Positions 1 through 50,917 of a DNA stretch of 50,917 bases are shown here, piece by piece. The DNA comes from Archangiaceae bacterium (GTDB lineage: Bacteria; Myxococcota; Myxococcia; Myxococcales; Myxococcaceae): NCBI GenBank assembly GCA_016879935.1, contig JAACJQ010000392.1, positions 1-50,917 of the forward strand, written 5' to 3'. The notes under the pieces were generated by a model. It had not been told where the DNA came from and searched no databases. It saw only the letters and a list, made by a program, of their open reading frames with translations. The first letter of the stretch is position 1; every line of letters starts with the position of its first letter. The position numbers and the translations under genes were made by a program.

Positions 1-2
1 CA

Positions 3-224
3 CCGCGCCGCCAGTTCGACCCGCGCTGGAACGCGACCGAGCCCACCCTCACCGCACGCTTCGACGGCTTCCTCGACGGAAACTCCGCGCCCATCTACGC
101 CCCGCGCGCGAGCATTCACCTCACCGCCACACGCAGTCAGGGCGCCTCCGGCATCACGCCACACGTCGGAGGCGGCTTCGAGCTCACCTGGAGCGAGTCC
201 TTCATCGTTCCCGTGCAGCGATAG
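3..224 (+). CDS. C-terminal end of an unrecognised protein (partial)
   Basis: An open frame enters from the left edge and ends at TAG 222-224, giving 73 residues with no internal stop. The visible part is polar, rich in Thr, Arg and Phe, and ends in alternating residues (FELTWSESFIVPVQR) that would suit a final beta strand of a surface or barrel protein, but that is only an impression. The next gene begins 9 bp later on the same strand with GGAGG between them, so the two may be co-transcribed. The family cannot be named from this fragment. Confidence 0.55.
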   Translation, partial: PRRQFDPRWNATEPTLTARFDGFLDGNSAPIYAPRASIHLTATRSQGASGITPHVGGGFELTWSESFIVPVQR

Positions 225-233
225 CGGAGGACT

Positions 234-1079
234 ATGGTCGGCCGCATGGCCTCAGACCTGATTCCCCCGGAGCTGACCCTCTCGTTCTTCGAAGAGCTCG
301 CCCGCTCGGCGGGTGGCGAGATTCGCAAGACCTTCCGCTTCAGCGGCGTCGCGGCCGAATACAAAGACGACGGCACGCCGAACCGCACGCCCGTCACCGT
401 CGCCGACAAACAGGTCAACGCGGTCGTCATTCAGAAGCTGCGCGCCCGAATGCCAAGCCCCACCTTGAGCATCACCGGCGAAGAGCAGAGCGATCAGCGC
501 CGCGGCGCCCGCTACGAGATCTTCATCGACCCCATCGACGGCACGTTCCCCTACGCGGCCGGCATTCCCGTCTCGACGTTCATGATCGCGCTCGTGACGG
601 ACAACCAGCCCCAGCTCGCCTGCATCTACGACCCGTTCGGCGATCAGCTCTTCTCGGCCCAGCGCGGCCTCGGAGCGACGCTCAACGGCAAGCGCATCTC
701 CGTCGCAACGCACACGACGTTCAGCGCGCAGACCATCATCGGCAGCGTCTGGTGGAACACGTCTCCGTTCAACGTCGGCCAGCTCGCGGGCCTGCTCCCG
801 ATCACCACGAACGCGTCGATCATCAACCTGCTCTCAATTGGCTACATGGGCGCGAAGGTCGCCTCGGGAGAATTCGCCGCCACCCTCTTCCCCGGCCACA
901 ACGCGCACGACACCGCTGCGCTCCATCTGCTCGTCGAAGAGGCCGGCGGCGTGGTGACCGACATCATGGGCAACCCGCTCGACTACTCGAAGCCGCTCAA
1001 AGGCCACATCGCGGCCAACAAGGCGCTCCACGCGCAGCTCGTCGACCTGGTGCGAAAGTTCAACCCGCCCGTGCGGTGA
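234..1079 (+). CDS. inositol monophosphatase family phosphatase
   Basis: This 281-residue protein belongs to the Mg-dependent, lithium-sensitive phosphatase fold (inositol monophosphatase, CysQ, fructose-bisphosphatase-like). Metal-binding signatures are visible in order: the VAD motif around D58, GEE at 82-84, and DPIDGT at 99-104, which is the family hallmark. Near the C terminus HDTAA (225-229) stands where the family usually has WDxAAG, followed by EEAGGVVTD. The tryptophan-to-histidine change and the missing glycine may alter the substrate pocket, so the substrate (inositol phosphate, PAP, histidinol phosphate or other) cannot be assigned. GGAGG sits only 3 bp before ATG 234. An in-frame ATG at 246 is an alternative start. 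The stop abuts the stop of the convergent gene at 1080. Confidence 0.85.
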   Translation: MVGRMASDLIPPELTLSFFEELARSAGGEIRKTFRFSGVAAEYKDDGTPNRTPVTVADKQVNAVVIQKLRARMPSPTLSITGEEQSDQRRGARYEIFIDPIDGTFPYAAGIPVSTFMIALVTDNQPQLACIYDPFGDQLFSAQRGLGATLNGKRISVATHTTFSAQTIIGSVWWNTSPFNVGQLAGLLPITTNASIINLLSIGYMGAKVASGEFAATLFPGHNAHDTAALHLLVEEAGGVVTDIMGNPLDYSKPLKGHIAANKALHAQLVDLVRKFNPPVR

Positions 1080-1307
1080 TCACCGGCAATTGCCGACTGA
1101 CGTTTCCTGACACTGCCCGGCGTCGATCATCGCGAGCGCCGCGTTCCGCGAGATTCTCGAACACACGGTCGTGCACACGCCGCAGCTGGGCCCGACGAAG
1201 CAGACCTGCTTGCCCTCGATCTCGTGCGACACCCGGCACCACACCGGGCAATCGTTGTCGCCACAGCCCGCGAAGATCAGCGCGATGACGGCGATCGCCT
1301 TCACCAC
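1080..1307 (-). CDS. small cysteine-rich putative lipoprotein
   Basis: The gene encodes about 75 residues. The N terminus has a short hydrophobic stretch ending in the lipobox-like LIFAGC, so Cys15 would be lipidated and the protein anchored in the cell envelope. The mature part is small and has about eight cysteines in a short span, suggesting disulfide stabilisation or metal binding. Tandem GTG codons serve as starts (1307 or 1304). The first overlaps the end of the HAD hydrolase gene by 7 bp, which points to translational coupling. Its stop meets the stop of the convergent phosphatase gene in the palindrome TGATCA (1077-1082). I do not recognise a family. Confidence 0.6.
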   Translation of the reverse strand: MVKAIAVIALIFAGCGDNDCPVWCRVSHEIEGKQVCFVGPSCGVCTTVCSRISRNAALAMIDAGQCQETSVGNCR

Positions 1308-2032
1308 GCGAAGTGCGGAATCGAGATGACGCGATCACTGAGCGTCACCGGCCGGCCCGAGTGATCCGTCGCCAGGTGCACCGGCAGACAGCTCGGGAAC
1401 CGCGTCGCGTAGTCGTTCACGTGGGTCGGCTCGTTGTCGAACGCCGCGAGCACCGGGCCCATCTCTTCGAGCAACTGGTGGGCGACGCGCTTGTACGCAT
1501 CATCGCTCTCACGCAGCGTCGGCTTCATCATCAGCGCCACCGTGCCGCCGGGAACGGGCATGCCACAGCGGGCCATGGCCTCGATCGATCCCGCGCGCAT
1601 CTCTTCATGCCGGCCGGTCACGTAGACGAGCTTCGCGCCGGTCTTCACGCACGCGTTCAAGAACCGCGGAGCCCCGACGATCTCGATGTCGTCCTTGCAG
1701 TACGGGCTCGTGAAGAAGCGCGCTCCCCAGAAGTTCTTCAGGTCGCGGTGAATCGACTCCGCGTCGGCCTCGCTCACGCCCACGGCCGTGCACGCGTGCT
1801 TCAGGTCCCACCCGTTGGTGAAGTGGAACTGCTGCACCTTCGTGAGCGCCGGCAGGTTCTTCTGCGCGCCGTACTCCCGCACGATGCGCGCCTGACGCGG
1901 CCGGTTGTCGAACACCGTCGAGTCGAGATCGAACACCAGCACGCCCTTGCCCTGCGATTGAGCGGCGAGCTCGAGCGTGCGCTCGAGGGTCTTGTGCCAG
2001 TCGACGGCGATGCGGTGCGCGAACTCGTTCAT
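1301..2032 (-). CDS. HAD superfamily hydrolase
   Basis: This 243-residue protein has HAD motif I as VFDLDST with the nucleophile Asp35 and the second Asp37. A YVTGRHE segment follows, with the Thr expected of motif II, and then a FDNEPTHVNDY segment that fits the acidic motif III. There is no signal peptide, so it is probably a cytoplasmic phosphatase or phosphotransferase. The insert between motifs I and II (about 90 residues) would form the cap domain. The substrate is unknown. The gene overlaps the downstream small lipoprotein gene by 7 bp, so the two are probably co-expressed. The ATG at 2032 lacks a strong ribosome binding site. Confidence 0.8.
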   Translation of the reverse strand: MNEFAHRIAVDWHKTLERTLELAAQSQGKGVLVFDLDSTVFDNRPRQARIVREYGAQKNLPALTKVQQFHFTNGWDLKHACTAVGVSEADAESIHRDLKNFWGARFFTSPYCKDDIEIVGAPRFLNACVKTGAKLVYVTGRHEEMRAGSIEAMARCGMPVPGGTVALMMKPTLRESDDAYKRVAHQLLEEMGPVLAAFDNEPTHVNDYATRFPSCLPVHLATDHSGRPVTLSDRVISIPHFAW

Positions 2033-2093
2033 GGGGGCGCGGCGCTTAACTCAATCGGATCTGCCGCGCTACGGGCCACCACGGTGCTCTGCG

Positions 2094-2936
2094 TCAGGTC
2101 TCGACCTGGCCCGTCAGCAGGCCCGCGAGCTCGCCCGTCTTCGTCTTGCCGACGATGAACGTCGAGATGCTGATCTCTCCGAAGCGGTACACCTGAAGGT
2201 CGGTGAGGTTCGCGTTGAGCGCCGCCTTGAGCTGGCTGAAGCGCTGCCCCATCGCGATGGAGTCGGGATCGTTCGGGTCGACGTTGTTGATGATGCGATC
2301 GAGGAACGCGTTGCCGTCGCTCTGCTCGACGTGGGTCTTGCCCGCGAGCGCGACCTCCGACGGGTCGACGTACATCACGCTGGGCATCAAGGCGTCGTGC
2401 TGCGCGCCGAGCTGCGCGCGAATGACGTCAGCCGTGATCGGCCCAGTCAGCGCCGTGCCCTTGAGGAACTTGAAGCTCGCGTCGGTCTCGCTCGGCATCC
2501 ACAGATTCGCCGTGGCGGTCTCGAGCGCCGCCTGCACCTGCGGCAACACGCTCGGGCCAACCGGAGTCGTTCCCGGAGCCGGCTTGCCCCGCAGCATGAA
2601 GAAGTCTTCGACGAGATCGGCCGGCAGCTTCGCGCCGTCGGCCAGCGAGAGCCGCTTGTCGGGGCCGGCCGCCTGCTCCGCCGCACGCTGCGCGTAGGCC
2701 GACATCTCTTTCGTGATCACCTCGACGCTCACCGACTTCTTGCCGGTCGTCTGCAGGTAGTTCACCGCGTTGTCCGCGAACGCCTTCTCAGGGCCCGTCG
2801 AGGCCGCGAGCTTCTTCGCCTCGTTCAGCGTCAGGCGCCCATCTTTCCCTGCGGCCTTCTTCACGGCCTCCTTGAAGTCGGCGGTCCAGGTCTCGGTGAA
2901 CGTGCGAACGGTGGGCGTGTTGGGAATGCGAGGCAT
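2094..2936 (-). CDS. unrecognised protein with two EF-hand-like segments
   Basis: This is a soluble-looking protein of 280 residues without a signal peptide. Two segments near the N terminus resemble each other: AAGKDGRLTLNEAKKL (about residues 23-38) and AAGPDKRLSLADGAKL about 70 residues later. Both look like EF-hand-type acidic loops followed by a helix, though neither has a complete canonical 12-residue calcium loop. The remainder shows no motif I can name. I chose ATG 2936 (MPRIPN), because the longer frame would need a TTG start at 2963. The gene is 61 bp upstream of the HAD hydrolase gene on the same strand. Function unknown. Confidence 0.6.
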   Translation of the reverse strand: MPRIPNTPTVRTFTETWTADFKEAVKKAAGKDGRLTLNEAKKLAASTGPEKAFADNAVNYLQTTGKKSVSVEVITKEMSAYAQRAAEQAAGPDKRLSLADGAKLPADLVEDFFMLRGKPAPGTTPVGPSVLPQVQAALETATANLWMPSETDASFKFLKGTALTGPITADVIRAQLGAQHDALMPSVMYVDPSEVALAGKTHVEQSDGNAFLDRIINNVDPNDPDSIAMGQRFSQLKAALNANLTDLQVYRFGEISISTFIVGKTKTGELAGLLTGQVET

Positions 2937-2992
2937 GCACCATTGTCGACGAAGATGTCGCAAGGTTGCCTACATGCAGACAACCCGTCTTT

Positions 2993-4588
2993 TCAGGGCA
3001 TTACATGCGTCGGACGCGCGGCGATGGGCGGAATCGACGGCACCATCACCTTCGAGCCCGACGTCGAGATCTCGCTCATGCGCTTGATGCCGTTTCGATC
3101 GAGCACGAGGCGAACGAGCTTCACGGTCGTGTGCTGGTGTTTGCCGTCATCGACCGAGAACCGGAACGCGACGTCGACGCGATAGGCCTTCGAGGCGCGC
3201 AGCTTCTCGACCGAGAAGTCCTCGAGGTCGACGTAGTCGAGCGTGTAGTCGGGGTCGTCCATGTCGTGGAGCATGCGATCGACGTTCACGCGAATGATGT
3301 CGGTCACGCCCGAGACGATGCCGTCGGCGATGCGCGGCAGCATCTCTGACTCGAGGACGATCTTCTTCCGATACCGAATCACGCTCTCGGGCAGCTCGCC
3401 CTGCGCGGCGGTGATCAGATCGTCTTGCGCGCGGAGCTTCTGCACTTCGGGGTCGACCTGCGGCGCGAAGTCGATCTTCTCGCGACAGATGCCGACGTCG
3501 TCGTGCGTGACGGGGTCGAGAATGCGCGTCTCGCGCTCGTAGAGGTACTTGCCGGCGTAGCTCGCAGCGAGGCGGCGAAGGCCTTCCTTGATGCGATCCT
3601 TCAGCATGTAGCCGATGACGGCGATGACGAAGAAGTTGAACGACACCTGCGGGTACCGGTTCTGCGCGAACAGACCGACGCCGAGCGCGAACGCCATGGC
3701 GAGACCGGCCGCGAGCGCGAACAACACCTCTTCCCACGCCTTCCTCGGGCTCGAGCGCTGCACCTCGAGGAAGAGAATGTTCATGCAGAACTTCTTCAGG
3801 AAGCCGATGCGGTGCGTGTACTCCTCGTTGTCGGAGTCGGGCGCGATCACCGACGCGTAGCCGCGCTGCTTGCGGTAGCTCTCGTCGGAGATCACCACGT
3901 CCATCATCTCGCGGCGCAGGTCCGAATAGACGCCCGTGCGCGGCATCGCGTCCATCTGCACGACGATGCGGCGGAAGAAGTGCTCGACCAGCAGCGAGAG
4001 GTACTCGTCGACGAGCCGCAACGACGCGAGCGACTTGTCGGTGAGCGTGTACTTCTCGGCCAGCACCGCCGTCGTGGTGCGAAACCGCTGCAGGATCTTC
4101 TGGGTCGCGTCGATGGAGCGCCGCCCCAACCGCTGCAGCTCTTCACCCGCGATGGCCTCGGTGCCCGCCGAGAGCCGGCCGCAGTGGTCCTTCATGCCCT
4201 TCGAGAACCGCCGCAGCGCGCCGCGCAGCACGCAGCCCAGCATCTTCGCGTCGTAGACGACCTCACGCTCGGGTCCGAGCACGCCGAACGTCACGCGCTG
4301 CTCGAGCTGCACGAGCGGTGAGTGATCGCCCGTCAGCAGCTCCTCGAACGAGAGCACCGGCGTCTTGAAGCGAACGTAGTTGTGCAGGTCGGCGTAGAAG
4401 TCTTCGCGCGGGTAGGTGTCTGGCGTGATGTTGAGCGCGCGAGGGACGAAGAAGGTCGCCTCGACCAGGTACTCGCTCTCATCGTCAGTGCCGCTGGGCT
4501 GGTATTCGAGCTTCAGCTCGAACTGCTTGCGGTCATGAATGTCGAGCTTGGTCTCGAAGAGCTCTCGACTGCTTCCGTCGTCTGCCAC
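2993..4588 (-). CDS. unrecognised membrane protein with a central transmembrane hairpin
   Basis: The 531-residue protein starts at GTG 4588. It has a large hydrophilic N-terminal region (about 1-280), two adjacent hydrophobic helices at about 290-335 (an Ala/Leu/Phe-rich segment and a VSFNFFVIAVIGYML segment), and a hydrophilic C-terminal region of about 190 residues. A single hairpin would place both large domains on the same side of the membrane, presumably the cytoplasm since there is no signal peptide. The N-terminal domain is charged and contains regularly spaced Arg/Glu. No catalytic motif is evident. The gene is 56 bp upstream of the EF-hand-like gene on the same strand and diverges from the transporter gene at 4731. 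It could be a conserved myxobacterial family, but I cannot name it. Confidence 0.65.
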   Translation of the reverse strand: MADDGSSRELFETKLDIHDRKQFELKLEYQPSGTDDESEYLVEATFFVPRALNITPDTYPREDFYADLHNYVRFKTPVLSFEELLTGDHSPLVQLEQRVTFGVLGPEREVVYDAKMLGCVLRGALRRFSKGMKDHCGRLSAGTEAIAGEELQRLGRRSIDATQKILQRFRTTTAVLAEKYTLTDKSLASLRLVDEYLSLLVEHFFRRIVVQMDAMPRTGVYSDLRREMMDVVISDESYRKQRGYASVIAPDSDNEEYTHRIGFLKKFCMNILFLEVQRSSPRKAWEEVLFALAAGLAMAFALGVGLFAQNRYPQVSFNFFVIAVIGYMLKDRIKEGLRRLAASYAGKYLYERETRILDPVTHDDVGICREKIDFAPQVDPEVQKLRAQDDLITAAQGELPESVIRYRKKIVLESEMLPRIADGIVSGVTDIIRVNVDRMLHDMDDPDYTLDYVDLEDFSVEKLRASKAYRVDVAFRFSVDDGKHQHTTVKLVRLVLDRNGIKRMSEISTSGSKVMVPSIPPIAARPTHVMP

Positions 4589-4730
4589 GTTGGTGAACTC
4601 TACGTGACAGCCGTGTGACGCACAACTCGACGAACCAACGAATTCGGGGGGCTAGCGTGACACCAGCCGTTCGTTGACGCCTTTGGAGGCGTGTGAGACG
4701 AGCGCCCCGCTTTCCCGAGGGGACGTGCCC

Positions 4731-6323
4731 ATGCCCGGCTGGCTGTCGAACCTGGTTCCGATCGTGCTCCTGCTCGGAGTGATCGCGCTCGTGCTGTGGC
4801 GGTTGCCCAAGGTCGATCTCGGGCACTCCGAAGCCTTCAAGGTGCGCCGCTTCTGGAACTGGTTTCCCCTCGGGCTGACCTACGCGTTCCTCTACTTCGG
4901 CCGGTACAACGTCAACGCCCTCACCTCGGCGCTCGGCTCGAAGACCGACAACAAGGCGTTCGGCATCATCTTCGCGGCCGGCACGCTCGTGTACGGCATC
5001 TCGTTCGTCATCAACGGGCCGCTCACCGACAAGCTCGGAGGCCGCTTCACCACGCTGCTCTCGGCCGGCGGCGCGGCGGTCTCGAACCTGCTGATGGCCG
5101 GCCTCGTGTACCTGAACGTGGCGCAGGGCGTGGTGCCTCCAGGCGGCCTCGTGCTGTGGCTCGCGATTCTCTACAGCCTCGACATGTACTTTCAGAGCTT
5201 CGGCGCGGTCTCGATCGTCAAGGTCAACGCGGCGTGGTTCCACGTGCGCGAGCGCGGCGTGCAAGGCGGCGTGTTCGGCATTCTGATCTCGCTGGGTATC
5301 TACTTTGGCTACGACTGGAGCCGCGCGATCGCCAAGGGCATGCCCACCTCGCCGTGGATGGTGGCGTTGATTCCCGGGCTCGTGCTGCTCGGCGCGACGA
5401 TTCTCTCGTTCTTCACCGTGCAGGACTCGCCGGGCGACGCGGGCCACAAGGACTTCGACGTCGGAGACGGCGCCGCGGCCGACCCGACGAATCAGCTCTC
5501 GGCGCCCGCGCGTGAAGAGGCCTCGCAGGTGCTCCTGCTCGTGCTGCTCGCGCTGGTGTGGTTCGCCGTGAGCCAGGGCGCAGGGCTGTTCGGCGTGACG
5601 TGGGTGCCGGCGACGCTCGGCGCCTTCGCGGTGGCCGCCGTCGCGGGCTTCTTCCTGCTGCCCGTCACCCAGCGCGCGGCGGGCACCGACGTCGTCGCCG
5701 TCTTCGTGCGCATGCTCTCGAACCCGGTGATCATGATCATCGTCGCCATCGAGTTCTGCACCGGCTTCCTGCGAAACGGCGTGATGTCGTGGTACCCGAA
5801 GTTCTCGGAGTCGGTCTCGCTCTCGAACGACTTCGTCTCGAAGAACTGGGGCCTGCTGCTCTGCTGCTTCGGCATCGTCGGCGGCATGATGGCCGGCGTC
5901 ATCTCGGACAAGGTCTTCCACTCCCGCCGCGGGCCCGTCGCGTCGGTGCTCTACGGCGGCATCACGCTCGGTGCGTTCGCGATGTACGCGCTGATCGGCT
6001 CTCCGCTCGTCGGCTGGGTGCTGGTGTTCATGGCGCTCAACTACGTCGGCGTGCACGGCATGCTCTCGGGCACGGCCAGCGCAGACTTCGGCGGCCGCAA
6101 GAACACCGGCGTCGCGGTCGGCATCATCGACGGCTTCGTCTACCTGGGCACGGGTCTGCAATCGCTGCTCGTCGGCTTTCTGCTGCCCGAAGGTGACCTC
6201 GCGAAGATTCCTGCGAACTGGATCAACTGGCCACGCGCGATGGTGCCGATGGCCGTGATTGGCCTCATCCTCTGCACGCGCGTGTGGAACGCGAAGCCGA
6301 AGGCCGGCGCTGCTGCGCATTGA
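4731..6323 (+). CDS. MFS transporter, organophosphate:phosphate antiporter-like (GlpT/UhpC type)
   Basis: This 530-residue polytopic membrane protein has about a dozen hydrophobic segments and an extra N-terminal helix (residues 1-22). The segment LTYAFLYFGRYNVNALTSAL matches the first core helix of the organophosphate:phosphate antiporter family, whose conserved Arg binds the phosphate group. An MFS loop follows as TDKLGGRFTT. Members exchange glycerol-3-phosphate, hexose phosphates or phosphoglycerate for inorganic phosphate across the inner membrane, or act as sensors (UhpC). The actual substrate is unknown. I chose ATG 4731 because GAGGGG lies 8 bp upstream. A hydrophilic, less conserved linker sits in the middle (about 235-270). 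The stop overlaps the start of the next gene as TGATG. Confidence 0.82.
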   Translation: MPGWLSNLVPIVLLLGVIALVLWRLPKVDLGHSEAFKVRRFWNWFPLGLTYAFLYFGRYNVNALTSALGSKTDNKAFGIIFAAGTLVYGISFVINGPLTDKLGGRFTTLLSAGGAAVSNLLMAGLVYLNVAQGVVPPGGLVLWLAILYSLDMYFQSFGAVSIVKVNAAWFHVRERGVQGGVFGILISLGIYFGYDWSRAIAKGMPTSPWMVALIPGLVLLGATILSFFTVQDSPGDAGHKDFDVGDGAAADPTNQLSAPAREEASQVLLLVLLALVWFAVSQGAGLFGVTWVPATLGAFAVAAVAGFFLLPVTQRAAGTDVVAVFVRMLSNPVIMIIVAIEFCTGFLRNGVMSWYPKFSESVSLSNDFVSKNWGLLLCCFGIVGGMMAGVISDKVFHSRRGPVASVLYGGITLGAFAMYALIGSPLVGWVLVFMALNYVGVHGMLSGTASADFGGRKNTGVAVGIIDGFVYLGTGLQSLLVGFLLPEGDLAKIPANWINWPRAMVPMAVIGLILCTRVWNAKPKAGAAAH

Positions 6324-6817
6324 TGAGAGCCGCGTGCTGGCTGCTGTTCCTGCCGGCCTGCGTGATGCGCGGTGTCTTGCCAGTCGAAGGGAGCGCTCGC
6401 GCGAAGGTCGGTGACGACGTTCCCCGGACCGTTCGGTGTGAGACAGGCTCGGTCCCCATCGAGCTCGAGAACTGGCGCGCGGCGGTCGAACGATCGGGCG
6501 CTGCCCACGTGCTCGTCGACTCGGCCACGCTGACGTGCCGCACCGTCGTCGTCGGTGTTCAGCCCGTCGTCGTCGGCAGCAACACGCCGTCGATCATCAC
6601 GCTGCAGCAGACCGAGCTCGAGCTTCGGGTGGAGCTGCGCTGGCAGCTGGAGCGCGCCTGCGTTCGCGAGCGCTGGCTCGGCGTGTCGCGCTGGCGGGTG
6701 ACTCGAGAAGACGATCTCGTCGAGCTCGGCGCGCAGGTCTGGGCGGCGCTGCGGGAAGCGGCCGCGAACGCCCAGCTCGACTCGCAGGCGCGGCTCCCAT
6801 GCCCCTCGCCGCTCTGA
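6323..6817 (+). CDS. putative lipoprotein coupled to the transporter gene
   Basis: The 164-residue protein has an N-terminal hydrophobic stretch ending in LLFLPAC, consistent with a lipobox and lipidation at Cys13. The mature protein is Val/Arg/Glu-rich with an alternating pattern (for example LELRVELRWQLERACV) that suggests beta strands, and it ends with a helix-like Ala-rich tail. ATG 6323-6325 overlaps the transporter stop (TGATG), so translation is probably coupled. That makes a periplasmic or outer-membrane partner role possible, but this is inference. No named family is recognised. Confidence 0.6.
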   Translation: MRAACWLLFLPACVMRGVLPVEGSARAKVGDDVPRTVRCETGSVPIELENWRAAVERSGAAHVLVDSATLTCRTVVVGVQPVVVGSNTPSIITLQQTELELRVELRWQLERACVRERWLGVSRWRVTREDDLVELGAQVWAALREAAANAQLDSQARLPCPSPL

Positions 6818-6850
6818 CGAGGGCAACGCCCCACGCCGATTCGGCCCCGA

Positions 6851-6862
6851 TTGAAATTTCAA
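6851..6862. promoter_or_regulatory. perfect 12-bp palindrome upstream of the iron-sulfur repair gene
   Basis: TTGAAATTTCAA is a perfect inverted repeat in an otherwise GC-rich 143-bp gap, about 100 bp before ATG 6961. It is immediately followed by another palindrome, AACGCGTT (6861-6868). The site is a candidate operator for a dimeric regulator. It does not match the FNR/DNR half-site arrangement (TTGAT-N4-ATCAA). Confidence 0.35.
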
Positions 6863-6960
6863 CGCGTTATTTGCCCGCAAACAGATGGAGCTTGATCGTC
6901 CTCAAAGCGGGCGGTTCGCTTGCCGGGCGACACTCCCGTCACCTTCAGCAAGGACCTCCC

Positions 6961-7668
6961 ATGACCGTCGAGCTGCAAACGCGAGTCTTCGACCGTAACG
7001 AGCCAGTGGCAGACCTCGTGCTCGAGCACTCGGCCATCGCGCCGGTGCTGAGGCGGCATCACATCGACTTCAGCATTCGCGGCAACCTCACCCTCGAGCA
7101 GCTCTGCGAGCTCAACGGCATTCCGGTCGAGGTGGTGATCTCCGATCTCGAGCAGGCCGTGAAGAAGCCCGACCTGCACCCGATCACCGATCCGCGCGCG
7201 ATGTCTCCGGCGGCGCTCATGTTCTACATCGTGTCGCGTCACCACGCGTACCTGCGCGACGTACTGTCGATCTCTGCTGGCCTGGCCCTGAAGGTCGAAC
7301 GCGTTCACGAAGGCCGCAACGCGCCGCTCAAGCGCATTCGCGAAGTGGTGCACGAGCTGCGCAGCCTGCTCGAGCCGCACATCGAGCACGAAGAGGTCGT
7401 GCTCTTCCCATCACTGCTCGAGAACTCGTTGTCGCCCGAAGAGCTGGTGCGCGAATCGAAGGCGTCGAAAGAAGATCACGAGCGCACCTCGAACCTGTTC
7501 TCCGAGCTGCGGCGCCTCACGAACGACTACACGCCGCCCGAGTGGGCCTGCTCGTCGACCCGTGGCCTGTTCCATCAGCTCGAAGGCCTCGAAGCCGACA
7601 CCCTCGAGCACGTACACCTCGAGAACTTCGTGCTCTTCCCGCGTCTGGCCGCACTGCGACGCACCTGA
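6961..7668 (+). CDS. hemerythrin-domain protein, iron-sulfur cluster repair (RIC/ScdA-like)
   Basis: This 235-residue protein has the two-part layout of the repair-of-iron-centres family (YtfE/ScdA), which restores Fe-S clusters damaged by nitric oxide or oxidants. Residues 8-70 form the ScdA N-terminal helical domain. Residues 85-235 are a four-helix hemerythrin domain with likely di-iron ligands H95, H140, E144, H173, H217/H219 and E221 in the expected HxxxE-type spacing. In typical members the N-terminal domain carries a Cys-Cys-Gly-Gly motif. Here that position reads DFSIRGN (36-42), with only Cys49 nearby. ATG 6961 follows AAGGACC. The upstream gap holds a perfect palindrome. Cytoplasmic; family assignment is firm, repair activity less so. 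Confidence 0.82.
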   Translation: MTVELQTRVFDRNEPVADLVLEHSAIAPVLRRHHIDFSIRGNLTLEQLCELNGIPVEVVISDLEQAVKKPDLHPITDPRAMSPAALMFYIVSRHHAYLRDVLSISAGLALKVERVHEGRNAPLKRIREVVHELRSLLEPHIEHEEVVLFPSLLENSLSPEELVRESKASKEDHERTSNLFSELRRLTNDYTPPEWACSSTRGLFHQLEGLEADTLEHVHLENFVLFPRLAALRRT

Positions 7669-7696
7669 TGAACGTCAAATCGGGCATGATGGGCCC

Positions 7697-8488
7697 ATGA
7701 TGTCGCGTTGGGCCGTGCTCCTCTTCGTCGTCGCTTCGGTGACTGCCCGCGCAGACCCGCGCTCAGACTTCACGACCCTGTCTGAGACCGAGCGCCGCGA
7801 GGTGGTGAAGGCCACCGCACGCGAAGAGCTCGAGCGGATCATGAAAGAGACGCCGCAGTCGAAGCTGCTGGCGATGGGTCAGCGCATCATCTCGAGCGTC
7901 AACACCTACTCGTACCGCATGCAGAAGCAGGAGCGCGTGAAGGGCGAGCTGTTGCCGCAGCAGATCATCGACGTCTACGTGCGCGAGGCGCCGTTCGCCG
8001 TGCGGCTGCACTACGTCAAGGGGCCCGGGGCGGGACGAAAGCTGGTCTTCAACCCCTCGGTACGCGCCGAGGAGTTTCGGGTGAAGGAAGCCGGCTTTCT
8101 CTCGGTGGCCGGCGCGATCTGGCTGAACGTCGACAGCTCGTTCGCCAAGTCAGACAGCAACCACACCGTTCGCGAAGCCGGCATCGGCCCGCTCGTGGGG
8201 CGCCTCGTTCGTGACACCGAACGCTCGAAGCCGCTGGGTGGCTTCACGATGGTGCCCGAGGGGTGGAACGAAAAGGGCGAGTACTGCGCCTCGTACCTGT
8301 CGCCTCCGGCTTCACCACCGTTCGACTACGCCAGAACTCGCATCTGCACCGATCTGCTCTCGGGCGTGCCCATGCAGGTCGACGGTTACGGCACGAAGGG
8401 CGAGCTGCTCGAGATGTGGCACTTCTCGGACTTCAAGCCCGACACCTTCCCGAACGAGTTCTTCGACCCCGACAAGGCGCGGTTCTAG
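7697..8488 (+). CDS. exported DUF1571-like protein
   Basis: The 263-residue protein has a cleavable signal peptide (residues 1-18, ending TARA) and a mature domain resembling DUF1571, a periplasmic or outer-membrane-associated family related in fold to LolA/LolB-like proteins. Landmarks are the SYSYRMQKQERVKGEL-like segment, then VREAPFAVRLHYV, and a C-terminal WHFSDFKPD segment. These features are known from the family; its biochemical role is not. Two adjacent ATG codons (7697, 7700) can serve as start. The stop overlaps the stop of the convergent gene by 4 bp, leaving no room for a separate terminator. Confidence 0.65.
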   Translation: MMSRWAVLLFVVASVTARADPRSDFTTLSETERREVVKATAREELERIMKETPQSKLLAMGQRIISSVNTYSYRMQKQERVKGELLPQQIIDVYVREAPFAVRLHYVKGPGAGRKLVFNPSVRAEEFRVKEAGFLSVAGAIWLNVDSSFAKSDSNHTVREAGIGPLVGRLVRDTERSKPLGGFTMVPEGWNEKGEYCASYLSPPASPPFDYARTRICTDLLSGVPMQVDGYGTKGELLEMWHFSDFKPDTFPNEFFDPDKARF

Positions 8489-9000
8489 CCCTTCAGCGAC
8501 TCGACCCAGGCCTCCGAGAGGCCGGCCGAACGCGCGCCCCGCTCGAGGGCTTCGACGAAGCGCTGGCTCACCGGACCGTCGAGCGACTTGCGCTGCGGGT
8601 TCGTGGTGAAGGCGATCGCCTCCACCGTCGCGCCCGAGGCGAGCTTCACCTGCACGGGCTTCTCGACGCACATGCCCGTCACGGCGCCTTCCTTGTGCTG
8701 AATGATCGGCCAGTCCTTCTCGGCGATCTCGAAGACGACGCCGCACACGCGCGCGCCCTTCGCTTCGGTCAAGCCAGCCACCCGGCCACCCCACCAGCGC
8801 GAGGGGAAGTCGTAGACGAGCGAGAGATCGGCGGCTTCGGCGAGCTCACCCTTCGGCAGATCGAAGAACTGGTAGCTGTGCTGCTCACGCCACTCGAGGA
8901 AGGCCTCACGATCGAGGATCGTCGAGTACGCGAAGTAGCGCTTGATGCCCTGCCCCGCCGTGTCGCGGGCCTTCATGACGATGTCGTAGTGCGCGTCCAT
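8485..9000 (-). CDS. gamma-glutamylcyclotransferase-like protein
   Basis: The 171-residue protein contains the segment YFAYSTILD near the N terminus, corresponding to the YFAYGSNM-type substrate loop of the gamma-glutamylcyclotransferase/AIG2-like fold, and a later VCGVVFEIAEKDW segment typical of that fold. The family releases 5-oxoproline from gamma-glutamyl compounds or acts on gamma-glutamylamines. The usual Gly-Ser of the loop is replaced by Ser-Thr, so activity is uncertain. It lies between the DUF1571-like gene (convergent, 4-bp overlap) and the GbsR-type gene (38 bp upstream, same strand). Probably cytoplasmic. Confidence 0.65.
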   Translation of the reverse strand: MDAHYDIVMKARDTAGQGIKRYFAYSTILDREAFLEWREQHSYQFFDLPKGELAEAADLSLVYDFPSRWWGGRVAGLTEAKGARVCGVVFEIAEKDWPIIQHKEGAVTGMCVEKPVQVKLASGATVEAIAFTTNPQRKSLDGPVSQRFVEALERGARSAGLSEAWVESLKG

Positions 9001-9038
9001 GGCGGCTTGATGCCGACGGTCGCGCCCCGACGCAAGCT

Positions 9039-9587
9039 CTACCCGCGAAAGCGCTCGAACATCGCGCCCACGTCGAAGCGTGAGGTCTTGAGGAAGATCG
9101 TCAGCGCGGTCTCGGTGGCCTCGGCGACCGACTCCATCTTGCGAATGCGCTCGATCTTCGGCTTCGGCGTCGCGGGGTCCTGCTCGGCCAGCTTCCTCGC
9201 CTCGGCGAGATCGGCGCGAATGCGCGCGATGAAGGTGAACTCACGCTCTTCGATCACGCGGCGGGCCATCTGCATGAGATCGGTCTCGGCGCGGTAGTGC
9301 CACGACGAGTCGCCGTGCAGGCGAACGCGCAACACGACGCCCCAGCGCTCGAGATCACGAATGAGCATCGACACGCCGCCCTTCGACAGCTCGAGCTCTT
9401 TCTCGATGTCGGCGGCCGTCATGGCCTCGTCGCGCAGGTACAGCAGCGCCCACACGCGGCCCTGGTTGCGCTTGAAGCCCCAGAACTCGATCACGTTGCC
9501 GACGGCGTCGATGGCCATCGACTCCCAGCCACCGCTGGCGCTGTGAGACTGCGTCGCAGCAGAGGGCGCCCAGAGGTAGCCCTTCAT
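9039..9587 (-). CDS. GbsR/MarR-family transcriptional regulator
   Basis: The 182-residue protein has a winged helix-turn-helix at about residues 55-90 (MTAADIEKELELSKGGVSM then LIRDLERWG), matching the GbsR branch of MarR-like regulators. A helical C-terminal dimerisation region follows (Glu/Arg/Lys-rich, about 105-180). Its ATG overlaps the stop of the polyprenyl synthase gene by 4 bp (9584-9587), so the two are co-translated. A natural hypothesis is that it controls that operon, possibly through the inverted repeat at 10574-10593. The effector is unknown. Confidence 0.78.
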   Translation of the reverse strand: MKGYLWAPSAATQSHSASGGWESMAIDAVGNVIEFWGFKRNQGRVWALLYLRDEAMTAADIEKELELSKGGVSMLIRDLERWGVVLRVRLHGDSSWHYRAETDLMQMARRVIEEREFTFIARIRADLAEARKLAEQDPATPKPKIERIRKMESVAEATETALTIFLKTSRFDVGAMFERFRG

Positions 9588-10561
9588 GCGGCTCCCTTCA
9601 GGGTCATGCCGCGGGCGAGCGTGCGGGCCCAGTGCACCAGGTTCTGGCCCAGCGGCGTGTTGCCGTACTCGCCGAGAATGTCGACGGCCGCGTCGAGCTC
9701 GCGGTTCATCATGGCGATCGCGTCGTCGAGCGCTCCAGAGACGAGCACCGCGGTGCCCAGCTCGCGCACCTTGTCGACCCCGAGCGAGCCGTACGACCAG
9801 GCCTCGCTGATGCGGCGCTTGAGGCGCGCGTCTTTCGCGCAGGCCAGCAGCACCGGCAGGTTCGGCGTGCGCGACGAGAGATCGGCGTACTGCGGCTTGC
9901 CTTCGTCGGTGCCGGTGACGTCACGCACGTCGTCGGCCATCTGAAACGCGACGCCGATGCGGCGCCCGAAGGTGTCGAAGCGGCGGCCCGCGTCTTCGTT
10001 GCCAGCGAGCGTCGCGACGGCCCGGCCGCAGAAGCCGAAGAGTGAACCCGTCTTGCCCTCGCCGATGGCTCGGTGCGCCGGCAGCGAGAGATCGAGGTTT
10101 CCACGCGCCTGCACTTCGTCGATCGCCGCGCGCGTCATCTCCTGCACCGTGGCGAGCGCCATCTCTCCGAGGCGTGCGTCGGCGCGCGCGAGCTCGAGCA
10201 GCCCGCCCGAGAGGAGCAGGTCGCCCGACAGCACCGAGACCGTGTTGCCCCAGCGCGCGTTCACCGTCGGCTTGCCGCGCCGGAACATGCCTGCGTCGAC
10301 GACGTCGTCATGGAGCAGCGACGCCGCGTGAATGAGCTCGGCCGCCACGCCCACCGTCACCAGCCGCGGGTCTGCGAACTCGAGCGAGTCGGCGAAGATC
10401 TTCACCAGCATCGGCCGCGCGCGTTTGCCGCCACCGAGCACCAGGTGCCGCGCCGCCACCACGAGCGTGTCTTCAGGCGGTGGAGCCACGCCTCCCAGCT
10501 GCGCGACCAGCGACGTCTCGACCTGCTTGAGGAAGTCGAAGAAGACGACCGAGGGATCCAT
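9584..10561 (-). CDS. polyprenyl (trans-isoprenyl) diphosphate synthase
   Basis: This 325-residue enzyme of the trans-prenyltransferase family condenses isopentenyl diphosphate with an allylic diphosphate. All core motifs are present: GGGKRARP (43-50), the first aspartate-rich motif DDVVD (85-89), and the second DDVRD (210-214) followed by GK. The residues four and five places before the first motif are small (A80, S81). In this family small residues there usually allow long chains, so an octaprenyl-type product for quinones is plausible; this is inference from family knowledge. The ATG at 10561 is preceded by a TATATG stretch and an inverted repeat. It is followed by an overlapping GbsR-type regulator gene. 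Confidence 0.9.
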   Translation of the reverse strand: MDPSVVFFDFLKQVETSLVAQLGGVAPPPEDTLVVAARHLVLGGGKRARPMLVKIFADSLEFADPRLVTVGVAAELIHAASLLHDDVVDAGMFRRGKPTVNARWGNTVSVLSGDLLLSGGLLELARADARLGEMALATVQEMTRAAIDEVQARGNLDLSLPAHRAIGEGKTGSLFGFCGRAVATLAGNEDAGRRFDTFGRRIGVAFQMADDVRDVTGTDEGKPQYADLSSRTPNLPVLLACAKDARLKRRISEAWSYGSLGVDKVRELGTAVLVSGALDDAIAMMNRELDAAVDILGEYGNTPLGQNLVHWARTLARGMTLKGAA

Positions 10562-10573
10562 GGGCGTTCATAT

Positions 10574-10593
10574 AGTTCAAGCCGTTTTGAACT
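10574..10593. promoter_or_regulatory. inverted repeat upstream of the polyprenyl synthase gene
   Basis: Seven-base arms AGTTCAA and TTGAACT surround GCCGTT, 12 bp upstream of the synthase ATG. A second, shorter repeat (TTCAA-N4-TTGAA) lies at 10622-10635, across the end of the upstream membrane protein gene. Candidate operator for the overlapping GbsR-type regulator; a transcription-attenuating hairpin is the alternative. Confidence 0.35.
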
Positions 10594-10622
10594 GCATGGC
10601 CCGTTCGAAACCGACTGTCATT

Positions 10623-12830
10623 TCAACGCTTTGAACGGCCGATGGCGATGACAAGCAGGCCGACGACCCAGGCGAGCACCGACATTGCGGCGCCAATTCG
10701 GAAGGCGTTTGGGCGGTAATTCCACGCGATGGTGTGCGGGCCGGCAGGCACTTCGACGCCGCGAAGAAAACCCCAGACCCGAACCGGTGTGGCGTCGACA
10801 CCATCGACCGAGACGGTCCACCCGGGAAACCAGGCATCGGCGAGCACGGCGACGCCCGGGGCGCAGGCGGTGACTTGTTGGGTGATCGATTCTGGGCGCG
10901 CTTCCGTGGTCGAGACCGTCGACTCGCAACCAGCTTCCGGAATCGACGTCACGACCGCGCGATCGACCGGAGCGAAGTCTCGCGGCGCCGAGCGGTGTTT
11001 GCCGAGCGCCTCGAAGGCCTGCGGGTCGGTCATCGCCTCGGTGCGGTGCACCAGCCAGCCACGTGGAAACGCGTCGTTCGTTCGCCAGAGCCAGAGATCG
11101 TCGAGCTCGGTGCGCGACGGAATCGGTCCATCGAAGCGCAGCGGCTCACCCGCGTTGCGGACGAAGTGGGTGACCCCGGCGAGCTGAAACGCTGCAGGGC
11201 CCTGCTCGAACGCGCGCGCGAGCCGCCAGGGGTCGCGAAAGCCGTAGCCGCCCGTGCTGCGCAGCCCTTCTTCGAGGTAGCGGAGCACCGACAGCCGCTT
11301 GCGACTGTCGAGCACCACGCGATCGGCCTCGTCGTCTTCGTCGTTCGTCGCGCACCACGGCGTGCCGGGATCATCCATGTCGACGCGAATCGAGACGCGG
11401 CCGTTGGGCTCCGAGCGAATCGTCTGCGCGATCGGGGAAGGAACGAGGAAGCGCTCGACCGGAGCAGGAGGCCACACGCGCCGGGGAATCACGAGCAGCT
11501 CGATCACGATCCACACCGCGAGACCGAGCCTTCGACGCTCGAGCATCAACACGAGCCCGAGCACGACCATGGAGAGTACGACCCAGCCGGTGCCACGCAC
11601 GAAGCCCGAACGAACGTCGTCGAAGACATGTGCGCCGAGCCACAGACCGAGCGCGCCGCCCAGGCACGCGGCCGCGAACGTTCTCAACGCTGGCTGATTC
11701 CTCCGCGCGAAGACGAGCACGCGATCGACCCCGAAGGCCGAGAGCATCGCGAGCGCGAAGAGCAATCCGGCCGCGTACTTCACCGGGAAGCGGAAGAAGC
11801 GAAACGGAGGCGCCTGCAACAGCCAGGTGGAAGGCAGAAAGTGGCTTCCCAACGCGAGCACACCGCAGAGCACGGCCAGCGCGAGCAGGGGTCTCGCGCG
11901 CCGATCGGAACCACCAGCGATGGCCAGGGCGACGATGGTTGGCCCGAGCAGGAGCGTGAAGAAGAAGCGCTGATCGGCGCCGAAGAACGGCTCGGCGCGC
12001 GGGAAGTCGGCGTCGGGCACGGCGATGGAGATCAGCTGCTGCCACGACATCGACCACTCGAGCAGCCCGCCTGCAGGCGCAGCAGGATCAGTCCACTCGA
12101 GGATGAGCTCGGCGGCTGGCAGCGCCACCACCGCGAATCCGAAGGCTGCCCAGAACCCAGCTCCTGCGATGAGCGCGAACGAGCGGCGACGCCTGGATGA
12201 AAACGCAGCGCCGATCAGCACCAGCAGCGCCTGCCACAACCACATCTCGGGAGCGCCTGCGTGAAACGTCGCGGCCTGCACCAACGCGAGCACGGCGAGC
12301 CGTCTGGCTGAGGGCGCACGGAGCAGCCCCTCGACGGCCCACCACGTCCACCCTGCCCACGCGGCCGTCGATGCGAACGCGAGGTTCTGCGAGAGCTCGA
12401 CGAAGAACGCCGAGAACGCCCAGCCTGCACTGCCGACGAACGCAGCGACCGTCGAGCGACCGGCGCGGCGCAACGCGAGGAAGGCTCCGGTGAACGCGAA
12501 TACGCAGTGAAACACGTGCATCACGTTCGGGCCGACGAGGTGACCGAAGAGCAGCCCGGTGATCACCCGCGGCGCGTAGAAGACCTGCGTGTAGAGCAAC
12601 GCGAGGAAGGGTTGCCCGAGGCGCTCGTTCGGCAGCCACAGGGGCACCTCGAGGGCGCGCCAGCGTTCGACCAGCACGTACGTCTCGGGGAAGAACTGCG
12701 CGTACAGATCTCGCGCCGCCTGCACCTGCCCGCGAACGAGCCAGTGAAACGAGACCGCACAGAGCACCGTTGCGCCGAGCGCGGGCCAGACGCGCAACAG
12801 TGACTTCTTCGGCGGCACGCGTCGACTCAA
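10623..12830 (-). CDS. YfhO-like polytopic membrane protein
   Basis: The 735-residue protein has about a dozen transmembrane segments in its first 480 residues and a mostly soluble C-terminal part (about 490-700), then one more hydrophobic helix at the end. This matches the YfhO/bacterial membrane protein family, whose fold resembles GT-C glycosyltransferases using lipid-linked sugars. Near the N terminus, DLYAQFFPETYVLVERW is the expected acidic loop after the first helix. Closing features such as LADAWFPGWTVSVDG and VEVPAGPHTIAWNYRP are typical of the family C terminus. Members have been linked to lipoteichoic acid glycosylation in Firmicutes; the role here is unknown. Start TTG 12830, or GTG 12818. 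Confidence 0.75.
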   Translation of the reverse strand: MSRRVPPKKSLLRVWPALGATVLCAVSFHWLVRGQVQAARDLYAQFFPETYVLVERWRALEVPLWLPNERLGQPFLALLYTQVFYAPRVITGLLFGHLVGPNVMHVFHCVFAFTGAFLALRRAGRSTVAAFVGSAGWAFSAFFVELSQNLAFASTAAWAGWTWWAVEGLLRAPSARRLAVLALVQAATFHAGAPEMWLWQALLVLIGAAFSSRRRRSFALIAGAGFWAAFGFAVVALPAAELILEWTDPAAPAGGLLEWSMSWQQLISIAVPDADFPRAEPFFGADQRFFFTLLLGPTIVALAIAGGSDRRARPLLALAVLCGVLALGSHFLPSTWLLQAPPFRFFRFPVKYAAGLLFALAMLSAFGVDRVLVFARRNQPALRTFAAACLGGALGLWLGAHVFDDVRSGFVRGTGWVVLSMVVLGLVLMLERRRLGLAVWIVIELLVIPRRVWPPAPVERFLVPSPIAQTIRSEPNGRVSIRVDMDDPGTPWCATNDEDDEADRVVLDSRKRLSVLRYLEEGLRSTGGYGFRDPWRLARAFEQGPAAFQLAGVTHFVRNAGEPLRFDGPIPSRTELDDLWLWRTNDAFPRGWLVHRTEAMTDPQAFEALGKHRSAPRDFAPVDRAVVTSIPEAGCESTVSTTEARPESITQQVTACAPGVAVLADAWFPGWTVSVDGVDATPVRVWGFLRGVEVPAGPHTIAWNYRPNAFRIGAAMSVLAWVVGLLVIAIGRSKR

Positions 12831-12860
12831 GCACAGGCGAGCACGACGTCATCAAACAGC

Positions 12861-12892
12861 GATGCCGCCCCGGATTTCTCCGAGACGGCATC
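12861..12892. terminator. hairpin downstream of the Flp-type pilin gene
   Basis: Two 14-base arms beginning GATGCCG and ending CGGCATC enclose the loop TTTC, with two mismatched positions in the stem. It lies 25 bp beyond the pilin stop on the minus strand and before the YfhO-like gene. The following tract on the minus strand (GCTGTTTG) has only a short run of T, so it may act as an mRNA 3'-end stabiliser rather than a strong intrinsic terminator. Confidence 0.5.
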
Positions 12893-12917
12893 GGTACGAC
12901 ACGAACCGAGCGGAGGC

Positions 12918-13187
12918 TCAGTAGTTCGCGTTGTTCTTCTCGCCGAACGTCGAGAGGGTCTTCTTGGTGTCGACGCCAGCGGCCTTGAACGTCTTGGTGG
13001 CCGGGGTGACCGACTCTTCGCCAGCGAGGGCGTCAGCCGAAGCGCCGAAGAGCTTACGAATGTTGTCGCCGAAGAGCGTGATGACGCCGATGGCCGCGAT
13101 CGCGATCAGCGCGACGATGATGATGTACTCGGTCATGCCCTGACCGCGGGCCTTCTTCATCAGCTGCTTCTTGTTGAGCTTCTTCAT
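12918..13187 (-). CDS. Flp-type (class IVb) prepilin
   Basis: This 89-residue protein has a 15-residue positively charged leader and the Flp prepilin peptidase motif G/XXXXEY: G15, then QGMT, then E20-Y21. A 20-residue hydrophobic helix (about 22-41) follows. Flp pilins are cleaved by a TadV-like peptidase and assembled by the Tad secretion machinery into adhesive pili. The tail of about 45 residues beyond the helix is Thr/Lys/Ala-rich, longer than in minimal Flp pilins. AGGAG lies 7 bp before the ATG. No tad or prepilin peptidase gene is in this window, so the assembly genes must be elsewhere. Confidence 0.82.
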   Translation of the reverse strand: MKKLNKKQLMKKARGQGMTEYIIIVALIAIAAIGVITLFGDNIRKLFGASADALAGEESVTPATKTFKAAGVDTKKTLSTFGEKNNANY

Positions 13188-13301
13188 GGCGGGCTCCTGG
13201 GAGAGAACTGCGAGGGGTTGTTTCGAAGACTGATGCAGTATCGGAGGCAGCCGCGCATCGCTCCATACGTCATCGGGAGGATGCGACTTTCTTCAGGGAA
13301 A

Positions 13302-16076
13302 TCATGGCGTTTCGATGCACTCGCGTCGCTCGCAGACTTTCTGGAGCAATTTCTCGATGTCGGCGTGGCCCTTTTTCCATTCGTCGAAGGGCGCGGGATC
13401 GAACCCGGCCCTGATCTGCCACGGGCCCTGACGCTGGGAGTCTTCGACGACGAGGGCGTTCAGCTCGACGAGCGACGACGCGAGATCTCTGGGCGTCGGC
13501 AACATCGGCAGACTTCGTGAAGCGTCACCCTGATGCGCGCTGACCTCGGCGAGCGCGATCGCGGCCTGACGATCGGAGGGATCGAGCTGAGTCCACACGC
13601 TCGCGGCGGCCCGCCGGAGCGGATGCCCCTGCGCCGTCGACCACGCGACCGAGAGGAAGAGCGCCTTCGCACGCGGGGCGTCGAGCGGGAGCTCTTTCAG
13701 GCGGCGCTCGATCGCGAGATCAGCGCTGCTGGCTCGACGCGCTCGAAAGTCGGGCACCTGCGCGTACGACTTCGCCCAGAACGCGACCGGCGCTTCGTAC
13801 TCGAGGCGGTTGTGATCATCGCTGTTCGAGGGGCCGTCACCGGCGAACAGCGCCACCTGCTTCGAGTTCATCAACTGCCGCGCGAGCACGCCTTCGACGA
13901 GATCGACGTCGATGCGAATGAGATCGTCGTGCACCGACTTCAGCGCGAGCCGCCGAGCGAGATCATCGAACGAGGCCATGCCCGGCTTGCGCGAGGCGAG
14001 CAGCAGCAGATCGCCCTCCCCGCCCTGCCACACCGTCACCTCCGGGAAGCGACGCTGCAGCGTGCGCATCACGAGTCGAACGAGCTCGAGGTTCATCTCG
14101 TACATGTGAATCCACTGCACGAGCACGCCATCGGGCGCGAGGCGCTGATCGACGACCGAGAAGAACTCCTCGGTGAAGAGCGACGAGATGCCAGAGACCC
14201 ACGGGTTCGACGGCTCGCTGACGATGAGATCGTACTGGGTGCGCGAGAGCGAGAGTGACGTTCGGGCGTCGTCGATGGTGACGTGCACGCGCGGGTCGTC
14301 GAGGGCGCCGCGATTCACGTCGGAGAAGTAGCGCGCTGCCTCGAGCACGCCCGGGCTGATCTCGACCAGATCGAGCCGCTCGAGGGGGTGCGTGAGCGCC
14401 GAGCCGACGGTGACTGCGGCTCCGGCGCCAATCACCATCACCTGCTTCGGAGCGCGCGGCGCCAGCAACATGCCCATCTGCCCGAGCAGCACCTGCGTCG
14501 CCTGATCGTGCAGGCCGGTCGACGCGTCGGGTTTGCCGTTCACCAGCAGGAAGCGATGGCCGCCCTGCCGTTTGCCGGTGCCGACGTAGACGGTGGCGAA
14601 GGTGTCGTCTTTGACGAAGTTCGTCTCGAACGCGTTCGCGTAGGTGCGCAGGTACGAAGCGGGCGTCGAGAGCTTCACCATCTCGGGGTCGACACGGAAC
14701 GGAGAGAGCTGCGCCAGCAACGGGCCCCAGCCGCGGAACGCCGTGAGCGAGAGCAACACCGCGATGGCGACGACGGGAATGGCGAAGTAGCGATGCCGCG
14801 TCGTCGGCGCCGAGAGCACGGCCGCGAGCGCCCCGAGGCCGCTCAAGGTGAGACCGACCGAGAAGAGCAGCTCGAGGCCGATGGCGGGCATCAGCACGAG
14901 CCCACCCAGGAGCGCACCGAGCACCGTGCCGATGGTGTTGCCTGCCCAGACGAGTCCCAGCCGGCGTCCGACCGTGGCGTGGCCCTGGGCGACGACGCGT
15001 GCTCCGACGGGAAAGCCCGCGCCCATCAGGAACGTCGGCGCGATCATCACCAACGACGCGCTCGCGAACATGACGGCCTGCCACACGGGGAACGCGGCTT
15101 CCGATCTCGAGAGCACCGTCTTCGCGAGCAGGAAGAGCCACGGCACCAGCAGGTAGACGGGAATCGTGAGCGCAACGGTGACGACGACCCCCACCTGCAG
15201 CCAGCCGAAGAGGCGCAAATCGTCGGTCTCGGGCCGGCGCGACACCCAGAAGCTGCCGAGCGCGATACCGAGGATGAAGGAGCACACGATCCACGTGAAG
15301 GCGTAGGTCGAGCCGCCCACGACCAGCGTGAGCACCCGAATCCACCCGGTCTCGTAGAGCATCGAGGTGAAGCCCGAGAGCACCAGGCCCACCATCGCCG
15401 CGATCGTCGCGCTGCCGGTGTAGCGGGCCTGCCCCACAGGATCGACGTGCTGCTGCTCGAGCGCCGAGCGGGTCGGGAGCAACCGCGCGAAGGCGATCGT
15501 GACGACCGCCAGACCGACGTTGATCGCCGCGGCCCAGCGCGCGGTGGCCGAGAGCCCGATGGCGGGAAGGCTGATGGTGCCGGCGAACCACGCTCCGAGC
15601 GCCGCGCCGAACGAGTTCACGGCGTAGAGCTTCGCGAGCGTCGTGCGAATGGAGGGATCGGTGCGCGTCGCGTGCTTCAGCATCGCGGGCATGGTGCCGC
15701 CCATCGCCACGGTGGGCGCCAACAGCGTCAGCGCCGCGAACGAGAGCTTCGCGATGGGCCGGGCCGACTCCGAGAGCCCCGCCGCGACCGACAAGAACGT
15801 CTCGCCCATCACCTGCTGCACGAAGGGAAAGGCGAGCGCGTACAAGCCGACGAAGAGCTCGATGACGCCGTAGAGCGCGAGTGGTCGTTGGACGCGATCG
15901 GCGAGCCCGCCGAACAGCCACGCGCCCAGCGCGAGTCCGCCCATGAAGGTCGCCAGCACGATCGCGTGTGCCTGGCCCGAGTTGCCCAGAATGTCGGCCA
16001 GCGCCTTCGACCAGATCACCTCGTAGACGAGGCCGGTCGCGCCAGAGAGCACGAGGAAGACCGAGAGCAGTCTCAT
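13302..16076 (-). CDS. membrane-fused spermidine synthase-like protein
   Basis: The 924-residue protein combines an N-terminal transmembrane region of roughly 12-14 helices (about 1-440, starting LVLSGATGLVYEVIWSKAL) with a C-terminal aminopropyltransferase-fold domain (about 450-720). That domain has a SAM-binding glycine motif IGAGAAVTVGSA near residue 547, the acidic residue in LVEISPG, IDDAR, and SEPSNPWVSG. Spermidine synthases transfer aminopropyl from decarboxylated SAM; the fused membrane forms are common in bacteria but their substrates are mostly unknown. A tail of about 200 residues follows. ATG 16076 overlaps the stop of the paralog upstream by 4 bp (ATGA). Confidence 0.85.
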   Translation of the reverse strand: MRLLSVFLVLSGATGLVYEVIWSKALADILGNSGQAHAIVLATFMGGLALGAWLFGGLADRVQRPLALYGVIELFVGLYALAFPFVQQVMGETFLSVAAGLSESARPIAKLSFAALTLLAPTVAMGGTMPAMLKHATRTDPSIRTTLAKLYAVNSFGAALGAWFAGTISLPAIGLSATARWAAAINVGLAVVTIAFARLLPTRSALEQQHVDPVGQARYTGSATIAAMVGLVLSGFTSMLYETGWIRVLTLVVGGSTYAFTWIVCSFILGIALGSFWVSRRPETDDLRLFGWLQVGVVVTVALTIPVYLLVPWLFLLAKTVLSRSEAAFPVWQAVMFASASLVMIAPTFLMGAGFPVGARVVAQGHATVGRRLGLVWAGNTIGTVLGALLGGLVLMPAIGLELLFSVGLTLSGLGALAAVLSAPTTRHRYFAIPVVAIAVLLSLTAFRGWGPLLAQLSPFRVDPEMVKLSTPASYLRTYANAFETNFVKDDTFATVYVGTGKRQGGHRFLLVNGKPDASTGLHDQATQVLLGQMGMLLAPRAPKQVMVIGAGAAVTVGSALTHPLERLDLVEISPGVLEAARYFSDVNRGALDDPRVHVTIDDARTSLSLSRTQYDLIVSEPSNPWVSGISSLFTEEFFSVVDQRLAPDGVLVQWIHMYEMNLELVRLVMRTLQRRFPEVTVWQGGEGDLLLLASRKPGMASFDDLARRLALKSVHDDLIRIDVDLVEGVLARQLMNSKQVALFAGDGPSNSDDHNRLEYEAPVAFWAKSYAQVPDFRARRASSADLAIERRLKELPLDAPRAKALFLSVAWSTAQGHPLRRAAASVWTQLDPSDRQAAIALAEVSAHQGDASRSLPMLPTPRDLASSLVELNALVVEDSQRQGPWQIRAGFDPAPFDEWKKGHADIEKLLQKVCERRECIETP

Positions 16077-18604
16077 GGCATCGCCTCGAGCGCGGTGAGG
16101 GCGTCACGGAGGGCTTTGTGGCTCTGGTGCTTCTTGAGCGTCTCGCGGCCCAGCATTCGAAGTGGCCCGGTGTCGAGCAGCCTGAAGACGGCAGACTCGC
16201 GGTTCACCTGCGCCGTCATCGCCTCGATGGCGACTGCAACCACCTCGGGCGAAGGCTCGTCGCGCTTGAGCAGTGGCAACACGGCCTGCACGGCGCTGGC
16301 GACGTCGTTCTGTGCAAGGGCGGCGCGTGCGACGGCGACCGACGCCTCCTCCGAGTCGGGGGCGAGCGCCGCCCAGTGTTCGGCTGAAGAACGAACCAGC
16401 GGCTCCCACGCGGCGAAGTGACGGGCGAGCGAGCGGTGAATGGTGGCGAAGTCCGTGGCAGCGAGCGCCCGGTCGGCCGAGAGCGCCGAGAGTGGCAAAT
16501 CGGTCGGGCCGACGGCGCGACGCTGATCGGAGAGCTCGACCACCTCATCGAGGAACGCGGCGACCGGAACACCGAGCTCGAGCAGGGGCCGTCGGTCGGT
16601 CGTGGCGAGGCCTGGGCCCGCGAAACGAATCTGCCCCTCGTCGGTGTGCACCTGCCACGCGTACAGCGCCACCGGGTCGGCGAGCTCGAGGTCTTTCAGC
16701 GCGGTCGCGACCGGGGGCGTGTTCATGCGCGCCTCGAGCCGATCCTTCGAGAGCACCTGCGAGACCCCGCCCAGAACGATCGAGATCTCCCCTGCTCCGC
16801 CCCACGTGGAGCCGGTGGGGAACACGATGCGCATCGTCCGCAACGCCGTCTGCGCGAGGGTGGTGTTCGACTGAAGCAGATCGAGGCGCTGCACGAGCTG
16901 CCCCGCTGGAGCGAGGTGCCGACGCGCCGCCTTCCACGCCTCGAGCGTGAACAGCCCACGGGAGATCGGCGTGCCCGGCCTCGCAGGCAACATCACGATC
17001 AGATCCCACTCGCCCGTCGTGGTCTCGAGGAACTCGCGCAGCTCGGCGTGGTGCACCGTCGCCCCGTCGAGCGAGACCTTCAGGCGCTCGGCCGCGGCCA
17101 GCATCGAGGTCGGCGCGACGAGATCGATCTTCGTGACGCCGTGCGCCTTCAGCGCCTCGACCACGCCGGGGCTGACGCCGAGCACGAGGGCCGAACGCGT
17201 CTGCGCCGACGCAGTGAGCACGCCAGCGTGAACGCCCAGCAACGCGCGCTCCGAGGCGCGGCCGGTCATCCACTCCACGTGACCACCAGCACGAACGACG
17301 CTCCGATTCTGTTCGGTCGTCGTCGACGTGGCGTCACGCGCGTCGAGCGACAGCAGCGTGGACGACGGTGGCGGGCCGTTGCGATTCCACGCGGTCGCGG
17401 GCTCGATTCGCTCGGACCAGCCGCTGCCAACCACGAGCACCAGGCCCACTGGAACCACCGGGAGGAGATCACGCATCGTCCACGCCGAGGCCGCGACCAG
17501 CAGCAGGACGCCGACTCCCCAGAGCACCTCGGTGAAGCCTGCGTTCAACACGAGCGAGCCCAACAACCAGCCCGCGCCAGCCCCCCCACTCAGCCCCGAC
17601 AGCCACCGGCCAGCATTCGCCGGCGATCGAAGCGCGTCACGCGCCGAGCAGCCGAGCGACGTACCGACGAGGAACACGACCGGTGCCGTGAGCACACCGA
17701 CTGCCACGCAGCGGAGCACCACCATCACCAGCCAGCTCGAGGCCGTAGGTCGCACCACCGCTTCGGTGAAGATGAACGCGCCGGTGAGTCGTGGCGTGAG
17801 GAGCGCGAGCAGACCGAAGACGAGCCCGAGCGCCGACGTCGAGCGACGAAAGCCGAGATCGACGTCGACCGCCGACCGCGCCGCGACGATCGCGATCGAG
17901 ATGCCGAACACGATCAACACCGACGTGGCGATGAACGGCCTCGCACCAATCGACTCACCGAGCGCCCGCGAGAGCACCGACTGGCCGAGCATCACGACCA
18001 GCCCCAGCCCGGCACCGAGCGCCAGCAAGCGAACTGGAGCCACCTCGAGGGGAACGTCGGGCGCCTCGGTACGCTCCAGGCGAAGCAGCACGAAGACTGG
18101 GACGCTCACGATCGCAGCGAAGCCGCCAGCTCCACGCGCAAGCCCATCGAAGCCCACTTCGCCGAGCAGCCCGAGGTGCGAGAGCCCCACGCCCGTGGCG
18201 AGCCCCACTGCCCCGACGCCAAGCACCTGCGCGAGATCCTGCCCCGGTGCGTCTGGCCCGCCGCTGACCGCACGCGCGGCGCCCATCACGACCGACGCGA
18301 GCAGGCCGCCGAAGACTGCGGCCAGAACGACGATCACGAGCGGCTGTGGCCGACCGAGGAGGAAAACCGGCGTCGCGATCAGGAACGACAGCAACAGACT
18401 GCCGCTCCACAGCAGGCCGGGTCTCGAGACGTCGGTGAACATCCACCCCGCGATGGCGGCGCCGAGCAACGCAGCGCCTCCCGCGAGGCCGAACGCGACC
18501 CCGTCGCGGAGCACGAGCCCGCTCCAGCCAACGGCGAGCGCGCCCAGCGACGCACACGAGAGGAAGCAGAGCGCGACGAGGAGCGGCCGAAATCGCAAGC
18601 GCAC
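16073..18604 (-). CDS. divergent paralog of the membrane-fused spermidine synthase-like protein
   Basis: The 843-residue protein has the same layout as its downstream neighbour: many transmembrane helices (about 1-400) and then a Rossmann-like domain. The catalytic signatures have decayed. The glycine motif is reduced to LVLGVSPGVVEAL near 470, the acidic residue of VEISPG is replaced in LVAPTS, IDDAR is replaced by a HHAELREF region, and SEPSNPW by a MLPARPGTP region. The segment LFTLEAWKAARRHLAPAGQLVQRLDL still aligns with LFTEEFFSVVDQRLAPDGVLVQWIHM of the neighbour. It is probably not an active transferase and may be a structural or regulatory partner. Start GTG 18604. Confidence 0.75.
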   Translation of the reverse strand: MRLRFRPLLVALCFLSCASLGALAVGWSGLVLRDGVAFGLAGGAALLGAAIAGWMFTDVSRPGLLWSGSLLLSFLIATPVFLLGRPQPLVIVVLAAVFGGLLASVVMGAARAVSGGPDAPGQDLAQVLGVGAVGLATGVGLSHLGLLGEVGFDGLARGAGGFAAIVSVPVFVLLRLERTEAPDVPLEVAPVRLLALGAGLGLVVMLGQSVLSRALGESIGARPFIATSVLIVFGISIAIVAARSAVDVDLGFRRSTSALGLVFGLLALLTPRLTGAFIFTEAVVRPTASSWLVMVVLRCVAVGVLTAPVVFLVGTSLGCSARDALRSPANAGRWLSGLSGGAGAGWLLGSLVLNAGFTEVLWGVGVLLLVAASAWTMRDLLPVVPVGLVLVVGSGWSERIEPATAWNRNGPPPSSTLLSLDARDATSTTTEQNRSVVRAGGHVEWMTGRASERALLGVHAGVLTASAQTRSALVLGVSPGVVEALKAHGVTKIDLVAPTSMLAAAERLKVSLDGATVHHAELREFLETTTGEWDLIVMLPARPGTPISRGLFTLEAWKAARRHLAPAGQLVQRLDLLQSNTTLAQTALRTMRIVFPTGSTWGGAGEISIVLGGVSQVLSKDRLEARMNTPPVATALKDLELADPVALYAWQVHTDEGQIRFAGPGLATTDRRPLLELGVPVAAFLDEVVELSDQRRAVGPTDLPLSALSADRALAATDFATIHRSLARHFAAWEPLVRSSAEHWAALAPDSEEASVAVARAALAQNDVASAVQAVLPLLKRDEPSPEVVAVAIEAMTAQVNRESAVFRLLDTGPLRMLGRETLKKHQSHKALRDALTALEAMP

Positions 18605-18649
18605 GGGGCCGCGAGCCTAGACCCAAAGCTCCCGTGCGGTGACGACCGA

Positions 18650-21600
18650 TTACCGGCGACGACGGCGCAGCACCCCGAGCAGGACGAGCAGGCTCGACAC
18701 CCCGACACCGCCCGTCGACGAACAGCCGCGACGGCCCACCGTGCCAGGCACCTCGACGTCGGTGCGGTAGGTGCGCATGGTGGCCAGCTGATCGCGCGAG
18801 GCGCCGTAGCCGATGTTCACCGTGTAGCTGCGGTACGGCGCGTCGGCGGCGATGGCTCCCGAGACGAGGCCGGTCTTGTCGATCGACACGCCCGGAGGCA
18901 GCGCACCATCGAGCACGAAGAAGACACCGTCGGTGATGGTGACGGTGGGCTTGAGCTGCACGTTCACCGCGCCGCCGTGGTCGAGGCTCTTCGGCAGATC
19001 GCCCGTGATGCTGATGCCCGTGCTGGCGATGAAGACGGTGTACGTCACCGAGTCGGAGCGGGCCTGCGCGTCGGTCGATTCGAGGCGGAAGCGGAAGACC
19101 CCCGAACCCGTGGGGCTGCCCGAGAGAATGACGCGCTCGGTGACGGTGTCTTCGAGCATGAGCCCCGGCGGGAGCGAACCTTCGAGCACACGCCACTTCA
19201 CCGGCCGCGAGACAGGAGCCCCGCCCGCGTTCGACGCGACGATGTCGACGAGGTACTGCGCGCCGAGCAGGCCATCGGGGAGCGACGCGTTCGTGATGCG
19301 GAACGGCGACGAGTCGACGACGGTCATCGTGTAGCTGCGGGCGTCGCTGTTGCCGACCGAGTCGACGACGGTGATGGTGATGGGGCTGGCGGTTCCCAGC
19401 GCGCCGGTGGGGCTGCCGCTGAGGCGACCGCGCTCGCTGAGCTCGAGGCCGGCCGGGAGCAGCCCCGAGGTGACGAGGTACCGGTACGGGCCGACGCCTC
19501 CCTGTGCGCCGAGCTGAAAGTCGTAGGGAAGCAACCGCGCCGGAGGCGGCAGCAGTGGGCTCGTCAGCACGAGCGAGGCCGTGGAGCGGGAGACCTTGAG
19601 GCCACGCCGCGCTTCGATGGTGCGGGTGCCCGCGCGGAGAACGATGGTGAAGGCGTAGGCGCCCGTGGTGGTCGGCGTGCCCGCGATCTCGCCATTCATG
19701 GCCACCGTGATGCCGGGCGGAAGTTCGGCCGGGTTCTTCACCGTGAAGGTGGCGGTGTCGGTGGTGCCCGAGGCAGACAGCTCGGCGAGGTACGGCTGGT
19801 TCACGATCGCGTCGGGAATGAAGGGCGGGTCGAGCGCCAACGACTGCTGCACGACCTCGACGAGCGGCCCGGCCAGCCCGTTGTCGTTCTTGTCGACCTC
19901 GTCGACGAGGTTGTCGGGGTCGACGAGCACGGCCAGGTAGTAGGTCGCCGGCGACAGCAGGAGCGGAATGCGGATCAACTCGGTGGCCGTGTCCTGCTGG
20001 TCCACGGCCAGCGTGACGCTGCGCTCGTTCACTTCACCGTTCATCGTGACGATCGGCAGAATCGGGTCGTCGCGCGTGATGATCGTGTTGGCCGAGAGCA
20101 CGTAGCGGTACTTCGTCGAGGGCGAGGGCCGGTTGCCGTTGTTGGTGATGGTGCGGGTGACGGCGAAGACCTCTCCCACGCCGAGCTTCGAGGGCCCGCG
20201 CAGGTTGATGGGCAGCAGGTTCGGCGCCGGCGAACGCACCAGCACCGGGTCGGCCTTCGCGAAGTTGTTGCTGGGGTTCGTCTCGGCGAGGCCGGCGGCG
20301 ACGGCAGCCGCGAAGAAGAAGTACGGCGCCCGCGGCAGAATGGAGTTGTTCACCGCACGCGTCGGCACGATGCACGTCTTGCCGATCACCTGCGACGCGC
20401 CGGGCGCGAGCGAGAACGGGCCCTCTTCGCAGACGAACGGGTCGGTGAGACCGTTGAGGGTCTCGTTGTCGGACATGAAGAAGACGACCGAGACGTTCGG
20501 AGCCGTCGCGCCGCCCTGATTTCGAACGGTCGCCTCGACACGAATCGGCTCACCGAAGAACCCTGCGGTCGCGGTCTCGTAGGGAACGACCGGGCGCGCG
20601 ACGCGAATGCGCTCCATGATCAGATCGGCCTGACGCACGAGCATGCGAGCACGGCTGATGGCCTGGTTGTTTGCGTCGGAGACTTCGACGACGGTGCCGG
20701 CGTTGGGGCCATCGTCGACCTGCAACAGCACGTAGTAGTCGTCGGCCGGAACGGTGGCCGGCAGCGTGAACGTGATCTGCGCGACGACGTTCTCACCGCC
20801 CTGCACCGCGCGCGTGCCGCTGTAGACCTCGCGATCATCCATCGAGAAGACGGTGTCGGCCGAGAGGAAGATCTTGAACGGCACGACGCCAGCCGGGTCG
20901 AAGCCCTGGTTGGTGAGCGCGTACGAGATGGTGACCGGGTCTCCGGGGCCTGCCGAGGGAGGGCCGGCGACGTTCTCGGCGACGAGGTCGACACCCGCGA
21001 AGTACGGCGTGGTGGTCGCCAGCACGTTGTTCACTTCGTTCGTCTCGGTGACGGCGTTCGACTCGTCGACGACGGCGAGCACGTAGAACGAGCCCGATGT
21101 CGGCCGCAGTGCAGTGCCCGTCGCCGCGTTGGTCACCGCCCCGTTCGGCACGAGCGTGAACGGCCCCGGAGGCTGCGCGCCGGTGACGATCTCGGTGTCA
21201 GCGACGCCGGCGTCGGCCGAGGGCGCGTCGAAGAGCGTGTCCTCCGAGAGGTAGAGCCGGTAGTTGAATGGCCCCGAGGTCGCGGTGCCGAAGTTGCGCA
21301 TCGAGACCTCGGCTCCGATCTGCAGATCGTTGCCAGCCTGCGAGATGCCCGTGACGCGAAGGCGGGTCGGCTGCAGATCGACGCCCGGCGGCGGCCCAAA
21401 GCGCACGTAGGTGATCGGCGAGCCGGTGTTCATCGGGTCGAAGCTGGCGATGTCGCAGTGCGCGTACGAAGGCACGGGCATGGTCGGCACCGTACGGTTC
21501 TGGCAGCTCGCAGCGGGAAGCGCGTTGGTGCCCACCGCGCCGGTCGGAGACTCGATGCCGATGGTGGCCGAGATCGCCTGCCCCGAGCCGAGCATCGAGC

Positions 21601-22111
21601 CGTAGTAGAACTCGATGACGCCGTTCTCCCAGAGGCGAATCTGGAAGTTCAGCGTGTACATGCCGAAGCGGCGGTTCCAGTCTTTCCACTCGATGGCCAG
21701 GCCCTGCCCGTTCGGCCCCGTCACCACCTGCTGTCGCAGCGCGCTGGTGCCGTTGTTGCCGTCGAGGTCGTCCCAGAACGGGGCGATGATGCCGTTGGGC
21801 TCGACCGTCGAGGGAATCGCCACGTTCGAGGGGAAGTCGTCGGTGGGAATCGTCGAGGCCTCGAAGAAGGCCATGCCGTTCGCCGTGACGACGATGCTCG
21901 TGTACTGGCGGTTGTAGAACTGAAACGTGAAGGGCAACGCCACGTTCGCTCGGCCGCGGTCCGACACGCTGTTGGGAGCAGTCAGCGTGATCGCCTGCGG
22001 GTTCGTGAGCGACGGGTAGCCGCTGATCGCCTGGGTGGTGGCCACGTATTGGGCAGCAGCCGACCCCGACCACAAGGCGAGCAGAAGGGCCATCGATCTC
22101 AACGACGTCAT
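18650..22111 (-). CDS. large CARDB/Ig-like surface protein with MYXO-CTERM tail
   Basis: The 1153-residue exported protein starts at ATG 22111 with GAGGAG 9 bp upstream and a signal peptide ending SGSAAAQ. Residues about 25-230 form an N-terminal beta domain (FTFQFYNRQY, APFWDDLDG). Residues 240-770 hold successive CARDB-type beta-sandwich repeats, each with a VDLQP- or ADLIMERI-type opening and a V-x-E-x-N-NN-type close. Residues 775-1100 hold Ig-like putative domains with the LPPGI or LPPGL ... GSPTGSG signature. The end has a Gly-Cys-Ser, a hydrophobic helix and five arginines: a MYXO-CTERM sorting signal, which myxosortases process with the Cys as lipid attachment site. Probably cell-surface adhesion or envelope scaffold. 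Confidence 0.85.
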   Translation of the reverse strand: MTSLRSMALLLALWSGSAAAQYVATTQAISGYPSLTNPQAITLTAPNSVSDRGRANVALPFTFQFYNRQYTSIVVTANGMAFFEASTIPTDDFPSNVAIPSTVEPNGIIAPFWDDLDGNNGTSALRQQVVTGPNGQGLAIEWKDWNRRFGMYTLNFQIRLWENGVIEFYYGSMLGSGQAISATIGIESPTGAVGTNALPAASCQNRTVPTMPVPSYAHCDIASFDPMNTGSPITYVRFGPPPGVDLQPTRLRVTGISQAGNDLQIGAEVSMRNFGTATSGPFNYRLYLSEDTLFDAPSADAGVADTEIVTGAQPPGPFTLVPNGAVTNAATGTALRPTSGSFYVLAVVDESNAVTETNEVNNVLATTTPYFAGVDLVAENVAGPPSAGPGDPVTISYALTNQGFDPAGVVPFKIFLSADTVFSMDDREVYSGTRAVQGGENVVAQITFTLPATVPADDYYVLLQVDDGPNAGTVVEVSDANNQAISRARMLVRQADLIMERIRVARPVVPYETATAGFFGEPIRVEATVRNQGGATAPNVSVVFFMSDNETLNGLTDPFVCEEGPFSLAPGASQVIGKTCIVPTRAVNNSILPRAPYFFFAAAVAAGLAETNPSNNFAKADPVLVRSPAPNLLPINLRGPSKLGVGEVFAVTRTITNNGNRPSPSTKYRYVLSANTIITRDDPILPIVTMNGEVNERSVTLAVDQQDTATELIRIPLLLSPATYYLAVLVDPDNLVDEVDKNDNGLAGPLVEVVQQSLALDPPFIPDAIVNQPYLAELSASGTTDTATFTVKNPAELPPGITVAMNGEIAGTPTTTGAYAFTIVLRAGTRTIEARRGLKVSRSTASLVLTSPLLPPPARLLPYDFQLGAQGGVGPYRYLVTSGLLPAGLELSERGRLSGSPTGALGTASPITITVVDSVGNSDARSYTMTVVDSSPFRITNASLPDGLLGAQYLVDIVASNAGGAPVSRPVKWRVLEGSLPPGLMLEDTVTERVILSGSPTGSGVFRFRLESTDAQARSDSVTYTVFIASTGISITGDLPKSLDHGGAVNVQLKPTVTITDGVFFVLDGALPPGVSIDKTGLVSGAIAADAPYRSYTVNIGYGASRDQLATMRTYRTDVEVPGTVGRRGCSSTGGVGVSSLLVLLGVLRRRRR

Positions 22112-22147
22112 CGGGACAGACTCCTCGGGGGGCGGCTCCCGGCGCCC

Positions 22148-22176
22148 TTCAGTGACCGGCCGTGTGGCTCTATATA
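22148..22176 (+). promoter_or_regulatory. possible sigma-70 promoter for the CehA/McbA operon
   Basis: TATATA at 22171-22176 is the most AT-rich hexamer in the 136-bp divergent gap. TTCAGT at 22148-22153 lies exactly 17 bp before it as a half-matching -35 element. Because TATATA is self-complementary it could equally serve the opposite gene at 22111. Sequence resemblance only. Confidence 0.3.
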
Positions 22177-22247
22177 CGAGCGTGTGCGTGCTGCACGAGG
22201 CTTGTGCACGTGAAGTACCGAGTTTTCCGGCCGTCTCCCGAGGCACT

Positions 22248-23342
22248 ATGACCGTCGTCGCCGTTGCCGTGACCCTTCTGCTCTCGCAGGCTGCCCCCAA
22301 AGCCCACGCGCATCAGGTGCTGCTCGATCAGTGCCTCGTCTATGCGGCTGATCCAAAGAACCCGTGGGCGCTCGCGCACGGCATGACCGCCTACGGCGGC
22401 AGCTACCTCGCCAGTGACGGCCGCAAAGCGACCGACGTCATCACGAAGGACTTCCTCGCGCGCAACCTGCTGCCCGACGGCGGCGTGGGCGTCGGCAACA
22501 CGTACGGCTTCCAGCGCTACGCGAGCGATCGCACGCCCATCGAGCCGCACTCGAACCTCATCACCAAGACGTTCGTGATGGCGAAGCTGCCGCTCACCAC
22601 GACGTTCCCGACGGCCTGGGGCACCGTCACGCTGCAGCAGCTGGTCGACGGCGTGAAGAAGGGCTTTCGCCACGTGCCCTCGAGCGACGAGTACTGGCGC
22701 GACGCCGCGTGGACGATCGACCTCTTCTCGCAGACGGGCAAACCGGGAACGACGATCGCGACCGAGCTGGGGCCGATCTCCCTCGACGTGGTGATGAACG
22801 ACGCCCTCGACGCGCTCGAGAAGAACCAGGCCGAGCTCGCCGATGGGCTCAAGAAGGGGCTGCCCGAGGTGCCGAAACGAAAGCAGGGCATCTACGCGCA
22901 CCCGTGCGGCGGCCTGCACTTCATTCAGGCGGTGTTCGGCTGGTCGCGGTTTCCCGAGGTGAAGAAGAAGTGGGGCCCGCGCCTCGAGGGGCAGATTGCC
23001 GTACTCTTCTACCGGCTCGAGTCGGAGCGTCGGCAATACGACGCAGCGCTCCAGCAGGCGCCACAATTCAAGCTGAATATCCTCACGCAAGAGGTGAAGT
23101 TCTACGGCCACTTTCTCGAGACGCTCGGCCGCCTCAAGAACGAGACCGGGTGGAAGCCGAACAAAGAGCAGGAGCTGTCGATCAATCGCGCCAGAGCGCT
23201 CCTCGACGCGGCGGTGAAGGGGCTGGAGGAGATGAAGGCGTTCTCGACGATGGCGGCGATCAAGCAGTCGAACCCGCAGGTGTACCTCGATCTCATCGGG
23301 GACAGCTGCCACGCAGCGAATGGGTGGAATCAATGGCCGTGA
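22248..23342 (+). CDS. exported protein of unknown function, first gene of a five-gene operon
   Basis: This 364-residue protein has a signal peptide (MTVVAVAVTLLLSQAAPKAHA). The mature part is soluble with no transmembrane helices. It is helical in its second half (regular Leu/Lys/Glu spacing from about 170 on) and includes HPCGGLHFIQAVFGWSRF, with a conserved-looking His-Pro-Cys-Gly-Gly. I do not recognise a family; the helical array and paired aromatic residues could suggest an alpha/alpha toroid. ATG 22248 has GAGG 4 bp upstream. The end overlaps the start of the metallohydrolase gene by 10 bp, so the two are strongly coupled. Confidence 0.7.
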   Translation: MTVVAVAVTLLLSQAAPKAHAHQVLLDQCLVYAADPKNPWALAHGMTAYGGSYLASDGRKATDVITKDFLARNLLPDGGVGVGNTYGFQRYASDRTPIEPHSNLITKTFVMAKLPLTTTFPTAWGTVTLQQLVDGVKKGFRHVPSSDEYWRDAAWTIDLFSQTGKPGTTIATELGPISLDVVMNDALDALEKNQAELADGLKKGLPEVPKRKQGIYAHPCGGLHFIQAVFGWSRFPEVKKKWGPRLEGQIAVLFYRLESERRQYDAALQQAPQFKLNILTQEVKFYGHFLETLGRLKNETGWKPNKEQELSINRARALLDAAVKGLEEMKAFSTMAAIKQSNPQVYLDLIGDSCHAANGWNQWP

Positions 23343-26299
23343 GGCTCGTGGTGTTGGGGGCGGCGCTCGCGGTGTTGAGCGCTGGGTGTTCGAACGAGAG
23401 CTGCTTGTCGGGAGATGCCGCGTGTGTCGTCGCGTCTCCATGCCCGAAGGTGTCGTTCGAGTGTGGCGGCCTGCAGGAGCAGCTCGCCATCGAGACGATC
23501 GCGGGCCCCTCGATGCGGCCCGGCGGGTGGAACGGCCTGGGCGCGCGCGGTGACGTGAAGCTGTCGAACGGCTTCGCCGACGTGGTGATCGCCGGCATCG
23601 GCACGCAGAACTACCTCGACCCCAACGGCGGCTCGGTGCTCGATCTCGCGCCGCACGGTCAGCCGAAAGACGTCGTCACCAACATCTTCCAGGTCACCGG
23701 CATTCTTCCAGGCGACAGCATTCGGTACACGTCGATGAAGGTGATCGACGAGCGGCCCGATCGCGTGGCGGTCGAGGTGCGCGGCACCCTCGATGGCCGG
23801 AAAGATGTGCTCGCCTTCACGCGCTACGAGCTGCGGCCGTGTGATCGCGGCGTGCGCGTTCGCACCGAGGTGATCAACGGCTCCAACGACACCGAGCTGT
23901 GGAGCCTCGTCGACGGCTTCTACTGGAGCGGCCGTGAAGCCCTGCCCTTCGCTCCCGGCGCCGGCTTCGGCTTCGCGAGCCCGTCGTTCAACCTGCTCAC
24001 CATCAACGGCGTGTTCCGCTCGTTCCCCTACCTCGCCGCGGCGGGGCACACGGGCGACGACCGCACCTCGTCGATCGCGAGCGCGAGCTGCACGTCACCG
24101 TCCATGGAGGGCTTCAACAGCGATCAGGTGAGCTCGGCCGGGCTGCCCCGCACGCGCGTTCCGCCCCGCGGCTACCAGGTGTTCGAGCGTTTCTTCGTCG
24201 TGGGCGACACGAAGGGTGTCAGCGGCGCGGTCGATCTCGCGCTCGAGGTACGCAAGCAGGTGACGAAAGAGGCGTACGCGACGGTGAAAGGCCGCGTCGA
24301 GCGACCGGGCGCGATCGCCGTGAACTCCGAGCGAGAGACGAGCATTCAGATCTCGGAAGGCACGCTCGCGTCGACGGCGGCCCAGCGTATTCCGTGGACG
24401 CAGATCGTCCCCGGCATGGACGGCTCGTTCAGCGCACGGCTGCCCGCGGGCAAGACGTACGTGGTCGAGGTGCACTCGTTCGGCCGCAAGGTGCTCGAGA
24501 AGGAGTTCACCAACGTCGCCGACGGCGCCGACTTCGGAACCTTCGTGCTGCCCTCGACGGGGACGGTCACCTTCGAGGTGAAAGACAGCTCGAACATGCA
24601 GGGGCTCGATGCCGAGATCTTCATCGTGCCGGTCGACGCGGCCCAGCGCGAGAAGGTGTTGGGCACGTTCCACGGCCGGTTCACCGCCTGCGCCCCGTGG
24701 CTGGGCACGCCGTCAGGAGCCTCGCCGGCCTGCAACCGCATTCTCGTGCGCCAGGGCGTGACGACCGCCGAGGTGCCGCTGGGCAAGTTCTACGTCTACG
24801 CGTTCCATGGGCCCTGGTGGTCGCTGGGCCGCGACTCGGTGACGGTGATGCCGGGCGCTTCGACGATCTCGTTCACCCTCACCCGCCTCGCCGGGCTCAA
24901 GCCAACCGGCTCGCTCACCGCCGACTTCCACATTCACGGCGCGGCCAGCTTCGACAGCTCGATTCCCGACTACGACCGCGTGCTCGCGTTCTCGGCGAGC
25001 GATCTCGACGTCGCCGTCAGCACCGATCACGACGTCATCTACGACTACACGCGGGTCGTCGAGCAGCTCGGGCTCTCGCAGCGCATGTCGACGGTGACGG
25101 GGCTCGAGACGACCGGCCACATTCCCTTCCTCTTCATTCCCAACTCGTCGTTCCCGCTGGTCATCGGGCACTACAACATGTGGCCGCTCAAGTACGACCC
25201 GTCGCTGCCGCGCAACGGTGGGCCGTACGACGAGCTCGTCGAGCCCGGCATGTTGTTCGAGCGCACGAAGCCGCTGTTCACCGGCACGCCCGTCATCGAG
25301 CTCAATCACCCGTGGGCCGTCGCAGAGTTCGGGCGCGATCTCGGGTTCCCCCGCGCGCTCGCGATGGATCTTCGGAAGGACCTCCCCGCTGCCGACGATG
25401 GCACCAACCTGGGCATCTACGTGCGCACACCAGTCGGCGCGACGTTCGCCAACGGAGGCCACCACGCCCAGGAGGTGATGAATGGCTCCGACAACGGGCT
25501 GTTCCTGCAGTACCGCGCCTTCTGGTGGTACGTGCTGAATCAGGGGCTGAAGAAGATCGGCACGGCGAACTCCGACTCGCACAGCCTCACCGACAACACC
25601 GTCGGCATGCCGTTCAACCTCGTCACCGCCGCGACCCAGGCCGGGCCCACCTTCGACGTGAACACGCTCAACCGCGCGGTGCTCGACGGTCGCAGCCTGG
25701 GCTCCAACGGCCCCGTCATCGAGGCCACCATCGAAGACTCGACGGGCACGGCGCGCTCGTTCGGGACCACCACGTTCACGCCGAAAGCTGACGCGAAGGT
25801 GAAGGTCAAGGTCAGCTCGGCCCCGTGGATTCCCGTTCAAGAGGTGCGCTTCGTCGTGAACGGGCAGATCGTGAAGACGGTGAAAGAGACGACGCTGCCG
25901 ACCGACCCGTTCGCGACCAGTGGTTCGTTCGTTCGCTACGAGGGCGAAGTGGCCTTGAGCGAGCTGTTCGCCGGGGTGACTGGCGACGCGTGGTTGTCGA
26001 TCGAAGCCGGGAGGCCGCTGCTCGCTTCGGCTGATCTCGGCGGCGGGCAAGGCGGCGCGCTCGACGGTGTTCCCGACACGACCGACAACAACGGCGACGG
26101 CGTGGCCGACGCGAAGGACGTGGCCGAGGGTGGAAAGATCGGGCCGCTCGGCGATCCTCCGCAGCCCAAAGAAGGCGAGACGGGGTTCGACTTCGCGAAC
26201 ATCACGCTGGGCTACCCGCTGGCGTTCACGAACCCGTTCTTCCTCGACCGGACCGGTGACGGGCAGTTCACCGCGCCGGGTGCGAAGGGAGGCCGGTGA
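23333..26299 (+). CDS. CehA/McbA-type PHP-domain metallohydrolase lipoprotein
   Basis: The 988-residue protein has a lipobox (LSAGC, Cys19) and is probably anchored in the outer membrane. After a Cys-rich start and beta-rich N-terminal domains (about 40-520) comes a PHP metal-binding domain: DFHIH at 531-535, TDHD at 564-567, NHPW at 658-661, and DSH at 748-750. This is the order seen in CehA/McbA, PHP hydrolases first known from carbaryl degradation but widespread with unknown substrates. A C-terminal part follows, with DTTDNNGDGVADAKD, a calcium-loop-like segment, near the end. It overlaps both neighbours (10 bp and TGATG). Metal-dependent hydrolysis is inferred; the substrate is unknown. 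Confidence 0.82.
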   Translation: MAVRLVVLGAALAVLSAGCSNESCLSGDAACVVASPCPKVSFECGGLQEQLAIETIAGPSMRPGGWNGLGARGDVKLSNGFADVVIAGIGTQNYLDPNGGSVLDLAPHGQPKDVVTNIFQVTGILPGDSIRYTSMKVIDERPDRVAVEVRGTLDGRKDVLAFTRYELRPCDRGVRVRTEVINGSNDTELWSLVDGFYWSGREALPFAPGAGFGFASPSFNLLTINGVFRSFPYLAAAGHTGDDRTSSIASASCTSPSMEGFNSDQVSSAGLPRTRVPPRGYQVFERFFVVGDTKGVSGAVDLALEVRKQVTKEAYATVKGRVERPGAIAVNSERETSIQISEGTLASTAAQRIPWTQIVPGMDGSFSARLPAGKTYVVEVHSFGRKVLEKEFTNVADGADFGTFVLPSTGTVTFEVKDSSNMQGLDAEIFIVPVDAAQREKVLGTFHGRFTACAPWLGTPSGASPACNRILVRQGVTTAEVPLGKFYVYAFHGPWWSLGRDSVTVMPGASTISFTLTRLAGLKPTGSLTADFHIHGAASFDSSIPDYDRVLAFSASDLDVAVSTDHDVIYDYTRVVEQLGLSQRMSTVTGLETTGHIPFLFIPNSSFPLVIGHYNMWPLKYDPSLPRNGGPYDELVEPGMLFERTKPLFTGTPVIELNHPWAVAEFGRDLGFPRALAMDLRKDLPAADDGTNLGIYVRTPVGATFANGGHHAQEVMNGSDNGLFLQYRAFWWYVLNQGLKKIGTANSDSHSLTDNTVGMPFNLVTAATQAGPTFDVNTLNRAVLDGRSLGSNGPVIEATIEDSTGTARSFGTTTFTPKADAKVKVKVSSAPWIPVQEVRFVVNGQIVKTVKETTLPTDPFATSGSFVRYEGEVALSELFAGVTGDAWLSIEAGRPLLASADLGGGQGGALDGVPDTTDNNGDGVADAKDVAEGGKIGPLGDPPQPKEGETGFDFANITLGYPLAFTNPFFLDRTGDGQFTAPGAKGGR

Positions 26300-27135
26300 T
26301 GCGATCGATCGTTCTGATGGCGCTCGTCTCGACGGCTGCGCTCGCGCAGGAAGTGTCGCAGCCGGTAGCCGACGTGACGCCGCGTGGCGGGTGTGTGGCC
26401 GAGGACTCGCGTGGGCTGCCCGAAGGCCCGCTCGGCGTCGGGTACGTCGAGGCCGATCTCGCGGTCGGCCGTCGCCCCTGCCCTCGCACCGAAGTCGGCC
26501 TGGCCGTGCGCGGCGCCGGCATCATCGATACGCCGAACTTCTACGGAAACGTCGGCGCACAGGGCGCGCTGTTCGGCTCGTGGGCCGTTCGCCCGCGCAC
26601 GGAGCTCTTCGCGTCGCTCGAGGCCGTGAGCTTCGGCTTCACGCAGAACGCGACGCTGACGAAGACCGAGATCACGCTGGGCCACATGACAGCGGGCGTC
26701 TCGCAAGTGCTGTACGACACCGAGCGGCTGACCGGCGCCTTCACGGGGCGAGTACTGCTGCCGACGTCGTTCGAGATTCCAGGCATGCGACTGGTCGGCG
26801 CAGAGGTGGGGCACGCCGTCAGCTGGCGGCCAAAGACCTGGCTCGAGGTTCATGGCGCGGCCAGCGTCGATCTCACCCTGGGTCTCGGAGCAGCCCGCAG
26901 TGATCCCCGCGTCGGTGGCTTCGCGGTCGTCGGCGCAATGTGGCAGCCCACGACGTGGTTCGGCTTCGTGCTCGACGTGAATGGGCGGATCGGCCGGGTC
27001 AGCTACCTGGCGCCGACGATCGGCGCGCGCTTCCGCATCTCGTCGTTCGGCATCGAGGTCGGCGGCAGTCTTCCGATCGTCGGCAATGATCGGCACGACT
27101 TCGTGGCGAGCCTGCGGTTCAGCTGGCGGTTCTGA
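26299..27135 (+). CDS. putative outer-membrane beta-barrel protein
   Basis: The 278-residue protein has a signal peptide (ending LAQ at about residue 17). The mature sequence shows alternating hydrophobic/polar strands separated by short turns, many aromatic residues at strand ends, and a C-terminal phenylalanine (SLRFSWRF), as expected for a BAM-inserted beta barrel. Two cysteines (in GGCVAED and RRPCPRT) may form a disulfide in an early loop. It starts at ATG 26299 inside the stop of the metallohydrolase gene (TGATG), so it is probably its outer-membrane partner. No specific porin family is recognised. Confidence 0.7.
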   Translation: MRSIVLMALVSTAALAQEVSQPVADVTPRGGCVAEDSRGLPEGPLGVGYVEADLAVGRRPCPRTEVGLAVRGAGIIDTPNFYGNVGAQGALFGSWAVRPRTELFASLEAVSFGFTQNATLTKTEITLGHMTAGVSQVLYDTERLTGAFTGRVLLPTSFEIPGMRLVGAEVGHAVSWRPKTWLEVHGAASVDLTLGLGAARSDPRVGGFAVVGAMWQPTTWFGFVLDVNGRIGRVSYLAPTIGARFRISSFGIEVGGSLPIVGNDRHDFVASLRFSWRF

Positions 27136-27347
27136 TGGCGGCGAGCCTGTACGAAGAACTGTCGGCGAAGCTCGAGAAGGACCCGCGGCTGACGAAGCGT
27201 GGTGGGCCGCGGGTCGACTTGAGCCTGCTGCTCTTCAATGCGCGCGAAGACGTGCGGGTGTTGTGGGAAGCAGCGCAGTCGGTTCCGGGCAACGCGGAGC
27301 TCGAGGCGGCCGTCGAGCGGCTCCGGCCCATCTTCGGGCGGCGGTGA
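27135..27347 (+). CDS. small 70-residue protein in the CehA/McbA operon
   Basis: A short, mainly helical, charged protein without signal peptide. Features are LYEELSAKLEKDPRLTK at the start and AELEAAVERLRPIF at the end. Both termini overlap neighbours as TGATG (27133-27137 and 27345-27349), which is strong evidence that it is translated. It would be cytoplasmic. Family and function are unknown. Confidence 0.7.
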   Translation: MAASLYEELSAKLEKDPRLTKRGGPRVDLSLLLFNAREDVRVLWEAAQSVPGNAELEAAVERLRPIFGRR

Positions 27348-27892
27348 TGGCGGACCAGAACGACTCGCAGCGGACGATCATCGGCGCGTTGCTCGGCGGA
27401 GCCGCCATCGCGCTCGGCGTCGCGGGCTTCTTCGCGGCGCAGCCGAAGACGACGACGCCGACTGCGGCCCAGGGTCCGATGGTTCCCGGCTTCGACCTGC
27501 CGCGGTTGCAGGGCGGTTCGGTGAAGCTGTCGGACCTGCGCGGGAAGATCGTGGTGATCGACTTCTGGGCGACGTGGTGCCCGCCCTGTCGCGCCGAGAT
27601 GCCGTGGCTGGTGGCGATGGCGAAGAAGTACGAATCGCGCGGAGTCGTCTTCGTGGCGATCAGCGAAGACGATCCTCCCGGTCAGGTGCCGCTGGTGACC
27701 GAGTTCTCACGCGAAGTGCCTGGCCTCGAGCGCTTCGCGGTGCTGGGCGACCCCGAGATCGAGTCGCAGTACGGCGTCACCTCGCTCCCGACATTGTTCA
27801 TCGTCGATCGCGAGGGCCGTCTGGTGCAGCGGCTTCAGGGCGCGGCGGAAGAGTCGAAGGTCGTCGCGCTCATCGACCGCCTCGCCGACTGA
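27347..27892 (+). CDS. membrane-anchored TlpA/ResA-like thioredoxin
   Basis: The 181-residue protein has an uncleaved-looking N-terminal transmembrane helix (about 11-31) and a periplasmic thioredoxin-fold domain of the TlpA/AhpC-TSA type. The redox motif is WCPPC (Cys78, Cys81), followed by the cis-proline segment TSLPTLFIV. Members keep periplasmic cysteines reduced, for example in cytochrome c maturation or metal delivery. In this operon its targets could be the cysteines of the metallohydrolase lipoprotein (N-terminal cluster) or of the barrel protein; that is inference. Start ATG 27347 overlaps the small gene. The stop meets the convergent stop in TGATCA (27890-27895). Confidence 0.85.
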   Translation: MADQNDSQRTIIGALLGGAAIALGVAGFFAAQPKTTTPTAAQGPMVPGFDLPRLQGGSVKLSDLRGKIVVIDFWATWCPPCRAEMPWLVAMAKKYESRGVVFVAISEDDPPGQVPLVTEFSREVPGLERFAVLGDPEIESQYGVTSLPTLFIVDREGRLVQRLQGAAEESKVVALIDRLAD

Positions 27893-28492
27893 TCACGGGT
27901 TCAGATCGATCGTGTAGCGGAAGTCGTACGAGTCGTTGTCGTACGTGTACGTCGTGCCATCGACCGTCATCGACCCCGTGATGCTCGCGCGCATGCGGAA
28001 GCTGTTGTTCGTGGTGTCGATGTTCGTCGTGATCTTCAGGTTGTTGTACTGAATCGAGCCGCGCTCGGTGTCGTTCTCGACGGTGATCGGCCCGCCGTTC
28101 ATGTTCACCGACAGGTTCAGCATGTTCGTGTTGCCGCCCGAGCTGGTGCCCATCGCGGAGTACGTCGACGTGATCGGCCCACCATTCATCGTCCACGTCC
28201 GGCCGTCGTCCGTCTTGTACTTGCACGCGTTGCCGGTGATCGAGAACGAGACCGCGGCGCTGTTCGCCGTCGAGTTCGCGGTGACGCTGACCGCAACGGT
28301 GCCGCCCTCTTCACAGCTGGCGTTGGCGTTGATGGTGTCGATGGGGGTCGCCGCCTTGAAGGCCGCGCTGCCCGAGAGCCGCGACATGCGCGTGGCGTAC
28401 TCCGCGGCCTGCTGCTTGTTCATCTGCAGCGGGTCTTTCGCACAGCCAACGAGCGCCAGCAGACCAACGACCACGAGCGAATTGCGAACCAT
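27893..28492 (-). CDS. putative lipoprotein, beta-rich
   Basis: The 199-residue protein has a clear lipoprotein signal (GLLALVGC, Cys17). The mature domain is rich in Ser/Thr/Asn with alternating polarity (VAVSVTANSTANSAAVSFSI), suggesting a beta sandwich or barrel-like lipocalin fold. Cys60 and Cys89 (approximate) could pair. No family recognised. It ends exactly at the stop of the convergent thioredoxin gene. Upstream, 57 bp separate it from another lipoprotein gene on the same strand. Confidence 0.7.
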   Translation of the reverse strand: MVRNSLVVVGLLALVGCAKDPLQMNKQQAAEYATRMSRLSGSAAFKAATPIDTINANASCEEGGTVAVSVTANSTANSAAVSFSITGNACKYKTDDGRTWTMNGGPITSTYSAMGTSSGGNTNMLNLSVNMNGGPITVENDTERGSIQYNNLKITTNIDTTNNSFRMRASITGSMTVDGTTYTYDNDSYDFRYTIDLNP

Positions 28493-28549
28493 GTGGGCTT
28501 CTCCTGAAGATGAACTGCGGGAAAGCGGCTCGTACCACGCCGCGAAGGC

Positions 28550-29860
28550 TCAACGAACCGGGCAGGCGGGCTGCGTGCCGCCGGAGCAACCGAACAACAA
28601 CGTGTCGATCGCGCAGATGGCCTCCTGCACCAGGCCATTGCGGAGCATGTCGGCGACGACGGGCAAGGCGAGCTGCGCGTTCGACTGCGACTGCCCCGAG
28701 GGCACCGACGTCGACAACAACGTCTTGCAGGTGCTCGCCGCCGCCGCGATCGCGGCCTCGTCTCCACGCACCGCCTTCGCCAGGGTGTTCGCGAGGAAGA
28801 TGAGCGAGCCGCGCTGATCGACGTCTTGCAGCTGCTTGAAGACCTGCGACAGCCGCGTGACTCCGAACTCGGCGCGCATGTCGCGAATCGCGAGGCGGTA
28901 CAGCATGCGCACGATGTCGGAGTTGCGATCGCTCACGGTGATGCAGTTGAGCGCCTTGCGGGTCGGCTCGATGAGGCTGGGGGTCTGCAGGATCAACTTC
29001 AGATCTTCGACGATCGGCCGCAGATCCATCTTGAGTTCGGCCGAGAGCGGCAGCTGATCGAACGCGTTCTGGAGCGCTTGCGGGTCGGCGCCCTGCACTG
29101 CCGGAATCAGCGCGCGAGAGATCGACACGAAGCCGTCCTCCGACAGGTTCTGCGGTGCGAGGAACGCGGTGAGGCTGGTCTTGGTGCCGAGCGTGTTGAT
29201 GTCAGCCACCAGCTTCCGGCCGGGCGTCGTGTTCGCGTAGTCGGTGAACGCGATGATCAGATCGAGCCCGTTCGACAGCTGGCACTGCGCGTTGTTGCTG
29301 CACAGGTTCGAGAACGCGGCGGCCACCTCGTAGTGCGGCTGCTTGTCGACCGAGGTCCCCGTGCCGGTCATGTAGTCCATGATGCCCTGCAGCTGCGGCT
29401 CGACGACTGCGATGGCCTCGAGGCCCTTGCCCTGGTGCACGAGCGAGTCGATCGCGCGGCGCATTTCGCAGACCTCGTTCGCGAGGTTCAGCGGCGGCGG
29501 CGTGCTCGCGGGCGCGCAGTACGACTCCTTCGAACCGCCGGGCTCGGGCGGCTTCGAGGCCAGGGCGTTCAGCGTCGCGAAGATGATTCGCAACACGTCG
29601 TTGATCGGTGGCGGCTCGTCGTCGCGAGACGTCTTCAGCAACTGGTTCTCGACGACGTTCTTCAGGTTCTGCGTCTTGCCGGTCGAGATCGCGTTCACGA
29701 ACCGCGGCATCAGCTGCTCGAACCTGCGGCACTGCTGCATCGCGGGCGCCGCGGGTTCGGGAGCGACTTCTTTGTCGGCTCCACACGCGCCCAGCACCAG
29801 CCCGACGACGAACGCGCCGAGGCCTGCCCACCAACGCTGAGCGGAGGCCCGCGCCATCAC
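28550..29860 (-). CDS. putative lipoprotein, helical, unknown function
   Basis: The 436-residue protein has a lipobox (LVLGAC, Cys26). The mature sequence is predominantly helical, with several cysteines spaced along it (QQC, SYC, EVC, LC...QC, LNC, TC, IC, and FGC with PAC at the end) that probably form disulfides in the periplasm or on the cell surface. It resembles other myxobacterial lipoproteins of unknown role; I cannot name a family. The start overlaps the stop of the VDAG-tailed lipoprotein gene by 4 bp (29857-29860), so the two are co-translated. Confidence 0.7.
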   Translation of the reverse strand: MMARASAQRWWAGLGAFVVGLVLGACGADKEVAPEPAAPAMQQCRRFEQLMPRFVNAISTGKTQNLKNVVENQLLKTSRDDEPPPINDVLRIIFATLNALASKPPEPGGSKESYCAPASTPPPLNLANEVCEMRRAIDSLVHQGKGLEAIAVVEPQLQGIMDYMTGTGTSVDKQPHYEVAAAFSNLCSNNAQCQLSNGLDLIIAFTDYANTTPGRKLVADINTLGTKTSLTAFLAPQNLSEDGFVSISRALIPAVQGADPQALQNAFDQLPLSAELKMDLRPIVEDLKLILQTPSLIEPTRKALNCITVSDRNSDIVRMLYRLAIRDMRAEFGVTRLSQVFKQLQDVDQRGSLIFLANTLAKAVRGDEAAIAAAASTCKTLLSTSVPSGQSQSNAQLALPVVADMLRNGLVQEAICAIDTLLFGCSGGTQPACPVR

Positions 29861-30828
29861 CCTGCGTCACCTGCGTCGGGCTCACCGGCATCGACACCCG
29901 CGTCGACGCCTGCATCGACCGAAGCGCCTGCGTCGACCCCGGCATCGACTCCTGCGTCGACCGAAGCGCCGGCGTCGACACCTGCATCGACGACCGAGCC
30001 CGCATCGACGCCAGCGTCCACCCCCGCATCGACTCCAGCGTCGACCCCGGCATCGACGATCATGCCCGCATCGACACCCGCGTCAGGCCGGCCCGCATCG
30101 ACCATCATGCCGGCGTCGAACCCTGCGTCGACCGGCATTCCAGCATCCATCACGCCGGAGTCGGGCCGCCCTGCGTCCACCATCGAGCCCGCATCGGGAA
30201 CACCGGAGTCGACCACCACCACACCCGAGTCGCGGCCAGCGTCGGGAACGGGCGGAATGATGATGATGCCGCTGTCGGGCAGCGGCCCGGCGTCGGTCTC
30301 CATGGGAATGCCACCGTCGGGCAGACGATCTGAGCGGAGCACCGTGAACGCCGACACGCCGCGCTTGGTCGACTTCGTGCGCAGCAGCGAGGTGGTTCCG
30401 CGAATCTCGTTGCGTACGCGATCGAAGAAGATGTTGCCCAGCACTTCCCAGTTGCCGTCGATCGAGCTCGCCACCCGCAAGATCTGGTCGTCGCGCACGT
30501 TCGTGAAGTCGACTGCATCGAGCTTGATGCGAATGATGGCCGGCTTGAGAAAGCGGTACTCCTCTTTGTTCAACGCTTCGATGTCCCACACTTCCGAGAC
30601 CTGGCCACCGGGTCGATCGCTCGACGGGTACGTGATTCTGAAGTTCTGCGCCTCGGCGAGGCCCTGCGAAGGAACCTCGAGGCACAGCCGCCGTTCGAGA
30701 TCGCAGAGCTCACCGCCCGTGGGTGTGATCTGCCCTTCGTTGGAGCCGCCGCACGAGACGAAGAGCGCCGCCCACAGCAGCCCCACCCCAACCAACAACC
30801 ATCGGACCTGTCGCACGGCGCGGAGCAT
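29857..30828 (-). CDS. lipoprotein with C-terminal VDAG repeat tail
   Basis: This 323-residue protein has a lipobox (FVSC, Cys26), a compact domain at about 35-165 and a low-complexity tail from about 175 to the end. The compact domain carries CDLERRLCLEVPSQGL, a probable disulfide, and alternating strands. The tail is built of DAG and VDAGVDAG units with Pro/Met interruptions. Such Asp-Ala-Gly linkers are common in Myxococcota and may bind calcium or act as flexible spacers. Here the tail ends the protein, which is unusual for a linker. ATG 30828 was chosen because it gives the lipoprotein signal. It is the first gene of a minus-strand lipoprotein cluster. Confidence 0.78.
   Translation of the reverse strand: MLRAVRQVRWLLVGVGLLWAALFVSCGGSNEGQITPTGGELCDLERRLCLEVPSQGLAEAQNFRITYPSSDRPGGQVSEVWDIEALNKEEYRFLKPAIIRIKLDAVDFTNVRDDQILRVASSIDGNWEVLGNIFFDRVRNEIRGTTSLLRTKSTKRGVSAFTVLRSDRLPDGGIPMETDAGPLPDSGIIIIPPVPDAGRDSGVVVVDSGVPDAGSMVDAGRPDSGVMDAGMPVDAGFDAGMMVDAGRPDAGVDAGMIVDAGVDAGVDAGVDAGVDAGSVVDAGVDAGASVDAGVDAGVDAGASVDAGVDAGVDAGEPDAGDAG
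29866..30250. repeat. degenerate 12-bp coding repeat (VDAG tail)
   Basis: On the plus strand the region is dominated by GCATCGAC or GCGTCGAC units spaced by multiples of 6 bp, encoding Val-Asp-Ala-Gly on the minus strand. It is densest at about 29880-30060 and more degenerate toward 30250. Slippage-prone sequence inside the gene at 29857. Confidence 0.7.
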
Positions 30829-30918
30829 ACGCTGACAGGCGGTTGCGGAGCGAAGCTTGACGAACGTCGAGCGGACGACAATGTGGCCCCTGTCTTCCTT
30901 CTCCAAGGACCTCTCACC

Positions 30919-32496
30919 ATGAACCGAACCATCGCTCTCTTCACCGCCGCCCTCGTGGCGTGTTCCCCTCCCGCCACCGACGCCAACAAGGACGGCATCG
31001 CCGATGGCGTTCGTACGCCCAACACCGTCACCCAGGTCGCCCCGTCGAACCCGGTCGGCACCATCACCGGCGTCGTCGCCAACACGAAGTTCGTCGGCCT
31101 CGCCGACGTGAGCGTGTTGCTGGTGCTGGGCTCGGGCTTCACGAGCGCCATCAAGTCGTCGGCTGAAGGCGCCTTCCGCTTCGCCAACGTGCCGGCCGGC
31201 TCCTCGGGCCAGCTCATCGTCTCGAAGGAGGGCTTTGGCTCGGTGCGCGTGCCGGTGACGGTGCCAGTGAGCGGCGGTAACGTGCCGGTGAACGACGCCA
31301 ACGCCAACGCTGGCGTGATCATGCTGCTCGAGCTGAACGGCTCGGTGAAGTACCAGGTGCAGACGGCGAACGGCCGCCCCGCGAAGGCGGTGAAGGCGTT
31401 CCTCGAGGTCAGCCCGGCGGGCTTCCAGCTCACCTCGGGCACGGGCTACGGCACCTCGCTCGGTCAGCTCTCGTTCGAAGGCACCGCCGACGACACGGGC
31501 GCGCTGACGTTCATGAACGGTCCCGCGCCCACCGAGCTCGCGCGCACCACCGGCGGCCAGACGAACTACACGCTCGTGATCGCGGGCCTCGACGAAGACG
31601 GCGACGGAGAGAACGAGTTCAACGGCCTCGTCGACAGCCGCTCGGGTCGTGACTTCTTCACCACCGGCGTGCCGACGCTGCGCCTGCCCGACAACCGCGC
31701 GGGTGGAGCGCCGGCGATCGTCGCCACCAACGTCGAGAGCCTCACCGGAACGCTCTCGCCCGTGCGCAACCTGCTGCGCCCCACCGAGAGCGTCTACGTG
31801 GTCTTCAACCAGCCCATCGCGGAGCGCTCGCTGCTCGTTCGCGCCACCCAGGAGGACTGCTCGACCGTCGTGAACACCAGCGTCGTGGTGAAGGGCAACG
31901 TGCTGCAGATCTCGGCCGCGGGAAACGGCTGGACGATCGGCGACAAGCACAACCTGCTCATTCGCGCGACGGGCACCGAGGCGGGTGGCTCGACGCAGAC
32001 GGCCTCGTTCACCGGCTTCGTGTTCGGTGGAGAGCTCGCGACGCCCAAGGCGCCCACCAGCGCGGCCTTCTCGATCAAGCGCTCGGCCGGCAACATGACC
32101 AACGACATTCAGAACGGCGACACGCTCATCATCACCTTCGACGTGCCGCTGCGCCGCGTGTCGACGAGCGGCTTCTTCCAGTGGAACTTCGACCTGAACA
32201 TGATGGGCGGCGTGAACGCGATGGACTTCGGCGAGTTCGGCAGCTCGGGCGGCTTCTCGTTCTCGCCCGATGAGCCGACGATCGACCCCCTCACCAGCCA
32301 GTTCTCGTGCCTCTCGTCGAACTACACGCGCCGGTGGACGGGCACGATCTCGAGCCTGCCCGTCACTGGCATTCCGCGCGGCACGCAGGCGCGCGTGGTG
32401 CTGCCCGTCGTGGGCGCGGGTCAGGGCGGCTACCAGACGATCTGGGGCGTCGCCTTCACCGGTCCGCAGACCGGCGTCCCCACCGTTCTTCCGTAA
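30919..32496 (+). CDS. putative lipoprotein with carboxypeptidase regulatory-like domain
   Basis: The 525-residue protein has a lipobox-like start (ALVAC, Cys15) and then DANKDGIAD, a calcium-loop-like segment. Residues about 45-130 (GTITGVVANTKFVGLADVSVLLV ... GAFRFANVPAGSSGQLIVSKEGF) match the carboxypeptidase regulatory-like beta-sandwich. The rest is a series of beta-rich domains of unknown type, with Cys pairs near EDC and FSC. It is probably a surface-exposed binding protein. ATG 30919 follows CCAAGGACC. The M23 peptidase gene starts 12 bp downstream, suggesting an operon. Confidence 0.72.
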   Translation: MNRTIALFTAALVACSPPATDANKDGIADGVRTPNTVTQVAPSNPVGTITGVVANTKFVGLADVSVLLVLGSGFTSAIKSSAEGAFRFANVPAGSSGQLIVSKEGFGSVRVPVTVPVSGGNVPVNDANANAGVIMLLELNGSVKYQVQTANGRPAKAVKAFLEVSPAGFQLTSGTGYGTSLGQLSFEGTADDTGALTFMNGPAPTELARTTGGQTNYTLVIAGLDEDGDGENEFNGLVDSRSGRDFFTTGVPTLRLPDNRAGGAPAIVATNVESLTGTLSPVRNLLRPTESVYVVFNQPIAERSLLVRATQEDCSTVVNTSVVVKGNVLQISAAGNGWTIGDKHNLLIRATGTEAGGSTQTASFTGFVFGGELATPKAPTSAAFSIKRSAGNMTNDIQNGDTLIITFDVPLRRVSTSGFFQWNFDLNMMGGVNAMDFGEFGSSGGFSFSPDEPTIDPLTSQFSCLSSNYTRRWTGTISSLPVTGIPRGTQARVVLPVVGAGQGGYQTIWGVAFTGPQTGVPTVLP

Positions 32497-32508
32497 GGGA
32501 GCCCACCT

Positions 32509-33384
32509 TTGGTCCTCGGCTTCGCGCTCGCTGGGTTGCTGCAGGTCGCCTCCGTGCACCTGCAGCCTGGCGTCGCGCGGCCGGGTGACGCCGTGCTGGT
32601 GACGGTCCTGGGCGTGACGAAGCTGCCCACGGGAACGCTCGGCCCCGACACGCTCGACTTCCTGCCCATCGCCGATGGCTTTCAGGCGCTCGTGGGGGTG
32701 TCGGTCGAGGCCTCGCTCGGCACGCGCACGCTGACGGTCGAGCTGATTCCCGAAGGAGGCACCGAGACGACGATCATCGGCTCGCTCGACGTGGTGGAGC
32801 CGGGCTGGCCGAAGCGTGAGCTCAAGGTCGCAAAGAAGTTCACCAACCCGTCGAAGAACGAGCAGCTTCGCTCGGCGCGCGACACGAAGGCCTTCTCAGA
32901 AGCCTTCGACGTCGACCTCGAGCCGTGGCTCTTCTCTCGCGACTTCGTCTGGCCGCGGCCGAAGGACATCACCGCGCCGTTCGGCGATCTGCGCCTCATG
33001 AACGGGAAGAAGAAGAGTCAGCACTTCGGCACCGATCTCGACGGCAACACCGGAGACCCGATCACCGCCGCCAACGCGGGCGAGGTGGTCATGGTGCGTG
33101 ACTGCTTCGCCTCGGGCAACACGGTGCTCATTCACCACGGCGGCCGGCTCTTCACGGCGTACTTCCACCTGTCGAAGTTCGAGGTGAAAGAAGGCGATCT
33201 CGTGCAGCCCGGCCAGCGCATCGGCCTCGTGGGAAAGACCGGGCGCGTGACGGGGCCACACCTGCACTTCGGCGTGAAGCTCGATGGGCGCTGGGTCGAC
33301 CCCTCGAGCGTACTGGGGCTCAAGTTCTTCGAGATCTCCCCCGCCCTCCCGGTCGTCACCGAGCCGCAGGCCGTCGGAGGCTGA
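32509..33384 (+). CDS. M23 family (LytM-type) metallopeptidase
   Basis: The 291-residue protein has an N-terminal hydrophobic signal, a beta-rich domain (about 20-100) and a C-terminal M23 peptidase domain. Zinc-binding residues follow the family pattern: H172-x3-D176 (QHFGTDLDG) and H251-x-H253 (GPHLHFG), with H220 as the likely general base. M23 enzymes cleave peptide cross-links of peptidoglycan, and the full set of ligands suggests activity. The likely start is TTG 32509, preceded by AGGGAG at about 7 bp. The frame has no better ATG. The convergent enoyl-CoA hydratase gene ends 3 bp away. Confidence 0.88.
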   Translation: MVLGFALAGLLQVASVHLQPGVARPGDAVLVTVLGVTKLPTGTLGPDTLDFLPIADGFQALVGVSVEASLGTRTLTVELIPEGGTETTIIGSLDVVEPGWPKRELKVAKKFTNPSKNEQLRSARDTKAFSEAFDVDLEPWLFSRDFVWPRPKDITAPFGDLRLMNGKKKSQHFGTDLDGNTGDPITAANAGEVVMVRDCFASGNTVLIHHGGRLFTAYFHLSKFEVKEGDLVQPGQRIGLVGKTGRVTGPHLHFGVKLDGRWVDPSSVLGLKFFEISPALPVVTEPQAVGG

Positions 33385-33387
33385 TCG

Positions 33388-34167
33388 CTACTTGTCGTTC
33401 CACTTCGCGGGTCGCTTCTCGAGGAACGCCGTCACCCCTTCGGCCGCGTCTTCGGTGAGCACGTTGAGCGAGAGCTGGCTGGCGAGGAACTCGACCGCCT
33501 GACCGAGCGGAAGATCTTCGGCGGTGAAGAAGGCGCGCCGGCCGAGCCCCAGAATCGCCTGGCTCTTTCCCGCGAGCTTGTCGGCCAGGGTCTTCGTCGC
33601 GGTGTCGAGCTCGGTGGCTGGAACGACGCGGTTCACCAGCCCCCACTCCATCGCCTGTTGCGCGGTGAGCCGATCGCCGGTCAGCACCAACTCCAGCGCG
33701 CGTTTGCGGCCGAGGTGCCGCTGCAGCAGGGCCATGAGCATCATCGGGAACAGGCCGCGATCGATCTCCGGTGTGCCGAAGCCGGCGTCAGCCGTGGCCA
33801 CGGCGAGATCGCACGCGAGCACCAACCCGATGCCGCCGGCCAGCGCATGCCCGTTCACGCGCGCGATGGTGGGCTTCTTCACCTGCTGGAACTTCTGGAG
33901 CAGCAGCCCGTAGCCACGGCGGCCTTCGTGGCCCGAGAGAAAGCCGTCTCCCGTCATGCCACCGAGATCGCCGCCCGCGCAGAACACCTTCTGGCCTGCG
34001 CCCGTGAGCACGACACACCGAACGGCCGCGTCGGCGTCTGCGCGCTCGAGCCCTTCGATCAGCTGCTGCACGACGAGCGGAGACAGCGCGTTTCTCGCGG
34101 CCTCCCGATCGATCGTCAGTCTCGCCGTGCCGCCCTCGACTTCGTACCTGACTTCGCGCTGGTCCAT
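33388..34167 (-). CDS. enoyl-CoA hydratase/isomerase family protein
   Basis: This 259-residue crotonase-fold enzyme has the oxyanion-hole segments CAGGDL (about 63-68) and the glycine-rich ALAGGIGLVLACDLAVA. A FGTPEIDRGLFP segment follows, where the acidic residue corresponds to a catalytic glutamate of the family. It ends in a Lys/Trp-rich tail. Crotonases act on acyl-CoA esters (hydration, isomerisation, decarboxylation); the exact reaction is not predictable. Its start lies 52 bp inside the 3' end of the TetR regulator gene (34116-34167), so the two are tightly coupled and the regulator probably controls this enzyme. Confidence 0.87.
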   Translation of the reverse strand: MDQREVRYEVEGGTARLTIDREAARNALSPLVVQQLIEGLERADADAAVRCVVLTGAGQKVFCAGGDLGGMTGDGFLSGHEGRRGYGLLLQKFQQVKKPTIARVNGHALAGGIGLVLACDLAVATADAGFGTPEIDRGLFPMMLMALLQRHLGRKRALELVLTGDRLTAQQAMEWGLVNRVVPATELDTATKTLADKLAGKSQAILGLGRRAFFTAEDLPLGQAVEFLASQLSLNVLTEDAAEGVTAFLEKRPAKWNDK

Positions 34168-34850
34168 GGAGCTGCCTCACTGGGAATCGCTTCGGGCGTC
34201 ACCACGGGCGCGCCTTCGACCGGCCGCGCATGCACGACGCCCCGCAAGAACGTCTCGGCGACCTGCTCACTGGCGCGCTGGAGCACATCGTCACGGCGCT
34301 CCATGAGGCCCATCACGAACGTGGTGAGCCCCATCTCGATGGAGCCGAAGAGCAGCGCGGCGGCCAGCTTCGGGTCGAGGTGCGCGGCCATCTCTCCGCG
34401 AGCCTGGGCCTCGGCGAAGATCGACGTCGCCAGCTCGATCACGCTGGTGAAAGCGCCGCCCCGGTTCACCGCCCCACCCGACGGGCTGCGGCCAACCTCG
34501 AGGATCAGCACCTTCACCCCGCGAGGGTCTCGCCGGTACGCCTCGAAGGCGACGTGCACGACGCTGCGAATGCGGGCCTCGAAGCCCGCCTCGTGCGACA
34601 GCGCCGCCTGCACGCGCGACAAGAAGCCCTGCCAACCGCTCTCGAACACCGAGCCGAGCAGCTCATCTTTGTCTTTGAAGTAGTGGTACACGAGCCCGTA
34701 GGCGACGCCGGCCTCGCGGGCGACGTCAGCGATTCGGCAGCCCTGAAAGCCCTTGCGCGAGAAGACCTCGACGGCCGCGCGCAGAATGGTCTTTCGGCGC
34801 TCGGCCTCGCGCTCGTTCCTCGGAAGCTTCGTCACTCGCCTGGTCGCCAC
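34116..34850 (-). CDS. TetR-family transcriptional regulator
   Basis: The 244-residue protein has the N-terminal TetR helix-turn-helix (RIADVAREAGVAYGLVYHYFKDKDELL, about 39-65 in the frame) and a larger, variable C-terminal ligand domain. The end (about 220-244) is a low-complexity tail, and its coding sequence overlaps the start of the enoyl-CoA hydratase gene by 52 bp. That pairing suggests control of acyl-CoA metabolism, with an acyl-CoA or fatty acid as a possible ligand (inference). A 22-bp imperfect palindrome lies 10 bp upstream of the start, fitting autoregulation. Confidence 0.87.
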   Translation of the reverse strand: MATRRVTKLPRNEREAERRKTILRAAVEVFSRKGFQGCRIADVAREAGVAYGLVYHYFKDKDELLGSVFESGWQGFLSRVQAALSHEAGFEARIRSVVHVAFEAYRRDPRGVKVLILEVGRSPSGGAVNRGGAFTSVIELATSIFAEAQARGEMAAHLDPKLAAALLFGSIEMGLTTFVMGLMERRDDVLQRASEQVAETFLRGVVHARPVEGAPVVTPEAIPSEAAPWTSAKSGTKSRAARRD

Positions 34851-34860
34851 GATCCGTCGC

Positions 34861-34882
34861 TCGTTGATTTGAGAATCAGCGA
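34861..34882. promoter_or_regulatory. probable TetR operator palindrome
   Basis: Nine-base arms TCGTTGATT and AATCAGCGA flank TGAG; eight of nine positions pair. It is AT-rich against its surroundings and lies 10 bp upstream of the TetR ATG at 34850, as expected for an autoregulatory operator of a TetR dimer. Confidence 0.6.
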
Positions 34883-34925
34883 ACGGACCGTAGCCGAACG
34901 TGCGAGCCGAGCAAGCGGCTCGGGG

Positions 34926-36557
34926 TTACTCGATGGTGCCGGAGACTTCGCCCACGGCGAACTTCACGATGTGCCCGCCGAGGGGCGACGCGGTGAACTC
35001 GCAGACCACGGGCACGGTGTAGCGCAGGGGCGTCGTGCGGCGGGGCAGCTGACCCGACGGAGGCAGGTTGGGATCGCGCGCGTCGAGAATGGCGAGCTGA
35101 ATCTGACGGCCAGCCGGGTACGTGAAGGCGATGCCAGACTTTCCACCGCCGAGGTTCTGCACCAGCACTGGCGGGTCGCCAGGGTCACCGATCGTCTTGC
35201 CGTCACCCACCCCACACCCGTCGGAGTCGGCGTTCTGCGCGATGCTGTTGTACCAGGGGTCGCTGATGCGAACGCTCGTTCGGTAGAAGCCGGCGCCGCT
35301 GGTGCCGGTCGGTACCGCGCGATCGCACAACGACGACATGCGATCAGGGCACTCGAAGTTGAAGGGGCCAGGCGGGTTGAACGCGCTCAAGATTGGAGCC
35401 GGGTTCGCCACATCGTCCTGCGCCGGAATGCCCGTCCACAGGATCTTCTCCTGCGTCCAGATCAGCGTGCTCGCGTCCCACTTGTTGTTCTTGCCAGTCC
35501 ACTTCTTGTCGCCGTTCACGTCGACGAAGCGCTCGTCGTTGTCCCACGTGCCGTTGTCGTTGCTGTCGACGAAGGGCTCGGTGAGATCGACATAGGGCTC
35601 GTTGTCATCCTGAATGCCGTTGTTGTTGCTGTCGGTGAAGGCCTCTTCGCCCGCGGTGATGGCGATCATCGTGACGAGGTTGTCGCGCGGGTTCATGCGA
35701 ATGGTGGTGCCGTCTTTGTTCTTGCGGGGGAACGGGCTGCCGAGCTGCTCGAGGCGGCTGGGCTCACGCGGGTTCATGCCGGGAGCAGGCGGCGGGTTGA
35801 GCGCGGGGTTCGAGACCCAGCCGTAGGGCTCCATCCACAACGGCACGAGGTACTCGCCGGTCTGCAGTTCGCCGACGGGCGGCGTCCACGTCCAGTTCTC
35901 GGGGTCGACGTCTTTGGGCAGCGGGTACGACGACTTGTAGAGAATGGTCGCGTCGCCGACGACGTTCGACTGCGAGGTCTCGGTCGGACCGATGGTGCCG
36001 GCCTCGGTCATGAACGAGACGAGGGCGTTGGGAATGCCGTCGCCGTTGCGATCGCCGACGTGCGCGGAGCACTCGAGCTTCACGCCTGCGATCAGGTTAC
36101 GGCTCGGGTCGTAGGCGCCGATGGCATGACGGCCACCCGACGCGTCTCCGGCGATCTGGCCACACTGGAAGGTGAACTGCGCGTGGTTGGGCGTCGAGCC
36201 GGCGAAGGTGATGGGCGGTGAGAGCACGGTCTTGTTGCCAGCCGTGGCGACGACGATGACCGAGTTCACGCGGTTGGCCGCCTGGAGCTGCACCTCGGCG
36301 AACCCGGAGTCACGCTGCGACTGAACGCTGGTGGGGCTGAGGGTGACCGAGGGCGTGCCGCCCGACTGCAGCTTGAAGTCGACCTGCTGACCGGCGAGCG
36401 GAAGGCCGCGCTCATCGTAGAGGCGGAAGCGCACCGTCACGATCTCGCCGATGCGAGGCTGCAGCGGAGTGATCTCGACGAACTCCATCGTCGTGGGCCC
36501 CACTCCTGCTCCACAACCAGCCAACAACAGCAACGTCGCCAGGACGCGCAGGCGCAT
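34926..36557 (-). CDS. lipoprotein with Ig-like domain and calcium-loop repeats
   Basis: The 543-residue protein has a lipobox (LLLLAGC, Cys15). Residues about 25-125 (VEITPLQPRIGEIVTVRFRLYDERGLPLAGQQVDF ...) resemble a bacterial Ig-like (Big-1/invasin) domain. Around residues 305-360 come successive acidic loops of the thrombospondin type-3/dockerin style: DSNNNGIQDDNE, DSNDNGTWDNDE and DVNGDKKW. These would bind calcium. Six or more cysteines lie in the second half (FEC, SLC, GC, VC). A cell-surface or outer-membrane location is likely; function unknown. SD-like GAGGT precedes the ATG. Confidence 0.77.
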   Translation of the reverse strand: MRLRVLATLLLLAGCGAGVGPTTMEFVEITPLQPRIGEIVTVRFRLYDERGLPLAGQQVDFKLQSGGTPSVTLSPTSVQSQRDSGFAEVQLQAANRVNSVIVVATAGNKTVLSPPITFAGSTPNHAQFTFQCGQIAGDASGGRHAIGAYDPSRNLIAGVKLECSAHVGDRNGDGIPNALVSFMTEAGTIGPTETSQSNVVGDATILYKSSYPLPKDVDPENWTWTPPVGELQTGEYLVPLWMEPYGWVSNPALNPPPAPGMNPREPSRLEQLGSPFPRKNKDGTTIRMNPRDNLVTMIAITAGEEAFTDSNNNGIQDDNEPYVDLTEPFVDSNDNGTWDNDERFVDVNGDKKWTGKNNKWDASTLIWTQEKILWTGIPAQDDVANPAPILSAFNPPGPFNFECPDRMSSLCDRAVPTGTSGAGFYRTSVRISDPWYNSIAQNADSDGCGVGDGKTIGDPGDPPVLVQNLGGGKSGIAFTYPAGRQIQLAILDARDPNLPPSGQLPRRTTPLRYTVPVVCEFTASPLGGHIVKFAVGEVSGTIE

Positions 36558-36626
36558 TCACGACCTCCGGAAAGGAGGGCATCTTTGAGGCGCCCCACCC
36601 TACGGTCAAGCGACAATCCGTGTGGG

Positions 36627-39404
36627 TCAGGGCCCTGCGCCGAAGGAGCCGAGGCGGGTCACGGCGAAGTTGAAGCCCACGAACTCGATCGGACCGACGA
36701 TTCCCGATCCATTCAGGCGCTGCGCGACGGTCGCTTCGATGCGGAAGCACTCACAGGCCGGCGTCCACGTTCCCGTCACCGAGTACTGCGCGAAGCTCAG
36801 CAGCACGTCCTGCAGCTCGTTGCCGTTCGCGTCCTTCACCTTGTCACCGTTCGCGTCGAGGCGAGGCCATTGACGGCTCTGGAAGGTGAGATCGCCACGG
36901 ACGAGGAGCGGCCCGAAACGAACACGGCCACCACCCAGCAGGCGCTGGGCGCGGCTCTCGGCGGCCGACGGCACGGGGTCTCCGAAGAGCAGGTCGATCG
37001 GCGTGCGGGCGCGGTTGGTGCCGTCGTCGAGCAGGTTGTCGTAGCCCGCGTAAAGGCCGTGCCCCTGCGGCATGTCGAAGGTGAGCATCGCCGAGCCTGT
37101 GGTGAAGCGCGGCATCGGCGCGGCGTCGGCCGTCTTTCGCCACCGCGGCTCCATTCGCGCCTGCCCCATCAAGGTGAACCACCACGCGCTCATGGCGAGC
37201 CGTGCGTACGACTCGGCGAGGCGCGGCGTGTTGAACCGGTTCGGTTCCGTCGTCTCGGGAGCGAGCAGCCCACCAGGCCCGGGCGTCACGGGAGAGAGCA
37301 GATCGAAGCCCTGGCCGAGCTCGAGACGGAGCACCTCGCGCCCTCCCCGCTCGACGAGCCGATTTCGCAGCTCGGCCACGGCCTGCACACGTGGCCGGTT
37401 GTCGGAGATCGAACGATCGATCTCGTCGTAGGCGGCCGGGCCTCCGAGCACCGACGGGTCGAGGCGGGTGGGCGCGGTCGCGAGCACGAAGGGAACGGCG
37501 CGGGCCTCGATGATCGGCGTGACGGAGTGGCGAAGCGTGCCGTTGAAGACGCGCGCGAGCTCGAGCTCCGAGCGTGCCGCGAGCAGTGGATAGCCGCGGG
37601 TCACGGTTCGCCCGCTTGATTCACCGAACCACGCGCCCTGTCGCCACGCCGCCATGCCCGAGACCGACACGGCGTTCGCGATTGCGCCACCTGCCCAGAG
37701 GCGAGGCATCACGTTCAGGCGCAGGCGTGACTCGCGCTCGCCCAGCTGCCACTGACCGTTCGCCAGCCCCATCTTGAGTGCGTTGCCGGGGACGTTGGGC
37801 AGACGTGTGGTGGGGCACTGCGTGAGCTGATTCGGTTCACGCGCCAGATAGAGCCGCTCGACGACGCACTCTGCCGGCAGCTCGGCTCCCGTGAACGGGT
37901 CGAAGAACCGGCCTTCATTCGCGAGGGCGCCCTCGTCTCCCGTGCCGAAGCGCAGCGGCATCTGCTGAACCGCATCGGCCGTGAGATCGAAGAACAGCGG
38001 CCCCGCGAGCTGACGCAACGGCAGCGCGAAGGTGAGCGCCGGCAGCCGCTGAATCGTGTTCGGGCCGTACTTCGGAGCCGTCGACGTGCGAGGGAAGAAG
38101 TCTCGACCGAACAGATCGTAGCCCGTCGTGAGATCCTGCCGGAGCACGGCATCGAGGGTGAGCAGGTGATCGTCGCTGCGATGAAAGAGCACCGCCGAGG
38201 AGCGCAAGTACCCGGCCTCGCGTGCGATCACGTCGGGCGTGATGTCGCGCTGGTAGTAGCCGTCGGAGTACGCGGCGAGATCGATTCGCGTGCCGAAGCC
38301 GTGCCCGAAGTCCTGGGTGTGAAACAGCGACGCTTCACCGCGAAGGCCACGTGTTCGCGCGAGGGCCAGAGAGGGATTGCCGGGGTCACGCTGCTCGCGA
38401 AGATCGTAGAGGAGGCCCAGCGTCACCCTGCCCTGCGCGCGATCGGAGAGCACGTAGCGGAACTCCGAGAGCAACCGCGGGCCCATGATGCCGTACGCCT
38501 GCTGAAACGCCGACGGCACGGGGTCGAGTGCGCCATCGCGCCACGGCGTTCGAAACGCGTCACCTTGAAACACCCCGAGCCGGCCGGGCTGCTCGATGGT
38601 GCGCCGCGCTCCGCCGAAGAAGTACCCGGGCGTGAAGGTGAAGTCGGCGCTGCGGCCCGCGGTGACGAACACCGGCTGCTCGAACGAAAACCCGTTGAGC
38701 AGCGTGCCGCCCGGCTTTGGAAAGAGGAGGCCCGTCGCGCGATCGCCGAGCGGCAGACTCAGCGGCGGCAGAATGAAGACCGGCACCTCACCCACGACCG
38801 GAACCTTCTTCACCCACGTGATCGGCCACTGCACGAACACGCGATCGGCCTCTTTGTTGAGCACGGCTTCGTTCGTGCGAATCGACCAACTCGGTGAGTT
38901 GAGATCGCAGTCGCACGGCGTCAGCTCGAGGTCCTCCATGCGCCAGCCATCGCCTTCGCGCACGAAGTGGTTGCCCGACATCACCATCGTGGAGCGGCCC
39001 GCGGCCTCGGCTTCGGCGAGCGTCTTCGCCGCGACGAGCTTGTCTCCATTCGCGCCCGCCTTCGCGAACGCCTTGCCGTCGAGCACGTGGGCTTCGGTGA
39101 CGGTCTCCCCATCGAGCTCGAGCTCGATGACGTCACCCACCATCAACGTCGGCGTCGTGCCCTGGGCGATGCGGGCCCAGACGTTGCCCATGGCGAGGGC
39201 CCGCTGGGAGTTCTGGTCGTAGAAGATGCGGTCGGCGTCGATGGCGGCGCCTGCGGTCTCGAGGTGCGCGCGCCCTTCGGCGATGGTGCGCTTCTTCTGC
39301 CCATCGTGGAGCACCCGCTCAGCGGTGAGCGTGATCTCCGTCGGCTCAGCCGGAAGGGCTGGCGCAGAGATCACCGTCGCCGTGAGGAGCCAGCCGAGCC
39401 ACAT
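36627..39404 (-). CDS. lptD: LPS-assembly outer-membrane protein LptD
   Basis: The 925-residue protein has a signal peptide, an LptA-like beta-jellyroll (about 20-150; LTAERVLHDGQKKRTIAEGRAHLE, IFYDQNSQRALAMGNV) and a very large C-terminal beta barrel. Landmarks are the CDC pair in TPCDCDLNSPSW, the hallmark region VPVFILPPLSLPLGDRATGLLFPKPG leading into the barrel, and CEC near the C terminus (ACECFRIEATVAQ), which in LptD forms disulfides with the N-terminal pair. LptD with LptE inserts lipopolysaccharide into the outer leaflet. It lies 15 bp downstream of the AMIN-helix protein gene and is probably co-transcribed. Confidence 0.9.
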   Translation of the reverse strand: MWLGWLLTATVISAPALPAEPTEITLTAERVLHDGQKKRTIAEGRAHLETAGAAIDADRIFYDQNSQRALAMGNVWARIAQGTTPTLMVGDVIELELDGETVTEAHVLDGKAFAKAGANGDKLVAAKTLAEAEAAGRSTMVMSGNHFVREGDGWRMEDLELTPCDCDLNSPSWSIRTNEAVLNKEADRVFVQWPITWVKKVPVVGEVPVFILPPLSLPLGDRATGLLFPKPGGTLLNGFSFEQPVFVTAGRSADFTFTPGYFFGGARRTIEQPGRLGVFQGDAFRTPWRDGALDPVPSAFQQAYGIMGPRLLSEFRYVLSDRAQGRVTLGLLYDLREQRDPGNPSLALARTRGLRGEASLFHTQDFGHGFGTRIDLAAYSDGYYQRDITPDVIAREAGYLRSSAVLFHRSDDHLLTLDAVLRQDLTTGYDLFGRDFFPRTSTAPKYGPNTIQRLPALTFALPLRQLAGPLFFDLTADAVQQMPLRFGTGDEGALANEGRFFDPFTGAELPAECVVERLYLAREPNQLTQCPTTRLPNVPGNALKMGLANGQWQLGERESRLRLNVMPRLWAGGAIANAVSVSGMAAWRQGAWFGESSGRTVTRGYPLLAARSELELARVFNGTLRHSVTPIIEARAVPFVLATAPTRLDPSVLGGPAAYDEIDRSISDNRPRVQAVAELRNRLVERGGREVLRLELGQGFDLLSPVTPGPGGLLAPETTEPNRFNTPRLAESYARLAMSAWWFTLMGQARMEPRWRKTADAAPMPRFTTGSAMLTFDMPQGHGLYAGYDNLLDDGTNRARTPIDLLFGDPVPSAAESRAQRLLGGGRVRFGPLLVRGDLTFQSRQWPRLDANGDKVKDANGNELQDVLLSFAQYSVTGTWTPACECFRIEATVAQRLNGSGIVGPIEFVGFNFAVTRLGSFGAGP

Positions 39405-39419
39405 CGCCAGCGCGCTGTA

Positions 39420-41201
39420 TCAGTCTGGCCGCTCGAACTCGACGGTCAGCTCGTTGCCGGCTTGCGAGGTGCGGTAGGCGACGGCGCGCTTCAGGCTGAT
39501 GGTGACGCGCACGTGGGTGTCGTCGGCGGTCTCGGGCTTCACGAGTGAGACGGCGGTGTCGAAGAACGAGGCGTCGAGCATGCGCTCGTTGTTGGGCAGG
39601 CCGATCTCGGTGTTCTCGAGCGTCACCACCACGTTGCGGCGGCCGTCTTCACCCACCGAGAAGCGCACCGGTGCTGAGGTACGCATGAAGATGCGGCCCA
39701 CGCCGTCTTGCTGGCGGAAGCCGACGTACGTCATGCGTGCGGGGCGGCCGGCGAGCTCGGCGGGCGTTGGCGTGCGGAGCGCTGCTTCTTCGAGCTCACG
39801 CTGCTTTCGTGCGCGATCGGCCTTCGCGAGCTCTTCGCGGCGGGCCTCTTCTTCGGCCGAGTGCTTCTTCGACTCGAGCTTCGCCAGGCGTTCGGCCTCG
39901 GCGCGCTCCTCGGCTTCGCGCTTCTTGCGGTCCTTCTCTTCGCGGGCGACGCGCTCCTTCTCTTCGCGGTCGAACTTCTCGGCCATGGCGCGGGCTTCGG
40001 CGTCGGCGCGCTCCTTCGCCTTGCGCTCGGCGATCTCCCGGTCCTGCTTCGCGCGCTCTTCACGCGTCATCTTCTCGCGCAGGGCGAGCTCCTCCTTCTC
40101 GCGGGCCTTGCGCTCCTTCTCTTCGCGGGCGAGGCGCTCCTTCTCTTCACGCTCGGCGAGCTTCGCGGCCTCTTCGGCCTTGCGCTTCTCTTCCTTCTCG
40201 AGCTTCGCCAGGCGGGCCTTCTCTTCACGCTCGGCCTTCTCACGCGCCTCGGCGTCGGCCTTCTCGCGGGCGAGGCGCTCCTTCTCCTGGCGCTCGGCCT
40301 CGAGCTTCGCGAGGCGTTCGTCTTCGGCCCGCTTCTTCGCCGCTTCGGCTTCGCGCTTCTTGCGATCGCGCTCTTCGCGGGCGAGCCGCTCCTTCTCTTC
40401 ACGTTCGGCGCGCGCCTTCGCCTCGGCCTCGGCCTTCTCCTGCGCGATTCGCTCCTTCTCGAGCCGCTCGGCCTCGAGCTTCGCGAGGCGCTCTTCTTCG
40501 GCCTTCTTCTTCGCGGCTTCGATCTCCCGCCGCTTCGCCTCTTCGGCTTCCTTCTTCACGCGCTCGGCTTCGAGCTTCGCCAGCCGGGCCTCTTCGGCCG
40601 CCTTCGCCTTCTTCTCGGCTTCTGCCTTCGCGACGCGCTCCTGCTCTTCTTTCTCGGCCTTCGCCTTTGCTTCTGCTTCGGCCTTCTCTCGCGCGAGGCG
40701 ATCACGCTCGGCGGCTTCGGCGATGGCCTTCGCCTGACGTTCGGCCTGGGCCTTCTCCTGCGCCATTCGGGCGAGCTCTTTCGGGTTCTGCGGCAGCTTC
40801 ACGACGAGCGAGGGGCCGACGGTGACGATGTCGCTCTCGAGCTCCTGCTCGAAGCCGATCAACACGCGCGCGATGGCGGCCGACTCGCTGCCGTAGCTCG
40901 CGGTCTTCACCACCGTGATGGTGCCGTCGTTCACCTTCGTCTCGGCGGGCACGCCCTGGAAGACGGCCTCGGAGATGTCGATGACGAGCCGCGGCGGGTC
41001 GGTGAGGGTGAAGGTGGTGAAGCTCGGGCGACGGGAGCCGGTCACCTCGACGGTGCCGCCCTTCACCTCGATCTTGGTGATGACGTTGAGCTGCACGCGG
41101 TCTTGCGCGAGCGCGAGGGAGTCGGTCAGCAGCAGCACGCACACGAGCCACGCCGCGCCAACGCGCCTCTGCCACGACGACCTGCGTCCGGGCTGTCTCA
41201 T
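39420..41201 (-). CDS. AMIN-domain protein with long charged helix
   Basis: The 593-residue exported protein starts with a signal peptide (about 1-32, ending LALAQ). An AMIN domain (about 38-140; IEVKGGTVEVTG, PPRLVIDISEA) follows, then about 310 residues almost wholly of Glu, Lys, Arg and Ala with a short periodic pattern (EEKERLAREE), and a second AMIN-like domain (about 490-593). The charged stretch should form a very long single alpha-helix spanning tens of nanometres. AMIN domains bind peptidoglycan in amidases and secretins. The layout suggests a periplasm-spanning tether, and its position directly before lptD is notable. The helix is low complexity, so homology searches will be noisy. 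Confidence 0.8.
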   Translation of the reverse strand: MRQPGRRSSWQRRVGAAWLVCVLLLTDSLALAQDRVQLNVITKIEVKGGTVEVTGSRRPSFTTFTLTDPPRLVIDISEAVFQGVPAETKVNDGTITVVKTASYGSESAAIARVLIGFEQELESDIVTVGPSLVVKLPQNPKELARMAQEKAQAERQAKAIAEAAERDRLAREKAEAEAKAKAEKEEQERVAKAEAEKKAKAAEEARLAKLEAERVKKEAEEAKRREIEAAKKKAEEERLAKLEAERLEKERIAQEKAEAEAKARAEREEKERLAREERDRKKREAEAAKKRAEDERLAKLEAERQEKERLAREKADAEAREKAEREEKARLAKLEKEEKRKAEEAAKLAEREEKERLAREEKERKAREKEELALREKMTREERAKQDREIAERKAKERADAEARAMAEKFDREEKERVAREEKDRKKREAEERAEAERLAKLESKKHSAEEEARREELAKADRARKQRELEEAALRTPTPAELAGRPARMTYVGFRQQDGVGRIFMRTSAPVRFSVGEDGRRNVVVTLENTEIGLPNNERMLDASFFDTAVSLVKPETADDTHVRVTISLKRAVAYRTSQAGNELTVEFERPD

Positions 41202-41274
41202 CCTGTAGCAACGCTAGCAACCCGCCGGGAGACGCCAAATTTCCGGCCAGCCGATCGGGTCGCCTGGCAGGGCT

Positions 41275-42510
41275 TCAGCGAATGCGGGGCAGCGAGGGAG
41301 CCCGCGCTCGGTGCGTGCGCGCGTACTCGATGAGGTTCTTGATGTCGTAACAGACCTGCCGGGCGTCATGGCCCATGGTCAGCTCGATGTGGCTGTTCCC
41401 CTTCACCGGGCGCCAGAGCAGGTAGTCGGACTTCGCAGAGCGGTAGACGCTGCGGGTCGACTCGACCGACGCGAGCGGATCTTGATCGCCGAAGATGATC
41501 GCCATCGGCACGCGGATCTTCCCGAACCCGCGCTTGAAGTCGTAGCCGGTGCGGTAGCAGACCAGCTCGTTGGCGCGGGCCCAGCGGGCGAACTGCTCGA
41601 CGACGAGGCGGGGCTCCTTTTCGCCGCCCTCCTTCAAGAGCCACCGCACGTTGTCCATCTGCATGCGGTCCCACCGGGCGAGGTAGTTCACGCGTGCGGC
41701 GATCATGCCGAGCACCGGGCTCTCTTCGGCGTAGCCGAGCGCGTCGGAGGCCAGCTTGAGCCAGGTGTCGAGCGGCAGGTACCGGTAGCGGAACGGCTTC
41801 GGCGCGTCGGGCGGCGTGCGGCGGAACAGCTTGGAGCCGAGCTCGGCCGCCGTGTGCAGCATGCCACGCTGCAGGTTCAGGCTCGCGAGCGTGGCGTCGA
41901 CGGTGCTCTGCACGACCGGCTCGGCGAACGCGAGCAGCTTGAGCGCGAAGCTGCCCCGCCCCATCTCACCGGGCGCGCCGATGGTGACGATGCCCTCGAA
42001 GTGGTCGTGAATGCCGGCGTACCCGTACCCGAGGATGCCGCCCATGGAGTGGCCGCAATAGAAGATCTTCTCGCGGCGGGTGATGCGGCGCACTCCGGCG
42101 ACGGCGGCGGGCAGGTCGTAGAGAAAGTAGCTGTCGATGTCCCACGCGTAGTCGAGATCGCTGGGCAGCTTTCGGCCGAAGCGCGCGCACCGCTCGTGCT
42201 GAAAGGCGATCGAGCTCTTCCCGTGGCCGCGCAGCTCGAGGATGTGAATGTCGAGGCCGAAGAAGAGCAGGTTCTTCACGAACTCGCCGCTCGTCCACGC
42301 GTGGCGGTTCTGACAGAAGCCGTGCACCAGCAGCATCGGCTCTCCGAAGAGGGGCTGCGGGAACGTCTGGGGCGTGGGGCGGTACCGCGTGATGACGAGC
42401 GACCACCCATCGGCCGTCTCCACCACGTACTTCGTCTTCTTGTAGAGGGCGCGGAACTCGACGTCGTCAACGGTCGGGTGAGCGACCTCTCTCTGGGCTG
42501 GTGCTGACAT
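41275..42510 (-). CDS. alpha/beta hydrolase
   Basis: The 411-residue protein has the alpha/beta hydrolase core: oxyanion-hole HGF after LLV (63-65), the nucleophile elbow GHSMGG with Ser155, an acidic residue at D342 or D344 (FGDQDPL), and H374 (GNSHIEL). There is no signal peptide. A large cap insert (about 185-330) contains many aromatic and basic residues and probably binds a hydrophobic acyl substrate. The family covers lipases, esterases and acyltransferases, so the reaction is not predicted. It is 74 bp upstream of the AMIN gene on the same strand. The repeat cluster at 42558-42806 lies just upstream. Confidence 0.82.
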   Translation of the reverse strand: MSAPAQREVAHPTVDDVEFRALYKKTKYVVETADGWSLVITRYRPTPQTFPQPLFGEPMLLVHGFCQNRHAWTSGEFVKNLLFFGLDIHILELRGHGKSSIAFQHERCARFGRKLPSDLDYAWDIDSYFLYDLPAAVAGVRRITRREKIFYCGHSMGGILGYGYAGIHDHFEGIVTIGAPGEMGRGSFALKLLAFAEPVVQSTVDATLASLNLQRGMLHTAAELGSKLFRRTPPDAPKPFRYRYLPLDTWLKLASDALGYAEESPVLGMIAARVNYLARWDRMQMDNVRWLLKEGGEKEPRLVVEQFARWARANELVCYRTGYDFKRGFGKIRVPMAIIFGDQDPLASVESTRSVYRSAKSDYLLWRPVKGNSHIELTMGHDARQVCYDIKNLIEYARTHRARAPSLPRIR

Positions 42511-42557
42511 CGCGACGGCACTCTACGCCCGGCCGTGACGAATGCGTCACGTGTTCT

Positions 42558-42653
42558 CAGTTCGACTGCGCCGTCGCGAGCCGCTTTCCCAGTTCGACTG
42601 CGCCGTCGTGAGCCGCTTTCTCAGTTCGACTTCGCCGTCGCGAGCCAACGTCG
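42558..42653. repeat. 32-bp tandem repeat in the intergenic gap
   Basis: Units begin at 42558, 42590 and 42622 with an exact 32-bp period. Each starts CAGTTCGACTGCGCCGTCGC (one substitution in the third) and the first two end in GCTTTC plus C or T. The third runs into the longer 78-bp repeat. Each unit carries a 14-bp near-palindrome, CGACTGCGCCGTCG, with one mismatched pair. Confidence 0.85.
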
Positions 42654-42806
42654 CCGCGGCACGGGCCCACGGTCATCGATGGAGACGCCGCTCCTCAGGC
42701 TCGCTTTGGGCTTCGTCTCACGAGTCCCCAGTTCGACTGCGCCGTCGCGAGCCAACGTCGCCGCGGCACGGGCCCACGGTCATCGATGGAGCCGCCGCTC
42801 CTCAGG
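42622..42806. repeat. two 78-bp near-identical direct repeats
   Basis: 42622-42699 and 42729-42806 match at all but two positions (T/G in TTCGCC versus TGCGCC, and A/C in GAGACGCC versus GAGCCGCC), spaced 107 bp apart. The second copy contains the stop codon of the HmuY-like gene (42802-42804). With the 32-bp units this fills the 291-bp gap between the hydrolase and HmuY-like genes; no gene is seen there. Confidence 0.9.
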
Positions 42807-43383
42807 GAGGCGTCAGCTTCGCGAACTTGAACCCGATGCGCGCCGCGGTGCCGTTGGTGTCGTAGTAGTTGCCCATTCGCACCTTGAAGTAGTCGCCCTT
42901 CGAGGTCTTCACGACGTAGAGGTGCGGCAGCGTCGTGAGCCGGTGCACACCGAGGTCGTAGTAGTACCAGCCACCCTCGACCGTGTTGAACACCGGCTCG
43001 GAGCCGTCCTTCACGTACCCGCTTGCCGGCGCCTGCGTCATCGCGTCGAAGTCGCCGTCCTTCAAGACCAGCACCTCGACCGTGCCCGAGGGGTTGGTGC
43101 CGCCGCCGTTCGCCCGAATCTTGTCGCGCTGAAACGACAGGTCCCACGCGTTGGTGGCGTCGGCCTCGTCGAACTTGAGCTCCTTCGGCTCGTCGAGGTC
43201 GATGTACGTCGGCAGCGTCTTCGACGTCGCGTCGACGAGCGAGTCGACCACGCCCGCCTGCACGGTGAAGCTGAAGAGCGGCTCGGTCGGCAGCTCGCCA
43301 CAGACACCGTCGAAGCAGTCGGTCTTGCGAAGATCGGGCGCGCAGCCAGCCAGCAACAGCAACGGGAGCAAGCGGTTCATCAT
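42802..43383 (-). CDS. HmuY-like heme-binding lipoprotein
   Basis: The 193-residue protein has a lipobox (LLLLAGC, Cys14). The mature domain matches the HmuY family: NAWDLSFQRDKIRANGGG, a WYYYDLGVHRLTTL region and the closing HLYVVKTSKGDYFKVRMGNYYDTNGTAARIGFKFAKL, a strand-rich core known from Bacteroidetes hemophores. HmuY captures heme and passes it to a TonB-dependent receptor. The heme-ligand histidines of the Porphyromonas protein are not obviously conserved. ATG 43383 starts 2 bp after the receptor gene stop, so the two genes form an operon with the receptor first. Confidence 0.78.
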   Translation of the reverse strand: MMNRLLPLLLLAGCAPDLRKTDCFDGVCGELPTEPLFSFTVQAGVVDSLVDATSKTLPTYIDLDEPKELKFDEADATNAWDLSFQRDKIRANGGGTNPSGTVEVLVLKDGDFDAMTQAPASGYVKDGSEPVFNTVEGGWYYYDLGVHRLTTLPHLYVVKTSKGDYFKVRMGNYYDTNGTAARIGFKFAKLTPP

Positions 43384-43385
43384 GG

Positions 43386-45422
43386 TCAGTACTCCAGCAT
43401 CGCGCCCGCGACGGCTCCGCGCGGCGGCCTTGGGTTGAAGTCGGCGTCGCCTGCGTTGAGCAGGTTGTAGCCATTGACGAAGAACTTGAGCCACGGCTTG
43501 AACACCCACGTGATCTGCACCTCGAGATCGAAGTACCCGGGCGCCATCACCGTGCGCGTCTCTCCGAAGCCGAGCACGTTGGCGAAGCCGAGCCCGCTGC
43601 CCACGTAGAACGGCCTCGGCCCGTTCCAGGTCGCGCGCACGACGCCTTCGAGGCCAGTCGGCCGGTACTTCGCGTTGAGGCCCACGTTCACGCGGTGGTT
43701 GCTACGGCCTTCGAGCGGCCGGTTGCGGGTGAGATCGCGCGCGTCGAGCCCCATGTACGCGAGGTCGAGCGAGGCGCCCTTCGAGAGCTTCATGCGGGCG
43801 TTGATCTCGGCGCCCTGCGTGTACGCGCCGGCGACGTTCTCGTACGAGAAGATCGTCGGGTTGTCGGGGTTGGGCGTGCCGTTGGCGGTGATGTTGATGA
43901 GGTTCGAGAGGCTCGTGTGCCAGGCGCTGGCCGACACCGTCCACCCCTCGAGCGGCAGGCGATAGTCGACGGCGACGTTCACCGTGCCCGAGCGCTCGGG
44001 AATGAGGCCGGGGTTGCCGTCGACGCAGTAGCCGATGCCGGTGTTGCAGAAGCGCAGGAAGAGCTCGTTGAACGAAGGCGGGCGGAAGCCCAGGCCCCAC
44101 GCGGCGCGGAAGGTGAGTGACGGGCCCGCGTCGATCTTGAACGCGAGCCGCGGAGACGGCGCCGCCCCGAACTGGCTGTCGATGTCACCGCGTACGCCCG
44201 GCTCGAGCGCCAGCTTCACGGTGTCGGTCGCCGCGATCTGCCAGGAGTCCTGCACGAAGAAACCGATGCGGCCGCGCTGCACGTAGTTCGACACCAGGCG
44301 CGAGCTCGACAGGTTCTCGGACAGCACCTCGAGCCCACCGCTGACCAGGTGGTTGCCGAGCTTCTGATCGACCTGCGCGTAGCCCTCGAAGAGCCGGGTG
44401 ATCGTCTGCGTGTAGTCGTCGAGCTTTCGCGAGTTGCGCTGATCGAGCTGGAACTGATCTTTGAAGAACCCGAAGTGCCCGCGCACGGTGAGCGTCGTGT
44501 TCGTGGAGGTGAAGGTGTTGCGAACGCCCAGCCACTCGTCGAGCTGCTCGGTGCGCTGCACGCGGTTGAAGACGGCGCCAGTGTCGTTCTGATCGACCGC
44601 GCGAAGATCGGTCCACGCGTAGGCAGTGCGGCTCCAGGCGCGGAGCGTCTCGCTGGGGTTCCACGAGACGTCGACGTCGTAGTCGAGGCGACGAATGCCC
44701 GGCCCATTGTCGGCGACGTTGTCAGGGTTGCGATCGAAGGGGCTGCGGTGACGAAAGCCGGCTCCACCGCGCAGCTCGAAGGCGCCCAGCTTCGAGGCCG
44801 CGTGGGCACGAACGTCGGCCTCGGTGCCCACCGGCACGTCGTTGGAGCCGTTCTGAAACGCGCCGCCCATCGCGCGGAGCGAGAGCTCGAGGTTCCGCTG
44901 TGGCCTGCGGGTGATGAGGTTGATGACGCCACCGACCGCGTCGGCGCCATAGAGGGCAGCAGCCGGGCCCTTCACGATCTCGACGCGTTCGAGATCACGC
45001 AGGCTGAAGCGGGTGACGTCGGTGATCGTTCCAGCGCGGCCAGCGATGCGCTGCCCGTCGACGAGCACCAGCACGTACTCGGGGTCGAGGCCCTGCAGGC
45101 GAATGCCGACGCCGCGGTTCGTGTAGACCATCTCGACGCCGGGGTGCTGCTGCAAGAGCTGGCCGAGGTCGCGTACGCCGAGCTGCTCGATCTGGGTGCG
45201 GGTGATCACCTCGGTGGGCACCACGACGTCCTTCAACTTCCGCTCGGTGCGTGAGCCGGTGACGACCGTCTGCATGCGCCTGTCGGGGTCCTCCTCGACG
45301 CCGGCATCGACGACGGCGACGACGCCCGCATCGTCGATCGGGATCAAGGCTTCGGCGCTCGGGCCACCGTCGAGCAGCTCGGGCGCTTGAGACAGAACGA
45401 GGAAGGCGACGGCGGAAATCAT
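43386..45422 (-). CDS. TonB-dependent outer-membrane receptor (HmuR-like)
   Basis: The 678-residue protein has a signal peptide, a short DAG-type linker (DDAGVVAVVDAGVEED), a plug domain (about 45-155: TVVTGSRTERKLKD, LGQLLQQHPGVEM, GVGIRLQGLDPEYVLVLVDGQRIAG, YGADAVGGVINLITR) and a 22-strand-type barrel ending in an aromatic residue (AGAMLEY). It imports a substrate across the outer membrane using TonB energy. The HmuY-like neighbour suggests heme. The receptor lacks an obvious FRAP/NPNL heme-receptor box, so specificity is not certain. ATG 45422 has no strong ribosome binding site but overlaps a palindrome. The ImuA-like gene lies 140 bp upstream on the same strand. Confidence 0.87.
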   Translation of the reverse strand: MISAVAFLVLSQAPELLDGGPSAEALIPIDDAGVVAVVDAGVEEDPDRRMQTVVTGSRTERKLKDVVVPTEVITRTQIEQLGVRDLGQLLQQHPGVEMVYTNRGVGIRLQGLDPEYVLVLVDGQRIAGRAGTITDVTRFSLRDLERVEIVKGPAAALYGADAVGGVINLITRRPQRNLELSLRAMGGAFQNGSNDVPVGTEADVRAHAASKLGAFELRGGAGFRHRSPFDRNPDNVADNGPGIRRLDYDVDVSWNPSETLRAWSRTAYAWTDLRAVDQNDTGAVFNRVQRTEQLDEWLGVRNTFTSTNTTLTVRGHFGFFKDQFQLDQRNSRKLDDYTQTITRLFEGYAQVDQKLGNHLVSGGLEVLSENLSSSRLVSNYVQRGRIGFFVQDSWQIAATDTVKLALEPGVRGDIDSQFGAAPSPRLAFKIDAGPSLTFRAAWGLGFRPPSFNELFLRFCNTGIGYCVDGNPGLIPERSGTVNVAVDYRLPLEGWTVSASAWHTSLSNLINITANGTPNPDNPTIFSYENVAGAYTQGAEINARMKLSKGASLDLAYMGLDARDLTRNRPLEGRSNHRVNVGLNAKYRPTGLEGVVRATWNGPRPFYVGSGLGFANVLGFGETRTVMAPGYFDLEVQITWVFKPWLKFFVNGYNLLNAGDADFNPRPPRGAVAGAMLEY

Positions 45423-45429
45423 GTTGATT
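45417..45429. promoter_or_regulatory. palindrome overlapping the receptor start codon
   Basis: AATCA-TGT-TGATT is a perfect 13-bp inverted repeat that includes the ATG (45420-45422, minus strand). It is AT-rich for this genome. It could be an operator (for example an iron- or heme-responsive repressor such as Fur), but it is too short to match a Fur box firmly. Confidence 0.3.
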
Positions 45430-45562
45430 GTGTTAGCCGAGCAGATCGCCCGATCCATCATGGGTTTGTCAGACGGGTCGGCCACCCCGGCAAAGGCTGC
45501 GCGACTCGCGAGTGGTCACGGTTTCTCGCGAGAAAACTGCGCGATCGGCCACTTCACGCGCG

Positions 45563-46618
45563 TCATCGAAACGATCGAACCTTCACGCGCGGCGCTGTCG
45601 GCGGCGAATTCGGCTTCGTTCGAACGGCGTCGAGCGCGGCGAGATTGGCGGCGGGGCGTCTTCGATTTCCCGGCGGCGCGCACGAGTGGAGCGCGCTCTC
45701 GAGCCCGAGCGACCCTTCGCGCCCTGGCCTGGTGGCGACGTGAAAGCCCTGACCGTCTCGCAGATCGTTCTTCTTGGGCCGCTGCAGTGACGAGAGCGAC
45801 GAGAGGCGCGGCACCTCGAGGCCGGGCACGAGCGCGGTGGCGCTGCGACGACTTCTCGAGAGGCGGGCAAGCCGGCTGCGAGGCAACACGAGCCGTTTCC
45901 CCGTCACGCCCTGCGCACGCGCGATCTCGACGTGCAGCTCGGGCTCGACCTGTGGCGCTTCGGGTAGCTCGGCGGTGACGACGCGAAGGTGCGTCGCCCT
46001 GGGCTGTTGCGCGGCGACGGGCGAGGTGCGTGAGGCCATGACGAGGCGAACGAGGCCCTGCGCTGGAGCCACGTTCGCGGTGAGCACGAGCAGCAGCGAG
46101 CCCCCTGCCCTCGCCGCGTCGAGCAGCTTCTTGGTGTCGAGCATCGTCAGCTGCACACCGGTGTGCGTGACGTCGAGCACCACGCAGGTGAAGGCGCCGC
46201 TGCGGAGCAGCTGCACTGCCGCCCACACGAGCTGGCCCGGCGCTGGAGGGCGAACGATCAACAACCGCTGCAGGTCGACGCCCATCGGCACGGCCGCCGG
46301 TGGGTAGAGCTCTTGCGGGCCATCGACCCACGCCGCGAGGCGCTTCTCACGGCACGCCGCCGCGACCAGCGACAACGCCACCGTCGTTCGGCCCGACGCC
46401 TCTTCTCCCGACAGCTCGACGGCGCCACCGAGCCGAAACACGCCGAGCGCATCGAGCTCGGGCGCGCCCGTCGCCAACGTCACCAGGTACCGCCGGGGAG
46501 CGGCCTGCACGCGGCGGATCTGCTCCTTCAGGTGCTCCACCACCGAAGCACGGCGCTGCTCGTCTCCTGAAAACCGCTCCGGAGCCGATTTACCGGCCTC
46601 TGCTGCGACGCTGACCAT
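45563..46618 (-). CDS. RecA-fold ATPase, ImuA-like, SOS-regulated
   Basis: The 351-residue protein has a RecA-like core: Walker A at 71-78 (GEEASGRT, in which the usual Lys is replaced by Arg77), Walker B-like VVLD (146-149), and RLGGAVELSG leading into the P-loop. The last ~120 residues are basic and low complexity (RSRLARLSRSRRSATA). This fits ImuA-type proteins, which act with ImuB and DnaE2 in mutagenic lesion bypass in many bacteria. No imuB or dnaE2 is adjacent; a TonB receptor gene follows. ATG 46618 has GGAGG 5 bp upstream, and a strong LexA box stands 25-41 bp before it. Confidence 0.72.
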   Translation of the reverse strand: MVSVAAEAGKSAPERFSGDEQRRASVVEHLKEQIRRVQAAPRRYLVTLATGAPELDALGVFRLGGAVELSGEEASGRTTVALSLVAAACREKRLAAWVDGPQELYPPAAVPMGVDLQRLLIVRPPAPGQLVWAAVQLLRSGAFTCVVLDVTHTGVQLTMLDTKKLLDAARAGGSLLLVLTANVAPAQGLVRLVMASRTSPVAAQQPRATHLRVVTAELPEAPQVEPELHVEIARAQGVTGKRLVLPRSRLARLSRSRRSATALVPGLEVPRLSSLSSLQRPKKNDLRDGQGFHVATRPGREGSLGLESALHSCAPPGNRRRPAANLAALDAVRTKPNSPPTAPRVKVRSFR

Positions 46619-46642
46619 GGCGACCTCCAACCGCGATCTCTT

Positions 46643-46659
46643 GCTGAACACGCATTCAG
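46643..46659 (-). promoter_or_regulatory. LexA (SOS) box upstream of the ImuA-like gene
   Basis: On the minus strand the site reads CTGAATGCGTGTTCAGC. It matches 16 of 17 positions of the Myxococcus LexA consensus as I recall it (CTRHAMRYBYGTTCAGS); only the sixth base differs. It overlaps a possible -10 (GATACT) of the minus-strand promoter, an arrangement typical of SOS repression. Confidence 0.72.
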
Positions 46660-46668
46660 TATCAAGCC

Positions 46669-46685
46669 GGGCTGACATTCAGCCC
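46669..46685. promoter_or_regulatory. 17-bp perfect palindrome next to the LexA box
   Basis: GGGCTGA and TCAGCCC flank CAT with no mismatch, nine bases from the LexA box, in the 163-bp gap between the divergent ImuA-like and cysteine-rich genes. Candidate operator for a second regulator, or a hairpin in the leader of either transcript. Confidence 0.4.
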
Positions 46686-46781
46686 AACCGACACCCCAAG
46701 CGTCTGAATTCACTCAGTCACGAGTCGCCAACCTGTGTCGATGTCCCATCGGGTACGGTGCCTCGCGTCTCTGGGGGCTCC

Positions 46782-48989
46782 GTGAAATCGAACTACCTCT
46801 CGTTCGCCGCGCTCGTCGGCAGTGCGCTGTTCTTCGGCTGTCCTCCGCAGCAGGGGCCGAGCGGCCAGTGTTGTGAGCCGCCGCTCCGGTACAACGCCGC
46901 GACCGACTCGTGCGAGTGCACCGCCGACGCGAGCGTGGCGGCGTGCGCGCCGGGAAGAACGTTCGACGCCACCTCATGCGCCTGCAAGTGCGCTGCGTGC
47001 CCCGCGCCGCAGGTGATCGGCAACTCCGAGACGTGCGCGTGCGTGTGCCCGAACGCGCCGAACGATCTCACCCGCGCGTGCGTCGGCTTCCCCTCGTCGT
47101 ACACGTTCAACCCGAGCACGTGTCAGTGCGAGTGCCCGGCGAAGCAGTGCACGACGCCGTTCGTCTTCAACGCTCAACGCTGCGCGTGCGAGTGCCCGAC
47201 GTGCGCCGCGCCGCAGGCGTTGATCGACCCGCTCACCTGCGCGTGTGGCTGCGTGGCGCCCGATGGTGGAGCTCGTACGTGTGGCGCCAATCAGGTGCTC
47301 GACCCCACGACCTGCAAGTGCGGCTGCGGCACCACGTGCGCGCCCGGCCAGGTGCAGGACCCGAACACCTGTGCGTGCAGCTGCCCGAACTCCGGCCCGA
47401 ACGCGTGCGCGAACTTCCCCGCTGGCTTCACGTTCAATCCCACGACCTGTCAGTGCGAGTGCACGGGCCTCACCTGCCCAACGCCGAAGGTCGCCGACCC
47501 GCAGACGTGCAGCTGCAAGTGCCCCTCGACGTGCGCGGGCTATCAGGTGCAGGACCCGAACACGTGCGCGTGCCGCTGCCCCAACCAACCGCTCGGCGGA
47601 AACGCCTGCACCGGCTACCCGGCCGGCTACACGTTCAATCCAACGACCTGTCAGTGCGAGTGCTCCGGCCTCTCCTGCGCCACGCCGAAGATCGCCGACA
47701 CGCAGACGTGCAGCTGCAAGTGCCCCTCGACGTGTGCGGGCAATCAGGTGCAGGACCCGAATACCTGCGAGTGCCGCTGCCCGAACTCCGGCCCGAACGC
47801 GTGCGCGAACTTCCCCGCTGGCTTCACGTTCAACGCGTCGACCTGTCAGTGCGAGTGCACTGGACTCACCTGCGCGACACCGAAGATCGCCGACCCCCAG
47901 ACGTGCAGCTGCAAGTGCCCTCCGACGCAGTGCGCGGGCAACCAGGTGCAGGACCCGGCGACGTGCGGCTGCCGCTGCCCGCCCTCGCAGTGCCCCGCCG
48001 GCTTCACGCAGAACCCGACGACCTGCGGCTGTGAGTGCACGGGGCTCTCGTGTCAGCAGCCGCGCGTCGCCAACCCCCAGACCTGTCGCTGCGACTGCCC
48101 CGCTGCTCAATGCCCGGCCAACCAGATTCAAGATCCGAACACGTGTGCCTGCCGCTGCTCGAACCAGCAGCCCGGCGTGAACCCGTGCGCGAACTTCCCG
48201 GCCGGCTTCGCGTTCGACCCGACGAGCTGTCAGTGCAAGTGCACCGCGCTGACCTGCGCGCCGCCGCGCGTCGCCGACGCCACCTCGTGTAGCTGCAAGT
48301 GCCCACCCGCGCAGTGCGCCGGAAACCAGGTTCAGGATCCCGCGACGTGCGGGTGTCGTTGCCCCGCGCTCCAGTGCCCGGCGGGCTTCACGCAGAACCC
48401 GACGACCTGCGGCTGTGAGTGCACGGGGCTCGCGTGTCAGCAGCCGCTCGTCGCCAACACGCAGGCCTGTCGCTGCGAGTGCCCCTCGGCGCAGTGCCCG
48501 GCGAATCAGATTCAGGATCCCACCACGTGCGCATGCCGGTGCTCGAACCAGCAGCCCGGCGTGAACCCGTGCGCGAACTACCCGCCTGGCTTCACGTTCG
48601 ACCCGACGACCTGCCAGTGCAAGTGCACCGCAGGAGCGTGCCAGCAGCCCCGCGTGCGAAACGCGCTCACCTGTTCGTGTGACTGCCCCTCGTGTCCTTC
48701 GGGGCAGGTGCTGACGAACCCGCAGACCTGTGGCTGTCAGTGCCTGCCGGTGCAGTGCGGCCCCGGGAAGAGTCAGAACCCACAGACGTGCGCGTGCGAG
48801 TGCAACCTTCCTTCTGGGCAGTGCCCGCCGCCGCGGCAGGTGAACCAGCAGACGTGCACGTGCGAATGCCCCGCGTGCCCCGGAGCGCAGGTCGCGAACC
48901 CGCAGACGTGCGCCTGTGCTTGTCCGGGGCCGGTGCTGCAGTGCCAGTTCCCGCAGACGTGGAACGCCACTCAGTGCAAGTGCCTGTGA
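46782..48989 (+). CDS. cysteine-rich lipoprotein with 31 CxCxC motifs
   Basis: The 735-residue protein starts at GTG 46782 (GGGGG upstream) with a lipobox (LFFGC, Cys20). The whole mature part is a tandem array of units built on an [ST]CxCxC core, such as NPTTCQCEC, PQTCSCKC or PNTCACRC. The cores are separated by 10-25 residues that usually hold a further Cys and often a GFTFNP or NQVQDP phrase. I count 31 CxCxC cores. The arrangement resembles the eukaryotic CXCXC repeat (PF03128) of Balbiani ring and VEGF-C-type proteins. It should form an extended, disulfide-stapled rod on the cell surface or a metal-binding scaffold. The next gene starts 8 bp downstream. Confidence 0.85.
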   Translation: MKSNYLSFAALVGSALFFGCPPQQGPSGQCCEPPLRYNAATDSCECTADASVAACAPGRTFDATSCACKCAACPAPQVIGNSETCACVCPNAPNDLTRACVGFPSSYTFNPSTCQCECPAKQCTTPFVFNAQRCACECPTCAAPQALIDPLTCACGCVAPDGGARTCGANQVLDPTTCKCGCGTTCAPGQVQDPNTCACSCPNSGPNACANFPAGFTFNPTTCQCECTGLTCPTPKVADPQTCSCKCPSTCAGYQVQDPNTCACRCPNQPLGGNACTGYPAGYTFNPTTCQCECSGLSCATPKIADTQTCSCKCPSTCAGNQVQDPNTCECRCPNSGPNACANFPAGFTFNASTCQCECTGLTCATPKIADPQTCSCKCPPTQCAGNQVQDPATCGCRCPPSQCPAGFTQNPTTCGCECTGLSCQQPRVANPQTCRCDCPAAQCPANQIQDPNTCACRCSNQQPGVNPCANFPAGFAFDPTSCQCKCTALTCAPPRVADATSCSCKCPPAQCAGNQVQDPATCGCRCPALQCPAGFTQNPTTCGCECTGLACQQPLVANTQACRCECPSAQCPANQIQDPTTCACRCSNQQPGVNPCANYPPGFTFDPTTCQCKCTAGACQQPRVRNALTCSCDCPSCPSGQVLTNPQTCGCQCLPVQCGPGKSQNPQTCACECNLPSGQCPPPRQVNQQTCTCECPACPGAQVANPQTCACACPGPVLQCQFPQTWNATQCKCL

Positions 48990-48997
48990 GGAACGAA

Positions 48998-50917
48998 ATG
49001 CTCCGCGTGGCTGGTGTCGTGGCGGTGCTGATGGGTTCGGCGGCGTTCGCGCAGACGTGTCCTCCGGGACAGTACCTGGCTGGACCCGGGTGCGCGCCGT
49101 GCAGTGCCGGTCGCTACTGCCCGGGGAACGACGTCGAGGTGAGCTGCGCGGCAGGAACGTGGAGCGCGGCCATCGGAGCCAGCTCGGCCGCTGCGTGCAT
49201 CGACTGCGCAGCGGGGACGTTCAGCGAGACCGCGGGCGCGACGTCTGCTGCGGCGTGCGTTCCGTGCGGTGCTGGCAGGTACAGCGCCGTGACGGGGCTC
49301 GGCTCGGCGGCAGGCTGCACCGAGTGCCCGGCTGGCACGTGGAGCGCGACCATCGGGGCGACGTCTGCGGCCGCGTGTTCGGCGTGCGGGCCGGGAACGT
49401 TCGGCACGGCCACTGGCGCGACCTCAGCGGCAGCGTGCACGGCGTGTCTGCCAGGAACCTTCAGCGCAGCCCTCGGAGCCTCGTCGAGTGTGACCTGCGC
49501 TGCCTGCGCGCCGGGAACGTTCAGCACCACATCGGGCGCGACTTCGGCTGCGGCGTGCACACCGTGTGGAGCAGGAACGTACGGAACGACGAGCGGCGCC
49601 AAGTCGGCGGCAGCGTGCATTCAGTGTGCTCCCGGCACCTTCAGCGCGTCGATGGGCGCGAGCTCCGCTGCGACCTGCACGCCATGTGGAGCGGGAACGT
49701 ACGGAACGACGAGCGGCGCCAACTCGGCGGCAGCGTGCATTCAGTGTGCTCCCGGCACCTTCAGCTCGGCGACCGGCGCGAGCTCCGCTGCGACCTGCAC
49801 GCCGTGTGGAGCGGGAACATACGGAACGGCGAGTGGCGCGGCCTCGGCATCGGCGTGCACCCAGTGCGCAGCGGGAACGTACAGCGCGACGAGCGGAGCC
49901 ACCTCGAGCGCCACCTGCCTCGCGTGCGGCGCCGGTCGTTTCAGCACCTCGACCGGAGCGACCTCGGCCGCGGCTTGCACGACATGCCCAGCCGGAACCT
50001 GGAGCAGCGCGCTGGGTGCAGACTCGGCGACAACCTGCACCGCGTGTGGCGCGGGAACCTGGAGTTCCACCGTTGGCGCCATCTCGATCGCGACGTGTCT
50101 TCCCTGTGGAGCGGGTACGTTCAGCCCGGCGATGGGTGCAACGTCGTCAGCAACGTGCACCGCGTGCCCTGCGGGTCGATACAGCGCCACGACAGGGGCG
50201 ACCTCGGCGACGGCGTGTCAGGCCTGTCCCGCCGGCACCCAGAACGCAACGGCCGGCGCAACGTCGAGCGCTGCATGCATGGCGTGCCCACCCGGAGCTG
50301 CTTCTGCTGCCGGAGCCACGGCGTGCTCGAGCTGTCAGGTCGGAACCTTCTCGTCCACGGCGCAGAGCCCTGACTGCACCCCGTGCGCGATCGGTACCGC
50401 GACGAACTCGGTCGGTTCGACGAGCTGCACCGCGTGCATCCCCGGCACCTCGGCCCCGATGGAGGGTCAGAACGTGTGTGCACCATGCGCTGGCGGCACG
50501 GCGTCGTTCGACGGAGGCGCCTGCCAGCCGTGCCCCGCGGGCCTCTTCTCGATGCCGGGGTCGAGTCAGTGCGTGCCGTGCCCTGCCGGAACGGCCTCGG
50601 TCGCGTCGGCGAGCGTCTGCGTGGCCTGCGCGTCGGGAACGTTCGCGCCCGACGCAGGCTCGAGCGTATGTTCCTCATGCGGAAGTTGCGACGACGACAA
50701 CTCGTGCACGAGTGATCGATGCGATGGCGTGGCGGGCTGCGTTCATGAGGCGATCGTCGGCTGCGAACGTGACGCAGGAAGCGTGGACGCGGGTGTGCTC
50801 AGCGACGCGGGTGTGCTCAGCGACGCGGGAGTGCTCAGCGACGCGGGTGTGCTCAGCGACGCGGGCGTGCTCAGCGACGCGGGGGCCACTGTCGACGCAG
50901 GGGCCACTGTCGACGCA
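48998..50917 (+). CDS. exported ephrin-receptor-like repeat protein (3' end beyond window)
   Basis: An open frame starts at ATG 48998 and remains open to the window edge (640 codons). The signal peptide ends AAFAQ at about residue 20. The mature part is about 20 tandem units of 20 residues with the pattern CxxC-x-A/P-G-T/R-W/F/Y-S-x3-GA-x-S-x-A-A, the signature of ephrin-receptor/GCC2-GCC3-like Cys-rich repeats. More divergent cysteine modules follow (about 450-590) and then an 18-bp-repeat-encoded (DAGVLS)n tail. The protein probably is secreted or surface-attached. It forms an operon with the CxCxC lipoprotein (8-bp gap). The C terminus, which could carry a sorting signal, is not visible. 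Confidence 0.85.
   Translation, partial: MLRVAGVVAVLMGSAAFAQTCPPGQYLAGPGCAPCSAGRYCPGNDVEVSCAAGTWSAAIGASSAAACIDCAAGTFSETAGATSAAACVPCGAGRYSAVTGLGSAAGCTECPAGTWSATIGATSAAACSACGPGTFGTATGATSAAACTACLPGTFSAALGASSSVTCAACAPGTFSTTSGATSAAACTPCGAGTYGTTSGAKSAAACIQCAPGTFSASMGASSAATCTPCGAGTYGTTSGANSAAACIQCAPGTFSSATGASSAATCTPCGAGTYGTASGAASASACTQCAAGTYSATSGATSSATCLACGAGRFSTSTGATSAAACTTCPAGTWSSALGADSATTCTACGAGTWSSTVGAISIATCLPCGAGTFSPAMGATSSATCTACPAGRYSATTGATSATACQACPAGTQNATAGATSSAACMACPPGAASAAGATACSSCQVGTFSSTAQSPDCTPCAIGTATNSVGSTSCTACIPGTSAPMEGQNVCAPCAGGTASFDGGACQPCPAGLFSMPGSSQCVPCPAGTASVASASVCVACASGTFAPDAGSSVCSSCGSCDDDNSCTSDRCDGVAGCVHEAIVGCERDAGSVDAGVLSDAGVLSDAGVLSDAGVLSDAGVLSDAGATVDAGATVDA
49120..50340. repeat. 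60-bp coding tandem repeat (about 20 units)
   Basis: Consecutive 60-bp units each encode one 20-residue CxxC module. Units at 49561-49680 and 49681-49800 form a nearly identical 120-bp pair, suggesting recent tandem duplication. The remaining units have diverged. Confidence 0.85.
50786..50917. repeat. 18-bp tandem repeat at the window edge
   Basis: Five units of GACGCGGGTGTGCTCAGC (50786-50875, single-base variants only in the ninth base) are followed by two units of a related form ending GCCACTGTC (50876-50911). They encode DAGVLS and DAGATV. The array continues past the window. Probable variable-number repeat. Confidence 0.9.

What the first reader, a model, noticed from the sequence alone, without database searches (positions are those of the whole stretch)
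22248..27892. Five-gene overlapping operon around a CehA/McbA-type PHP lipoprotein
Every junction overlaps (10 bp, then TGATG three times). The products cover the envelope: exported helical protein, outer-membrane-type metallohydrolase with a complete PHP metal set (DFHIH, TDHD, NHPW, DSH), a beta-barrel candidate, a small cytoplasmic protein and a TlpA-like thioredoxin. This looks like one molecular machine for hydrolysing or importing an extracellular substrate, or for maturing a metalloenzyme. I know no described system with this composition.
Basis: partly seen in the sequence, partly recalled or inferred. Interest (0 to 1): 0.8.

Follow-up and report, generated by a model that had tools for sequence, protein, structure and literature searches.

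The report
Myxobacterial hydrolase and outer-membrane channel operon
A soil myxobacterium carries an envelope gene set whose conserved heart is a lipid-anchored metal-dependent hydrolase made together with its own outer-membrane channel, usually with a third exported protein of unknown function; it resembles the channel-plus-hydrolase pair known from pesticide-degrading Pseudomonas but is a stable chromosomal fixture in many myxobacteria.

Summary
The five genes and all four overlaps are exactly as described. B (CehA/McbA-type PHP lipoprotein) and C (outer-membrane barrel) form a near-obligate pair: all 37 of 195 Myxococcota genomes with a B ortholog also have C, and C follows B on the same strand wherever the fetched contig reaches that far (one second-copy paralog excepted), in seven families. 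A, a single-copy exported protein predicted to fold as an alpha/alpha toroid, joins the pair only in the window's own family and lives without B or C in many genera. D and E are recent additions: they follow C in only two species. C is modelled as a 12-stranded channel matching COG4313 Pput2725 (Z 22.4) and FapF (Z 23.2). Carbaryl hydrolase McbA of Pseudomonas has the same kind of partner: McbT, a COG4313-type channel encoded next to mcbA. Best reading: C admits a small substrate through the outer membrane and B, tethered there, hydrolyses it; A may act on substrate or product. The substrate is unknown. Verdict: partly supported; a new variant of a known kind, not a new five-part machine.

The parts
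22248..23342 (+). Gene A: exported protein, predicted alpha/alpha toroid (364 aa), family with no Pfam/NCBIfam model
   Evidence: AF2 pLDDT 89; single copy in 93/195 Myxococcota genomes; 12 polar/aromatic residues invariant down to 28% identity
23333..26299 (+). Gene B: lipoprotein with N-terminal beta-type region, CehA/McbA-type PHP domain (aa ~529-875) and C-terminal Ca-binding-like DxNxDG repeat (988 aa)
   Evidence: NF038032 89.7 bits vs cut-off 80, all 18 orthologs match; metal residues invariant
26299..27135 (+). Gene C: 12-stranded outer-membrane channel with conserved N-terminal pre-barrel segment and Cys32/Cys61 pair (278 aa)
   Evidence: AF2 pLDDT 86; FapF Z 23.2 and COG4313 channel Z 22.4; ortholog L118 passes PF13557 cut-off; directly downstream of B wherever the contig allows
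27135..27347 (+). Gene D: 70-aa protein, no family; adventitious addition
   Evidence: Found in 4 of 60 genomes; follows C only in G000 and G133
27347..27892 (+). Gene E: membrane-anchored TlpA/ResA-like thioredoxin (WCPPC); adventitious addition
   Evidence: closest orthologs outside G133 lie on contigs other than A-B-C
24923..25582 (+). PHP metal-site span in B: D531, H533, H535, D565, H566, E592, H613, H659, D748, H750
   Evidence: All but D565 (D or E) invariant in 18 orthologs; all present in four paralogs examined
22112..22247 (.). Divergent intergenic region, presumed promoter region of the operon
   Evidence: Only non-coding gap upstream of A; no sigma-70 match found

Best explanation
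A-B-C is an envelope scavenging unit whose core is the B-C pair. Inferred mechanism: C, a 12-stranded outer-membrane channel with a lumen-occluding N-terminal segment, lets a small (probably partly hydrophobic) extracellular ester, carbamate or phosphoester through; B, a lipoprotein held at the outer membrane, hydrolyses it with its metal-bearing PHP domain; A, an exported alpha/alpha-toroid protein with a conserved His/Cys/Asp/Glu set, binds or further processes substrate or product in those lineages that have it beside B-C. D and E were added downstream recently in a sublineage and are not required. Shown here: gene linkage, domain family, complete PHP residue set, predicted folds, non-conservation of D/E. 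Inferred: transport direction, substrate class, membrane placement and physical contact of B and C, and A's role. It works like McbT-McbA of carbaryl degraders.
For: B-C linkage: 37/37 genomes with B have C; 40/195 have C; C follows B on the same strand in every B ortholog locus whose contig extends beyond B, apart from one second-copy paralog, with translational coupling kept in many. B is CehA/McbA with the full PHP set invariant. C model matches COG4313 channel 4rl8 (Z 22.4, 2.4 A over 223 residues) and FapF (Z 23.2); one ortholog passes PF13557, the family of McbT. McbA and McbT genes are adjacent in pXWY; in strain C5pp they are co-transcribed, McbA is periplasmic, and McbT speeds growth on carbaryl in an engineered strain (PMC11302072). 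hhalign links B to McbA across the domain before the PHP motif and the HxH (prob 96). An own-genome paralog of B also lies beside a Porin_O_P-like gene and a type I phosphodiesterase.
Against: C as a profile and McbT as a single sequence do not align by hhalign, so the C-McbT link rests on fold and one weak Pfam hit. FapF, a protein exporter, scores as well as the uptake channel (differences under 1 Z are ties). A second B paralog has no C (L142). Other CehA/McbA paralogs in these genomes are not seen beside a PF13557 barrel (second list cut). B keeps the DxH motif that McbA lacks, so substrates may differ. No substrate, activity or localisation data.
Confidence: 0.5

Rival explanations
1. C is a secretion or display channel for B (or for A), as FapF is for amyloid subunits: the barrel moves or anchors the lipoprotein hydrolase to the cell surface, where it acts outside the cell.
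For: FapF is the top structural match (Z 23.2); B-C pairing is one-to-one; B is Cys-rich with eight conserved non-lipid Cys, compatible with an exposed protein.
Against: C lacks FapF's long N-terminal coiled coil: only a short helix precedes the barrel; FapF substrates stay unfolded (PMC5557850), whereas B is a 988-aa multi-domain protein; the uptake channel 4rl8 scores equally (Z 22.4); no Fap-like subunits nearby.
Confidence: 0.2
2. B and C cooperate in envelope biogenesis or remodelling (for example turnover of a phospholipid, LPS or peptidoglycan phosphoester), not in nutrient scavenging; C is a structural partner.
For: Chromosomal, largely single-copy, conserved across Myxococcota families, unlike mobile catabolic genes; PHP enzymes are mostly phosphoesterases (general knowledge); an own-genome paralog lies beside a type I phosphodiesterase.
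Against: Absent from whole genera such as g6, g8 and g20, so not essential; C has the fold of a substrate channel.
Confidence: 0.2
3. All five genes form one machine in this species, with E (TlpA-like) keeping the many Cys of B and C in the right redox state and D as an assembly factor.
For: Every junction overlaps in G000 and D-E follow C in G133 too; B has eight and C two conserved non-lipid Cys, with paired losses suggesting disulfides.
Against: D and E are absent from the locus in all other relatives and their orthologs are elsewhere in the genome, while B and C keep their Cys there.
Confidence: 0.1

Closest known systems
McbT-McbA pair of carbaryl-degrading Pseudomonas (C5pp; plasmid pXWY of XWY-1)
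   Same: CehA/McbA-family exported hydrolase encoded next to, and co-transcribed with, a 12-stranded COG4313-type outer-membrane channel (PMC11302072)
   Different: Channel gene precedes the hydrolase gene; embedded in a carbaryl catabolic cluster (on a plasmid in XWY-1); McbA is described as periplasmic, not as a lipoprotein, and lacks the DxH motif (SDYP); no gene A; McbT is a strong PF13557 member while C is divergent
COG4313 / PF13557 outer-membrane channels (Pput2725, TcpY, SphA)
   Same: 12-stranded barrel of similar size with an N-terminal segment before strand 1; Z 22.4 to 4rl8
   Different: Window C and nearly all orthologs do not reach PF13557; the structure paper's text mentions no cysteine or disulfide, whereas C has a conserved Cys pair in this segment
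FapF amyloid exporter
   Same: Same barrel fold and plugged architecture, Z 23.2
   Different: No long N-terminal coiled coil in C; no Fap subunits nearby
CehA carbamate hydrolases (Rhizobium, Sphingobium)
   Same: Curated family NF038032; HxH and further catalytic His (PMC8292978)
   Different: B is lipid-anchored, with a Cys-rich N-terminus and C-terminal DxNxDG repeats; substrates untested

Membership tests
CehA/McbA family metallohydrolase (NF038032, PHP superfamily) | Passes the curated model cut-off | tested here: met
   89.7 vs 80 bits; all 18 orthologs match at E <= 0.1, best 9.3e-28
CehA/McbA family metallohydrolase (NF038032, PHP superfamily) | PHP metal ligands (HxH, D/E-H of motif II, E, H, H, DxH) | tested here: met
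   All invariant in 18 orthologs except D565, which is D or E
CehA/McbA family metallohydrolase (NF038032, PHP superfamily) | Metal-dependent ester or carbamate hydrolysis | not testable with these tools
   No assay
COG4313 / PF13557 outer-membrane channel | Match to PF13557 above gathering score | tested here: inconclusive
   Window C: none; one of 26 C sequences, L118, 26 vs 22 bits
COG4313 / PF13557 outer-membrane channel | 12-stranded barrel | tested here: met
   AF2 pLDDT 86, 12 strands with one interrupted; Z 22.4 to 4rl8
COG4313 / PF13557 outer-membrane channel | N-terminal segment folded into the lumen | tested here: inconclusive
   Alignment begins at model residue 48 with residue 1 of 4rl8, segment confident (pLDDT ~87); coordinates not inspected
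McbT-McbA type channel-hydrolase pair | Adjacent, co-oriented channel and CehA/McbA hydrolase genes | tested here: met
   gene order is reversed
McbT-McbA type channel-hydrolase pair | Orthology of the channel to McbT | tested here: inconclusive
   hhalign A5 vs McbT not significant
FapF amyloid secretion channel | Long N-terminal periplasmic coiled coil | tested here: not met
   Only a short helix after the signal peptide
TlpA/ResA-like thioredoxin (gene E) | Thioredoxin fold domain with WCxxC and membrane anchor | tested here: met
   PF00578 E 1.1e-22; ResA subfamily model E 1.5e-26 but below its cut-off; WCPPC and an N-terminal hydrophobic stretch in the sequence
LanC-like or other named alpha/alpha toroid enzymes (gene A) | Match to a family model or a clear fold match | tested here: inconclusive
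   No credible Pfam match in 23 members; best fold match transcobalamin Z 13.3, within the range usual for helical models

The most novel reading that the evidence does not exclude
A-B-C is a dedicated channel-hydrolase-toroid complex at the myxobacterial outer membrane that captures and cleaves one specific class of compound (for example a prey-derived or signalling phosphoester), with A as a new type of periplasmic toroid metalloenzyme; McbT-McbA would then be a recent catabolic version of an older envelope arrangement.
Probability: 0.15. Interest if true: 0.7.

Novelty: new variant of a known kind. Interest (0 to 1): 0.4.

Why it matters
The papers found here describe the CehA/McbA family almost only from pesticide degradation, and its natural role is open. 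A subfamily kept in the chromosome with its own outer-membrane channel across a phylum gives a defined, genetically tractable pair in which that role can be tested, and suggests that the hydrolase-plus-channel arrangement of carbaryl degraders has older parallels. Gene A adds an unnamed, widely conserved exported family with a striking invariant residue set.

Tried and rejected
PDB sequence searches with profiles of A, B and C gave nothing significant. Foldseek found no PDB match for A at E <= 0.001; VIA-align gave transcobalamin and designed toroids, taken as fold class only. The order of motifs in A (AHG ... HPCGGLH ... CH) suggested LanC, but there was no Pfam support, the Cys before the last His is not invariant, and the model coordinates could not be inspected. 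A general rule that CehA/McbA genes sit beside PF13557 barrels in these genomes was tested and not seen outside the B-C family (the second list was cut). Plasmids hold no relative of A. No sigma-70 promoter was found. Papers were searched for an earlier report of this gene set; none was found in the held library, which lacks most subscription journals; one search with a slash in the term was invalid and was not repeated.

Full report
Observation. The overlaps are 10 bp and then three TGATG junctions. B carries a lipobox (LSAG-C), passes the NCBI curated CehA/McbA model (89.7 bits, cut-off 80; residues 529-875) and has all the PHP motifs named. No Pfam family matches A, B or C, and D has only a chance-level hit; E is a thioredoxin/AhpC-like protein with WCPPC.

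Neighbourhood test. A was searched in 145 genomes of the order and 195 of the phylum, B and C in the same 195. The B profile finds 37 genomes at E <= 1e-60. Every one also has C, which is found in 40; the three extra hits (G027-G029) are weak (best E 1e-25 to 1e-34) and have no B beside them. If genomes were independent the chance would be about 1e-36; they are not, but the link recurs in seven families. In the loci fetched from public genomes and from the genome set, C follows B on the same strand in every B ortholog locus whose contig goes that far, including Polyangia such as Labilithrix. Many of these junctions keep 1- or 4-bp overlaps. One second-copy B paralog stands without C (L142).

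A is different. It occurs in 93 of 195 genomes, essentially as a single copy. It stands directly upstream of B in nearly all genomes of the window's family that have both, except one where it lies 2.7 kb away on the other strand (L049) and one where 1.4 kb with a partial copy of A intervenes (L064/L110). It is also kept by genera that have neither B nor C (g5, g6, g8, g9, g20 and others), and in G161 and G163 A and B-C occur on separate contigs. So A is a partner in one lineage, not a core part.

D and E follow C only in G000 and G133. The closest E relatives elsewhere (G088, G053, G130; 53-67% identity) and the other D relatives (G136, G053) lie on contigs other than A-B-C. In G053, D and E are not on one contig either. 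They are best read as recent additions to the operon of a sublineage.

What the parts are. B: the metal-site residues D531, H533, H535, H566, E592, H613, H659, D748 and H750 are invariant in 18 orthologs (D565 is D or E), and are kept in the four paralogs examined. Nine Cys (one of them the lipidated one) are invariant or nearly so. C453 and C467 are lost together in the same single ortholog, as expected of a disulfide. A DxNxDG-type repeat near the C-terminus suggests calcium binding (dockerin-like hits in two orthologs). C: AlphaFold2 with 26 sequences gives a 12-stranded barrel, pLDDT 86. The best structural neighbours are FapF (5o65, Z 23.2) and the COG4313 channel Pput2725 (4rl8, Z 22.4, 2.4 A over 223 residues), the latter aligned from model residue 48 to residue 1 of the channel, that is through the segment that plugs Pput2725 (PMC4493636). 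The pre-barrel segment of C is enriched in invariant residues (12 of 42 in 34 residues, p 0.004), and Cys32/Cys61 are kept together or lost together. Ortholog L118 passes PF13557, the Pfam family of McbT. A: a confident all-alpha model with short hairpins (pLDDT 89) whose best matches are alpha/alpha barrels (transcobalamin Z 13.3); the tool warns that such Z values are common for helical models. H44, H101, W155, C220, H224, E260, Y264, H288, E291, D348, D352 and H355 are invariant in 29 sequences down to 28% identity, which points to a functional site; by helix count most fall on alternate helices, so a shared cavity is likely but not verified.

How it most likely works. The carbaryl system gives the parallel. 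McbA is a CehA/McbA hydrolase found in the periplasm, and mcbT, next to it and co-transcribed, encodes a 12-stranded channel whose expression speeds growth on carbaryl (PMC11302072). In plasmid pXWY the two genes are adjacent, and the channel gives PF13557 at E 3.7e-67. B aligns with McbA across the domain before the PHP motif and the HxH (hhalign probability 96). Hence I read B-C as a channel that lets a small substrate in and a tethered hydrolase that cleaves it. The substrate class is open: carbamates and esters by family, phosphoesters by the wider PHP superfamily (general knowledge) and by a paralog that sits beside a Porin_O_P-like gene and a type I phosphodiesterase. The main weaknesses are that C and McbT do not align by hhalign, that FapF, an exporter, matches equally well, and that B has the DxH motif that McbA lacks.

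Verdict. Partly supported. I rate it a new variant of a known kind.

Noticed in passing
L070:2699-8568 (G000:C442): Another CehA/McbA paralog in the same genome sits directly behind a Porin_O_P-like gene (PF07396 E 8.5e-4, just under cut-off) and a type I phosphodiesterase (PF01663 E 1.8e-37).
   Followed up: partly
G000 whole genome: The CehA/McbA family is expanded: 11 matches in this genome and up to 13 in relatives.
   Followed up: no
L110 / L064 (G134:C2): About 1.4 kb between A and B that ends in a duplicated 3' end of A.
   Followed up: no
L142:3089-7475 (G182:C8): A second-copy B paralog without C, preceded by a TrAA12-like gene rich in GDGD repeats.
   Followed up: no
L128 (B and C orthologs): The Cys pair of C (32/61) and one Cys pair of B (453/467) are both lost in the same genome.
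   Followed up: partly
window 18650-22111 (-): Divergent neighbour with four CARDB and several He_PIG Ig-like domains and a C-terminal tail that looks like a MYXO-CTERM sorting signal.
   Followed up: no
window 13302-18604 (-): Two adjacent large membrane genes; the first has a spermidine-synthase domain behind a membrane half, the second looks similar by its N-terminus.
   Followed up: no
window 27892/27893: The stop of E abuts the 3' end of the convergent gene 27893-28492 with no gap.
   Followed up: no

Follow-up and report, generated by a model that had tools for sequence, protein, structure and literature searches.

The last gene of the window, the 50,917-bp stretch of Archangiaceae DNA analyzed here, probably encodes a surface-anchored rod stapled by disulphides that acts as a stalk or adhesin. 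Its product is best read as a new member of a recognisable class, the MYXO-CTERM cysteine-rich surface proteins. Judged by genome comparison, the CxCxC lipoprotein encoded just upstream is not a conserved partner of the repeat protein.

Repeat array and recovered 3' end

The window is the whole of contig C380 (50917 bp). The genes and features considered here are listed in order.

45563 to 46678, minus strand: divergent RecA-like gene, named from its sequence and conserved across the genus, which marks where the variable segment has its left edge
46782 to 48989, plus strand: 735-aa probable lipoprotein with CxCxC repeats, from a presumed GTG start
48998 to 50917, plus strand: 5' part (640 of 688 codons) of a MYXO-CTERM-type surface protein with Ephrin_rec_like repeats
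48998 to 49051, plus strand: Sec signal peptide MLRVAGVVAVLMGSAAFA, followed by Q, with a probable signal peptidase I site AFA-Q; read by eye from the sequence
49052 to 49144, plus strand: N-terminal cysteine-rich lead-in outside the 20-aa register, where model confidence is low
49145 to 50284, plus strand: 19 consecutive 20-residue Ephrin_rec_like units in exact 60-bp register
50285 to 50679, plus strand: eight irregular units of the same type, 15-17 residues each, from reading of the sequence with PF07699 and one PF00526 match
50680 to 50775, plus strand: CGSCDDDNSCTSDRCDGVAGCVHEAIVGC cysteine motif; a similar motif precedes the tag of L130 in genome G009
50786 to 50917, plus strand: DAGVLS / DAGATV linker, an 18-bp tandem repeat in which the contig breaks
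Contig C178, L031:4439-4293, minus strand: 3' continuation of the repeat gene

The open reading frame of the repeat gene starts with ATG at 48998 and is still open at the end of the window. Pfam PF07699 matches the repeat protein with 162.4 bits (E=2e-48, cut-off 23.1) over 17 stretches. In all 19 regular units, positions 1 and 18 are Cys, 4 and 11 are Gly, and 14 is Ser. Position 6 is aromatic in 18 units and position 7 is Ser in 14. The CxxC is formed by Cys 18 and Cys 1 and spans the unit boundaries. The ephrin-receptor-like nature of the repeats, proposed in the first-pass annotation together with the CxxC and aromatic-Ser positions, is thus borne out by the Pfam match and by the pattern within each unit. 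With the eight irregular units the protein has about 27 repeats with two cysteines each, though the count of 60-bp units could be wrong in a draft assembly.

Protein identity at a lag of 20 residues is 0.53, against a mean of 0.15 and a maximum of 0.23 in 2000 residue shuffles, and DNA identity is 0.59-0.67 at lags of 60, 120, 180, and 240 but below 0.40 at other lags. The array had been described as exact 60-bp DNA units. The period is exact over the 19 units but the copies have diverged, with a mean unit-to-unit identity of 62% in DNA (range 0.42-0.97) and 57% in protein. Only the unit pairs 8/10 and 9/11 are near-identical (97% and 92%), units 8-9 having been duplicated recently, as a block of 120 bp, with units 10-11. 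Where residues match, codon identity is 0.45 compared to 0.40 (sd 0.01) in shuffled codons, consistent with duplication that is mostly old and with a little recent copying.

Contig C380 breaks inside the 18-bp tandem repeat encoding DAGVLS, and its last 87 bases match the end of contig C178 exactly and no other place in the assembly. Joining the two contigs places a stop 48 codons further on and gives a 688-aa protein, although the DAG repeat count at the join could be wrong. Independent support for the join comes from the congener G133. There the genes flanking the two sides have homologues that adjoin directly, and about 40 bp separate the start of the RecA-like gene from the end of the gene homologous to the C178 phosphoesterase. 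In order, the joined protein has the Sec signal, the repeats, an Asp-Ala-Gly linker, and a C-terminal tag of GCGC, a hydrophobic helix, and an Arg-containing tail, with the C-terminal end reading PAGCGCSSDGGGLMLLALAMVAWAQRLR...

The MYXO-CTERM model TIGR03901 scored 20.8 bits on the C-terminal 62 aa, borderline against its cut-off of 20, and TIGR03382 scored 18.9 on the C-terminus (cut-off 15.85). The tag model was not reported when the full-length protein was scored; the match is on the C-terminal 62 aa. The tail of the tag (AQRLRSTSSNRST) has fewer arginines than usual. The missing 3' end, in which the first-pass annotation had suggested looking for a sorting signal or anchor, was obtained from C178 and carries a MYXO-CTERM tag, which supports the cell surface as the probable destination of the protein. 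The genome also encodes the myxosortase MrtX on contig C442 (NF040593, 342 bits, cut-off 180). MrtX and the tags point to a myxobacterial host. In M. xanthus, MrtX cleaves the MYXO-CTERM of TraA and accounts for the surface anchoring of TraA (PMC11980579).

Two further genes lie on C178 next to the 3' end. A molybdopterin-binding-domain gene (L031:3841-4332; PF00174, just under cut-off) lies tail to tail with the repeat gene, and the ends of the two overlap by about 40 bp. The phosphoesterase gene beyond it (L031:1504-3833, with a MYXO-CTERM end) is broken near a (CG)n run into two frames that overlap, and its G133 homologue is one open frame of 856 codons; the split is either a frameshift or a sequencing error.

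Distribution of the repeat gene and of its lipoprotein neighbor

PF07699 was found in 20 of 195 Myxococcota genomes, among them every one of the seven from the genus, but in none of 14 control genomes. Many of the complete relatives that were fetched end in a Cys-helix-Arg tail, with several over the MYXO-CTERM cut-off and the tails of others just under it or unscored. A paralogue in the same genome (G000:C420:612-3512, L021) codes for 966 aa and has a clear tag at 32.1 bits. Like the window gene, this paralogue and the relatives from the genus (L063, L066-L069) encode an Ephrin_rec_like array, a linker of Asp-Ala-Gly or Gly/Ser and, where the end is present, a MYXO-CTERM. Several of them differ in having an extra N-terminal domain (VDG..DWTG..) and units that are shorter and less regular, whereas the window gene lacks the domain and keeps a strict 20-residue register. 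In the C420 paralogue this domain precedes the ephrin-like repeats and has no Pfam assignment. At L074:4470-7562 (G138, C947), two ephrin-like repeat ORFs adjoin, each with a Cys-helix-Arg tail at its end. A scan of named genomes returned only one weak relative, from an alphaproteobacterial MAG (L137, 28% identity), with patterns from so variable a repeat being a poor probe. No plasmid relatives were found.

The lipoprotein encoded upstream has 132 Cys, 31 CxCxC modules, and a lipobox-like LFFG-C. PF03128 is the sole Pfam family matched in it (36.6 bits, cut-off 15, 18 stretches). Its stop codon is at 48987-48989 and leaves a gap of exactly 8 bp to the ATG of the repeat gene, so the CxCxC lipoprotein eight bases upstream was correctly placed in the first-pass annotation. 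The short gap and the purine-rich GAGGA suggest one transcript for the two genes; the lipoprotein is probably co-transcribed with the repeat gene and is probably an envelope protein too. In scans of the DNA around the pair, no promoter or terminator stood out above chance. By sequence, no solved relative of the lipoprotein was found, and no BLAST relatives (E<=1e-10) were found in the 144 other genomes of the order. Since the short PF03128 model missed even the known copy in a genome scan, the repeats of the lipoprotein itself were used to build a longer profile (A1). This profile found similar modules in a few other Myxococcota. At the four loci examined the modules form the C-terminal part of large TSP3/VWA-like proteins, and none of these loci has an ephrin-like gene adjoining. 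These proteins (L125, L126, L127, and L129) have TSP3-type repeats, matched by PF18884 in L126, and a VWA-like region ahead of the modules.

Among the 195 genomes searched in the phylum, only this one was found to have CxCxC modules beside an ephrin-like gene. In the fetched stretches around ephrin-like genes, some of which end at contig ends, there was no CxCxC gene, and the six congeners have ephrin-like repeat genes while lacking the window-type lipoprotein. The orthologous site in G133 has neither gene. The first-pass annotation had read the two genes as an undescribed two-gene surface system, naming a lack of co-conservation as evidence to the contrary, and had suggested a survey of Myxococcota; the pair is not co-conserved and, among the genomes searched, occurs in this one only, and the "two-gene system" amounts to two known types of module that lie together locally. 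As the G133 site is without the pair, the pair belongs to a presence/absence segment of about 4.9 kb that also includes the molybdopterin-domain gene, either gained here or lost in G133. At the same site (window position 46679; L119-L124), the RecA-like gene is conserved among congeners and the neighbor on that side is variable. In the remaining five congeners, no homologue of the phosphoesterase gene was found next to the RecA-like gene.

Predicted fold and similarity to known proteins

An AlphaFold model of the repeat protein was built from 14 aligned relatives. It has a mean pLDDT of 77, about 90 over residues 370-510, and a pTM of 0.42. Its confidence is good locally but low globally, as expected for a long flexible rod. 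In fold, the model best matches the mastigoneme chains of Mst1, with E=3.5e-25 by Foldseek and, by VIA-align, a Z of 13.4 over 463 residues and an rmsd of 11.7 A, in the range of 11-12 A for Mst1. They are followed by ELAPOR1 and, over about 50 residues, by Eph and calcium-sensing receptors. For the EphA4 ectodomain the match to the predicted model has a Z of 7.2 over 49 residues and an rmsd of 1.6. The sequence match to Mst1 is 2.3e-31, a score of the kind that low-complexity repeats push up.

The cysteine-rich domain of Mst1 (8tx1, 8wa2, and 9b4h) is the best solved relative in both sequence and fold. Its cysteine-rich units form a long rod with disulphides in series, as is predicted for the repeat protein, and its 678 residues make a 26-nm rod with 26 disulphides (PMC11015965). 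Scaled from these values, the ectodomain of the repeat protein may be about 20 nm long. Mst1 differs in having nine Ig-like domains and a polyproline helix and in building a filament, none of which is seen in the repeat protein; it has no Pfam match to an Ig-like domain, and its sequence ends in the DAG linker and tag. Eph receptors share the same small cysteine-rich fold over about 50 residues, in the Ephrin_rec_like domain of EphA4 and EphB2. An Eph receptor identity was rejected, with no ephrin-binding domain, FN3, kinase, or SAM among the Pfam matches up to E=10, and no signalling role is implied.

TraA of Myxococcus xanthus (MXAN_6895) and its paralogue MXAN_4924 likewise have a signal peptide, cysteine-rich tandem repeats, and a MYXO-CTERM, and the repeats of TraA have been proposed as a rigid stalk (PMC3325183). 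By analogy, the repeat protein probably works like the stalk of TraA. TraA also has a PA14 domain and TIGR04201 repeats and the repeat protein has neither: PA14 is absent among its Pfam matches up to E=10, and TIGR04201 (Myxo_Cys_RPT) has no match on C380 at E<=0.1 compared to 62 elsewhere in the genome. There is also no OmpA-domain TraB partner, the upstream neighbor having only PF03128. On these features, the repeat protein does not qualify as a TraA-type recognition receptor.

Proposed role of the repeat protein

From its sequence and model, the repeat protein would be exported by its Sec signal, and, once in the periplasm, its approximately 27 Ephrin_rec_like units would take the form of a thin rod resembling the cysteine-rich segment of Mst1. 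The Asp-Ala-Gly linker and MYXO-CTERM tag would then hold it in the inner membrane. Given that MrtX is present and the published work on TraA, MrtX may cut after the presumably lipidated cysteine. The protein could then pass to the cell surface and function there as a stalk or adhesin in contacts between cells or between cell and matrix.

A different arrangement, in which the protein is secreted and released unanchored into the matrix, is improbable. It would fit a tag score barely above cut-off and a weakly basic tail, and TraA without its tag is released (PMC11980579). Against it, two tag models score above cut-off, the GCGC motif is intact, and the tag is kept in relatives. Somewhat more plausible, but still unlikely, is that the lipoprotein and the rod are a functional pair like traAB, used for recognition or surface assembly in this lineage only. 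The two genes are on the same strand with an 8-bp gap and a purine-rich GAGGA before the ATG, both products are cysteine-rich and exported, and the surface-recognition genes traA and traB are arranged as an operon (PMC3325183). However, the six congeners with ephrin-like genes but no lipoprotein leave the pair without co-conservation, and CxCxC modules elsewhere are in TSP3/VWA-type proteins with no ephrin neighbor.

The similarity to Mst1 also raises polymerization of the rod into an extracellular filament, which we regard as very unlikely. The Mst1 cysteine-rich domain is the best match in sequence and fold, and its antiparallel dimers build the mastigoneme filament (PMC11015965). The repeat protein, however, lacks the Ig-like domains and polyproline segment, and its C-terminal anchor suggests display rather than assembly. 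The same fold is also found in the ectodomains of ELAPOR1, Eph, and TNF receptors, which are not known to form such filaments. Most speculative of all is a bacterial counterpart of the mastigoneme filament, with anchored rods joined sidewise via their cysteine-rich faces and the CxCxC lipoprotein as second strand or base; if true, such mastigoneme-like association of rods would be a type of surface fibre not known in bacteria.

An anchored rod is the reading we retain, and a surface role of the protein is likely. Ephrin_rec_like arrays have been described as having emerged in ancient eukaryotes (PMC6993872). They are a regular feature of one myxobacterial genus, present in each of its seven genomes. 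In the library searched, we found no paper on ephrin-like repeats in myxobacteria. Their occurrence in both Myxococcota and eukaryotes could stem from common descent, transfer, or convergence. In practical terms the outcome is modest: one further candidate stalk or adhesin. For the biology of the group, it would mean that myxobacteria probably use at least one further type of cysteine-rich repeat, besides that of TraA, as a MYXO-CTERM-anchored surface rod.
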